A stretch of 37,930 nucleotides of DNA, taken from the NCBI GenBank assembly GCA_029858255.1, contig JAOUFJ010000022.1, positions 1 through 37,930 on the forward strand, written 5' to 3'. The notes beneath the pieces are model-generated. The model was given only the letters and a program-made list of their open reading frames with translations. It was not told the origin of the DNA and did not search any database. Origin of the DNA: a candidate division WOR-3 bacterium. GTDB lineage: Bacteria > Hydrothermota > Tepidihabitantia > SM23-42. A program made the position numbers and the translations under genes. Below are positions 1 to 37,930 of this stretch, piece by piece; within the stretch, counting starts at the first letter, position 1; each line of letters opens with the position of its first letter.

Positions 1-23
1 CCAGCAATTTTGCTTTTTAGGGC

Positions 24-55
24 AAAAAAAACGGCGGGTCATACCCGCCGTTTTT
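24..55 (-). terminator. Rho-independent terminator of the small barrel gene
   Basis: A 9-bp perfect stem (31-39 with 43-51, core ACGGCGGGT) has a 3-nt loop and is flanked by A-runs and T-runs on both sides. It can therefore work in both directions. It lies 16 bp beyond the stop codon of the minus-strand gene that ends at 72. Confidence 0.85.
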
Positions 56-71
56 CCGTCGTATTCTAACC

Positions 72-572
72 TTACAGACCTATTGGGACGCGTACGCCGA
101 GTTGACCATAGAACCACGTATTCGTCGTACCATCCACACCTTCCGGCGTAAAGGAATCCATGTTGAATGCTGCCTCAAGATATCCTGCAAAACCACCAAA
201 TCCGACCTCAGCACCAAGGCCACCTTTTAGAATGATATCCGTATACGCATCCTGCGCACTTGTATACCAGAAACCTGCGACAACGTACGGCTTAACCATG
301 CCGGCCATCGGGACATAAACAAGCACATCAGCATTCACACCAGTACCGATATGAATTCCCGTGTTATCTGTTGGCAGATCAATCTGTATCACTCCCATGC
401 GGAGGCCGAGAATAGGAAATGGTTTGCACATTACATCAGCCCTGATCGAGAAATATGGGTCTGTCTCATCGGGGCCTGCCAGATTATCATATCTTGCACC
501 AAGGCCGATCGAAAACCCATATAACCCACTTAACATTCCTGCCGCTACGATCAATGCAAAAAGCTTTTTCAT
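72..572 (-). CDS. Small exported outer-membrane beta-barrel-like protein
   Basis: This 166-aa protein has a classical signal peptide: MKK, a hydrophobic core (LFALIVAAGMLSGL), then a likely cut near YGFS. The rest is rich in Gly, aromatic residues and alternating hydrophobic strands, and it ends in VPIGL, as expected for a small outer-membrane barrel. I cannot name a family. ATG 572 was chosen over ATG 575 because GGAGG lies 4 nt before 572 but only 1 nt before 575. It is a single-gene unit with its own consensus promoter (596-623) and a strong terminator (24-55). It is similar in length to the barrel protein at 25109-25606 but not obviously the same family. Its role in the envelope is inferred only. 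Confidence 0.75.
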   Translation of the reverse strand: MKKLFALIVAAGMLSGLYGFSIGLGARYDNLAGPDETDPYFSIRADVMCKPFPILGLRMGVIQIDLPTDNTGIHIGTGVNADVLVYVPMAGMVKPYVVAGFWYTSAQDAYTDIILKGGLGAEVGFGGFAGYLEAAFNMDSFTPEGVDGTTNTWFYGQLGVRVPIGL

Positions 573-595
573 CATACCTCCTTTTTCATTATGGC

Positions 596-623
596 ATTAT
601 ACCAACTATTTATCATTTGTCAA
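596..623 (-). promoter_or_regulatory. Sigma70-type promoter for the barrel gene at 72-572
   Basis: On the minus strand the sequence reads TTGACA (618-623), 16 bp, TATAAT (596-601). Both hexamers match consensus exactly. The transcript would have a leader of about 20 nt containing AAAGGAGG just before ATG 572. Confidence 0.85.
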
Positions 624-751
624 GGGCTTTGTCATACTGCTCATTCGCTCCTTTAAGCATCGAATGAAAGTACCAAAAACCACCCTTGCATCGTAAAATC
701 CCCTTAAATGTCGATACGAAATTGTTGCCCTTTTACGACCGCTAAGGAACA

Positions 752-1921
752 CTATCCTGACTGTCTAGCTGCTATCACTGACAAGATGTAATCGGACGAA
801 ATAGGCTCCGCTATATTAATAAGATAAAGCACCCAGCGCTGTTTGATCCTGCGAGCCACGACGAGCTTCGACCCATCGTCGGAGATCCTTGGATTCCAGT
901 CTGCCCACTCGTTGCTGGTGAGGCGCGCGAGTTGCCGGTTTCTGATATTATAACAATATATTTCCCATTCGCCGTCCCTCTCCGATTTGAAGAATAAGTT
1001 TTCACGTACGATCGTCGGATCATTATCGTCTGCGGCACTCGAAAAAAGCAACTCCACACCTCCGCCATCCCTCCGCATCACATAGATGTCTTCGCTTTCA
1101 TTTCTTTTCGAGGAAAAAACAATCGATTGACCGTTGGCAGTGTATTTTGGAAAACCATCCCAGTATTTGTTGTCAGTGAGCCGCCCGATCCGACCGCTCA
1201 TGACGTTGACCACATATATTTCCCATTTATAGGGATCATCCATATTTGACACAAACACCAATTCTTTACCATCCGGCGCGAAATCGGGTGCAAAATCCTG
1301 CGCCAAATTGTCAGTCAACTTGCGCAGTTCATCCGTCGCGATGTCATACAGGTACAAATCCTCGTCGCCGTCGCGGTCCGATACAAATGCGATCGACTTG
1401 CCGTCAGGTGCGAAAACCGGGTCAGTATTCATCCCCCCTGTTACCAATCGTCTCAGATTACTTCCATCCAGATCTATCAGATAGATGTCTGCCCGGTCAC
1501 GCCGGGATGCTGCAACCGCCAATCGATCACCGCTTGGACTGAACGCGCCCTTGAATTGATTCATCCCTTTCATTTCAACAATACTGGACGGGTATGGTTC
1601 GATACCGAGCAAAGTTGCCATCAGAACCCTCAGTTCCCTATCATCTTTCGTATCCGAACCAAGTTCACCGAGCTTCACAAAATGCCCAAGTGCGGGTTCT
1701 ACCGAATCGAGAGCAGTGTATGTCAAACAAAGATAATAGTGAATATCAGGATTCTGTCCCTCTTTTTTCAGTGCCTCGCGCAAGGACTTTAGTGCAGTAT
1801 CGTATGCGCCATTGCTGAATGCATCCTTGCCGCGCTGGAGGTCGCTCTTTCGAGCGCACGCGACAATGCAGCAAAAGACCATAACCAAGAGAACAAATGA
1901 TAAACAGTATTTACTATTCAT
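752..1921 (-). CDS. TPR plus TolB-like (PD40) beta-propeller lipoprotein
   Basis: This 389-aa protein has a lipoprotein-type signal peptide (hydrophobic stretch ending IVAC, about residue 22). A short TPR-like helical region follows (GKDAFSNGAYDTALKSLREAL). The rest is a series of about 40-residue PD40/TolB propeller repeats of the type 'D-I-Y-L-I-D-L-D-G-S-N-L-R-R-L-T' and 'P-x-F-A-P-D-G-K-x-I-x-F-V-S-x-R-D-G'. Proteins of this shape are usually envelope or periplasmic scaffolds; the exact role is unknown. ATG 1921 was preferred to ATG 1939 because AAGGA sits about 6 nt upstream of it. The start overlaps the last codons of the PdxA gene, so the two are probably translationally coupled. It is the last gene of the S4-pdxA operon. 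Confidence 0.8.
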   Translation of the reverse strand: MNSKYCLSFVLLVMVFCCIVACARKSDLQRGKDAFSNGAYDTALKSLREALKKEGQNPDIHYYLCLTYTALDSVEPALGHFVKLGELGSDTKDDRELRVLMATLLGIEPYPSSIVEMKGMNQFKGAFSPSGDRLAVAASRRDRADIYLIDLDGSNLRRLVTGGMNTDPVFAPDGKSIAFVSDRDGDEDLYLYDIATDELRKLTDNLAQDFAPDFAPDGKELVFVSNMDDPYKWEIYVVNVMSGRIGRLTDNKYWDGFPKYTANGQSIVFSSKRNESEDIYVMRRDGGGVELLFSSAADDNDPTIVRENLFFKSERDGEWEIYCYNIRNRQLARLTSNEWADWNPRISDDGSKLVVARRIKQRWVLYLINIAEPISSDYILSVIAARQSG

Positions 1922-2846
1922 ACTCCATCCTTTTTTCATATTTCTTCAAATTAGCGTAAAGCCTCTTTGCTGTTTTGAACGCAGCCATGAATCCTGTTAT
2001 ATCTGCACGACCTTTACCAGCAATATCAGACGCCGATCCATAAAGGGGCGAAAGTCTGATGACCGGCAATCCGAGAGTGAAATTCAGACCGTCTTTCTTG
2101 GATTTCAGATAAACCATAGCCTGGTCATGATAGATCGCGACATACCCGTCAAAAACGCGATTGTACAGGGTATCGCCCGCATACGGACCGCTCACCCTGA
2201 CACCCTTTCGCCTCGCCTGCATAATCCCTCTTCTTATCTCTTCATCCTCTCCAAGGCTGAATTCAAATGCATGAGGATTCAGCGCCGAAACGCCAATCTC
2301 TGGATTTTCGATGCCAAAATAGCGCCTAATTCCTTTCTGGAAAAAACATATACGGTCAGCAATAGTACCTGCCTTCAGCTTTCTGAAAACATGCCTCAAC
2401 GGCATGTGGATCGTTAATAACATGATCCGTTTGTTCCGCCATAAACCGGTCATTGCGTAATCGCTTACGCCGAAGAAACCGGCAAAATACTCTGTATGTC
2501 CTATGAAACCCGGTACTATCCTGCGCATGGTTTGTTTCACAATCGGCGCCGTGATTATGATATCCGCACCGGATTCCAACGCCCCCTTAATTGACTGCAG
2601 GGCCGCACGGGCCGTGGAAGCTGTCGATACGCCGTACTTGAATCTGGTATTGCCACTGACATCAATAATGTGCGATCTGAGTTCATTAAAATCACCCAGA
2701 AGGCGAAGATCACGAGCAGTTCTATTCAATATTTCTCTGTTGCCATAGACTGAATAATCTCCCGGGTGCTTCAATTTTGGGATCGTCCGTAATACCAGTT
2801 CTGGACCGATGCCAGACGGATCGCCGATCGTGATGCCAATTCTCAC
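1914..2846 (-). CDS. pdxA: 4-hydroxythreonine-4-phosphate dehydrogenase family protein (PdxA)
   Basis: PdxA oxidises 4-phosphohydroxy-L-threonine with NAD in pyridoxal-phosphate synthesis in the cytoplasm. The family motifs are present in order: GDPSGIGPE near the N-terminus, IGHTEYF (first metal-binding His), LNPHAFE (second) and IYHDQAM (third). GSASDIAGKG follows near the C-terminus. The start is uncertain. GTG 2846 gives VRIGITIGDP, which fits the family N-terminus, and a GGTGG element lies 3 nt upstream; GTG 2897 or ATG 2885 would add 13-17 residues. From 2846 the protein is 310 aa, slightly short for the family. No pdxJ is nearby. PdxA2-type paralogues act in other pathways, so vitamin B6 synthesis is likely but not proven. 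It lies between the S4 gene and the propeller lipoprotein gene and overlaps the latter. Confidence 0.88.
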   Translation of the reverse strand: MRIGITIGDPSGIGPELVLRTIPKLKHPGDYSVYGNREILNRTARDLRLLGDFNELRSHIIDVSGNTRFKYGVSTASTARAALQSIKGALESGADIIITAPIVKQTMRRIVPGFIGHTEYFAGFFGVSDYAMTGLWRNKRIMLLTIHMPLRHVFRKLKAGTIADRICFFQKGIRRYFGIENPEIGVSALNPHAFEFSLGEDEEIRRGIMQARRKGVRVSGPYAGDTLYNRVFDGYVAIYHDQAMVYLKSKKDGLNFTLGLPVIRLSPLYGSASDIAGKGRADITGFMAAFKTAKRLYANLKKYEKRMEYE

Positions 2847-2914
2847 GATCCACCCACGCGTGACAAAATCATCATGGAACAACATCCAGCGCTGCACTCA
2901 TATATATACGAATA

Positions 2915-3169
2915 TCAATATTGACCCTCAATTTCAGCATAATATAGATCGCTCTCGTTCTTCTTCACATTGCCCTGTGGGATCATCAACACTCGATAGT
3001 GCCTCAAACCTTTCATGGTCTCTATTTCAATAACATCACCGATAGACACGTGTTTCGAGGCTTTAGTGTATTTTCCGTTCAGTTTAATGAAGTTCTTATC
3101 ACACAGCTTTTTCGCAACCTGCCGTTGCCTCATAAGCAGTGTTCTTTTCAGGAACTGATCGATACGCAT
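2915..3169 (-). CDS. S4-domain RNA-binding protein, HslR/RqcP-like
   Basis: This 84-aa protein is essentially one S4 domain: MRIDQFLKRTLLMRQR, then KLCDKNFIKLNGK and KASKHVSIGDVIEI. It matches the small Hsp15/RqcP group that binds structured RNA or stalled 50S subunits; the specific job cannot be assigned. It is the first gene of a three-gene operon with pdxA and the propeller lipoprotein gene. No SD precedes the ATG, but a consensus promoter ends 5 nt upstream (see 3175-3202), so the mRNA is predicted to be leaderless. Confidence 0.85.
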   Translation of the reverse strand: MRIDQFLKRTLLMRQRQVAKKLCDKNFIKLNGKYTKASKHVSIGDVIEIETMKGLRHYRVLMIPQGNVKKNESDLYYAEIEGQY

Positions 3170-3174
3170 GCCAG

Positions 3175-3202
3175 ATTATAGAAATATCACCCCCGAAGTC
3201 AA
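3175..3202 (-). promoter_or_regulatory. Promoter of the S4-pdxA-lipoprotein operon, leaderless type
   Basis: On the minus strand: TTGACT (3197-3202), 16 bp, TATAAT (3175-3180), then only CTGGC before the ATG at 3169. A transcription start about 7 nt after the -10 would fall at the start codon. It diverges from the promoter at 3217-3244. Confidence 0.82.
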
Positions 3203-3216
3203 CAATATATAGGGGG

Positions 3217-3244
3217 TTGACAAATCCAGTATATTGACTATAAT
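3217..3244 (+). promoter_or_regulatory. Promoter of the sugar-phosphate transferase gene
   Basis: TTGACA (3217-3222), 16 bp, TATAAT (3239-3244), both perfect. The predicted transcript starts near 3251 and carries a leader of about 72 nt made almost wholly of the tandem repeat at 3255-3324. Confidence 0.85.
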
Positions 3245-3254
3245 TAAGTACTCA

Positions 3255-3324
3255 AAAGGAGGTCTATAGCGACATCTTAGATGTGGGTCAAAGGAGGTCT
3301 TTAAAGACACCATAGATGTTGGAT
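3255..3324 (+). repeat. Two tandem 35-bp repeats in the 5' leader, each starting with a full SD sequence
   Basis: Copies at 3255-3289 and 3290-3324 match at 27 of 35 positions. Each begins AAAGGAGGTCT and contains a GTC..GAC element. Copy 1 has a small inverted repeat (ACATC, 3 nt, GATGT) that is imperfect in copy 2. Copy 2 contains a perfect 12-bp palindrome (GTCTTTAAAGAC). Neither SD is at a normal distance from a start codon, since the nearer one is about 25 nt from ATG 3323. A regulatory RNA role is inferred from position and structure only. Confidence 0.7.
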
Positions 3325-4627
3325 GTCCCGAAAGACTGAACTAATAATAACTATCGCTGGTGATGCACTGTTGCTTTCAGCAGCATTTTGTGTCAGCTGG
3401 AAATCATCGGACATAGACTATTCGATACTGAGCCTCCGTGCGATCACCGCCAACTGCATAATTCTCATCTACTGGCTTTTTCTATTCCAATCTGCCAATT
3501 TCTATTTAACGCGCGCGAAAGTGCAATTAATGACCGAATTATTCAGGATGTTCCAAGTCATCGTTATCGGTCTAATCGTTATAATTGCCATTGCGCTCAT
3601 CATTGAAATAGATTTCATCAGAGTCAGGGGGTTCGGACCGGCTTATGCCATCGCACTTTCCTCATTACTGGGCTGGCGATTCTTCTGGCGCGGCCTGGTC
3701 GGTGAATATGTTAGACCCCGGCCTGGGAAAGTAATCATATTCCATAACGGTGATGTGACTACTGAACCAGGACAGTTCAATGTCGTTCAAAGGGTGAGTC
3801 TGAGCAAATACCGCCAGGCATACGAGCAACTCATCAACAGCAACGATATTGACGGTATACTCATAGACAGCAATGGTATACACAAGGAAGAAGTGTTGAG
3901 AGTTATCTCGAACTTTGCCGAGACAAAGTACGAAATATACATTTCGCCCAAGCTATACCCCATCATCTATCATTATTCGTTAGTTGAGAAGATGGATAAT
4001 TCCCCGTTTCTCAAGGTCGTGTTCCATCCGCTATCGCGCTGGGATCGTTTTCTCAAGAGAGTGATCGATATCGTAATATCAGCAGTATGCTTGTTCGTAT
4101 TATTCCCGGTTCTTACGCTTCTCTCAATACTCATCAAGCTTGACACTCCCGGACCGGTATTCCATACACAAAGAAGAGTAGGTTTACGCGGCAAGAAGTT
4201 CACCCTGGTCAAGTTCCGTTCAATGGTCACCGATGCCGAGAAACATACCGGACCGGTATGGGCCGAGAAGAACGACAAACGAATAACCAGAATAGGGCGC
4301 ATAATGAGACCTTACCGTCTCGACGAACTGCCGCAATTCATTAATGTGCTAAGAGGTGAGATGAGTTTTGTCGGGCCCAGGCCGGAGAGACCTGCCTTTG
4401 TCGAACGTTTCAGAAAGACTATCCCCTTTTACCGGCTGAGATTGACCGTTCATCCCGGGATCACTGGTTGGGCTCAAGTCAAACAAGCCTACGATCGATC
4501 ATTTGATGATGTACGGAAGAAGCTGGAATTCGACCTGGCGTATGTCAACAATATTTCAATTCAACTCGACATGAAGATCTTCTTGAAGACGGTGCTGACG
4601 GTTTTGAAGAGAGAGGGCGCCCACTAG
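3323..4627 (+). CDS. Polyprenyl-phosphate sugar phosphotransferase (initiating glycosyltransferase, WcaJ/WbaP type)
   Basis: Enzymes of this family move a sugar-1-phosphate from a UDP-sugar to undecaprenyl phosphate at the inner membrane, the first step of exopolysaccharide or O-antigen synthesis. The 434-aa protein has four N-terminal membrane segments (about 7-26, 38-62, 75-97, 103-123), a soluble middle region, and a fifth membrane helix (about 246-272) leading into the bacterial sugar transferase domain. Family signatures are TPGPVFHTQRRVG, KFRSM, RLDELPQ (332-338) and SFVGPRPE. An in-frame TAA at 3302 and no other start codon make ATG 3323 the only good start, yet it lacks a nearby SD. 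It has a consensus promoter and a tandem-repeat leader. No other polysaccharide cluster genes are adjacent, so the sugar and product are unknown. Confidence 0.9.
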   Translation: MSRKTELIITIAGDALLLSAAFCVSWKSSDIDYSILSLRAITANCIILIYWLFLFQSANFYLTRAKVQLMTELFRMFQVIVIGLIVIIAIALIIEIDFIRVRGFGPAYAIALSSLLGWRFFWRGLVGEYVRPRPGKVIIFHNGDVTTEPGQFNVVQRVSLSKYRQAYEQLINSNDIDGILIDSNGIHKEEVLRVISNFAETKYEIYISPKLYPIIYHYSLVEKMDNSPFLKVVFHPLSRWDRFLKRVIDIVISAVCLFVLFPVLTLLSILIKLDTPGPVFHTQRRVGLRGKKFTLVKFRSMVTDAEKHTGPVWAEKNDKRITRIGRIMRPYRLDELPQFINVLRGEMSFVGPRPERPAFVERFRKTIPFYRLRLTVHPGITGWAQVKQAYDRSFDDVRKKLEFDLAYVNNISIQLDMKIFLKTVLTVLKREGAH

Positions 4628-4681
4628 TACGGACATAAAAATCCCCCAAAAACAGCATAAAACGCCCCAATGAATTCACCC

Positions 4682-4709
4682 TTGACAAAATACGAATAAT
4701 GTATAGACT
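4682..4709 (+). promoter_or_regulatory. Promoter of the DUF6588-like gene, leaderless type
   Basis: TTGACA (4682-4687), 16 bp, TAGACT (4704-4709), then 7 nt to ATG 4717. The -10 is weaker than in the other promoters of this window, but the spacing is identical. Confidence 0.6.
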
Positions 4710-4716
4710 TAAGTAT

Positions 4717-5691
4717 ATGAAGTATCTTGCATGTCTTTTGATCATCTTCAGCCTGCTGTCAGCGAACGGTCTTGAAGATTATCTTGCGGACAGAATAGAA
4801 AATGTCAACGAAGAGCTGCTCCAGTCATACATACAGCCACTGGTCAACGCTTTTGGCACCGGCATATCAACCGGGTTGTTCCAATCAGCATACAGTCATG
4901 ACTTCCTTGGCTTTGATATTGGACTCCGTCTGATGTCCATCCATATACCCGAAGCCTCGAGATATTTCGACGGCATAGCACTCGCGTGTTCCCTTGCAAT
5001 GGATTCACTGGTGTACTATGAAATTCCTTTGGAAAACCTGAGCACGGTCTTCGGCCCAGAACAGGAGATAGACCTGCCCATTTCAGGTAATTCCATCGGC
5101 ATTCCAACTAACATACCCACGGGTTTTGATATTTCAAGCGCACCACTATTAGTGCCTCAGATAAATGTCGGCCTCGTGTTTGGCACCGAGCTGGCGATCC
5201 GATATGTTCCGTTCACTTTCGAGGGATCGCGGATGAATTTCTTTGGCATCGGAGTTAAACAGGAATTGAACAAATTCCCACTGTTCAAGCCGATCGGAAT
5301 CCCGATTGCCATAGCCATAGGCGCCGCCTACCAGAGATTCAATATCGAAAATCGAGATAGAAAGGCCATTGCAAATACCAGCACCTGGAATCTGCAAGTG
5401 CTGGTATCAAAACGTCTTGGACCACTCGAACCGGTAATAGGTGTGGGCATTGAAAACACTCGCGCTTACTTCAACTATGTATTTGAGTATGAGATCCCGG
5501 ATACGATAAACAACATACCTGCTGAGCTTATCACGGTCGAGCAAGAAGTCACTCTGCATCTTGAGAGTCAAAGCCGTTACCGCAGCATCGTAGGATGCAC
5601 CCTGCATTTAGGACATCTCTATTTTCATTATGATTACAACTTCACTCCTTATTCAACTCACAACGCCATAGTCGGATTCAGTTTCCGGTAA
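4717..5691 (+). CDS. Exported beta-rich protein, DUF6588-like
   Basis: This 324-aa protein starts MKYLACLLIIFSLLSANG, a signal peptide. The early segment, with YIQPLVNAFGTGISTGLFQSA followed closely by HDFLGFDIGLRLM and later STVFGPE, resembles the DUF6588 family of FCB bacteria, as I remember it. The C-terminal half has amphipathic strands and ends in GFSFR with a terminal aromatic, suggesting an outer-membrane barrel. ATG 4717 was chosen over ATG 4699: 4699 lies inside the predicted promoter, and 4717 starts the signal peptide directly. It stands alone and is convergent with the BatA-like gene, with 55 bp between the two stops. Function unknown. Confidence 0.65.
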   Translation: MKYLACLLIIFSLLSANGLEDYLADRIENVNEELLQSYIQPLVNAFGTGISTGLFQSAYSHDFLGFDIGLRLMSIHIPEASRYFDGIALACSLAMDSLVYYEIPLENLSTVFGPEQEIDLPISGNSIGIPTNIPTGFDISSAPLLVPQINVGLVFGTELAIRYVPFTFEGSRMNFFGIGVKQELNKFPLFKPIGIPIAIAIGAAYQRFNIENRDRKAIANTSTWNLQVLVSKRLGPLEPVIGVGIENTRAYFNYVFEYEIPDTINNIPAELITVEQEVTLHLESQSRYRSIVGCTLHLGHLYFHYDYNFTPYSTHNAIVGFSFR

Positions 5692-5746
5692 TTACAAGTC
5701 TGCATAATCTTCAGCAACAGGTGGCACTGTTCTCAGGGGTAATCGA

Positions 5747-7579
5747 CTAACGCAAGAATATTAGACCCAATTCAAGAACGATGGACAACAGTGCGAGGAG
5801 CAAGAAGAAACTCGACAGATCACTGCCCGTCAGGTCTCGCTCAGCATCAACTTGCCGTATGTTCAGAACCTTGGCGCGCTCTGCACCCAGAATGCGTAAA
5901 TCGCCTTCACCGGGTCGAACGTTCACACACAACGTTTCGCTGTCATAGGAGTAAAAACCCGGTATCTTGAAATTGTCTTCACTATTTAACAAATCACCAG
6001 CCGGTGTTCTCACCCACTCGAGAGGTGCAACGTTCTCTCCAACATAAAATTCCCTGCGCCGAGATTCAGCCACAAAATTGACCAAAAGCCGCAAGAACAC
6101 CGGCACAAAGGACGATTTGTAGACAAAGTTTGTATGCTGCGGGAGCATCCTGCCAGTAATTACAGCCGTATTGCCGCGGACGATAATACAGGGATCACCC
6201 GTCGAAAAACGCGCTAACGCACCATGTTGTGCCGAAACCTTCATATAGCGGTAGAACTGTACATCCCTCATCGCCCGTTGATCTTCGAAGATGTTGAATA
6301 TTCGATGACTGGTATCAACCCAATCGACTACGACATAACCCTTTGGTAATACGTTCTCCTCCACACGACACGTCCCGACCAGTATTTCGCTTAAATTATC
6401 GCCTACATCTTCATCCAAGATTACAATCAAACCGGTCCCGGGCCGTGATAGAAAATCAACAAGCCTGAGCCGCTCGCTTTCAGATATCTCCCGCAGACCG
6501 GCCAAAATCAAAATGTCATATCTTCTCAAATCAGTATTGCCTATTTTGTCGACATTTTGAATGCCAAACGGCATGCTCGTTCCGGATTCAGGCTGGAGAG
6601 CACGAATCAAATAAGGGCTATCCCCGATCAGCAATACTTTCATACTCTGTGGCAATTGCTTGATGAAATAGTATACATTGTCCGGCAGTAGGCTGTCATC
6701 GAAGATTTCAACTTTGCCGTTCACATATTCTACCGGTAATTCAAAATCTACAACCGCCTCAGCGCCGGGCTGAAGCACATGTTCGTGTTCAAGATAGTAA
6801 TCTCCGCTGCTGACACCTATCTTGCCTGACCATGCACGCGGCGAATAACTGTTCACACCGACTTGCAGTGTATAGTTCTGCAGAGGAACAGCTACCGGGT
6901 CCTTCAGTAGAACACGTGAAATACCGATGTTTCCTCCAGCAGGTACTCGTACCCAAAAGAAATCACTCTCTGAGGTCATCTGGACAGGAAAATCCCTGAA
7001 GTTCTCAACCTGACCATCGCCGATGTAAACATATTCAATACGATGTTCTGCTGCCATTTCCGGCACTCTTTCCAAAGCCTCCCGGATCTGTCCCCCGGTG
7101 TAGGCAAGACCAATTTTGCCCAATGAGTGCAGAGCAGACTGATTCCGCATCCAATAATACTCTGTTCCTGCACGCTCCTCGCACAGCGAGATGATACAAA
7201 ACTCCGCATTGGTCGAGTAGCGTGAAATAACCTGACGCCCGAGTTCCTTCATGCGCTCGAAATTATCTCCATAAACCATGCTGTAAGAATTATCGGCGAT
7301 CAAATATACAGACGCGAGCCTGCCCATACCGAGCAGAGTACTCTTCAGATGAGGGCGTGCAAGGCTGATAAACAGACACAATATGAATAAACAGCGTGTG
7401 AGTAGAATCAACCACTCGCGAAGCTTTAGCCAGCCAAATCGCCGTGCTTCGGTGCTCTTCAGGAACTGAAGCGTTGAAAATGGAATTTTCTTGAGTCGTT
7501 TGCGAAACCAAAGATGGATGAGTATGGGTACTGCAGCAAGTGCAGACCCAAGCAGAAACCAGGGGTGAAGGAACGTCAT
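5747..7579 (-). CDS. BatA-like membrane protein with von Willebrand A-type region
   Basis: This 610-aa protein opens with the aerotolerance-regulator (BatA) N-terminal signature: MTFLHPWFLLGSALAAVPILIHL, then RRLK-type basic residues and PFSTLQFL. A second membrane helix lies at about 55-74. A von Willebrand-like stretch follows with a metal-site motif D-x-S-x-S (DNSYS, 96-100). The long middle part is beta-rich and probably periplasmic; it includes a segment (around residues 310-420) resembling a glutamine-amidotransferase-like fold. A last membrane helix closes the protein (about 590-609). Its ATG overlaps the stop of the DUF58 gene by 4 nt (ATGA), so the two are coupled. DUF58/BatA pairs usually come with a MoxR ATPase, which is not here. 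Role in the envelope or in complex assembly is inferred. Confidence 0.82.
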   Translation of the reverse strand: MTFLHPWFLLGSALAAVPILIHLWFRKRLKKIPFSTLQFLKSTEARRFGWLKLREWLILLTRCLFILCLFISLARPHLKSTLLGMGRLASVYLIADNSYSMVYGDNFERMKELGRQVISRYSTNAEFCIISLCEERAGTEYYWMRNQSALHSLGKIGLAYTGGQIREALERVPEMAAEHRIEYVYIGDGQVENFRDFPVQMTSESDFFWVRVPAGGNIGISRVLLKDPVAVPLQNYTLQVGVNSYSPRAWSGKIGVSSGDYYLEHEHVLQPGAEAVVDFELPVEYVNGKVEIFDDSLLPDNVYYFIKQLPQSMKVLLIGDSPYLIRALQPESGTSMPFGIQNVDKIGNTDLRRYDILILAGLREISESERLRLVDFLSRPGTGLIVILDEDVGDNLSEILVGTCRVEENVLPKGYVVVDWVDTSHRIFNIFEDQRAMRDVQFYRYMKVSAQHGALARFSTGDPCIIVRGNTAVITGRMLPQHTNFVYKSSFVPVFLRLLVNFVAESRRREFYVGENVAPLEWVRTPAGDLLNSEDNFKIPGFYSYDSETLCVNVRPGEGDLRILGAERAKVLNIRQVDAERDLTGSDLSSFFLLLALLSIVLELGLIFLR

Positions 7580-8466
7580 ATCAAACGGGCTCTTTTCTGC
7601 AAGTAGGCGAATAATGCTTTGTCATAGGGTGTGGACGTATCCAGCACAGTATGGTCGATATGCGACTCGAGCAAATTTCGATGACAGAATTCTATGAATT
7701 CCTTGAATCGCTTTCGATAGCGGGAACGCATCAACCCTGGTGTAATAACCATCTCCGAATTACTCTCAAGGTCCGAAAAGATGGCTGACTCTTCAAATGG
7801 AAAATCCATTTCGTCCTTATCAAGGATCTGGAATACTATCACCTCATGTTTCCGGTAGCGGAAAGAGCGTAATGCCTTCAGGACATATTCAGGGTCATCC
7901 AGCATATCCGAGAGAACGATGACCAACCCGCGCCTCTTTATCTTCTGGGCCAGTTGAAAAAGAACGTCATGCAAGTTGGTTTCACCCCCCGCGCTCGCTT
8001 GTTCAATTGTCCGAAGTATCATCATGAAGTTCGTACGTCGGGCCGACGGTGGAACGATCTCTTCTATCTTTCTGTCGAAAGTCGCAATGCCTACGCTGTC
8101 CTTTTGTTTAATAAGCATATAGGCGAGACTGGCTCCGAGGTATTTTGCGTATTCCAACTTGCTGATCCTCTTTCCGTAAGCCATCGAACCGCTTTTGTCG
8201 AGGAGAATATAAGCCCGGAGGTTTGTCTCTTCCTGGTATTCTTTTATGTAGAACCGGTCGCTTCGACCATAAGCCTTCCAGTCGACCCTTTTCAATTCAT
8301 CACCAGGCATGTACTGGCGGTAATCGGCAAACTCCTGCGAGAAACCTTTCAGCGGGCTCGCGTGCAATCCACTCAAAAACCCTTCAACCACAAGGCGCGC
8401 CTTAATATCAAGTCGTGACAGTCGGGCTAATACTTCAGGATTGAGATATTTTTTTGAAGTACTCAA
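7576..8466 (-). CDS. DUF58 domain protein
   Basis: This 296-aa cytoplasmic protein matches DUF58 throughout: LARLSRLDIKARLVVEGFLSGLH, then DYRQYMPGDELKRVDWKAYGR and KEYQEETN. A von Willebrand-type metal site D-x-S-x-S (DKSGS, 90-94) is present. The start is a TTG at 8466 lying 32 bp inside the epimerase gene; later starts would cut into the conserved N-terminus, but a few residues either way are possible. It is coupled by ATGA to the BatA-like gene. DUF58 proteins usually work with MoxR ATPases and BatA proteins as a chaperone-like system; the missing MoxR is notable. Confidence 0.88.
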   Translation of the reverse strand: MSTSKKYLNPEVLARLSRLDIKARLVVEGFLSGLHASPLKGFSQEFADYRQYMPGDELKRVDWKAYGRSDRFYIKEYQEETNLRAYILLDKSGSMAYGKRISKLEYAKYLGASLAYMLIKQKDSVGIATFDRKIEEIVPPSARRTNFMMILRTIEQASAGGETNLHDVLFQLAQKIKRRGLVIVLSDMLDDPEYVLKALRSFRYRKHEVIVFQILDKDEMDFPFEESAIFSDLESNSEMVITPGLMRSRYRKRFKEFIEFCHRNLLESHIDHTVLDTSTPYDKALFAYLQKRARLI

Positions 8467-9355
8467 GAGTTCTTATTATCCCATCTTTCAATGCTACTAC
8501 TGGTTCCCAACCGATCTGGGAAGATGCTTTTTGACAATCCAGTGCACTTCTTAGGACTTCGCCAGGACGTGGGTCGATATGTTGATGCGCGGTTTTTCTT
8601 CCGAGTATGGATGAAAATACGTCAATCAGGTCGTTTACCGCGGTTTCCACGCCCGTCCCGATGTTGAGAATGCTCGGGGAACCTCCCAGAGCGAGAAGAT
8701 TTGCCTCAACGACATCGCTCACAAACACATAATCCCTCGTCTGTTTTCCATCGCCATAGACGACACAGGGCTCATTCTTGAGGATTCGCTCGATGAAGAT
8801 GGAAATTACTCCAGCCTCACTCCGCGCTATCTGGCGTGGACCAAAAACATTGCTGTAGCGGAGAATAAAACTGTCCAGATCGAACAGATGAGAAAAAGCC
8901 AATATGTACTTCTCCGCGGCAACCTTTGATACTCCATACGGCGACAAAGGGGACAGCGCCGTGCTCTCATTTGCTGGCAGATCATCCGGCTCACCGTACA
9001 CTGCGCCGCCGCTCGACGCATAAATGAACCTCTTAACTCCGTATTGAACAGCCATACGAAGAAGGTTGAGCGTCCCGAGAATATTGACCCTTGCATCAAA
9101 CATCGGATCATCAACCGATGTTCTTACATTGATCTGCGCCGCGTGGTGGTTGATTACTTCGAATCTCTCCTTTTCAAAAATACCCTGCAAATCACTGTTT
9201 ATGTCCATCTCGTAGAACTTGGCTTCAGGATTTACATTTCCGATATCGCCGGTCGAGAGATCATCGATTACCACAACCCCGTGACCTTCTGAAATATAAG
9301 CATCGACGATATGGGAACCGATGAATCCGCAACCTCCAGTGACCAGTATCTTCAT
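8435..9355 (-). CDS. NAD-dependent epimerase/dehydratase, UDP-glucose 4-epimerase-like
   Basis: This 306-aa protein is an extended short-chain dehydrogenase. It has the NAD-binding motif TGGCGFIG (6-13), an acidic D31-D32 after the second strand, and the active-site YGVSK motif (Tyr140, Lys144) with preceding Ser residues (ASSGG). Late motifs are YSNVFGPRQ and YGDGKQTRDYVFVSDV. It resembles GalE-type UDP-glucose epimerases that supply nucleotide sugars for surface glycans, but the substrate is not certain. It has its own leaderless-type promoter 8 nt upstream and no SD. The downstream DUF58 gene starts within its last codons. Confidence 0.88.
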   Translation of the reverse strand: MKILVTGGCGFIGSHIVDAYISEGHGVVVIDDLSTGDIGNVNPEAKFYEMDINSDLQGIFEKERFEVINHHAAQINVRTSVDDPMFDARVNILGTLNLLRMAVQYGVKRFIYASSGGAVYGEPDDLPANESTALSPLSPYGVSKVAAEKYILAFSHLFDLDSFILRYSNVFGPRQIARSEAGVISIFIERILKNEPCVVYGDGKQTRDYVFVSDVVEANLLALGGSPSILNIGTGVETAVNDLIDVFSSILGRKTAHQHIDPRPGEVLRSALDCQKASSQIGWEPVVALKDGIIRTLEYFKKISQS

Positions 9356-9363
9356 CTTCAGGG

Positions 9364-9391
9364 ATTATATACGACGTAAACGAATAGTCAA
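9364..9391 (-). promoter_or_regulatory. Promoter of the epimerase-DUF58-BatA operon, leaderless type
   Basis: On the minus strand: TTGACT (9386-9391), 16 bp, TATAAT (9364-9369), then 8 nt to ATG 9355. A normal start point would leave a leader of 0-2 nt. Confidence 0.82.
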
Positions 9392-9407
9392 CATGATCGC
9401 ATTTTTC

Positions 9408-10565
9408 TCACGGAAATATCAGCCGGTATTCTTCATCGATAAATTCGGCAGCACTACCCCATGCTGTATCACCTATATACGACGGGTCCAATATGTAGTA
9501 ATTGCCGCCGACAAGAGTCCCATTTTGGGAGAGCAGTTCTTCGGCCTGCTCGGTCATCGGCTTCAGCGCGAGTGCAACGTGATATGGCCATTCGACAAAA
9601 ACTACGTGTGAACCAGGATAATCCAACACGGCCGCCAGCAAAGAATAGAGTAGAACACTACGGCCATCACAATCGTTCCTCGCCTCGAAGAGTTGTCTGC
9701 TCACGCTGATGATCGGAAGCGTACTATCGTAACTGAAAATATCTTCGGACTGACAGAATTTGAGCAGAATATTGACTCTGTCGTACTCATCGTAATGCCT
9801 CGTCAGCGATTTTAATTTGCTGACGAGATCAAGGCCAGCGAGTTCCACTGTGCCTGATGCAACCATACCATATAAACACGACGGCAGGTTACGGGTCCAT
9901 GCGACCTGTTCTTCGGGAATGTTGACGGTGACGCCAAAACGGCTGCCCTCGTAGCCCCAGTTCAGCTGCATGGCGTGCCCAACACCCCCAAATTCAGGCA
10001 ACCGGGTGATCAATGGAAACGGTCTGAGACGCTCTCCGGAGACTTCCAGGCATTGATAGGTGGATACCGGTTCTCTAACGACCAACTCACCCACAGGCGT
10101 CTCGTCATCGAATACCTTCAGGTAATACTTGCGTCCTTTGATTTCAACCCAATGCCCCTGCCGGATCGTCCATTTTTCTTCGAAGTTGATACCTATGTAC
10201 ATCTCACTTCCATTATGCAGGTATTGAACATCCCAACCCCATTTCTGCATGACCACGCATACAGCAACAATGTAACTTTGAACGTTTCCTCGCCTGCGCT
10301 TCAAGATTTCCGGGAATGTAATATAATCTCCACTTGCATCGGCCTCGAATGCAGAGAAGTATTTTATCAATTGAACAAGCATCGCAAAAGGATCACGCCG
10401 CGTTACCGCCCCGCCGACCGCCTCCTCAAGATCGGAGAGCATCGAATCGGATACCTGCTGGTATGATACATCAAAACATTGCTGCGCTGGATTTTGCTGC
10501 AGGACTAATTTGTTCGAGTAGTGAACTGTAATTGCAGATATGGCAATGACAACAACAACAGACAC
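9408..10565 (-). CDS. Membrane-anchored transglutaminase-like protein
   Basis: This 385-aa protein has a single N-terminal membrane or signal segment (VVVVIAISAITV). The C-terminal part has a transglutaminase-like layout: RNDCDGRSVLL (Cys299), PYHVALAL (His329) and YYILDPSYIGDTAWG (Asp360). These would form a Cys-His-Asp triad. An N-terminal stretch (about 85-165) appears to be a degenerate copy of the same fold in which the Cys is missing. The start is GTG 10565 without a good SD, so the exact N-terminus is uncertain. It is the last gene of the V-ATPase run, 37 bp after the small membrane protein, and 52 bp before the epimerase gene, which has its own promoter. Substrate unknown. Confidence 0.68.
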   Translation of the reverse strand: MSVVVVIAISAITVHYSNKLVLQQNPAQQCFDVSYQQVSDSMLSDLEEAVGGAVTRRDPFAMLVQLIKYFSAFEADASGDYITFPEILKRRRGNVQSYIVAVCVVMQKWGWDVQYLHNGSEMYIGINFEEKWTIRQGHWVEIKGRKYYLKVFDDETPVGELVVREPVSTYQCLEVSGERLRPFPLITRLPEFGGVGHAMQLNWGYEGSRFGVTVNIPEEQVAWTRNLPSCLYGMVASGTVELAGLDLVSKLKSLTRHYDEYDRVNILLKFCQSEDIFSYDSTLPIISVSRQLFEARNDCDGRSVLLYSLLAAVLDYPGSHVVFVEWPYHVALALKPMTEQAEELLSQNGTLVGGNYYILDPSYIGDTAWGSAAEFIDEEYRLIFP

Positions 10566-10602
10566 AATGAAAATTGAAAAAAGAGTGGTCTTTCTGATAT
10601 TC

Positions 10603-10833
10603 CTACCCTGTATCTCCGGCTAGTTTCTTGATCTTACCTTCCAGTTCGTCAATTCTGGTTCTTAACTTCTCTTTCTCGGCTTTGGCAATTTTGACCCGCA
10701 CCCGGATCAGCAGATATACGACAACAATCAGCAACAATATCTGCGGTACAATAATTTGAAAATACCCTCGGATAATCCCGAATATCAGTGTTACAAAGGC
10801 CAGAATGACTACCAGTCCCAAACCTTCAACCAC
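10603..10833 (-). CDS. Small membrane protein with C-terminal coiled coil
   Basis: This 76-aa protein has two hydrophobic segments (about 4-22 and 26-44) followed by a charged heptad-like helix (KIAKAEKEKLRTRIDELEGKIKKL). It starts at GTG 10833, which is well supported by AAAGGAGG 4 nt upstream. It lies 35 bp after the V-ATPase D gene. I recognise no family; a role in holding the ATPase or the next protein at the membrane would be speculation. Confidence 0.7.
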   Translation of the reverse strand: MVEGLGLVVILAFVTLIFGIIRGYFQIIVPQILLLIVVVYLLIRVRVKIAKAEKEKLRTRIDELEGKIKKLAGDTG

Positions 10834-10868
10834 GGTTCCTCCTTTGCGTATAATCTCTTACGCTGATT

Positions 10869-11492
10869 CTACAATTTACTCCGCACAATCTCTTTGACCC
10901 TCATCAGTCGGGTCAAGTCTCCCCGTTCAATTTCGGACAACTTGAGATTGATGAATTTGATCGTCTCGTCTATCGAAGGAATGAGGATGTATTCCAGAGC
11001 ATTGACCCGCCGCCGTGTTTTTTCGATCTCGTTTGCAAGTAACTCAAGTGTTTTCTCCAATTCAGCCAGTTCCAGGAGGCGCGAGATGAGCTGGTCTATC
11101 TTTAGCAAAGCAAGATCAAGATCGCCTGACGTCGATAGAAATCCGTAGCCTATTAGATGACCAGATATTTTCTTAGAGAATTTGGGGATCTTCAAATTCA
11201 GGATCCGCTCTGTGCTATGCTCAATGTCTATGCTCTTGGATACCGCAAGCAGTGCCTCATCTGTGGCCTTAGGTGCTTGTTTACTCGAGGCAAAATAGAA
11301 GTAACTAAACGCGCTCCTCAACTCTTCTTCTATTCTCAATCTTAACTCTCGTATCCGGTAGATGAACTCAAGTATCCGTCGCATCAATTCGTCCTGCTTA
11401 TCTTTCAGCAGTTTATGCCCGCGCCGCGCGACATTGCCGCGTCTCTTTAGATACAGCAATTGCATCCTGGTGGGTGGTATATCGAGTTTCAT
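10869..11492 (-). CDS. ntpD: V/A-type ATPase subunit D (central stalk)
   Basis: This 207-aa protein matches subunit D, the coiled-coil rotor shaft of the V1/A1 sector. The N-terminus (PPTRMQLLYLKRRGNVARRGHKLLKDKQDELMR) is diagnostic. Long helices follow, with the family's C-terminal R-R-x-N-A-L-E-Y-I-L-I-P (residues 154-164). It follows ntpB by 12 bp in the usual order A-B-D. Also called AtpD in V-type nomenclature. Confidence 0.95.
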   Translation of the reverse strand: MKLDIPPTRMQLLYLKRRGNVARRGHKLLKDKQDELMRRILEFIYRIRELRLRIEEELRSAFSYFYFASSKQAPKATDEALLAVSKSIDIEHSTERILNLKIPKFSKKISGHLIGYGFLSTSGDLDLALLKIDQLISRLLELAELEKTLELLANEIEKTRRRVNALEYILIPSIDETIKFINLKLSEIERGDLTRLMRVKEIVRSKL

Positions 11493-11504
11493 ATTCTACC
11501 TATC

Positions 11505-12905
11505 TCATCCGGTCACAGCAGCTTTTTCTGAAGGCTTTGCATCGTAGTATCTTTTCAGATATTCGTCACGCACTCGTTTCATCTCGCCACGCGGCACCAT
11601 GCGCAGTAATTCCCAGCCGAGATCGAGTGTTTGCTCGATAGTCCGATCTTCATACTCGCCCTGTGATATGTAACGTTCCTCATATTCCTGAGAAAACTTC
11701 AGATAGATCTTGTCCATATCCGAAAGCGCCGCTTCACCGAGGATCACGGCGAGCTCGGCCGCTTCCTTACCCCTGGCGTAGCACGCGATCAATTGATTGA
11801 ACAGATCGGCGTGATCCTCCCGGGTCTTACCCTTGCCAATACCCTTATCTTTCAACCTTGACAAGGACTGCTGAACATCGACAGGCGGCGATACTTTTTT
11901 CCTGTAGAGACCGCGTGAGAGAATGATTTGACCTTCAGTGATATAGCCAGTCAAATCCGGGATCGGATGGGTCTTATCGTCCTCTGGCATAGAGAGAATC
12001 GGGATCAAGGTGATCGAACCTTTCTTTCCTTTTATCCGGCCGGATCGCTCATAAATACTGGCAAGGTCAGTATACAAGTAGCCTGGGTATCCCCTCCGGC
12101 CAGGTATTTCCTTACGCGCGGCCGAAATTTCCCGCAATGCCTCGGCGTAATTGGTCATGTCTGAGAGAACTACTAAAATATGCAGCCCCTTAGTGAACGC
12201 GAGGTACTCGGCAACGGTAAAAGTAACCCGCGGTGTCGAGATCCTTTCAATTGCCGGGTCGTCGGCAAGATTGAGAAACAGCACGACCCGCTCCAGGGCG
12301 CCTGATTTTGTGAAATCCTGGATAAAGAAATTCGCCTCTTCAAAAGTAATCCCCATCGCTCCGAAGACAACGGCGAATTCCTCCTCTTTCCCCAATACTT
12401 TCGCCTGCCGGGCAATCTGTGCAGCAACCCTATTGTGAGGCAGTCCAGACCCGGAAAATATCGGCAGCTTTTGCCCACGCACCAGGGTGTTGATCCCGTC
12501 TACAGAAGAAATGCCAGTTTGAATGAATTCATTCGGGTAATCACGCGCAGTGGGGTTGATAGGCGCACCGTTGACATCAAGTATCGCTTCTGGAATTATT
12601 GAAGGACCACCGTCTTTCGGACGGCCCAAGCCGTCAAAGATCCGTCCCAGCATTTCTTCTGAAACACCTATGCTGAGGGTCTTACCCAGGAAGCGAACCC
12701 GACAATTCTGCACGTCGATACCGGTTGATCCTTCAAAGATCTGAACGAGTGCCTTGTCTCTATCAACCTCGAGGACGCGACCCCTTTTCTTAACGCCGGT
12801 GCCGGTGTATATTTCGACGAGCTCTTCGTATTTCGCTCCGCTGACTCCTTCAACAAGCAGAAGCGGGCCGGCAACATTAGATATGCTACTGTATTCCTTA
12901 ATCAT
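11505..12905 (-). CDS. ntpB: V/A-type ATPase subunit B (non-catalytic)
   Basis: This 466-aa protein is the regulatory nucleotide-binding subunit that alternates with A in the V1 hexamer. Signatures are the N-terminal barrel ([17 protein letters not shown]) and [17 protein letters not shown], where a Walker A would be in subunit A. The helical region has [34 protein letters not shown]. Length is normal. ATG overlaps the ntpA stop by 4 nt. It ends in a short Lys/Glu/Ala tail. Confidence 0.96.
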
Positions 12906-14794
12906 TTTCTATCCCCTTGTCCCTTTTTCTCCTTGTCTCCCTGTCCCTCAGTCTCCTTGTCTTTGACGGTCTCCGTTTCTCCCTGTCTCCCCTTCTCCGC
13001 TTCACCGATTCTCCCATTCTCCGTTTCTTTCTGTTTTGCGTCTCCCTTGATCATTCGGTCGAAGTCCGCAGTCAATTCATCCTTAATCCCATCAATTACG
13101 TCGAGCTTAGATTCTTCAAGATATTTCATCCTTGCTATCTTATCCCGAATATCCATCTTCACGATATCATCGAAAGCAACACCGCGCTTAAGAGCGTCAC
13201 GCGCCTTATTGTAGTGGAACATGCATACGGATAGCATTTTATATTGCTTCTTAAGCGATGCATAAGTATCAATCTCATGAAAAGCATTTTGATGCAGAAA
13301 ATCTTCACGGATCGAACGCGCCCCTTCGAGAATGAGACGGTCCTCCGGAGAGAGCGCATCGACGCCAATAAGCCTGACTATTTCCTGTAATTCCGCTTCC
13401 TGCTCCAGCAATTTCATGGCCTCTCTTGATAGCTCTGTAAAATCCTTCGCAGTCATTTTATTCACATCATCAGCGATATCATCGATGTAGAGCGAATACG
13501 AATTCAACCAGGAGATTGCCGGAAAATGTCGCTGATATGCGAGTTTATCCTCGAGACTCCAGAACACCTTAACAACCCTCAATGTCGCCTGCACAACCGG
13601 ATCGGAAAGATCACCACCAGGAGGCGACACCGCACCAACTACACTGAGTGCACCTTCCCTATCGGGTTTCCCCAATGTCTTCACGCGACCTGCCCTTTCA
13701 TAGAAAGAACTTACTCGCGCCGCAAGATACGCTGGATATCCTTCTTCACCCGGCATTTCCTCGAGTCGTCCAGAAATCTCTCGCATCGCCTCTGCCCATC
13801 GCGATGTCGAATCGGCCATAACGGCAACAGAATAGCCCATATCCCGGAAATATTCGGCGATCGTAATACCAGTATAAACAGACGCCTCACGGGCGGCCAC
13901 GGGCATATTGGACGTATTGGCGATCAATACCGTCCTTTTCATGAGCGCTTCTCCAGATCGCGGGTCTTTGAGTTCCGGAAATTCGAGCAAAACATCGGTC
14001 ATTTCATTACCTCGCTCACCACAACCGATGTACACAATAATCTCTGCATCCGCCCACTTGGCGAGTTGATGCTGTATCACCGTCTTTCCCGATCCAAAAG
14101 GACCAGGACAACATGCCGTGCCTCCCTTGGCTATCGGGAAGAACGTATCAATGACCCGCTGCCCTGTCGACAGCGTGAGCGACGGAGCCAATCTTTCTTT
14201 ATAGCCCCTGGGAATCCTGACCGGCCAACGGTGCATCATGGTCAAATCGTGCTTTTCCTTGTTATGTTCAAGCGAACATATAACAGCGTTTACGAGAAAA
14301 TCACCTTCTTTTATTTCCTTTATCTTACCCTTCATGCCAGGCGGCACAAGGATCTTGTGCAGCACTAACTTGGTCTCCTGCACTTCACCGATTATGTCTC
14401 CGGGTCCAACTTCAGTCCCCGACTTGACGGTCGGCTTGAAATGCCACTTCTTGTCGCGCTCCAGGGCGGGCACCTCGATACCCCGTGTGATGTAATCGCC
14501 GGTATTTTCCTTAATAATATCCAGCGGCCGCTGGATACCGTCAAAAATCGATTCGATAAGGCCTGGTCCCAGTTCGACAAAGAGGGGTTCATCAGTCATG
14601 TAAACCGGCTCGCCAGGACCGATTCCCGACGTATTCTCATAGACCTGAATTGACGCCAGGTCTCCGGCAAGACCGACGATCTCACCAACAAGTCGTTCGT
14701 CGCTCACACGCACCACGTCGTACATCTTGCTCCCTGTCATCCCCTTTGCCACGACCAACGGACCAGATACCTTAGTGATCTCGCCTTTCCTCAT
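12902..14794 (-). CDS. ntpA: V/A-type ATPase subunit A (catalytic)
   Basis: Subunit A binds and hydrolyses or makes ATP in the V1/A1 head. It has an N-terminal beta barrel, the family-specific bulge domain (about 110-190), Walker A GPFGSGKT (231-238) and GERGNEMTD. The signature [31 protein letters not shown] follows. At 630 aa it is longer than usual. From about residue 583 a 48-residue tail rich in Gly, Glu, Lys and Gln is encoded by a purine-rich repeat (see 12905-13048). It overlaps both ntpF and ntpB by 4 nt (ATGA). Confidence 0.96.
12905..13048 (-). repeat. Purine-rich low-complexity repeat forming the 3' end of ntpA
   Basis: On the minus strand this stretch is made of degenerate units like GGAGACAAGG, GGGACAGGGAGAC and GGAGAAACGGAGAC. 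It encodes the extra hydrophilic tail of subunit A. Such units are known as dispersed intergenic repeats in several bacteria. That it invaded the gene end here is inferred. Confidence 0.65.
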
Positions 14795-15114
14795 CTTTCC
14801 TCCAAGAATATATCAGCACCTACTGCCTTTTTTATAACTCCCCTGATTCTCTCGATCGCCACTTTTGTCTTGCCACGCCCCGATGGTATCGGTATTAAAC
14901 AAGGAAGCGTCTCTGTTCGGTATTTTGATAGAACATCACTCAACTCTTCAATGAATTCTTCAGTAAAAAGAATGATCTTGGCTCCTTCTTTGATCAAGCC
15001 TTCGACTGTAGCCGCACAATCTCCTTCCTTGACATAGACCACCCTCGCACCGGTCGCAAGAAATGGCATCACAGTTTCACGTTTACCCACGATCGCTAAC
15101 GCATTACCAGACAT
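14791..15114 (-). CDS. ntpF: V/A-type ATPase subunit F
   Basis: This 107-aa protein has the subunit F layout: an N-terminal strand with [17 protein letters not shown], a middle strand KIILFTEEF, and P-L-I-P-I-P-S-G near residue 80. It is a small stalk subunit that couples the head to the membrane rotor. It overlaps ntpC by 11 nt and ntpA by 4 nt. Confidence 0.92.
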
Positions 15115-16018
15115 CTGGAATACTCTCCTTCAGGTCCTCAACCGAAACCTCGTTCAATTTCCCCCAATAGACCTGCCGCAATTTTGTTATTTCGCCCATC
15201 TTGAATTTGTAGTAGGCAAAGAGTGGCTCGACTCCGAATGTCATATGCCTGGCTTGCGCCAGGTAGCCAAGTTTGTATTCCTCGTTCAGTCTCTCAAGGC
15301 GGAGAAAAGAATTTCTGTCTTCAAAGTACGCACCACCCTTCTCGACCATAGATGCGTAAGGGGTATTGAAAAAATTGCGCCCGAGCTGGTCCTGCGCAAC
15401 GTCGAGATTGCCCATAAAGAACTCCAGTTTCAAACCTCCCCATGGCAGGTAGATCTGCTTAAAAATCTCCCGTTTATCTTCAAATTGTCTGGCTCTGAAA
15501 AAATTGCGGACATTTTCTAATTCAAAATACATTTCAAAAAAACCCTGGAAGAATGGTGCAAAAGCCGCGGCTTCATATAAATGCTTGCAGAGTATGCGAT
15601 CGAGATTAGTCGACAACACAAACGGATCTTTATCAACCACAAACCTGGCCACTTCATCAAGGACCTCAGACCATGACTCCACGGTATCCAAATCCTGTGC
15701 GTAGAGTAACTCCTCACCACCCTCCTTGAGTTTCACCTTCAGATTGTGAAGCTGTTCGGGCCAATCAACGAAATTTCTGACCTCTTCGGTGATGCAAAAC
15801 CGGTTAAACAAACAACGCACGGAATTTTCTTGGGATTCAAGATTATCATTGATATCTTGCTGCCCCACATACGGCGTGTCAGAAAGAATCGTATTGAAGC
15901 TGCCGTAATCGGCAGCGATCAAACGGTCGAAATGCCCCCTGGTCAAGAGCCTCGCTTCGAGCGCCCTTATGATGCCATTTACATATGCGTATCTTGTATC
16001 CCCAGTACCCTTGATCAT
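15104..16018 (-). CDS. ntpC: V/A-type ATPase subunit C (V-type subunit d homologue)
   Basis: This 304-aa mostly helical protein begins RYAYVNGIIRALEARLLTRGHFDRLIAA, the typical subunit C N-terminus. It ends with a family-like L-F-A-Y-Y-K-F-K-M-G-E-I-T-K-L-R-Q-V-Y-W-G-K segment. It forms the funnel between the central stalk and the membrane ring. It overlaps the preceding 93-aa gene by 4 nt (ATGA). The genes for subunits E, I and K, which usually precede C in this type of operon, are not here. Confidence 0.92.
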   Translation of the reverse strand: MIKGTGDTRYAYVNGIIRALEARLLTRGHFDRLIAADYGSFNTILSDTPYVGQQDINDNLESQENSVRCLFNRFCITEEVRNFVDWPEQLHNLKVKLKEGGEELLYAQDLDTVESWSEVLDEVARFVVDKDPFVLSTNLDRILCKHLYEAAAFAPFFQGFFEMYFELENVRNFFRARQFEDKREIFKQIYLPWGGLKLEFFMGNLDVAQDQLGRNFFNTPYASMVEKGGAYFEDRNSFLRLERLNEEYKLGYLAQARHMTFGVEPLFAYYKFKMGEITKLRQVYWGKLNEVSVEDLKESIPDVW

Positions 16019-16296
16019 TTCGATTCCACTATTTTAATGATATCAAAATTCTCGTCCAAAGTCACCAGCAGGATCCGTTCAATAGGTATTTCATCTGCGG
16101 TCCTCACTGTTATCTCGAATTTTAATCGATAAATACTTTTGAATTGCTTGGGCACTCCCATATCGAGTTTCTCATATATCGCATCCTGCGGCTTGACGGT
16201 CCTCTCGGATACTTTCGGCTCAACACCTTTGAATTCTGGATATTGCGCGACAATCTCTTCCTTAATTCTTTCAATATGCTTGGGGTCGATCAGCAT
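16015..16296 (-). CDS. 93-aa protein of unknown function at the head of the V-ATPase run
   Basis: This is a small soluble acidic/basic mixed protein without a signal peptide, membrane helix or cysteine. The first half looks helical (HIERIKEEIVAQYPEFKGV). The second half has two beta-type stretches (FKSIYRLKFEITVRT and RILLVTLDENFDIIKIVES), which could form a small alpha/beta or cystatin-like fold. It overlaps the C25-like gene by 7 nt and ntpC by 4 nt, so it is almost surely co-translated with both. I do not recognise a family. Its place suggests a partner or regulator of the C25-like protein or of the ATPase. Confidence 0.75.
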   Translation of the reverse strand: MLIDPKHIERIKEEIVAQYPEFKGVEPKVSERTVKPQDAIYEKLDMGVPKQFKSIYRLKFEITVRTADEIPIERILLVTLDENFDIIKIVESK

Positions 16297-17351
16297 ATCA
16301 GCCCCGCCTTCTGAGGCGGTCTCACCCTCAATGTAGGATCGCCATATAGGACGAACTGTAACAGGGTTTTTGTGTCATCGTCATCGAGAAAACCGTGCCG
16401 GCGCAATGATTTGCGTGCGAAATCAAGCTTCGCATTTCTCAAACTCTCACCCAGCGTGTGACCCTGCTGCAGGTATTCAAAGAAGTATTTCACAAGGAGA
16501 TCGGCCTCGCTCGAAGGCGGCTGTGCAGGCCCGTACGCGATAGTTGTAGAACCGCAGAAACCTGCCACCTCAGGTTCAGCCAGGAATTTCATGCTAATTG
16601 CATTATCCTGCGTTTTCTCAATAATATACGCGCCATAGCACGACTCGGAAGCAACAATACCAGCTGAGCCCACCACATTTTCTGGACCCATTGCCACCGG
16701 ATAACTAGCACCTTCCTGCCCGTACCAGTTTGCTGACAATTTGCTGCCATGGACATTGAAATATAGATAATCTTTCTTCTGCAGCCATGCTTTGTCGAAT
16801 TTGTCTTTCGTGACCGGTGGTGTACACTCCAGCTCCTCAGGCTCACCTATTGGCCGGTAAACGTTCTCCGATGACCTTTGCCAGACTCTGGCTGTCAGCC
16901 CGAAGGATTTGTCATGTCGTGACACAACTTTATTCAATTGCTGGACCATAAAATCACTGTTTCCACTATCCGGGATACGTGAGCATGCTCGTTCGGGGAT
17001 GACGTAATTATCATCGCGCGAGGCATACGGATTATCAGATAATACACTTTCATCTGCATCATCACAGGGATTCTCCAGGCGAAAGAAAGGTATCACCTCA
17101 TCGCCTCCCAACAGCAGGAGAAAATCGAAATCACCCAATTTCTTCTCAAAATCCGAAACATATTCTCTTATTGCCTCAGCATCCCTTGCCACGGGTTCAA
17201 TCCCGTATTCATTTGGAGCATCATAATAGCAAAATACCGGTTCATATATCTTCCGCGACTCAACGTATTCATTTAGTGCTTTCTCTAAGGGGCGGATATC
17301 CCTGATTCGTTCATGCAGCGCCTCTTTGCCGCTCAGAATCAGCATCCGCAT
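16290..17351 (-). CDS. Cytosolic C25 (gingipain/caspase-fold) peptidase-like protein
   Basis: This 353-aa protein follows the C25 catalytic-domain pattern. FDFLLLLGGDEVIPFF (75-90) and SDNPYAS (105-111) come first, then ERACSRIPDSG. YLYFNVHGS provides the probable catalytic His201 and SESCYGA the probable Cys238. EVAGFCGSTT comes next, TLGESLRNAK (299-308) after it, and FVLYGDPTLRV lies near the end. Known C25 enzymes are secreted with a signal peptide, a propeptide and a sorting domain. None of these is present, and the protein starts directly with MRMLILSGKE, so it should be cytoplasmic. It is the first gene of the V-ATPase run, has a leaderless-type promoter and overlaps the 93-aa gene. 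Whether it cleaves proteins, and after which residue, cannot be told. Confidence 0.78.
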   Translation of the reverse strand: MRMLILSGKEALHERIRDIRPLEKALNEYVESRKIYEPVFCYYDAPNEYGIEPVARDAEAIREYVSDFEKKLGDFDFLLLLGGDEVIPFFRLENPCDDADESVLSDNPYASRDDNYVIPERACSRIPDSGNSDFMVQQLNKVVSRHDKSFGLTARVWQRSSENVYRPIGEPEELECTPPVTKDKFDKAWLQKKDYLYFNVHGSKLSANWYGQEGASYPVAMGPENVVGSAGIVASESCYGAYIIEKTQDNAISMKFLAEPEVAGFCGSTTIAYGPAQPPSSEADLLVKYFFEYLQQGHTLGESLRNAKLDFARKSLRRHGFLDDDDTKTLLQFVLYGDPTLRVRPPQKAGLIC

Positions 17352-17356
17352 TGGTC

Positions 17357-17384
17357 ATTATACTAAAATTCACAGCGAAGTCAA
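17357..17384 (-). promoter_or_regulatory. Promoter of the C25-like/V-ATPase operon, leaderless type
   Basis: On the minus strand: TTGACT (17379-17384), 16 bp, TATAAT (17357-17362), then 5 nt to ATG 17351. It diverges from the tRNA-Pro promoter; 21 bp separate the two -35 boxes. Confidence 0.82.
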
Positions 17385-17405
17385 GAAATTGTAGCCATTT
17401 CGCTG

Positions 17406-17433
17406 TTGACTTTAGGTCCTTGCCATGTATAAT
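17406..17433 (+). promoter_or_regulatory. Promoter of tRNA-Pro
   Basis: TTGACT (17406-17411), 16 bp, TATAAT (17428-17433). The mature tRNA 5' end is 10 nt downstream, so the primary transcript would have almost no 5' leader to trim. Confidence 0.82.
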
Positions 17434-17442
17434 ACGAAATCA

Positions 17443-17516
17443 CGGGGCGTGGCGCAGTGGCTTAGCGCGCATGGTTTGGGACCATGAGGTCGTGGGTTCA
17501 AATCCCACCGCCCCGA
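17443..17516 (+). tRNA. tRNA-Pro (anticodon TGG)
   Basis: A complete 74-nt cloverleaf. The acceptor stem is CGGGGCG with CGCCCCG (17509-17515), the D stem GCGC with GCGC, and the anticodon stem CATGG with CCATG around loop TTTGGGA. The T stem is GTGGG with CCCAC around TTCAAAT. The discriminator is A and CCA is not encoded. Confidence 0.95.
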
Positions 17517-17520
17517 CCTC

Positions 17521-17581
17521 ACTAAATCCTAAATCTCAAATTCTAAACCCTAAACAATACCAAAATACAAAATCCAAATGA
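17521..17581 (+). repeat. A/T-rich dispersed repeat of 'CTAAA'-type units
   Basis: This intergenic stretch after the tRNA is made of degenerate units such as CCTAAATCT, TTCTAAACCC and CAATACCAAAATACAAAA. The type is often seen between genes in uncultured FCB-like genomes, from memory. It has no coding potential. Confidence 0.5.
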
Positions 17582-17619
17582 CCAAAACAGACATCACGAA
17601 CAAAGTGATAATGGGGTGT

Positions 17620-18489
17620 TTATCCGAAGTGCTCTTTTAACAACCTCGCGACCTCAGCCGGCGTCTCGCCAACCTTTATTCCGCAATCCTCAAAGGCCTT
17701 GATCTTTTCCGCCGCCGTGCCAGCGGTCCCAGAGATAATAGCTCCGGCATGGCCCATGCGCTTGTCCGCGGGCGCCGTCTTCCCAGCGATAAAGCCGAAT
17801 ACTGGCTTCTTGAAATTCTTCTTCACGTAGACCGCAGTATCCTGTTCATCACGGCCACCGATCTCGCCCACAACGACCACGGCTTCGGTATCCTTGTCAT
17901 CTGCAAAAAGCTCAAGGCAGTCAATGAATTTAGTCCCGATTATCGAATCGCCACCGATACCCAGACATGTCGATTGACCGAGCCCGCATTTTGTTATCTG
18001 ATCGACGATCTCATATGTTAATGTTCCACTCCTGGATACCACACCAACATTACCTTTCTTGAAAATATGTCCGGGCAAAATGCCCACCTTTGCTTCTTCC
18101 GGAGAAACAACGCCCGGCGAATTAGGGCCTATCAGGCGACTATGTTTATCTTTGAGATACTCAACGACCCTGACCATTTCGATGGCCGGAACACCTTCGG
18201 AAATGCAGACTATAAGTTTGATGCCCGCATCCGTGGCCTCATATACTGCATCAGGTGCGAATTTTGCTGGCACAAAGATGACCGATGTATTCGCGTCTGT
18301 CTTCTTAACTGCCTCAGCGACGCTATTGAAAACAGGAACTCCTTCTACCTTCTGACCGCCTCTTCCTGGAGTCACACCAGCAACAACATTTGTTCCGTAT
18401 TTCACCATCTGCATCGTATGGAAACTACCATCCCTGCCTGTTATGCCTTGAACAAGCAATCTCGTGTTCTTGTCGACAAAAATACTCAT
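17620..18489 (-). CDS. sucD: Succinyl-CoA synthetase (succinate-CoA ligase), alpha subunit
   Basis: This 289-aa protein has the CoA-binding Rossmann N-terminus ([21 protein letters not shown], then [16 protein letters not shown]). The ligase motifs are [18 protein letters not shown] and [10 protein letters not shown], with His247 expected to be the phosphorylated residue. With SucC it interconverts succinyl-CoA and succinate with ATP or GTP formation in the TCA cycle. The start is supported by AAAGGAG 4 nt before ATG 18489. It follows sucC by 15 bp, in the usual order. Confidence 0.96.
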
Positions 18490-18504
18490 CTTACTCCTTT
18501 CGCC

Positions 18505-19635
18505 TTACTTCAAGAGAGCGATGGATTTCTGGGCACCCTCATCCATTGTCTTGGCAAAAATCAATCCTGCCTCTTTAAGGATCTCCATTGCCTTATCTTC
18601 GTTGGTTCCAGTGAGACGTGCGACTATAGGATGCTTTATGTTCAATGTTTTCTTTGCCTGCAGAATACCATTTGCCACATCGTCACAACGCGTTATTCCT
18701 CCGAATATATTAAAGAAGATCACCCGCACGTTTTCGTCTTTCAGCAGAATCTTCAATGCATTCATGACTTTCTCCGGGGAAGAGGAACCTCCGATATCCA
18801 GGAAGTTCGCAGGTTCACCGCCGAAATGCTTGACCAGATCCATAGTTGCCATTGCCAGACCTGCACCATTGACAACACATCCGATATTTCCACTGAGCCG
18901 CACATATGATAGATCTTGCTCTTTGGCAAGCAATTCATTTTCATCCTCACTCTCTCGGTCACGCATTGCTTCAATTTCAGGATGCCGAAACAACCCATTA
19001 TCATCGAAGTTGATCTTCGCGTCGAGTGCAATCAGCCGCCCCGAACGGTCGACGACCAAAGGATTGATCTCGGCAAGCGAAGAATCAAGCGCAACGAAGA
19101 GCTTATAGAGTTTTGATACAACAGAAGCACACTCAAATGCAATTTTCGGATCGTCATACAGGAACAGGCCGATCTCTCTTGCCTTGTGAAGCATCAAACC
19201 CAGAAGCGAGTCTGCGTACACTTTATATATCGCCTCCGGTTTCTGTCGAGCGATTTCCTCGATCTCGACGCCGCCCTCTTTGCAGGCCATCACTACTGTT
19301 TTCTTCTCTGTCCGGTCAACAATGATACCGAGATAAGCCTCGCTCCCGATATCAACCGCTTCTGAAACCAGTACTTTCTTAACGGGTATGCCCTTTATTT
19401 CCATGTTCAAAATGGATTCGGCATACTGCCTTACCTCATTTTCGTTTTTTGCCAGTTTTATGCCGCCAGCCTTTCCACGGCCGCCTACCATAACCTGTGC
19501 CTTTATGACACAAGGAATACCGATTTCCTTGACAGCAGCCATCACTTCCTCAACCGTACGGCACATCTTCTCCTTTGGCGTCAAAATGCCGTATTTCTTG
19601 AAGATTTCCTTTGCCTGATACTCATGAACCTTCAA
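18505..19635 (-). CDS. sucC: Succinyl-CoA synthetase (succinate-CoA ligase), beta subunit
   Basis: This 376-aa protein has the ATP-grasp fold. It begins with KVHEYQAKEIFKKYGI and contains VIKAQVMVGGRGKAGGIKLA, SLAEINPLVV and a C-terminal GGITRCDDVANGI. It binds nucleotide and, with SucD, forms the tetramer. The start codon is TTG 19635, preceded by AAGGAGG 4 nt upstream; no other start keeps the conserved N-terminus. A promoter lies at 19716-19743 with a palindrome between its two boxes, giving a leader of about 75 nt. Confidence 0.96.
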   Translation of the reverse strand: MKVHEYQAKEIFKKYGILTPKEKMCRTVEEVMAAVKEIGIPCVIKAQVMVGGRGKAGGIKLAKNENEVRQYAESILNMEIKGIPVKKVLVSEAVDIGSEAYLGIIVDRTEKKTVVMACKEGGVEIEEIARQKPEAIYKVYADSLLGLMLHKAREIGLFLYDDPKIAFECASVVSKLYKLFVALDSSLAEINPLVVDRSGRLIALDAKINFDDNGLFRHPEIEAMRDRESEDENELLAKEQDLSYVRLSGNIGCVVNGAGLAMATMDLVKHFGGEPANFLDIGGSSSPEKVMNALKILLKDENVRVIFFNIFGGITRCDDVANGILQAKKTLNIKHPIVARLTGTNEDKAMEILKEAGLIFAKTMDEGAQKSIALLK

Positions 19636-19715
19636 TTTGCCTCCTTGATATTCTTTAACTTGGTGCTTAACATTGACATTTAACGTTCTTTAAATAATGG
19701 ATAAAAACTTGCCAT

Positions 19716-19743
19716 AGAATAGCCAAATATTGGCTTGAGTCAA
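19716..19743 (-). promoter_or_regulatory. Promoter of sucCD
   Basis: On the minus strand: TTGACT (19738-19743), 16 bp, TATTCT (19716-19721). The spacer holds a perfect inverted repeat, AGCCAA-ATA-TTGGCT (19721-19735), just where a repressor could block polymerase. The operator role is inferred. Confidence 0.68.
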
Positions 19744-19826
19744 TACCAATTGCCACCCAGCACTCGCAAGACATTCCGTCTGATCAGCTCTGTTTGGGTT
19801 ACCGAAAATGATCGATGAAAGAGAAG

Positions 19827-20771
19827 TTATTTACTTTCGATGTCTTTTAGGTCGTCAGTCCATTCCGGCACAATCGCTCTAAAAATCGTGTCTATGGTCT
19901 GCCTGAACCCTTCATCGAGACCCAGTCTGTTCAATTCCCCGATGGCTTCACGGTACTCCTGAGTCGTGATGCGACGGTTCATGTCTGGGTACTGTTCCGC
20001 TTTGTGCGTCGGGTAGTATTGAGCCATCACGTTAACCACTGTCCTTTGTGATAGATTCTTACGGATGAATTCAAAACACTCCCTGCTTCCGGCCTTGTTA
20101 TTCGGCAGGACGAGATGGCGGATCAGGAGTCCTTTATGTGCTACGCCATCCTCCACCGACAAATCCCCAACCTGACGATGCATCTCTATCAGCGCCGGTC
20201 TCACCATATCCCAGTAATCTTCAACGGCCGAGTATTTGCCGGCGAGCACATTATCAGCATACTTAATATCCGGCATATAGATATCAACAATGCCCTCTAA
20301 CATTCTCAGAGTTTGTACTGATTCGTAGCCACCGCAGTTATAGACGATGGGCAGATCCAGACCCTTATCCTGGGCAACAGCCAACGCAGCAACTATCTGC
20401 GGTACCCAGGGCGTAGGTGTGACAAAATTGATGTTGTGGCAACCTCGTTCCTGCAGTCTGAGCATCATTTCAGCCAGATCTTCAATGGTCGTCTTCCTAC
20501 CCATCCCCAACTGACTTATTTCATAGTTCTGGCAAAACACACAATGCAAATTGCAGTGGGTCAAAAATATGGTACCCGAACCGTGGCGACCGACGAGCGG
20601 TGGTTCCTCCCCAAAATGTTGATGGTAGGATGAGACTTCAACATCCGCTCCGGCATTGCAGCTGCCCAACTCGCCGCTCAACCTATCGACCCCGCACTCA
20701 CGTGGACACACCTTGCACGGTGTCAGGAGTTCATAGAATTTCTTAACGAGGTCTTTCGTGATTTTCTTCAT
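19827..20771 (-). CDS. Radical SAM protein, PflX/COG1313-like (activase homologue)
   Basis: This 314-aa protein carries the radical SAM cluster motif C-x3-C-x2-C (THCNLHCVFCQN). Extra cysteines at the N-terminus (PCKVCPRECGVDR, then GSCNAG) are typical of the PflX group of pyruvate formate-lyase activating enzyme homologues. It also contains NFVTPTPW, YNCGGYES and DIYMPDIKYAD. The target is unknown for this family, and no glycyl-radical enzyme is nearby. ATG 20771 is preferred to GTG 20774, with a GGTGG element about 6 nt upstream. It lies 42 bp after hypD and is probably co-transcribed. Confidence 0.88.
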   Translation of the reverse strand: MKKITKDLVKKFYELLTPCKVCPRECGVDRLSGELGSCNAGADVEVSSYHQHFGEEPPLVGRHGSGTIFLTHCNLHCVFCQNYEISQLGMGRKTTIEDLAEMMLRLQERGCHNINFVTPTPWVPQIVAALAVAQDKGLDLPIVYNCGGYESVQTLRMLEGIVDIYMPDIKYADNVLAGKYSAVEDYWDMVRPALIEMHRQVGDLSVEDGVAHKGLLIRHLVLPNNKAGSRECFEFIRKNLSQRTVVNVMAQYYPTHKAEQYPDMNRRITTQEYREAIGELNRLGLDEGFRQTIDTIFRAIVPEWTDDLKDIESK

Positions 20772-20813
20772 CACTATCCACCGGATGCGTGAAATTCGCT
20801 AAAATGGAGCACT

Positions 20814-21956
20814 TCAGCGTTTGGGACGCTTTCTTCCCTTCCCTTTCCGTCTTGAACCTTGTCCCAGCCCTCTATCAGCCCTATTTGAGCCTTTTCTGAA
20901 CCTTCTATTAACATCTGCCCCATACTTATAATACGCCGCGCATGAACCTTCGGAAGAAACCATGCACGGACCAACAGGAGTCAATGGCGTGCACTTACCA
21001 CTGAAAAGAGCGCAATCATAAGGCATCTTGAGCCCGAGCAAAACCTGGCCGCATAAGCACCCTTTTGGCTCAACTGACTCTGGAACATGAAGATCAAACT
21101 TCCTGCGCGCATCATAAAGTTCAAAATCTTCACGCAACATCAGACCGGATGCAGGTATAACACCGATCCCACGCCAGCGGCTCTCGCAAACTTCGAATAC
21201 AGTATAGAGGAGCTCTAATGCTTTCCGGTTTCCCTCTGGACTGACCACACGCTCATATTCGATCGTGATGCTACTCTTACCATCAATGATCTGTTTTACC
21301 AGTATCAAGATGCCCTGCAAAATATCGATCGGTTCAAAACCTGTTATGCACCCGGGTATGTGATACTTGTCAGCAAGGAACTCATATGGCCCGCTGCCAA
21401 TGATCGCCGAAACGTGTCCCGGAAGAATCAACGCGTCAACATTGATCTTGGGGGAACCAGCAATGTAGTCAAGCGCTGGTGGTATCAACTTGAAAGCGGG
21501 TAGCAAGTAGAAATTCCCAACATTTTTCTTTTCGGCCGCAATTATTGTTGCCGCAATCGTCGGGGATGTAGTCTCAAAACCCACTCCGAGGAAAACAACT
21601 TCCTTACCGGGATTTCCCTCCGCAATGGCTAATGCATCTAGCGGCGAATAAACAATACGTGGAGAGTATGCCTCCAGAGTAGCTCGTGTGCCGGGTACCC
21701 TGACCATATCCCCGAATGTGGTGATGATGACATTCTTTTGCTGGCTCAGGGCAATACCATAGTCGATTGTCTCCTGAGGAGTAACACAGACCGGACACCC
21801 AGGACCTGAGAGCAGATGGAGATTTGCAGGCAACATTGATCTCATCCCCGATTTGGCGATTGCCATCGTGTGTGTACCACATACTTCCATCAGGCCAATG
21901 GGCCGGTCCACAATTCTGGATATTGCCTTTATGATCTTACCAGCAGTTGTATCCAT
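20814..21956 (-). CDS. hypD: Hydrogenase maturation protein HypD
   Basis: HypD is the iron-sulfur scaffold on which the Fe(CN)2CO unit of NiFe-hydrogenases is built with HypC. This 380-aa protein has the key motifs: MEVCGTHTMAI (Cys26), LLSGPGCPVCVTP (Cys54, Cys57), FEPIDILQGI and the C-terminal cysteine-rich part with GKCTPLTPVGPCMVSSEGSC. Family members normally end soon after that segment; here a basic 31-residue tail (Arg/Lys/Gly rich) follows. AAGGA lies 8 nt before ATG 21956. No other hyp genes or hydrogenase genes are in the window. It sits 80 bp downstream of the GGDEF gene, without a clear promoter of its own. Confidence 0.94.
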   Translation of the reverse strand: MDTTAGKIIKAISRIVDRPIGLMEVCGTHTMAIAKSGMRSMLPANLHLLSGPGCPVCVTPQETIDYGIALSQQKNVIITTFGDMVRVPGTRATLEAYSPRIVYSPLDALAIAEGNPGKEVVFLGVGFETTSPTIAATIIAAEKKNVGNFYLLPAFKLIPPALDYIAGSPKINVDALILPGHVSAIIGSGPYEFLADKYHIPGCITGFEPIDILQGILILVKQIIDGKSSITIEYERVVSPEGNRKALELLYTVFEVCESRWRGIGVIPASGLMLREDFELYDARRKFDLHVPESVEPKGCLCGQVLLGLKMPYDCALFSGKCTPLTPVGPCMVSSEGSCAAYYKYGADVNRRFRKGSNRADRGLGQGSRRKGKGRKRPKR

Positions 21957-22036
21957 CAGAATTTCCTTGTAGTTTGGCTGACGCTACTAATTGCGCACGA
22001 CCATAGGTATCAATGCAGCCACCTCTGCCACCGATA

Positions 22037-23221
22037 CTATATTTTCTCGACTTTAGGATAATGAATACGGACCGTGTTCCGCCCCATACCCTTTGCTTCG
22101 TAGAGGGCGTCATCCGCAGATTTTATCACTTCTGTAACCGTACTACCGTCATCCGGAAATGACGCGACTCCCGCAGAAAAAGTAATCCTGTTCCGCGATT
22201 GTCCGCGGGCAAAATCATACATTTCCAGGTCATGCAGAAGATTCTCCACTATGCGCGCCGTATCTTGTTTCTTGATCTCCGGGCACATCACTATGAATTC
22301 GTCACCGCCATAGCGGGCAATAATATCAGTATCTTCAAAATGTTCCTTAAAGATCTCCGCCAGCTTTATGAGCAGCTGGTCTCCTGCCTGATGGCCAAGA
22401 GAATCATTGAAATCCTTGAACTTATCTAAATCGATGATTGTAATCGAAACGCTGTGCTGAAAACGCCGGGCACGATTCAACTCTTCCTGCAAACGGTCTT
22501 TGAAGTACCCTATGTTGAATAGCTTTGTCAGCGGGTCTGTCGACGCAGAAAATGTAATGTTCTCGAAACTGCGCGTGTTATTAAGCGCGACCGCCGTCAT
22601 CGTTGAGACAATGCCGAGCAAATTCTTCTCCCTCTCGTCAAAATCATTACCGCGGCATATGGCGATCACCCCGAATAGTTTATCCTGGAATACCACTGGA
22701 TAGCATATGTCGGGCTTGAATCCCTCATACGGTTCCTGCATAATTCCGAAGAACTGAAACTCTCTGTTGCCAATTGGAAGTCTTTTCTCAGCCGTAAGTC
22801 CCACCTTACCCTCACCTAATTGATATACTATCTTCGGTATCAGATTGTCATCAATGCCCCGTTCTGCAACTATGTTGAGCCGCTTGCCTTTCTCATTATA
22901 GAGGAATACCGCGAGTTCATCGGCCTCAAGATAATTGGAGAGTAATCCGAGCGTTTCATTTGCTATTTCTTCAGGATTCAAGCGCGCCGTGAGTCTTATC
23001 ATCGATGCAAAGAAGAGATTATTCATCGAGTTGATTCTCTTCAATTCAGCCTTCAAATGATAGTTTTCCCGCTTGTGCCGTTCCAGTTCGTCAGCAAGTA
23101 TGTCACTTCGCACTACTTTCCTCGGCTCTGCTCGCTCGCGGCGTGTGAAGACCGTAACGAATATGAGGATTATCATCAGCGACCCTACACCAATGAGGAC
23201 AAAGAAAGTGCTCATATCCAT
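22037..23221 (-). CDS. GAF-GGDEF protein, probable diguanylate cyclase
   Basis: This 394-aa protein has one N-terminal membrane helix (about 5-25), a short coiled coil (about 40-65) and a GAF-like domain (about 75-215). A GGDEF domain follows (about 222-390) with an intact catalytic loop, RYGGDEF (GGDEF at 305-309). It is expected to make cyclic di-GMP from GTP under control of the GAF domain. The inhibitory site RxxD that should precede the loop reads ExxD (296-299), so product inhibition is probably lost. A leaderless-type promoter is present (23231-23258), with no SD. Confidence 0.92.
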   Translation of the reverse strand: MDMSTFFVLIGVGSLMIILIFVTVFTRRERAEPRKVVRSDILADELERHKRENYHLKAELKRINSMNNLFFASMIRLTARLNPEEIANETLGLLSNYLEADELAVFLYNEKGKRLNIVAERGIDDNLIPKIVYQLGEGKVGLTAEKRLPIGNREFQFFGIMQEPYEGFKPDICYPVVFQDKLFGVIAICRGNDFDEREKNLLGIVSTMTAVALNNTRSFENITFSASTDPLTKLFNIGYFKDRLQEELNRARRFQHSVSITIIDLDKFKDFNDSLGHQAGDQLLIKLAEIFKEHFEDTDIIARYGGDEFIVMCPEIKKQDTARIVENLLHDLEMYDFARGQSRNRITFSAGVASFPDDGSTVTEVIKSADDALYEAKGMGRNTVRIHYPKVEKI

Positions 23222-23230
23222 GATAATTGA

Positions 23231-23258
23231 ATTCTATATGGTTTTGAAAAAAAGTCAA
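23231..23258 (-). promoter_or_regulatory. Promoter of the GGDEF gene, leaderless type
   Basis: On the minus strand: TTGACT (23253-23258), 16 bp, TAGAAT (23231-23236), then 9 nt to ATG 23221. Expected leader 0-3 nt. Confidence 0.72.
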
Positions 23259-23307
23259 CAATATCTTTGTTTTTCTGTAGAACATCAGATCAATAATTAG
23301 CTACATC

Positions 23308-23335
23308 TTGACGCAATCCTTCAAATGAATACAAT
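23308..23335 (+). promoter_or_regulatory. Promoter of the TPR/DUF5683-like gene
   Basis: TTGACG (23308-23313), 16 bp, TACAAT (23330-23335). The leader would be about 35 nt and includes AAGGAG before the start region. Confidence 0.7.
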
Positions 23336-23376
23336 CTATCTGTTTTCCAAACTAATATCAAGGAGATGTGCATTAT

Positions 23377-24126
23377 ATGAACCAGAAATATCTTCTAACA
23401 CTATTCATTTTCCTGGTGAGAATGCCGTACGGACAGTCACCTGAGAATAGCGCACACGAACAGATACTGGCGATCGCAAAAGAGCACTATGACAATGGCG
23501 CTTATGCCCAGGCAATAACCCAGCTCGAGACCATTCTTCCTTATCTGGAGGGGAAAATAGTCATCGATGCCCACGTTATTCTTGCCTTCAATTATGTCGC
23601 GATCGGCGACGACGCGAGCGCCATAGAGCATTTCAAGAATGCGCTTACCCTGGACCCGGAACTTGACCTGGATCAATACGAAACCACGCCGGAAATACTG
23701 GCCGTTTACAAGGAAGCTGCGCAGGAGCAAGCGTATGAGTACGCTGGTTGTTCTTGTTTCATCCCCGGCATCGGGCAAATACTGAAAGGGGATTATACAA
23801 AAGGACGGGCAATAATTGCGACCTCAGCGGTCACGCTGGCTGGCACTCTGGTATCCTGGTCTATTGCTGACGGTAAACGCAGCACTTATCTCTCCCTCGG
23901 TCCTTATGATCTGGATGAGATTGAGGAAGCATACAACGATTATAATCGATGGCGCAGAATAACCGTCTTGTCCGCAACCGTATTCCTGGGCGTCTATGTT
24001 TACAGCATCGTCGATGCGATGATATCACGGATTCCTTCTAAGCTGAATAGATCAAAGAGACAATCGGGAATCATGTTCAAATTTGATAATGAATCCACCG
24101 GTATTAGTTATGTGTTCAAGCTATAG
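23377..24126 (+). CDS. Exported TPR protein with DUF5683-like C-terminus
   Basis: This 249-aa protein has a signal peptide (MNQKYLLTLFIFLVRMPYGQS). Two or three TPR-like helical repeats follow (EQILAIAKEHYDNGAYAQAITQLETIL, and later AFNYVAIGDDASAIEHFKNALTLDPEL). A DUF5683-like part comes next, with FIPGIGQILKGDYTKGRAI and two hydrophobic segments (about 145-165 and 195-215). The start is uncertain between GTG 23368 (SD only 2 nt away) and ATG 23377 (11 nt away). The end overlaps the next lipoprotein gene by 17 nt, so the two form an operon. Function unknown, probably envelope. Confidence 0.72.
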   Translation: MNQKYLLTLFIFLVRMPYGQSPENSAHEQILAIAKEHYDNGAYAQAITQLETILPYLEGKIVIDAHVILAFNYVAIGDDASAIEHFKNALTLDPELDLDQYETTPEILAVYKEAAQEQAYEYAGCSCFIPGIGQILKGDYTKGRAIIATSAVTLAGTLVSWSIADGKRSTYLSLGPYDLDEIEEAYNDYNRWRRITVLSATVFLGVYVYSIVDAMISRIPSKLNRSKRQSGIMFKFDNESTGISYVFKL

Positions 24127-25066
24127 CGCACACCGGTTTTTTATACACATTGCATGCGTTATTGCACTCTGTGCAACACGTTGCCTGGACGCACCGCATG
24201 ACAACCCATACGATCCCGAGAATCCGAATAAGGCATACCTTTCCATCAACGTCAACGAACTGGGATTGTTCGACCTGCAAGGTGCCACTGTCAGTCTGAT
24301 TCATGACGGATCGACAGTGCAGTCAGACACCAGCAACGAACACGGTAGTCTGGTATTTGCAGAAGTAGATCCTGGTATCTACTATCTGCGGGCAGAAGCC
24401 ACCTATTTCTCGGCCGTCGAGCAAGGTCCTGAAACTTTGTGGGCAGGTTTCGAAATATCCCGTATGATCGAAATGCTCACCCTCAATTTCGATGACGAAA
24501 TGCCTGGGGTTTCTACACCTCACCACTTAAGCAGCATTACCGGCATGTGGGAAATCATTGAGGACTATGGCCAACCAGAAGCACATTCGATACCACGCGT
24601 GTATCGGGGTATTGATAGCAGTCCCGAAGAAATTGCCCTATCCTTATGTGATACTGCTGCTCAATACTTCCTTATTGAAACGAAGTTAAAAGTTGAAGAA
24701 TCCTCTTCGGAAAATTGGAGAACCGGCATTGTGTTTAGATACCAGAATGCCTTAAATTGCTACAGATTGCTTTTGTCGCCCGATACAATACAATGCTACT
24801 CGCTGATCAACGGTCAACTCAACGATATCCGCACAGTGGAAAGAGAATCATCCGTTGGTGTCTGGCATACCATCAGGGTAGGACGCCGTCAAGGTGAAGG
24901 GTTGATAAGAATTCGTTTAGATAACGAGACCCTATTCACCCTATATGACAATATCTTCTTGGGCGGGCACGTTGGGTTGATCGTTTCCAATGGCGATGAT
25001 TTTATCCCTGCAGTCGTCGACTTCGACGATGTCAGCATAGATCTATTGTATTCGTATATACAGTAG
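24110..25066 (+). CDS. Probable lipoprotein with concanavalin-like C-terminal domain
   Basis: This 318-aa protein has a hydrophobic leader ending ALCATRC, then the 'DNPYDPENPN' motif typical of FCB-group surface lipoproteins. The lipobox is not canonical. Next comes a carboxypeptidase-regulatory-like beta sandwich (about 42-105: LQGATVSLIHDGSTV, then SLVFAEVDPGIYYLRAEA). The C-terminal domain (about 140-315) resembles lectin-type sandwiches: WRTGIVFRYQN, WHTIRVGRR and DFDDVSI. ATG 24110 lies inside the end of the preceding gene, and an earlier in-frame ATG exists at 24083. Probably a carbohydrate- or surface-binding lipoprotein; this is inference from fold only. Confidence 0.65.
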   Translation: MCSSYSAHRFFIHIACVIALCATRCLDAPHDNPYDPENPNKAYLSINVNELGLFDLQGATVSLIHDGSTVQSDTSNEHGSLVFAEVDPGIYYLRAEATYFSAVEQGPETLWAGFEISRMIEMLTLNFDDEMPGVSTPHHLSSITGMWEIIEDYGQPEAHSIPRVYRGIDSSPEEIALSLCDTAAQYFLIETKLKVEESSSENWRTGIVFRYQNALNCYRLLLSPDTIQCYSLINGQLNDIRTVERESSVGVWHTIRVGRRQGEGLIRIRLDNETLFTLYDNIFLGGHVGLIVSNGDDFIPAVVDFDDVSIDLLYSYIQ

Positions 25067-25069
25067 AAC

Positions 25070-25088
25070 TTCCGGCGGCTCCGCCGAA
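25070..25088. terminator. GC-rich hairpin between convergent genes
   Basis: CGGCGG pairs with CCGCCG around a 2-nt loop, flanked by TTC and GAA, between two stop codons that face each other. No long T-run follows on either strand, so the terminator call is weak. Confidence 0.4.
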
Positions 25089-25108
25089 TATCTCGCTAAG
25101 AATCCCTA

Positions 25109-25606
25109 CTACATCCTTGTGGCTATACCTACTTTGGCGGTGAATTTGTTCACCGTCGTTCCTTCAACAAAAATGAAACCGTAGTCGAGCTGAAGCGGTA
25201 TCTGTGTGTTCTTTGATATCATGATAGCCACACCGGCGAACGCATCAGCGCCGAAATGCATATCAGATTGTCCTTGGGCAAACCATAAATGCAGCACCGG
25301 CGCGAAGCCAATATACGGCTGTAATTTCGCATCACGCCCTGCGAAAGGATATTTGAAGGCAACGGCTGCGGATACATCAATGAGACGTTCGCTGTGAATG
25401 TTGCCGCTCCAGAAACCCAGCATTGGAGAAATCTTGAAATTCTGGATCAAAACATCGACAAACCCGGTCAGAGCATATCCCCAAAAAACATCATCCTCGA
25501 CCCAATAAGGCCCGAATCCTCCCAGAATACCGAGCTCTGACGCAAAGCATGGACCGACCGCCAAAAAACACATCAAGAATACAAGTAGCATAGATTTTTT
25601 GGACAT
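25109..25606 (-). CDS. Small exported outer-membrane beta-barrel-like protein
   Basis: This 165-aa protein starts MSKKSMLLVFLMCFLAVGPCFAS, a signal peptide. Gly- and aromatic-rich amphipathic strands follow (LGILGGFGPYWVEDD, FAPVLHLWFAQGQ, QLDYGFIFVEG). The ORF could extend upstream to 25744, but ATG 25606 has GGAGGAGGAG directly upstream and a consensus promoter lies within the longer version, so the short start is right. It is a single-gene unit and diverges from the TonB-receptor-like gene. Family unknown. Confidence 0.78.
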   Translation of the reverse strand: MSKKSMLLVFLMCFLAVGPCFASELGILGGFGPYWVEDDVFWGYALTGFVDVLIQNFKISPMLGFWSGNIHSERLIDVSAAVAFKYPFAGRDAKLQPYIGFAPVLHLWFAQGQSDMHFGADAFAGVAIMISKNTQIPLQLDYGFIFVEGTTVNKFTAKVGIATRM

Positions 25607-25691
25607 TGCTCCTCCTCCTGTGTGAATCGACACACCCAAGACACAAACTAACAGATAATGCTTTAGACCGCTGCCGACACTTTGCCGCGCA

Positions 25692-25719
25692 ATTATACGA
25701 CCATGATGCCAAATGTCAA
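25692..25719 (-). promoter_or_regulatory. Promoter of the barrel gene at 25109-25606
   Basis: On the minus strand: TTGACA (25714-25719), 16 bp, TATAAT (25692-25697), both perfect. The leader is about 75-80 nt and carries the strong SD. Confidence 0.84.
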
Positions 25720-25794
25720 CCAGCAGCAACGTAACCAAGATCATATAAGAACATCAAACATCGATACACAACCATGCTCCTCCTGACAAGCAAC

Positions 25795-25822
25795 TTGACA
25801 CTGTGATACTGAGTAATATACT
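25795..25822 (+). promoter_or_regulatory. Promoter of the TonB-receptor-like gene, leaderless type
   Basis: TTGACA (25795-25800), 16 bp, TATACT (25817-25822), then 6 nt to ATG 25829. No SD is present. Confidence 0.78.
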
Positions 25823-25828
25823 CAACAA

Positions 25829-28087
25829 ATGTATCTTATCCCACTCTTACTCTTATTGAACGCATCGGGTTCAGTAAGCGGGTTCATTGCGGATGCATCA
25901 AATGGCGAAAGACTCGCCTACACGAATATCTATCTGGAAAATACCATGCTCGGAACAGCATCCAATGATAAAGGATATTACATTATTCATAAAATACCTT
26001 CTGGTCCTTACCGGATCGTGTATTCCTACATTGGATATGAAAACGTCTCGAGAGAAATCTTCATACAGGAAAACAAGAACCTGACTTTGAACATTGAATT
26101 GAATCCTTCGGCAATAGAAGTGGAAGAAATAACCGTTTCCGCAGAGAGAACAAGATTTGAACAGACCGTCGAAGTCAGTCACATCCTGTTCACCCCAAGA
26201 GAAATCACTTCTGTGCCCAGATTGTTTGAAGGCGACCTGATAAAAACACTGCAACTCATGCCAGGCGTTGTCACGATGCATGATCTATCGAACAAACTTC
26301 ACGTCCGGGGTGGAAGTCCGGACGAGAACCTTGTGCTTCTGGATGGTATCACCGTGTATAATCCGTCAACTCATTTGGGGGGACTCTTTTCCACTTTTAA
26401 TCCTGATGCGGTCGGCTATGCCGAACTCTACGCTGGAGGATTCCCCGCCAATTACGGAGACCGTCTGTCTTCTGTGCTCAGCGTCAACACGAAGGAAGGT
26501 AATTCAAAGGAGTTTGCCGGCATGTTCAGTTTTGGCCTGGTCACGTCGAGATTATTGGTTGAGGGACCGATACCGAACGGTTCTTTTCTTATCAGCGCCC
26601 GGCGGAGCTACTTCGATGCCCTGGTCTGGCTATACGACAAGATACGCGACGACGATATCGAACTGCCATATTACTTCTACGATTTCATCGGGAAGGTGAA
26701 TTTCAATCCATCGCCTGAAAACAGATTCACGGTCGCCGGGCTGAGCAGTACCGACGTACTTGACTTTCAGGAAATAGAGACCGAAACACCGGATGAACGG
26801 ATCGGTCTTGACTGGGGGAACAGAGGAGTCTCCTTGCGTTGGCGCAGCGTGTTTACACCGAAATTCTACGGTGAAATCGTCGGAGCCTGGAGCAATTTTC
26901 TGACCCAATTAAGGTATGAAAACCTCAACGACACAACAGAAAATCTGAATCTACACGAGGATATAATCGATTACACAGCGAAGTGCGATTTCAACTATTT
27001 CTGGGGCGAAAACCACACCATGGAATTCGGGATCGAAGGGAAAAGCTCTGCGATTGGATACAATTGGGATTTTGAAGAAGGAATGTCTTTGGATCAGGAA
27101 CATCAGGTCAACCTCATCGCTACCTATATTAAGAGTAAGATATTTCTGATCCCATCGGTCTTATCCGTCCAGCCGGGGCTCAGATCGATCTACTACAGTA
27201 AAGGCAAAAGATTGTGTATAGATCCTCGGCTCGGGATCAAGTACCTCTTCAAACCAAATACAGCCTTCAATTTTGCACTGGGCAAATACAGTCAATTCAT
27301 AGTTACTGTCAACAGCCAGGAATCATATTTCTCGATATTCGATTTCTGGCGCCCCGTTGATGAAACGCAAGCCATCCCGACGGCGTATCACGCAATCGCC
27401 GGATTTGAACAGTGGTTCGATGAAAAAACAAAATTCACGATCGAGCCATATTACAAGAAATACTACAATCTACTCATACCAACTGAGGATGATATTTACT
27501 TCAGTGCGCCCACCGAAAGCCTGCAATTAGGAGATGGTTACTCGGCTGGCGTCGATGTATTCTTCAAGAAAACTCTCAAGAATGTATTTGGTTGGATCAG
27601 CTATTCACTTTCCTTCACCAAACGGAGATTCGACGGAAACTACTATTCACCCCGCTACGACCGCAGGCACAACCTGAATATCGTACTTGGGTTTACTATC
27701 CCTCAATCCATACCTTTGCTAAAGAACGGCACTTTGAGCACACGATGGTACATGGCTACCGGACTCCCATACGCTCAGGATATTGCGCGGTACAGGTATT
27801 ATTACTGGGATCCGCGTTGGGGCATTAACGATTACGATTGGGAGATCATCAGCAGCGCGCGCGATGCTTACCGCCTTCCATTATCCCACCGTCTCGACCT
27901 TCATATTGAGAAGAACATGAAGATATTCGGCTTGAAAGGTTCATGGTACTTAGATGTCATCAATGTCTACAACCGCAAGAACATCGCATTCTATACGGTT
28001 GACTATGATCAGGATCCTCCGGAAATAAACAAATATTCGCTCTTGCCAGTCCCGATACCCAGTTTTGGATTTAATCTGACCTTCTAA
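25829..28087 (+). CDS. TonB-dependent receptor-like outer-membrane protein
   Basis: This 752-aa protein has a short signal peptide (MYLIPLLLLLNASGS). A carboxypeptidase-regulatory-like domain follows (about 16-95: VSGFIADASNGERLAYTNIYLENT, then GYYIIHKIPSGPYRIVYSYIGY). A plug domain (about 105-215) has LQLMPGVV, KLHVRGGSPDENLVLLDGI and PANYGDRLSSVLSV. A beta barrel extends to the C-terminus, ending FGFNLTF with a terminal Phe. This is the architecture of FCB-group receptors that import large substrates or hold surface lipoproteins. A short TonB box is not obvious. The next gene, 1 nt away, encodes a DUF4249-like lipoprotein, a common partner. Substrate unknown. Confidence 0.88.
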   Translation: MYLIPLLLLLNASGSVSGFIADASNGERLAYTNIYLENTMLGTASNDKGYYIIHKIPSGPYRIVYSYIGYENVSREIFIQENKNLTLNIELNPSAIEVEEITVSAERTRFEQTVEVSHILFTPREITSVPRLFEGDLIKTLQLMPGVVTMHDLSNKLHVRGGSPDENLVLLDGITVYNPSTHLGGLFSTFNPDAVGYAELYAGGFPANYGDRLSSVLSVNTKEGNSKEFAGMFSFGLVTSRLLVEGPIPNGSFLISARRSYFDALVWLYDKIRDDDIELPYYFYDFIGKVNFNPSPENRFTVAGLSSTDVLDFQEIETETPDERIGLDWGNRGVSLRWRSVFTPKFYGEIVGAWSNFLTQLRYENLNDTTENLNLHEDIIDYTAKCDFNYFWGENHTMEFGIEGKSSAIGYNWDFEEGMSLDQEHQVNLIATYIKSKIFLIPSVLSVQPGLRSIYYSKGKRLCIDPRLGIKYLFKPNTAFNFALGKYSQFIVTVNSQESYFSIFDFWRPVDETQAIPTAYHAIAGFEQWFDEKTKFTIEPYYKKYYNLLIPTEDDIYFSAPTESLQLGDGYSAGVDVFFKKTLKNVFGWISYSLSFTKRRFDGNYYSPRYDRRHNLNIVLGFTIPQSIPLLKNGTLSTRWYMATGLPYAQDIARYRYYYWDPRWGINDYDWEIISSARDAYRLPLSHRLDLHIEKNMKIFGLKGSWYLDVINVYNRKNIAFYTVDYDQDPPEINKYSLLPVPIPSFGFNLTF

Positions 28088-28088
28088 G

Positions 28089-28838
28089 ATGAAGAGAAAC
28101 CTGAGGAAACGATCGAAATCCCTGATCACCTGGCTATTGCCGGTTGTGTTACTTATCAGCAGTAAGTGTGAGACTTACGTTGATATTGACTACGATCCGC
28201 AACTCAATGTTTTCGGCATTCTCAGCAACGCACAACAAAGACAGGAAATTCTCGTTGACCGTACTTATCAAATAGACGAACCATCCGGACCGGCGATCGA
28301 CGACGCTCTCGTCATTCTATCAAAGGATAACCTGGTCGATACATTGGAATTCTTGATCATGAATGACCGATATGTATCGGATCCTTTCACCCTACAGCCA
28401 GAAGGTACATATGACCTTCTGGTGATAAAAGAGGGTTTTGATACCCTTCGAGCGGCAACAACTATCCCGGGTAACTTCACCATATTCTTTCCGGTATATG
28501 GTGATACACTTACGCTCCAGGACACAATAGCCCTGACCAGGAGCGAGGGTGCTCTTCTATATAGCATTGCATTCACACAAAACACCGGAGGCTTTGGCCC
28601 ATTTACCTGGTATGAACCTGACCCGTCTGACACCCTCGTTCAGATACCGGTTGGCGAGTACTGGGACGAGCCGGTTGAAGGTTACTTTACGATTTACATT
28701 GCCGCCTACGACAGCAACTTCTACGAATACTATCTCGTAGAAGGAGACAGCATAATACAGGCCGGCGTAACGGGCGGCGTCGGTCTATTCGGCTCCATGT
28801 GGACACGAGCCACCAGCACCTACGTCCTCTTCGAATAA
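28089..28838 (+). CDS. DUF4249-like lipoprotein, partner of the TonB receptor
   Basis: This 249-aa protein has a hydrophobic leader ending ISSKC (Cys27). Then come ETYVDIDYDPQLNVFGILSNAQQRQEILVDRTYQ and IDDALVILSKDN, which fit DUF4249, a family usually encoded next to SusC/TonB-type receptors. The rest is an Ig-like beta sandwich with LQPEGTYDLLVIKEGF. The protein is somewhat short for the family. It starts 1 nt after the receptor stop codon, so it is co-transcribed and probably forms a surface complex with the receptor. Confidence 0.7.
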   Translation: MKRNLRKRSKSLITWLLPVVLLISSKCETYVDIDYDPQLNVFGILSNAQQRQEILVDRTYQIDEPSGPAIDDALVILSKDNLVDTLEFLIMNDRYVSDPFTLQPEGTYDLLVIKEGFDTLRAATTIPGNFTIFFPVYGDTLTLQDTIALTRSEGALLYSIAFTQNTGGFGPFTWYEPDPSDTLVQIPVGEYWDEPVEGYFTIYIAAYDSNFYEYYLVEGDSIIQAGVTGGVGLFGSMWTRATSTYVLFE

Positions 28839-28851
28839 ACCGGAATAAACC

Positions 28852-29019
28852 GGGGACAGGCATACACTTTTAACACTTTTGATATCACTGGTCTTATCTG
28901 TCAGTTTATCATCATTTTGCTATCAAGAATAGCTATTTTGCTCTGATTATCGAAAGAAATCTGCATCAGAGTACTCTTTCCACACCCCGGAAAAGTATTA
29001 AAAGTGTATGCCTGTCCCC
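28852..29019. mobile_element. 168-bp element with 29-bp terminal inverted repeats (MITE/REP-like)
   Basis: The left arm (28852-28880) begins GGGGACAGGCATACACTTTT. The right arm (28991-29019) is its reverse complement with a single mismatch in 29. The 110-bp interior has no ORF. Arms starting GGGGACAG are reminiscent of repeats mobilised by REP-associated Y1 transposases. No transposase is in the window and I see no target-site duplication. Confidence 0.72.
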
Positions 29020-29032
29020 AAGATACGGGGTC

Positions 29033-29060
29033 TTGACACTTAAGTGTTACTGCATATTAT
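29033..29060 (+). promoter_or_regulatory. Promoter of the HD-GYP sensor gene
   Basis: TTGACA (29033-29038), 16 bp, TATTAT (29055-29060). It begins 14 bp beyond the inverted-repeat element. GAGG lies 8 nt before ATG 29079. Confidence 0.75.
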
Positions 29061-29078
29061 TCATATGAGGAATTGGCA

Positions 29079-32000
29079 ATGATCGACGAGAATTCGCGGC
29101 CTTCGCAACAGCGCTTCGGCATACGCAACAAGATGGTGCTGAGTTTCGGCATATTGTTTGCCGTGACGCTCATCGCCGTGAATGCGGTTAGCATGTTCGG
29201 TATACCGTTCACTTCTTTCCATGGTACATACGGGATTGAACGCGCCGGAGCAATGCGTGACCTCGATCTTATCGCCGGGCTCAAGCAGGAACGGCTGCAA
29301 GTGTGGATTGCCGAACGAAAGGCCAATATGCAGATGATCACGCACTGCGAGAAGATCGTCGGCTCGATCCGCGGCCTCAAACGAGTGATTGCAGAGAAAA
29401 ATCTGATGCCCAACCGGCCCACGTTCAGAACCGATATGCAGCGTGAACCGCATTACTTGATCCTCCGTAAGGAACTGCTGTTGATGCTTGAGATATATCG
29501 TGAGTATAATACACTCTGCATTATCGATGCCCAGCTTGGATTTTGCATGGTATCCACAGACATTGCGCATTTAGGAAAACACGTTTTCAACAAGCGATTC
29601 ATCCGCGAAGCGGTCGACGGCATTCACGGTGAGGCGGTCGATCTTGAATTGCATCCAATATCACAGAAACCAAACATAGTATTCACGCGTCTCATAAAGG
29701 ATAATGCGGAACGGCCGATGGCGGTACTGGTTGCACATGTCGATGCTGATGCATTTATCAAACCAATGCTCTATGTCGGCGAAGAACTCGGCAAGAGTGA
29801 TGAAGTCATGATCCTTGACGAACACGCGCGTCCGCTGGTCACATTGAAGAACCCAATGGTGAACGGAGAAAACGCCAGGATGCTCGTAGACAGTATTCAA
29901 ACACAGGACGCAGCACTCGTCACCCAGGGGAAGGACGGTGTCATGGCAACCAAGGATTACCGCGGTGTGCCGGTATTGGCCGCATACCGGTTCATTCAGA
30001 TCGCACCGAACCGCGGTATGGGTTTGATCCTGAAGCGCGATGAAGCGGAGACCGTACGCAGCATCTGGAAGCGGATCGGTTATTCTCTTATTGCGGCTCT
30101 TTGCGGCATCGTGGTCGCGCTCGTTCTTACGGCATTGAATGCCGCCCGGATATCAGAACCAATCATCAAACTGAGCAACACGGCACGGGCAGTGGAAGCT
30201 GGAGACCTCACGGCACGCGCACTACCGACGACCAAAGACGAGGTCGGCGCCCTGGCGACTGTTTTCAACTCAATGCTCAACCGGATCCAGCAATGGCACG
30301 CCGAACTGGAAAAAGAGGTCGAGGCGCGTAGCAAAGCGCTAAAGAAGATCAATAAGGAGCTGGGGGAGAGAATCGTCCAGCACGAACGTGCTGAAAGCGC
30401 GCTCAGAGAAAGCAAGGAATTCGCTGAGAAACTCATCAACTTGATGCGGGACGGCTTTGCCGTTTTTGATACAAAAGGCGTGCATATCAGCGTGAATCCG
30501 TCGCTCTGCAGCATGACCGGATTTTCTGCGCGGGAGCTGCTCGGTGCGGGACCTCCGCATCCTTATTGGCCTGAAGAAGAAATAGAGAAATTTCAAACAT
30601 CCTACAGGGAAATGCTTCTCGGTAAACCCGGGGAATTCGAATTGATGATGAAAAGAAAGGACGGCACTCGCTTCCCAGTCCTGGTGAGCCCATCACGGAC
30701 AAAAGATGCACAGGGCAACGTGAATTACTACTTTGCGGCGATCAAGGACATCTCAGAAAGAAAGCGCGTGCTCGAAGCCCTACGTCAGAGCGAAGAGAAA
30801 TACCGGCTGCATTTTGAATACGCATCTGACATTATTTACTCGATCGACCGGGATTTGCGCCTTCTCAGTGTCTCGCCATCGGTAGAAAAAGTGCTCGGCT
30901 ATAAACCCGAGGACCTGGTCGGCAAGCGCATCACCGACCTGAATATCATTGTACCGGAACATATCGATGCGTTTACACGTGATTTGGCACAGATCCAGGC
31001 CGGTGCGCAGATACAAGCCCCCGTCTATGAATTCATAAGTAGAACCGGCGAGCGTAGATTTGGTGAGGTAAGCAGCGCTCCTCTGTACCGCGACCAGAAG
31101 ATCATTGGCGTCGTATCCGTCGCCCGAGATATAACCGCCCACATAAAAACCGACGAAGAATTGACAAGAAGCAACCGCGCCCTGAGGATAATCAGCACCT
31201 GTAATATGACCCTGGTCCGCGCAACCGAGGAAAAAGAGTTACTCACAGAGATCTGCCGGTCGATCACGGAAATCGGTGGCTACATGCTTGCCTGGGTCGG
31301 CTATGCCGAGGACCACACGCAAAAAACGATCAGAATTGCTGCGCACTCTGGCAAAAAAATACAGCATATCAAGCGTCAGAAGTTGACATGGGCAGACAAC
31401 AAGGATGGCAACAATCCTTTCGGCATAGCGATTCGTTCCAAGACGAACTATATGTGTCCTAATGCGCAAAATGCTGATGCAGACATGGTCATCTGTCGCG
31501 AATTATTGAAGCACGGCTTCAAATCGCTGATGGTGTTACCCCTCATGAACGGCGAGAAGATCCTCGGCACCCTAAATATCCACTCCGCTCATGCCGAAGC
31601 CTTTGATGAACGCGAAATCAACCTGCTACAAGAACTCGCCGATGACCTCACATATGGCATCCAGGCCTTGCGCGCCCATATCGCGCGCAAAGAGGCAACT
31701 GAAGCACTCGAATTGAGCTACACGAAGCTGCGAAAGACCCTTGAAGAAACAGTGAATGCCCTGGCTTCGGCAACGGAAAAACGTGATCCGTACACGGCTG
31801 GCCACCAGCGGTCGGTCACACAGCTGGCCTGCGCCATCGCCGAGGAGATGAAGATGACCGAAAACCAGATCGAGGGCATTCGTATTGCCGGATTGCTCCA
31901 CGATATCGGAAAACTATCGGTGCCGGCAGAGATCCTCAGCAAACCTGGAAACCTGAGTGAGAGCGAATTTTCTATCATAAGATTGCATAGTGAAATCGGC

Positions 32001-32312
32001 TACGATATACTGAAGACGGTCAATTTCCCATGGCCCGTTGCCCAGATAGCATTAGAACACCACGAACGTATCAACGGTTCTGGTTATCCAAAAGGTCTTG
32101 CCGGCAACAAAATCCTGCAGGAGTCAAAAATAATGGGGGTCGCCGATGTGGTCGAGGCAATGTCGTCACATCGACCCTACCGGCCGGCACACACGATCAA
32201 AGAGGCACTCGAGGAGATCAAGAACAACCGCGGTATTCTCTACGACGCCAAGGTCGTGGATGTATGTTTTGCTTTATTTGAGAAGAAGAAATTCAGGTTC
32301 AAGCGATCCTGA
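29079..32312 (+). CDS. Membrane sensor with Cache-like, HAMP, PAS, PAS, GAF and HD-GYP domains
   Basis: This 1077-aa protein has a first membrane helix (about 16-36) and a long extracytoplasmic sensing region (about 37-330, Cache-like). A second helix (about 332-352) leads into HAMP (about 350-405) and a coiled coil. Two PAS domains follow (about 440-560 and 565-690), then GAF (about 700-870) and HD-GYP (about 890-1070). The HD-GYP motifs are intact: LLHDIGKLSVP (about 938-948), HSEIGYDIL and HHERINGSGYPKGLAG (about 993-1008). It is predicted to degrade cyclic di-GMP in response to a periplasmic signal. ATG 29079 with GAGG upstream is preferred to TTG 29073. It is a single-gene unit. Confidence 0.92.
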   Translation: MIDENSRPSQQRFGIRNKMVLSFGILFAVTLIAVNAVSMFGIPFTSFHGTYGIERAGAMRDLDLIAGLKQERLQVWIAERKANMQMITHCEKIVGSIRGLKRVIAEKNLMPNRPTFRTDMQREPHYLILRKELLLMLEIYREYNTLCIIDAQLGFCMVSTDIAHLGKHVFNKRFIREAVDGIHGEAVDLELHPISQKPNIVFTRLIKDNAERPMAVLVAHVDADAFIKPMLYVGEELGKSDEVMILDEHARPLVTLKNPMVNGENARMLVDSIQTQDAALVTQGKDGVMATKDYRGVPVLAAYRFIQIAPNRGMGLILKRDEAETVRSIWKRIGYSLIAALCGIVVALVLTALNAARISEPIIKLSNTARAVEAGDLTARALPTTKDEVGALATVFNSMLNRIQQWHAELEKEVEARSKALKKINKELGERIVQHERAESALRESKEFAEKLINLMRDGFAVFDTKGVHISVNPSLCSMTGFSARELLGAGPPHPYWPEEEIEKFQTSYREMLLGKPGEFELMMKRKDGTRFPVLVSPSRTKDAQGNVNYYFAAIKDISERKRVLEALRQSEEKYRLHFEYASDIIYSIDRDLRLLSVSPSVEKVLGYKPEDLVGKRITDLNIIVPEHIDAFTRDLAQIQAGAQIQAPVYEFISRTGERRFGEVSSAPLYRDQKIIGVVSVARDITAHIKTDEELTRSNRALRIISTCNMTLVRATEEKELLTEICRSITEIGGYMLAWVGYAEDHTQKTIRIAAHSGKKIQHIKRQKLTWADNKDGNNPFGIAIRSKTNYMCPNAQNADADMVICRELLKHGFKSLMVLPLMNGEKILGTLNIHSAHAEAFDEREINLLQELADDLTYGIQALRAHIARKEATEALELSYTKLRKTLEETVNALASATEKRDPYTAGHQRSVTQLACAIAEEMKMTENQIEGIRIAGLLHDIGKLSVPAEILSKPGNLSESEFSIIRLHSEIGYDILKTVNFPWPVAQIALEHHERINGSGYPKGLAGNKILQESKIMGVADVVEAMSSHRPYRPAHTIKEALEEIKNNRGILYDAKVVDVCFALFEKKKFRFKRS

Positions 32313-32332
32313 CAAAACACAACCCAGAATAC

Positions 32333-32364
32333 AGAAGTTGAGAAGCTCAGAGGTTCAGAAATTG
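32333..32364 (+). repeat. Dispersed 'GAAGTTGAGAAG' repeat, copy 1
   Basis: The stretch CAGAAGTTGAGAAGCTCAG continues with GAGGTTCAGAAATTG. It resembles the stretches at 36961-36987 and 37151-37184. Non-coding, between two convergent genes. Confidence 0.45.
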
Positions 32365-32457
32365 TGATCGCAAACCAAAGTCTTCAACAAAGACTAGCCT
32401 CGTAGGATATCTCCGACCGCTCCAGGAAGATAGTTCCATAGATGGAATGTCAACTTG

Positions 32458-33804
32458 TCATCTTATTTTGATGACTTTCCGAACGATCTCATCTTCAACC
32501 TTTATAAAGTAAACACCCGGCTGAATCATGTCTGGTTCCACAACCCTTCCTGCGATGTCGAAGACTTTGCATTTCGAGCCTTCGGGGAGTTGCAGAGGGC
32601 CGCCAAAGATGGTTGAAGTAAATTCCTTGGTGTCAACGCAGGGGATTTTATTCTCTTGAATCTTAACATCTGACAGCAACTTAATAACATAAACATCCTC
32701 ATAGCCAAATGGTCCCTTGCAGCCTGCAACGACATAACCCCCGTCACTAGTCTGCTGCACCGAAAACCCCGCAGCATTCTCTATTCCGCCGTAGGTGGCA
32801 GTCCAAACCGTATCACCACTAGTATCTATCTTTATCATGTAGACATCATTACTCGGGCCAAGAGATGAAGTCCACCCTGCAACAACAAACTGGCCGTCGA
32901 ACGTCTCTTGTACTTCATACCCCCACTCCACGGCATATCCACCATAGTGTCTTGTCCACATCGTATCACCATTCACATTGGTCTTTATGATATAAACGTC
33001 ATCAAGACCGACGCCGTATGAAGAGGTATATCCTGAAATAACATATCCGCTGTCTGATGTCTGCCACACTGAAAGGCCTGCATCGTAACCCAACCCCCCA
33101 TAGGTGCGCGTCCAGAGTGTATCGCCGACGGAATCCGTCTTCACCAGAAATACGTCAAAGTTACCAAAAGAAGTTGTCAAACCAACAAGAACGTATCCTC
33201 CGTCATGTGTCTGTTGCACACAATAACCATGGTCATGTCCTGCGCCGCCATATGTTCTGGTCCAAATATGATTCCCCAGAGAATCTACCTTTATCAAATA
33301 GAAATCCTCCAAGCCGGCACCAAAGGAAAGCGTTGTTCCTGCAATAATGTATGCTCTGTCCGCAGCCTCCAGAACAGACCAACCATAATCATTTTCGACA
33401 CCTCCATATGTCCTGCTCCATAGCGTGTCGCCGTTTGCATCTGTTTTCAGAAGATAAACGTCACCGTTTCCCGAACCAAATGAAAATGTCCGTCCAACAG
33501 CGATATATCCTCCATCTGAAGTTTGCTGGACAGACCAACCATCATCATCATCAACGCCGCCGTAAGTCTTTTCCCAGAAGTTATTACCCAGTGAATCGAT
33601 TTTGATTAGATAAACGTCACTGCCTCCCATGCCAAAAGATGTTGTCCATCCCGTAATGATAAAGCCTCCGTCTGATGTCTGCCTAACAGCATATCCATAA
33701 TCAGCGCTGTCACCACCATACTGTCTCGTCCACAGCGTATCTGCTGCTTGTGTGTATCCAAGAGTGACTGTGACAAAAGTCGACAACAATACTATATTCT
33801 TTAT
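32458..33804 (-). CDS. Secreted seven-bladed propeller protein with C-terminal sorting-like domain
   Basis: A signal peptide (KNIVLLSTFVTVTLGYTQA) is followed by seven repeats of about 52 residues. Each repeat has the form W-T-R-T-Y-G-G, then D-x-G-x-S-V-Q-Q-T-S-D-G-G-Y, then S-F-G and D-V-Y-L-I-K-x-D-S-x-G-D. Together they should build one seven-bladed beta propeller. The last 65 residues are the sorting-like domain (GPLQLPEG, KCKVFDIAGRVVEP, GVYFIKV, KVIKIR) shared with the genes at 35217 and 37715. The start is unclear. ATA 33804 has GGAGG 5 nt upstream and aligns with the ATG of the gene at 36764; ATG 33849 has no SD and would add 15 residues. It is 54 bp downstream of the YVTN gene and may be co-transcribed. 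Role unknown, probably cell-surface. Confidence 0.75.
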   Translation of the reverse strand: MKNIVLLSTFVTVTLGYTQAADTLWTRQYGGDSADYGYAVRQTSDGGFIITGWTTSFGMGGSDVYLIKIDSLGNNFWEKTYGGVDDDDGWSVQQTSDGGYIAVGRTFSFGSGNGDVYLLKTDANGDTLWSRTYGGVENDYGWSVLEAADRAYIIAGTTLSFGAGLEDFYLIKVDSLGNHIWTRTYGGAGHDHGYCVQQTHDGGYVLVGLTTSFGNFDVFLVKTDSVGDTLWTRTYGGLGYDAGLSVWQTSDSGYVISGYTSSYGVGLDDVYIIKTNVNGDTMWTRHYGGYAVEWGYEVQETFDGQFVVAGWTSSLGPSNDVYMIKIDTSGDTVWTATYGGIENAAGFSVQQTSDGGYVVAGCKGPFGYEDVYVIKLLSDVKIQENKIPCVDTKEFTSTIFGGPLQLPEGSKCKVFDIAGRVVEPDMIQPGVYFIKVEDEIVRKVIKIR

Positions 33805-33903
33805 ACCTACCTCCACGTTGCTATGCCGAAATGACCATCTATACGCCATTACCGAAAGATAACAAGCAACGCGGTTATAGCATACAGTTTAACTCAGGGG
33901 TTG

Positions 33904-34953
33904 TCAGAAGGATATTTTCACCCGAGGATGATCATAATCGTAACGGTTCTCAGTTTTTTTGATAACCCTGTCGGTCCTGCCATCTATCACAACCAAATGG
34001 CGATAGTATGTGCAATAGAGAACATTATCAGTCGAGTCATAGGCTAACGCATAACAGCCTGGCTTGATGTTAGCGATTACCCTATCTGTCACACCATCGA
34101 TAACTGCGATACCATGACCAGCCCTTGTCGAGCAGTAGATTTTGTTATCATTAGAATTATAGACAAAGGCATAAGGATCCCGACCAACCTTTATAGTTGT
34201 GATCACCATGTCGGTCGTACCATCGATCACCGTTACATTATCGCTCGCCCAATTTGCGCAGTAAATCTTGTTATCTACTGAATTATAGCCAAGGCTTCTG
34301 GGTCTATTACCAACACCAATGGTTGCGATCACACTATCTGCCGTACCATCTATCACCGTCACATTTTCGCTATTCCAATTTGCGCAGTATACCTTATCAT
34401 CGGTTGGGTTGTGCATTAAAGCCCAAGGGGCGTCACCGACTGCTATGGTAGTAATCACCCTGTTGGCCGCACCGTCGATCACCGTTACATTATCGCTCGC
34501 TCTATTTGCACAATAGACCTTGTTATTGGCGGGACTACAAAGTAATGTCCAAGGTTTGTTACCAACAGGGATCGTAGCGATCACACTGTCGGTTGTACCA
34601 TCGATCACGGTCACATCATTGCCCCCCCAATTCGAGCAATAAATCTTATTGTCTGTGGGATTGTACGCCAGGAAACGCGGAACATCACCGACCGGGATTA
34701 CCCTTTTCGTCGTTCCATCATAGACTACCACATGATATTTGTGCTTGAAAATCCTGTTACCAGCGGAATTGTAGACCCATCCTGCAGGGAGATGCTCAAG
34801 CGTGTAGATTTTGATATCATTGGAATTGTAGACCCATGTTTCAGGGAAGCGCTGCAATTTAACTCTTATTTCAAGAGACTGGGCCAAAAAGAAATGCGGG
34901 GATATAACAAACAGCAACATGACCACGAATATCCGACGCTGTTTATGTGTCAT
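33904..34953 (-). CDS. Secreted YVTN-type beta-propeller protein
   Basis: This 349-aa protein has a signal peptide (RRIFVVMLLFVISPHFFLAQS) and about seven repeats of 42 residues. Each repeat has the pattern N-K-I-Y-C-A-N-x-x-S-D-N-V-T-V-I-D-G-T-T-D-x-V-I-x-T-I-x-V-G-x-x-P. This is the YVTN/NHL-like surface propeller. It lacks the C-terminal sorting-like domain of its neighbours and ends HPRVKISF. GGAGG lies 9 nt before ATG 34953, and a consensus promoter lies at 35009-35036. The function is unknown; such proteins often bind surfaces or ligands. Confidence 0.82.
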   Translation of the reverse strand: MTHKQRRIFVVMLLFVISPHFFLAQSLEIRVKLQRFPETWVYNSNDIKIYTLEHLPAGWVYNSAGNRIFKHKYHVVVYDGTTKRVIPVGDVPRFLAYNPTDNKIYCSNWGGNDVTVIDGTTDSVIATIPVGNKPWTLLCSPANNKVYCANRASDNVTVIDGAANRVITTIAVGDAPWALMHNPTDDKVYCANWNSENVTVIDGTADSVIATIGVGNRPRSLGYNSVDNKIYCANWASDNVTVIDGTTDMVITTIKVGRDPYAFVYNSNDNKIYCSTRAGHGIAVIDGVTDRVIANIKPGCYALAYDSTDNVLYCTYYRHLVVIDGRTDRVIKKTENRYDYDHPRVKISF

Positions 34954-35008
34954 ATATTTCTCCTCCTTTCAACTACCTCTACCAGAATACTCTAACTACT
35001 GCCGAGAA

Positions 35009-35036
35009 ATTATATGCCAAAGCATCATATTGTCAA
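35009..35036 (-). promoter_or_regulatory. Promoter of the YVTN gene
   Basis: On the minus strand: TTGACA (35031-35036), 16 bp, TATAAT (35009-35014), both perfect. The leader is about 50 nt. Confidence 0.84.
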
Positions 35037-35089
35037 CAATACATAGTGATAGGTACATCATTTTTGCGGGAGAATCAAGAAATAAAAAC

Positions 35090-35161
35090 GGGGAGTGATC
35101 TTAAGCCACTCTCGTTGTGCTACGCTTTTAGTCTCTATCTAACCTTAATGACCTTCTGTCG
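35090..35161 (-). pseudogene. Vestigial 3' end of a sorting-domain gene
   Basis: On the minus strand the codons for RQKVIKVR and a stop (35161-35135) match the end of the gene at 37715. They are followed by the same downstream block (TTGTGCTACGCTTTT on the plus strand) and a decayed version of its terminator hairpin (GAGTG with CACTC). Upstream of the eight codons the frame soon meets a stop and shows no similarity to the domain. It therefore appears to be a relic left by recombination. Confidence 0.6.
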
Positions 35162-35216
35162 CAACCATACTGGTCGCGTTGATTACAACGATAACAAATA
35201 GATTACAATGACATTA

Positions 35217-36764
35217 TTACCGGATTTTGACAACTTTCTGAACGATCTTATCATCTATTTCTATAAAGTATATACCGCGTGTTATCGCAGTCGGCTCTAC
35301 AACCCGTCCCGTGATGTCAAAGACTTTGCATTTCTTACCTTCGGGCAGTTGTAGAGGACCGCAAAAAATTGTAGCCCCAAGGATGTTTTGCTTCTCGACG
35401 CATTTGACAAATGGCTGTTCCTCAATACCAATGGGTGCCGTGAGCCAGGGAACAAAATCAACATGATTAGATACCGAATCGCCCAGGCCTCCAGGATTGG
35501 CTGTCGGGTGATAGGGACCGGTTGCATCTCCCCACCAGTTGGAGTCAGCACTGACTATTAAAGTTGTGTCAGTATTGCATACTCCAAAACCAATGTTGTC
35601 GCAGATATCGTTATTGCGTATCACTGGGTTGGAGAGATTGCCCCAAAAATCTGGTTGGCAGTATATACCATTACCATTATTGCCTGATATGATACAACCG
35701 CTAACAACCGGTGAAGAACCGTCGCAGACCATGCCGCTGCCAAATCCTGTCAGCGGTATCACGTTTTCTGATACAATATTGCCGGTAAGGGTCGGTGAAG
35801 ATTGATAGAAGTAGATGCCGCCCCCATCCCAGACAGCCGTATCATTACTTACTGTATTATTGCTGATGGTCGAGGAAGCTCCCTGGTAGTGTACGCCACC
35901 GCCGCAGTATCCTGTATTACCCGTAATGTCGTTGCCGTCGATGAACGGTTCAGAACTGTCGCAGCCGATGCCGCCACCAAAATTCGCATAATTACCAGTA
36001 ATAGTATTCTCTGTAATAACAGGTGCGGAGCCATAGTCACAGGCAATGCCACCGCCTATCCAGCCACACATGCATTCGCCTGTTGCATTGTCAGCGATGA
36101 CATTGTTAGTAATCGTCGGCATAGAGTTGCCCATACAATAGATGCCGCCGCCAGAGACTGTGGCATAGTTTCCATTGATAGTATTATCCATAATAATGGG
36201 CGCAGAGCTGTCGATACATGCAATACCGCCGCCACTTACCCCATCATGAACGCCTCCTCCGTTTTCTGAAACAATGTTGCCAGCGATTATTGGTGAAGAA
36301 TTACCTAAACAGACAATACCGCCGCCAAGACCAGCGCCACTAACTCTATTACCAGTGATGATGTTGTTGGTAATCGTCGGCGAAGAGTTTTCGCAATAGA
36401 TACCAGCTCCATGGTCGTATGTGCCGGTTAGATATCCGTTGCGAATAGTAAACCCACCAATTAGAGTCACAGAATCTACTCCTGTGGATATGCATATCAC
36501 TCGTCCAGTGCTATCACCATCTATAATCGTCGTATTTGGCCCCAATTCACTCATAAGGTGTATTCCCTGAATATTCGGCCAGACGATGTTTTCAAGGTAG
36601 ACACCAGGACCGACGAGCACCGTATCCCCAGTCGTACAGGAATCCAGACAATCCTGAACGCAGTTGAATGTGGAATCAGGGTGTACATACCAGACGGTTG
36701 CATATGCTATGCTTGTGACTATCAACAAAGAGATTGCTACTGTTAACACACCTACATTCTTCAT
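35217..36764 (-). CDS. Secreted right-handed beta-helix protein with C-terminal sorting-like domain
   Basis: This 515-aa protein starts MKNVGVLTVAISLLIVTSIAYA, a signal peptide. It then has the NosD/pectate-lyase-like opening VWYVHPDST, GDTVLVGPGVYLENI and TTIIDGDSTG. Many short coils follow, of the type S-S-P-x-I-x-x-N-x-I-x-x-N and G-G-G-I-Y-C (about residues 105-420). NWWGDATGPYHP, typical of such helices, closes the repeat region. The final 65 residues are the sorting-like domain (GPLQLPEGKKCKVFDITG to KVVKIR). GGAGG lies 4 nt before the ATG. I found no clear promoter. Probably a surface glycan-binding or adhesive protein. Confidence 0.85.
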   Translation of the reverse strand: MKNVGVLTVAISLLIVTSIAYATVWYVHPDSTFNCVQDCLDSCTTGDTVLVGPGVYLENIVWPNIQGIHLMSELGPNTTIIDGDSTGRVICISTGVDSVTLIGGFTIRNGYLTGTYDHGAGIYCENSSPTITNNIITGNRVSGAGLGGGIVCLGNSSPIIAGNIVSENGGGVHDGVSGGGIACIDSSAPIIMDNTINGNYATVSGGGIYCMGNSMPTITNNVIADNATGECMCGWIGGGIACDYGSAPVITENTITGNYANFGGGIGCDSSEPFIDGNDITGNTGYCGGGVHYQGASSTISNNTVSNDTAVWDGGGIYFYQSSPTLTGNIVSENVIPLTGFGSGMVCDGSSPVVSGCIISGNNGNGIYCQPDFWGNLSNPVIRNNDICDNIGFGVCNTDTTLIVSADSNWWGDATGPYHPTANPGGLGDSVSNHVDFVPWLTAPIGIEEQPFVKCVEKQNILGATIFCGPLQLPEGKKCKVFDITGRVVEPTAITRGIYFIEIDDKIVQKVVKIR

Positions 36765-36960
36765 ACTACCTCCTTCTATATTGAAAAACCATAATACACA
36801 ACTCTTGAGAAAATCTACTCATAGTTATGGTTCATAAGTACACTTCTATCGACAATCAAATGTTTGTTTATAATCGTAATTCGGTTTATCACCGCCATCT
36901 CACAGGGCTTCTCACAGATCCGTAAAACGAGAGATATACGTGGCCAGACAACGCTCAAAC

Positions 36961-36987
36961 AAAGAAATTGAGAGGTTAAGAAGCTAA
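36961..36987 (+). repeat. Dispersed 'GAGGTTAAGAAG' repeat, copy 2
   Basis: GAGGTTAAGAAGCTAA (36972-36987) matches 37169-37184 at 15 of 16 positions. It is related to 32333-32364. Confidence 0.5.
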
Positions 36988-37150
36988 TACAGCAAACTGA
37001 AGTCACGAAAAGCACTTCCAACCTGCTATATTTTGTTAACTTTCAGCAGTATTATCCTCCGATATTTCATACTAATGCACAGATTGCCTATTTCTCTCCC
37101 TGTGCTAGTTTACTTTTGTGAAATACACGAGGTCAGACCATCCTACGTTA

Positions 37151-37184
37151 TAGAAGTTGGGAACTTGGGAGGTTAGGAAGCTAA
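37151..37184 (+). repeat. Dispersed 'GAGGTTAGGAAG' repeat, copy 3
   Basis: TAGAAGTTGGGAACTTGG is followed by GAGGTTAGGAAGCTAA. It is the same family as the repeats at 36961 and 32333. Confidence 0.5.
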
Positions 37185-37270
37185 GACAAATCACTCTTAC
37201 ACATTCTGGCATTATCCGACTTGCTTGTCTGCTTCGATCGGCACCGGTGATCCAGAGGTATAGTGATGTA

Positions 37271-37300
37271 CTGGATTCCCCGACTAAATCGGGGAATGAC
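37271..37300. repeat. Palindromic intergenic repeat (ATTCCCCGA hairpin)
   Basis: ATTCCCCGA (37275-37283) and TCGGGGAAT (37289-37297) form a perfect 9-bp stem with a 5-nt loop, inside the context CTGG...TGACC. This 'GGATTCCC..GGGAATGAC' form is a common dispersed intergenic palindrome in many bacteria. It lacks a T-run. Confidence 0.6.
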
Positions 37301-37393
37301 CGGCAATACTGATAACCAGAATAAGGTAGTTCTCGATTCACTCCGTTCACTCGCCTGTCTCGAGCAAAGCGAGAGGAACGACAATACGCTTTG

Positions 37394-37421
37394 TTGACGT
37401 CCTTAAGATAATCGATATAAT
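37394..37421 (+). promoter_or_regulatory. Promoter in front of the truncated tRNA-Arg
   Basis: TTGACG (37394-37399), 16 bp, TATAAT (37416-37421). The tRNA fragment starts about 40 nt downstream of the expected start point. Confidence 0.7.
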
Positions 37422-37468
37422 CACTGCAGGCATCGGTAATCTGTTATCAGTCATCAGATTTCGGTGTT

Positions 37469-37511
37469 GCGCCCGTAGTTCAAATGGATAGAACGGTGGA
37501 CTCCGGCTCCA
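37469..37511 (+). pseudogene. Truncated tRNA-Arg (anticodon CCG), 5' half only
   Basis: The sequence reads as tRNA positions 1-43: acceptor strand GCGCCCG, then TA, D arm GTTC-AAATGGATA-GAAC, and anticodon stem start GTGGA. Loop CTCCGGC with anticodon CCG follows, then TCCA. Similarity stops in the 3' side of the anticodon stem; no T arm or 3' acceptor strand follows anywhere to the window end. An upstream promoter is still present. Confidence 0.72.
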
Positions 37512-37656
37512 ATGCAAGCTTTTTTGACAACTTCCGAAATCACGCCAGAAATCGCATAAATGCAAGTCAGACAACGCTCCGCACCATTCTGACCGTTGCT
37601 GGATTTTCTGTCTATTACCGTATGTTTTGGTAAAAAAGTGGCACAAATCTGGCACA

Positions 37657-37693
37657 AGAAAAAAGAGGGGAGTGACCGACTGAATCACTCCCC
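37657..37693 (-). terminator. Rho-independent terminator of the sorting-domain gene at 37715
   Basis: GGGGAGTGA (37667-37675) pairs with TCACTCCCC (37685-37693) in a 9-bp stem with a 9-nt loop. On the minus strand it is followed by CT and a run of six T. A decayed copy lies at 35090-35111. Confidence 0.85.
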
Positions 37694-37714
37694 TTGTGCT
37701 ACGCTTTTTGATCG

Positions 37715-37930
37715 CTATCTAACCTTAACCACCTTCTGTGTCACGACACCATCAACCTCAATGAAGTAGATGCCTGGCCGAATCATGTTCGGTTCCACAA
37801 CCCGTCCCGTGATGTCAAAGACTTTGCACTCCTTGCCTTCTGGTAGTTGCAGAGGTCCGCGGAAGATAGTTACAGTTATCTCATGTTTATTCTTCACAGC
37901 TAATTCGTTTTCCAAGATACCCGTGGGTGA
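37715..37930 (-). CDS. C-terminal end of a secreted protein with sorting-like domain (partial)
   Basis: Only the last 71 codons are in the window; the 5' part lies beyond the right edge. The visible part reads SPTGILENELAVKN, then the sorting-like domain: TIFRGPLQLPEG, ECKVFDITGRVVEP, GIYFIEV and KVVKVR. It has the same domain as the genes at 32458 and 35217, and in those it follows a repeat region, so a secreted surface protein is likely. A good terminator follows. Confidence 0.82.
   Translation of the reverse strand, partial: SPTGILENELAVKNKHEITVTIFRGPLQLPEGKECKVFDITGRVVEPNMIRPGIYFIEVDGVVTQKVVKVR

Follow-up and report, generated by a model that had tools for sequence, protein, structure and literature searches.

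A predicted cytosolic gingipain-family peptidase and its conserved 93-residue partner, encoded ahead of V-ATPase genes in a candidate division WOR-3 bacterium

The gingipains RgpB and Kgp, peptidases of the C25 family, combine a two-subdomain caspase-like fold with a His-Cys catalytic dyad and, to our knowledge, those gingipains that have been characterised work extracellularly or on the cell surface. Gingipain propeptides are N-terminal, comprise about 200 aa and are cleaved. When isolated, they inhibit the cognate enzymes in trans in vitro, with a Ki of 12 nM for RgpB and with non-competitive kinetics (PMC3677877). Self-inhibition by blocking of the S1 pocket is common in clan CD and includes Arg126 of the RgpB prodomain, a basic residue inserted in S1, and the C-terminal domain of legumain (PMC4357240). 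The same Pfam family also contains the type IX sortase PorU. Separase and CHAT are neighbours in fold, and the MALT1 paracaspase has an acidic residue two positions before the catalytic Cys (PMC4357240), but these three differ from the protein described here in domain architecture and regulation (securin, CRISPR, dimerization). Among the papers searched, we found none on cytosolic C25 proteins or on links between C25 proteins and V-ATPases.

The locus analyzed here belongs to a 37,930-nucleotide stretch of a WOR-3 (Stahlbacteria) genome, hereafter the window, in which genes for a C25 protein, a 93-aa protein (p93) and V-ATPase subunits follow each other on the minus strand in the order C25-p93-ntpC-F-A-B-D (Table 1). 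The C25 gene overlaps the p93 gene by 7 nt (16290-16296), which in turn overlaps ntpC by 4 nt (16015-16018), so that the tight overlaps reported in the initial annotation are confirmed by the ORF coordinates. Genes resembling those for the membrane part of the V-ATPase (I, K and E-like) are located on a contig other than that of the ntpCFABD sector (C4:84743-88303 of the window genome; L180:6744-10304). The position of the -10 element relative to the C25 start codon, together with the conservation of the same TTGAC[AT]-N16-TATAAT-ATG layout in those relatives from the window's own family (f1) that have a complete start, implies that the message would be leaderless, with C25 as its first gene; in the sister family (f2), the gaps are slightly different. 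Elsewhere in the window, as well as in relatives, further sites show a similar promoter-to-ATG spacing, and a second similar promoter is divergent from the first (17406-17433 on the plus strand versus 17357-17384 on the minus strand). Immediately upstream of C25 in the window is a divergent tRNA-Pro gene, present there also in six of the scanned relatives, and beyond it are genes that, from reading of the sequences, we take to be sucD and sucC.

Table 1. Features of the C25-p93 locus and the adjoining V-ATPase genes in the window
Feature	Position	Strand	Basis
C25 gene: predicted cytosolic (gingipain-fold) cysteine peptidase, 353 aa	16290..17351	-	ORF, Pfam C25, AF2 + Foldseek to Kgp/RgpB
C25 His201 codon	16749-16751	-	
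C25 Glu236 codon	16644-16646	-	
C25 Cys238 codon	16638-16640	-	
p93 gene: 93-aa partner protein	16015..16296	-	adjoins C25 in 24/24 close relatives; cross-phylum family alignment; structure model
p93 Lys93 codon	16018-16020	-	
ntpC (V/A-ATPase subunit C)	15104..16018	-	Pfam vATP-synt_AC39 E=6.9e-25; conserved order
ntpF (V/A-ATPase subunit F)	14791..15114	-	assigned from operon position + conservation
ntpA (V/A-ATPase catalytic subunit)	12902..14794	-	ORF + relatives
ntpB (V/A-ATPase subunit B)	11505..12905	-	relatives' loci
ntpD (V/A-ATPase subunit D)	10869..11492	-	relatives' loci
Promoter-like TTGACT-N16-TATAAT, sigma-70-type, near-consensus	17357..17384	-	-10 ends 5 nt before C25 ATG

Judging from its sequence and predicted structure, the C25 protein is a cytosolic gingipain-family protease with a caspase fold and an intact dyad. 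The Pfam model Peptidase_C25 (PF01364) matches only the last third of the protein (E=5.7e-11; 42.7 bits against a cut-off of 23), whereas the full-length AlphaFold model (pLDDT 86) resembles gingipains over both subdomains: the best Foldseek matches are gingipain K (4rbm, E 4.9e-13, TM 0.66) and RgpB (4ief/1cvr, TM 0.67-0.69), followed by CHAT, separase and caspases. The predicted catalytic residues are His201 (NVHG) and Cys238 (ESCYG), as numbered in the initial annotation; this dyad is invariant in all 24 close relatives, and the motifs N[LVI]HG and E[ASC]C[YF]G, including the Glu two positions before the Cys (Cys-2), are present in each of 92 distinct peptidases. Of the observations that the initial annotation had set beforehand as speaking against its reading, neither a predicted structure lacking a caspase-like fold nor loss of the catalytic residues in orthologues was seen. 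Unlike RgpB and Kgp, the protein lacks an Ig domain and, in agreement with the earlier description, a signal peptide, N-terminal prodomain and sorting domain; the ORF encodes the peptidase domain alone and cannot be extended (open frame of 354 codons). No hydrophobic segment was found at the N-terminus (maximum 12-residue Kyte-Doolittle mean of 0.70 in the window protein, median of 0.78 in 92 relatives); a single exception among the relatives has a signal-peptide-like N-terminus.

The C25 protein and the gingipains share an aromatic residue on the loop after the Cys (Tyr273, near RgpB Trp284 by our reading) but differ around the putative specificity pocket. The S1 acid of RgpB, Asp163, has no evident counterpart in the C25 alignments, and the Glu at Cys-2 takes the position of Gln184 in caspase-7 and Asp462 in MALT1, both of which are located in S1 (PMC4357240). 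This Glu suggests a basic P1 and is an indirect hint that C25 may be an Arg/Lys-specific protease. The 2.7-Mb window genome contains 15 further C25 matches, mostly within large multi-domain open frames; these proteins share the Pfam family with the window protein but were not retrieved with it as the query, and one tested C25 domain among them matches PorU.

The most consistent feature of the locus is the pairing of C25 with p93. An orthologue of C25 was detected in 24 of the 60 other genomes searched (53-83% identity), each time with p93 as the gene that comes next, so that the arrangement is not due to chance; the records of these relatives are labelled candidate division WOR-3 or Ca. Stahlbacteria (taxon labels are given here as in the records), nearly all are MAG-derived, and gene starts were set mechanically. 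Among 147 genomes of the phylum, C25 of this type is present in 42 and p93 in 43, with both genes in 41, neither in 103 and a single one in 3 (Fisher p about 1e-32, uncorrected for shared ancestry); the genomes with both include three in which the two genes are on different contigs. The three exceptions are a C25 fragment at a contig edge (G123), a false p93 match (G127) and a genome that is 77% complete (G076). The C25 and p93 distances are correlated (Spearman 0.66 over 60 pairs), as expected for co-inheritance. Thus, the close association of the peptidase with the 93-aa protein proposed in the initial annotation holds well beyond the window, and the stable unit is C25 with p93, not C25 with the V-ATPase.

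One scan of genome contigs yielded C25 relatives whose records bear the labels WOR-3, Cloacimonadota, Desulfobacterota, Eisenbacteria, Chloroflexota, Methanosarcinales/Methanothrix, Altarchaeum and Methylarchaceae. Outside Chloroflexota, p93 follows C25 at a distance of a few nucleotides at most loci, among them WOR-3, archaeal, Desulfobacterota and Eisenbacteria ones. Elsewhere in the phylum, the pair resides in operons that, by sequence reading, are presumably those of sucC-sucD-citrate synthase or mnmG. In the loci labelled Cloacimonadota, C25 has no adjacent p93; in L084, L086, L089 and L095, where C25 likewise lacks an adjacent p93, the genes that come next resemble an ECF sigma-factor gene and encode a probable zinc-finger anti-sigma factor, respectively. 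At L082, the Methanosarcinales protein is extended at its N-terminus by a segment that no Pfam model matches; the protein of L085, which is Methanothrix-like, contains PPC domains. L085 is the sole record labelled Aminicenantes, which we did not count as a host because the p93 in this record is nearly identical to those of the Methanothrix records, so that the contig is probably misbinned.

The cross-phylum alignment indicates that p93 is a real protein family. No Pfam or NCBIfam model matches it, and a fold search with its moderately confident model (one helix and four beta strands, pLDDT 77) yielded no significant relative in the PDB. A profile for PepSY/peptidase propeptides gave one weak match among 24 members (E 0.016) and none for the window p93; matches of the p93 search at L167-L169 (E about 1e-4) were discarded as false given that the family motifs and the C-terminus are missing from the alignment. 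The C-terminus of p93 lies at a fixed position. The last residue is K, R or H, preceded by S, in the large majority of the members (E-S-K in the window), and Asn (TGN/SGN) in a clade of archaeal and Desulfobacterota proteins; in nearly all proteins with a recognized Gx(I/V)K motif, the C-terminus comes either 10 residues (50 proteins) or 9 residues (11 proteins) from where that motif begins. The ATGA overlap with ntpC in family f1 restricts the last p93 codon to NNA, which may explain part of the pattern in that family, but the fixed end is also present where no ntpC follows and no gene overlaps, and 32 fused p93-like domains likewise end in S-K/R/H.

This fixed end, together with the invariant Glu at Cys-2, leads us to propose, tentatively and at somewhat less than even chances, that C25 and p93 form an ancient two-component module of intracellular proteolysis in which p93 is the cognate regulator acting in trans, with its last residue plugging S1. 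Under this scheme, C25 would be a clan CD endopeptidase that is soluble, competent for catalysis and synthesized with no N-terminal prodomain; its predicted cleavage sites follow basic residues or, perhaps, Asn for the archaeal clade. The p93 protein, which would be made from the same mRNA, would bind C25, and its terminal Lys, Arg, His or Asn would occupy S1 like a product, much as the gingipain prodomain inserts Arg126, so that the enzyme stays inactive as long as p93 is neither displaced nor consumed. By analogy, we consider the C-terminal plug the best single reading of the p93 end because the RgpB prodomain and legumain block S1 and separate gingipain propeptides inhibit in trans. Similar to these propeptides, p93 would be a dedicated cognate inhibitor but it is much shorter, is separately translated and shows no detected sequence relation to them. 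The non-competitive kinetics indicate that plugging of S1 is not the whole story even for the gingipain propeptides. The only C25 columns that separate the Asn-ending from the Lys/Arg-ending p93 groups are 221, 300 and 332, none of which is an obvious S1 residue, and the Cloacimonadota-labelled C25 proteins without an adjacent p93, along with the lack of a PDB relative of p93 and of an evident counterpart to RgpB Asp163, count against the proposal. The kind of role suggested for p93 in the initial annotation, inhibitor or substrate, remains the most plausible class.

A somewhat unlikely alternative, if still the strongest competitor, is that p93 activates C25, helps it to fold, or serves it as an exosite or targeting partner. 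Near-obligate pairing and fusion fit any stable partner, and neither sequence nor the PDB fold search links p93 to a known inhibitor; but where a fixed basic or Asn end occurs beside a peptidase that has an acid at Cys-2, a ligand of the active site is the simplest interpretation.

Specific control of the V-ATPase, whereby C25, held by p93, would cleave or mature a subunit (ntpC in the first place) or uncouple the ATPase under stress, appears distinctly less probable. In family f1, the pair precedes ntpC-F-A-B-D in every genome with a long enough unbroken contig, the 4-nt overlap joins p93 to ntpC, and one promoter stands ahead of all the genes; furthermore, in the outgroup genome G027, the only ntpC found adjoins C25-p93 (L057:2544-4734) although ntpF-A is on another contig. 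The next gene after ntpC in the G027 operon encodes a membrane protein, MscS-like by sequence reading. In f2, by contrast, the pair is separate from the V-ATPase operon, which in G023 and G024 begins with ntpC, preceded by a separate promoter-like sequence. No ntpA or ntpC orthologue was found in G025 and G061, both of which have the pair; conversely, G024 and most class members have a V-ATPase but not the pair, and an ntpA gene turned up in almost every genome tested, whether or not the pair was there. No V-ATPase genes were found beside the archaeal, Chloroflexota, Desulfobacterota and Cloacimonadota-labelled loci, nor beside the sucC-sucD-citrate synthase and mnmG loci of the phylum. The apparent absence of the pair in G002 and the broken ntpC in G012 were rejected as losses, these MAGs having N-filled scaffold gaps.

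Given that ntpC is kept with the pair in f1 and G027 but apart in f2, its link to the pair is real in this class, not universal, and we rejected the V-ATPase as a general partner of C25 outside one lineage. The third contrary observation named in the initial annotation, lack of a conserved link to V-ATPase genes in relatives, was thereby made for all but this lineage. The tie to the V-ATPase claimed in the initial annotation thus stands for one WOR-3 family, with the adjacency to the complete ntpC-F-A-B-D set confined to it and ntpC alone retained in G027; of the cytosolic C25 protein regulating this enzyme, the predicted location is retained, whereas regulation as a general function is not, and is possible as a local use only. 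In most other lineages the pair does not stand ahead of ATPase genes, so that p93, rather than the ATPase, is the probable working partner of the protease. Under the proposed two-component module, the leaderless promoter of the pair would in f1 also drive ntpCFABD, resulting in co-expression of protease and ATPase sector, with the basic job of the module independent of the ATPase.

The Chloroflexota loci are organized differently. C25 carries a p93-like domain as a C-terminal fusion, many members contain N-terminal TPRs, and many loci encode a second, free p93 1.5-3.7 kb downstream; at L107:11471-13548, a free p93 homologue sits immediately behind an ftsZ-like gene and close to an mraZ-like one. 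Directly upstream of C25, 34 loci encode a giant TPR protein (e.g. L101:929-9509, L107:3-9557), which at some loci has an N-terminal NACHT/P-loop domain: a NACHT domain matches in L101 (E 2.2e-11), and P-loops are present in seven loci. By sequence, the giant NACHT/TPR protein and the C25-p93 fusion look like an NLR-protease pair. It is conceivable, albeit unlikely, that the module represents an ancient form of regulated intracellular caspase-like proteolysis common to bacteria and archaea, with the terminal residue of p93 plugging S1, that is wired to NACHT/TPR proteins in Chloroflexota in the manner of an apoptosome. Participation in a stress or conflict (cell-suicide) pathway, to which these TPR-associated loci point most clearly and with which CHAT and separase as fold neighbours are in keeping, is quite improbable: no PADLOC model of a known anti-phage defence system matches the window pair, the pair is found elsewhere in presumed housekeeping operons (sucCD/citrate synthase, mnmG, V-ATPase), and it is conserved through whole families in one copy per genome. 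Least credible of all is a transpeptidase or ligase, akin to T9SS PorU or the legumain-type ligases of clan CD (PMC8491156), that would process or conjugate the p93 C-terminus: the P1-like end, small size and exact C-terminus of p93 recall a modifier, but its model is not a beta-grasp, we saw no gene for an activating enzyme at the loci, and nothing follows the terminal residue, hence there is no bond to cleave for energy.

A widespread cytosolic branch of the C25 family with a near-obligate partner in bacteria and archaea would be a testable prokaryotic counterpart of the regulated proteolysis performed by caspases and separase, and p93 would be a new protein family of predicted peptidase regulators. 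In the WOR-3 lineage with the pair ahead of the ntp genes, the locus may additionally point to a local link between proteolysis and a rotary ATPase.
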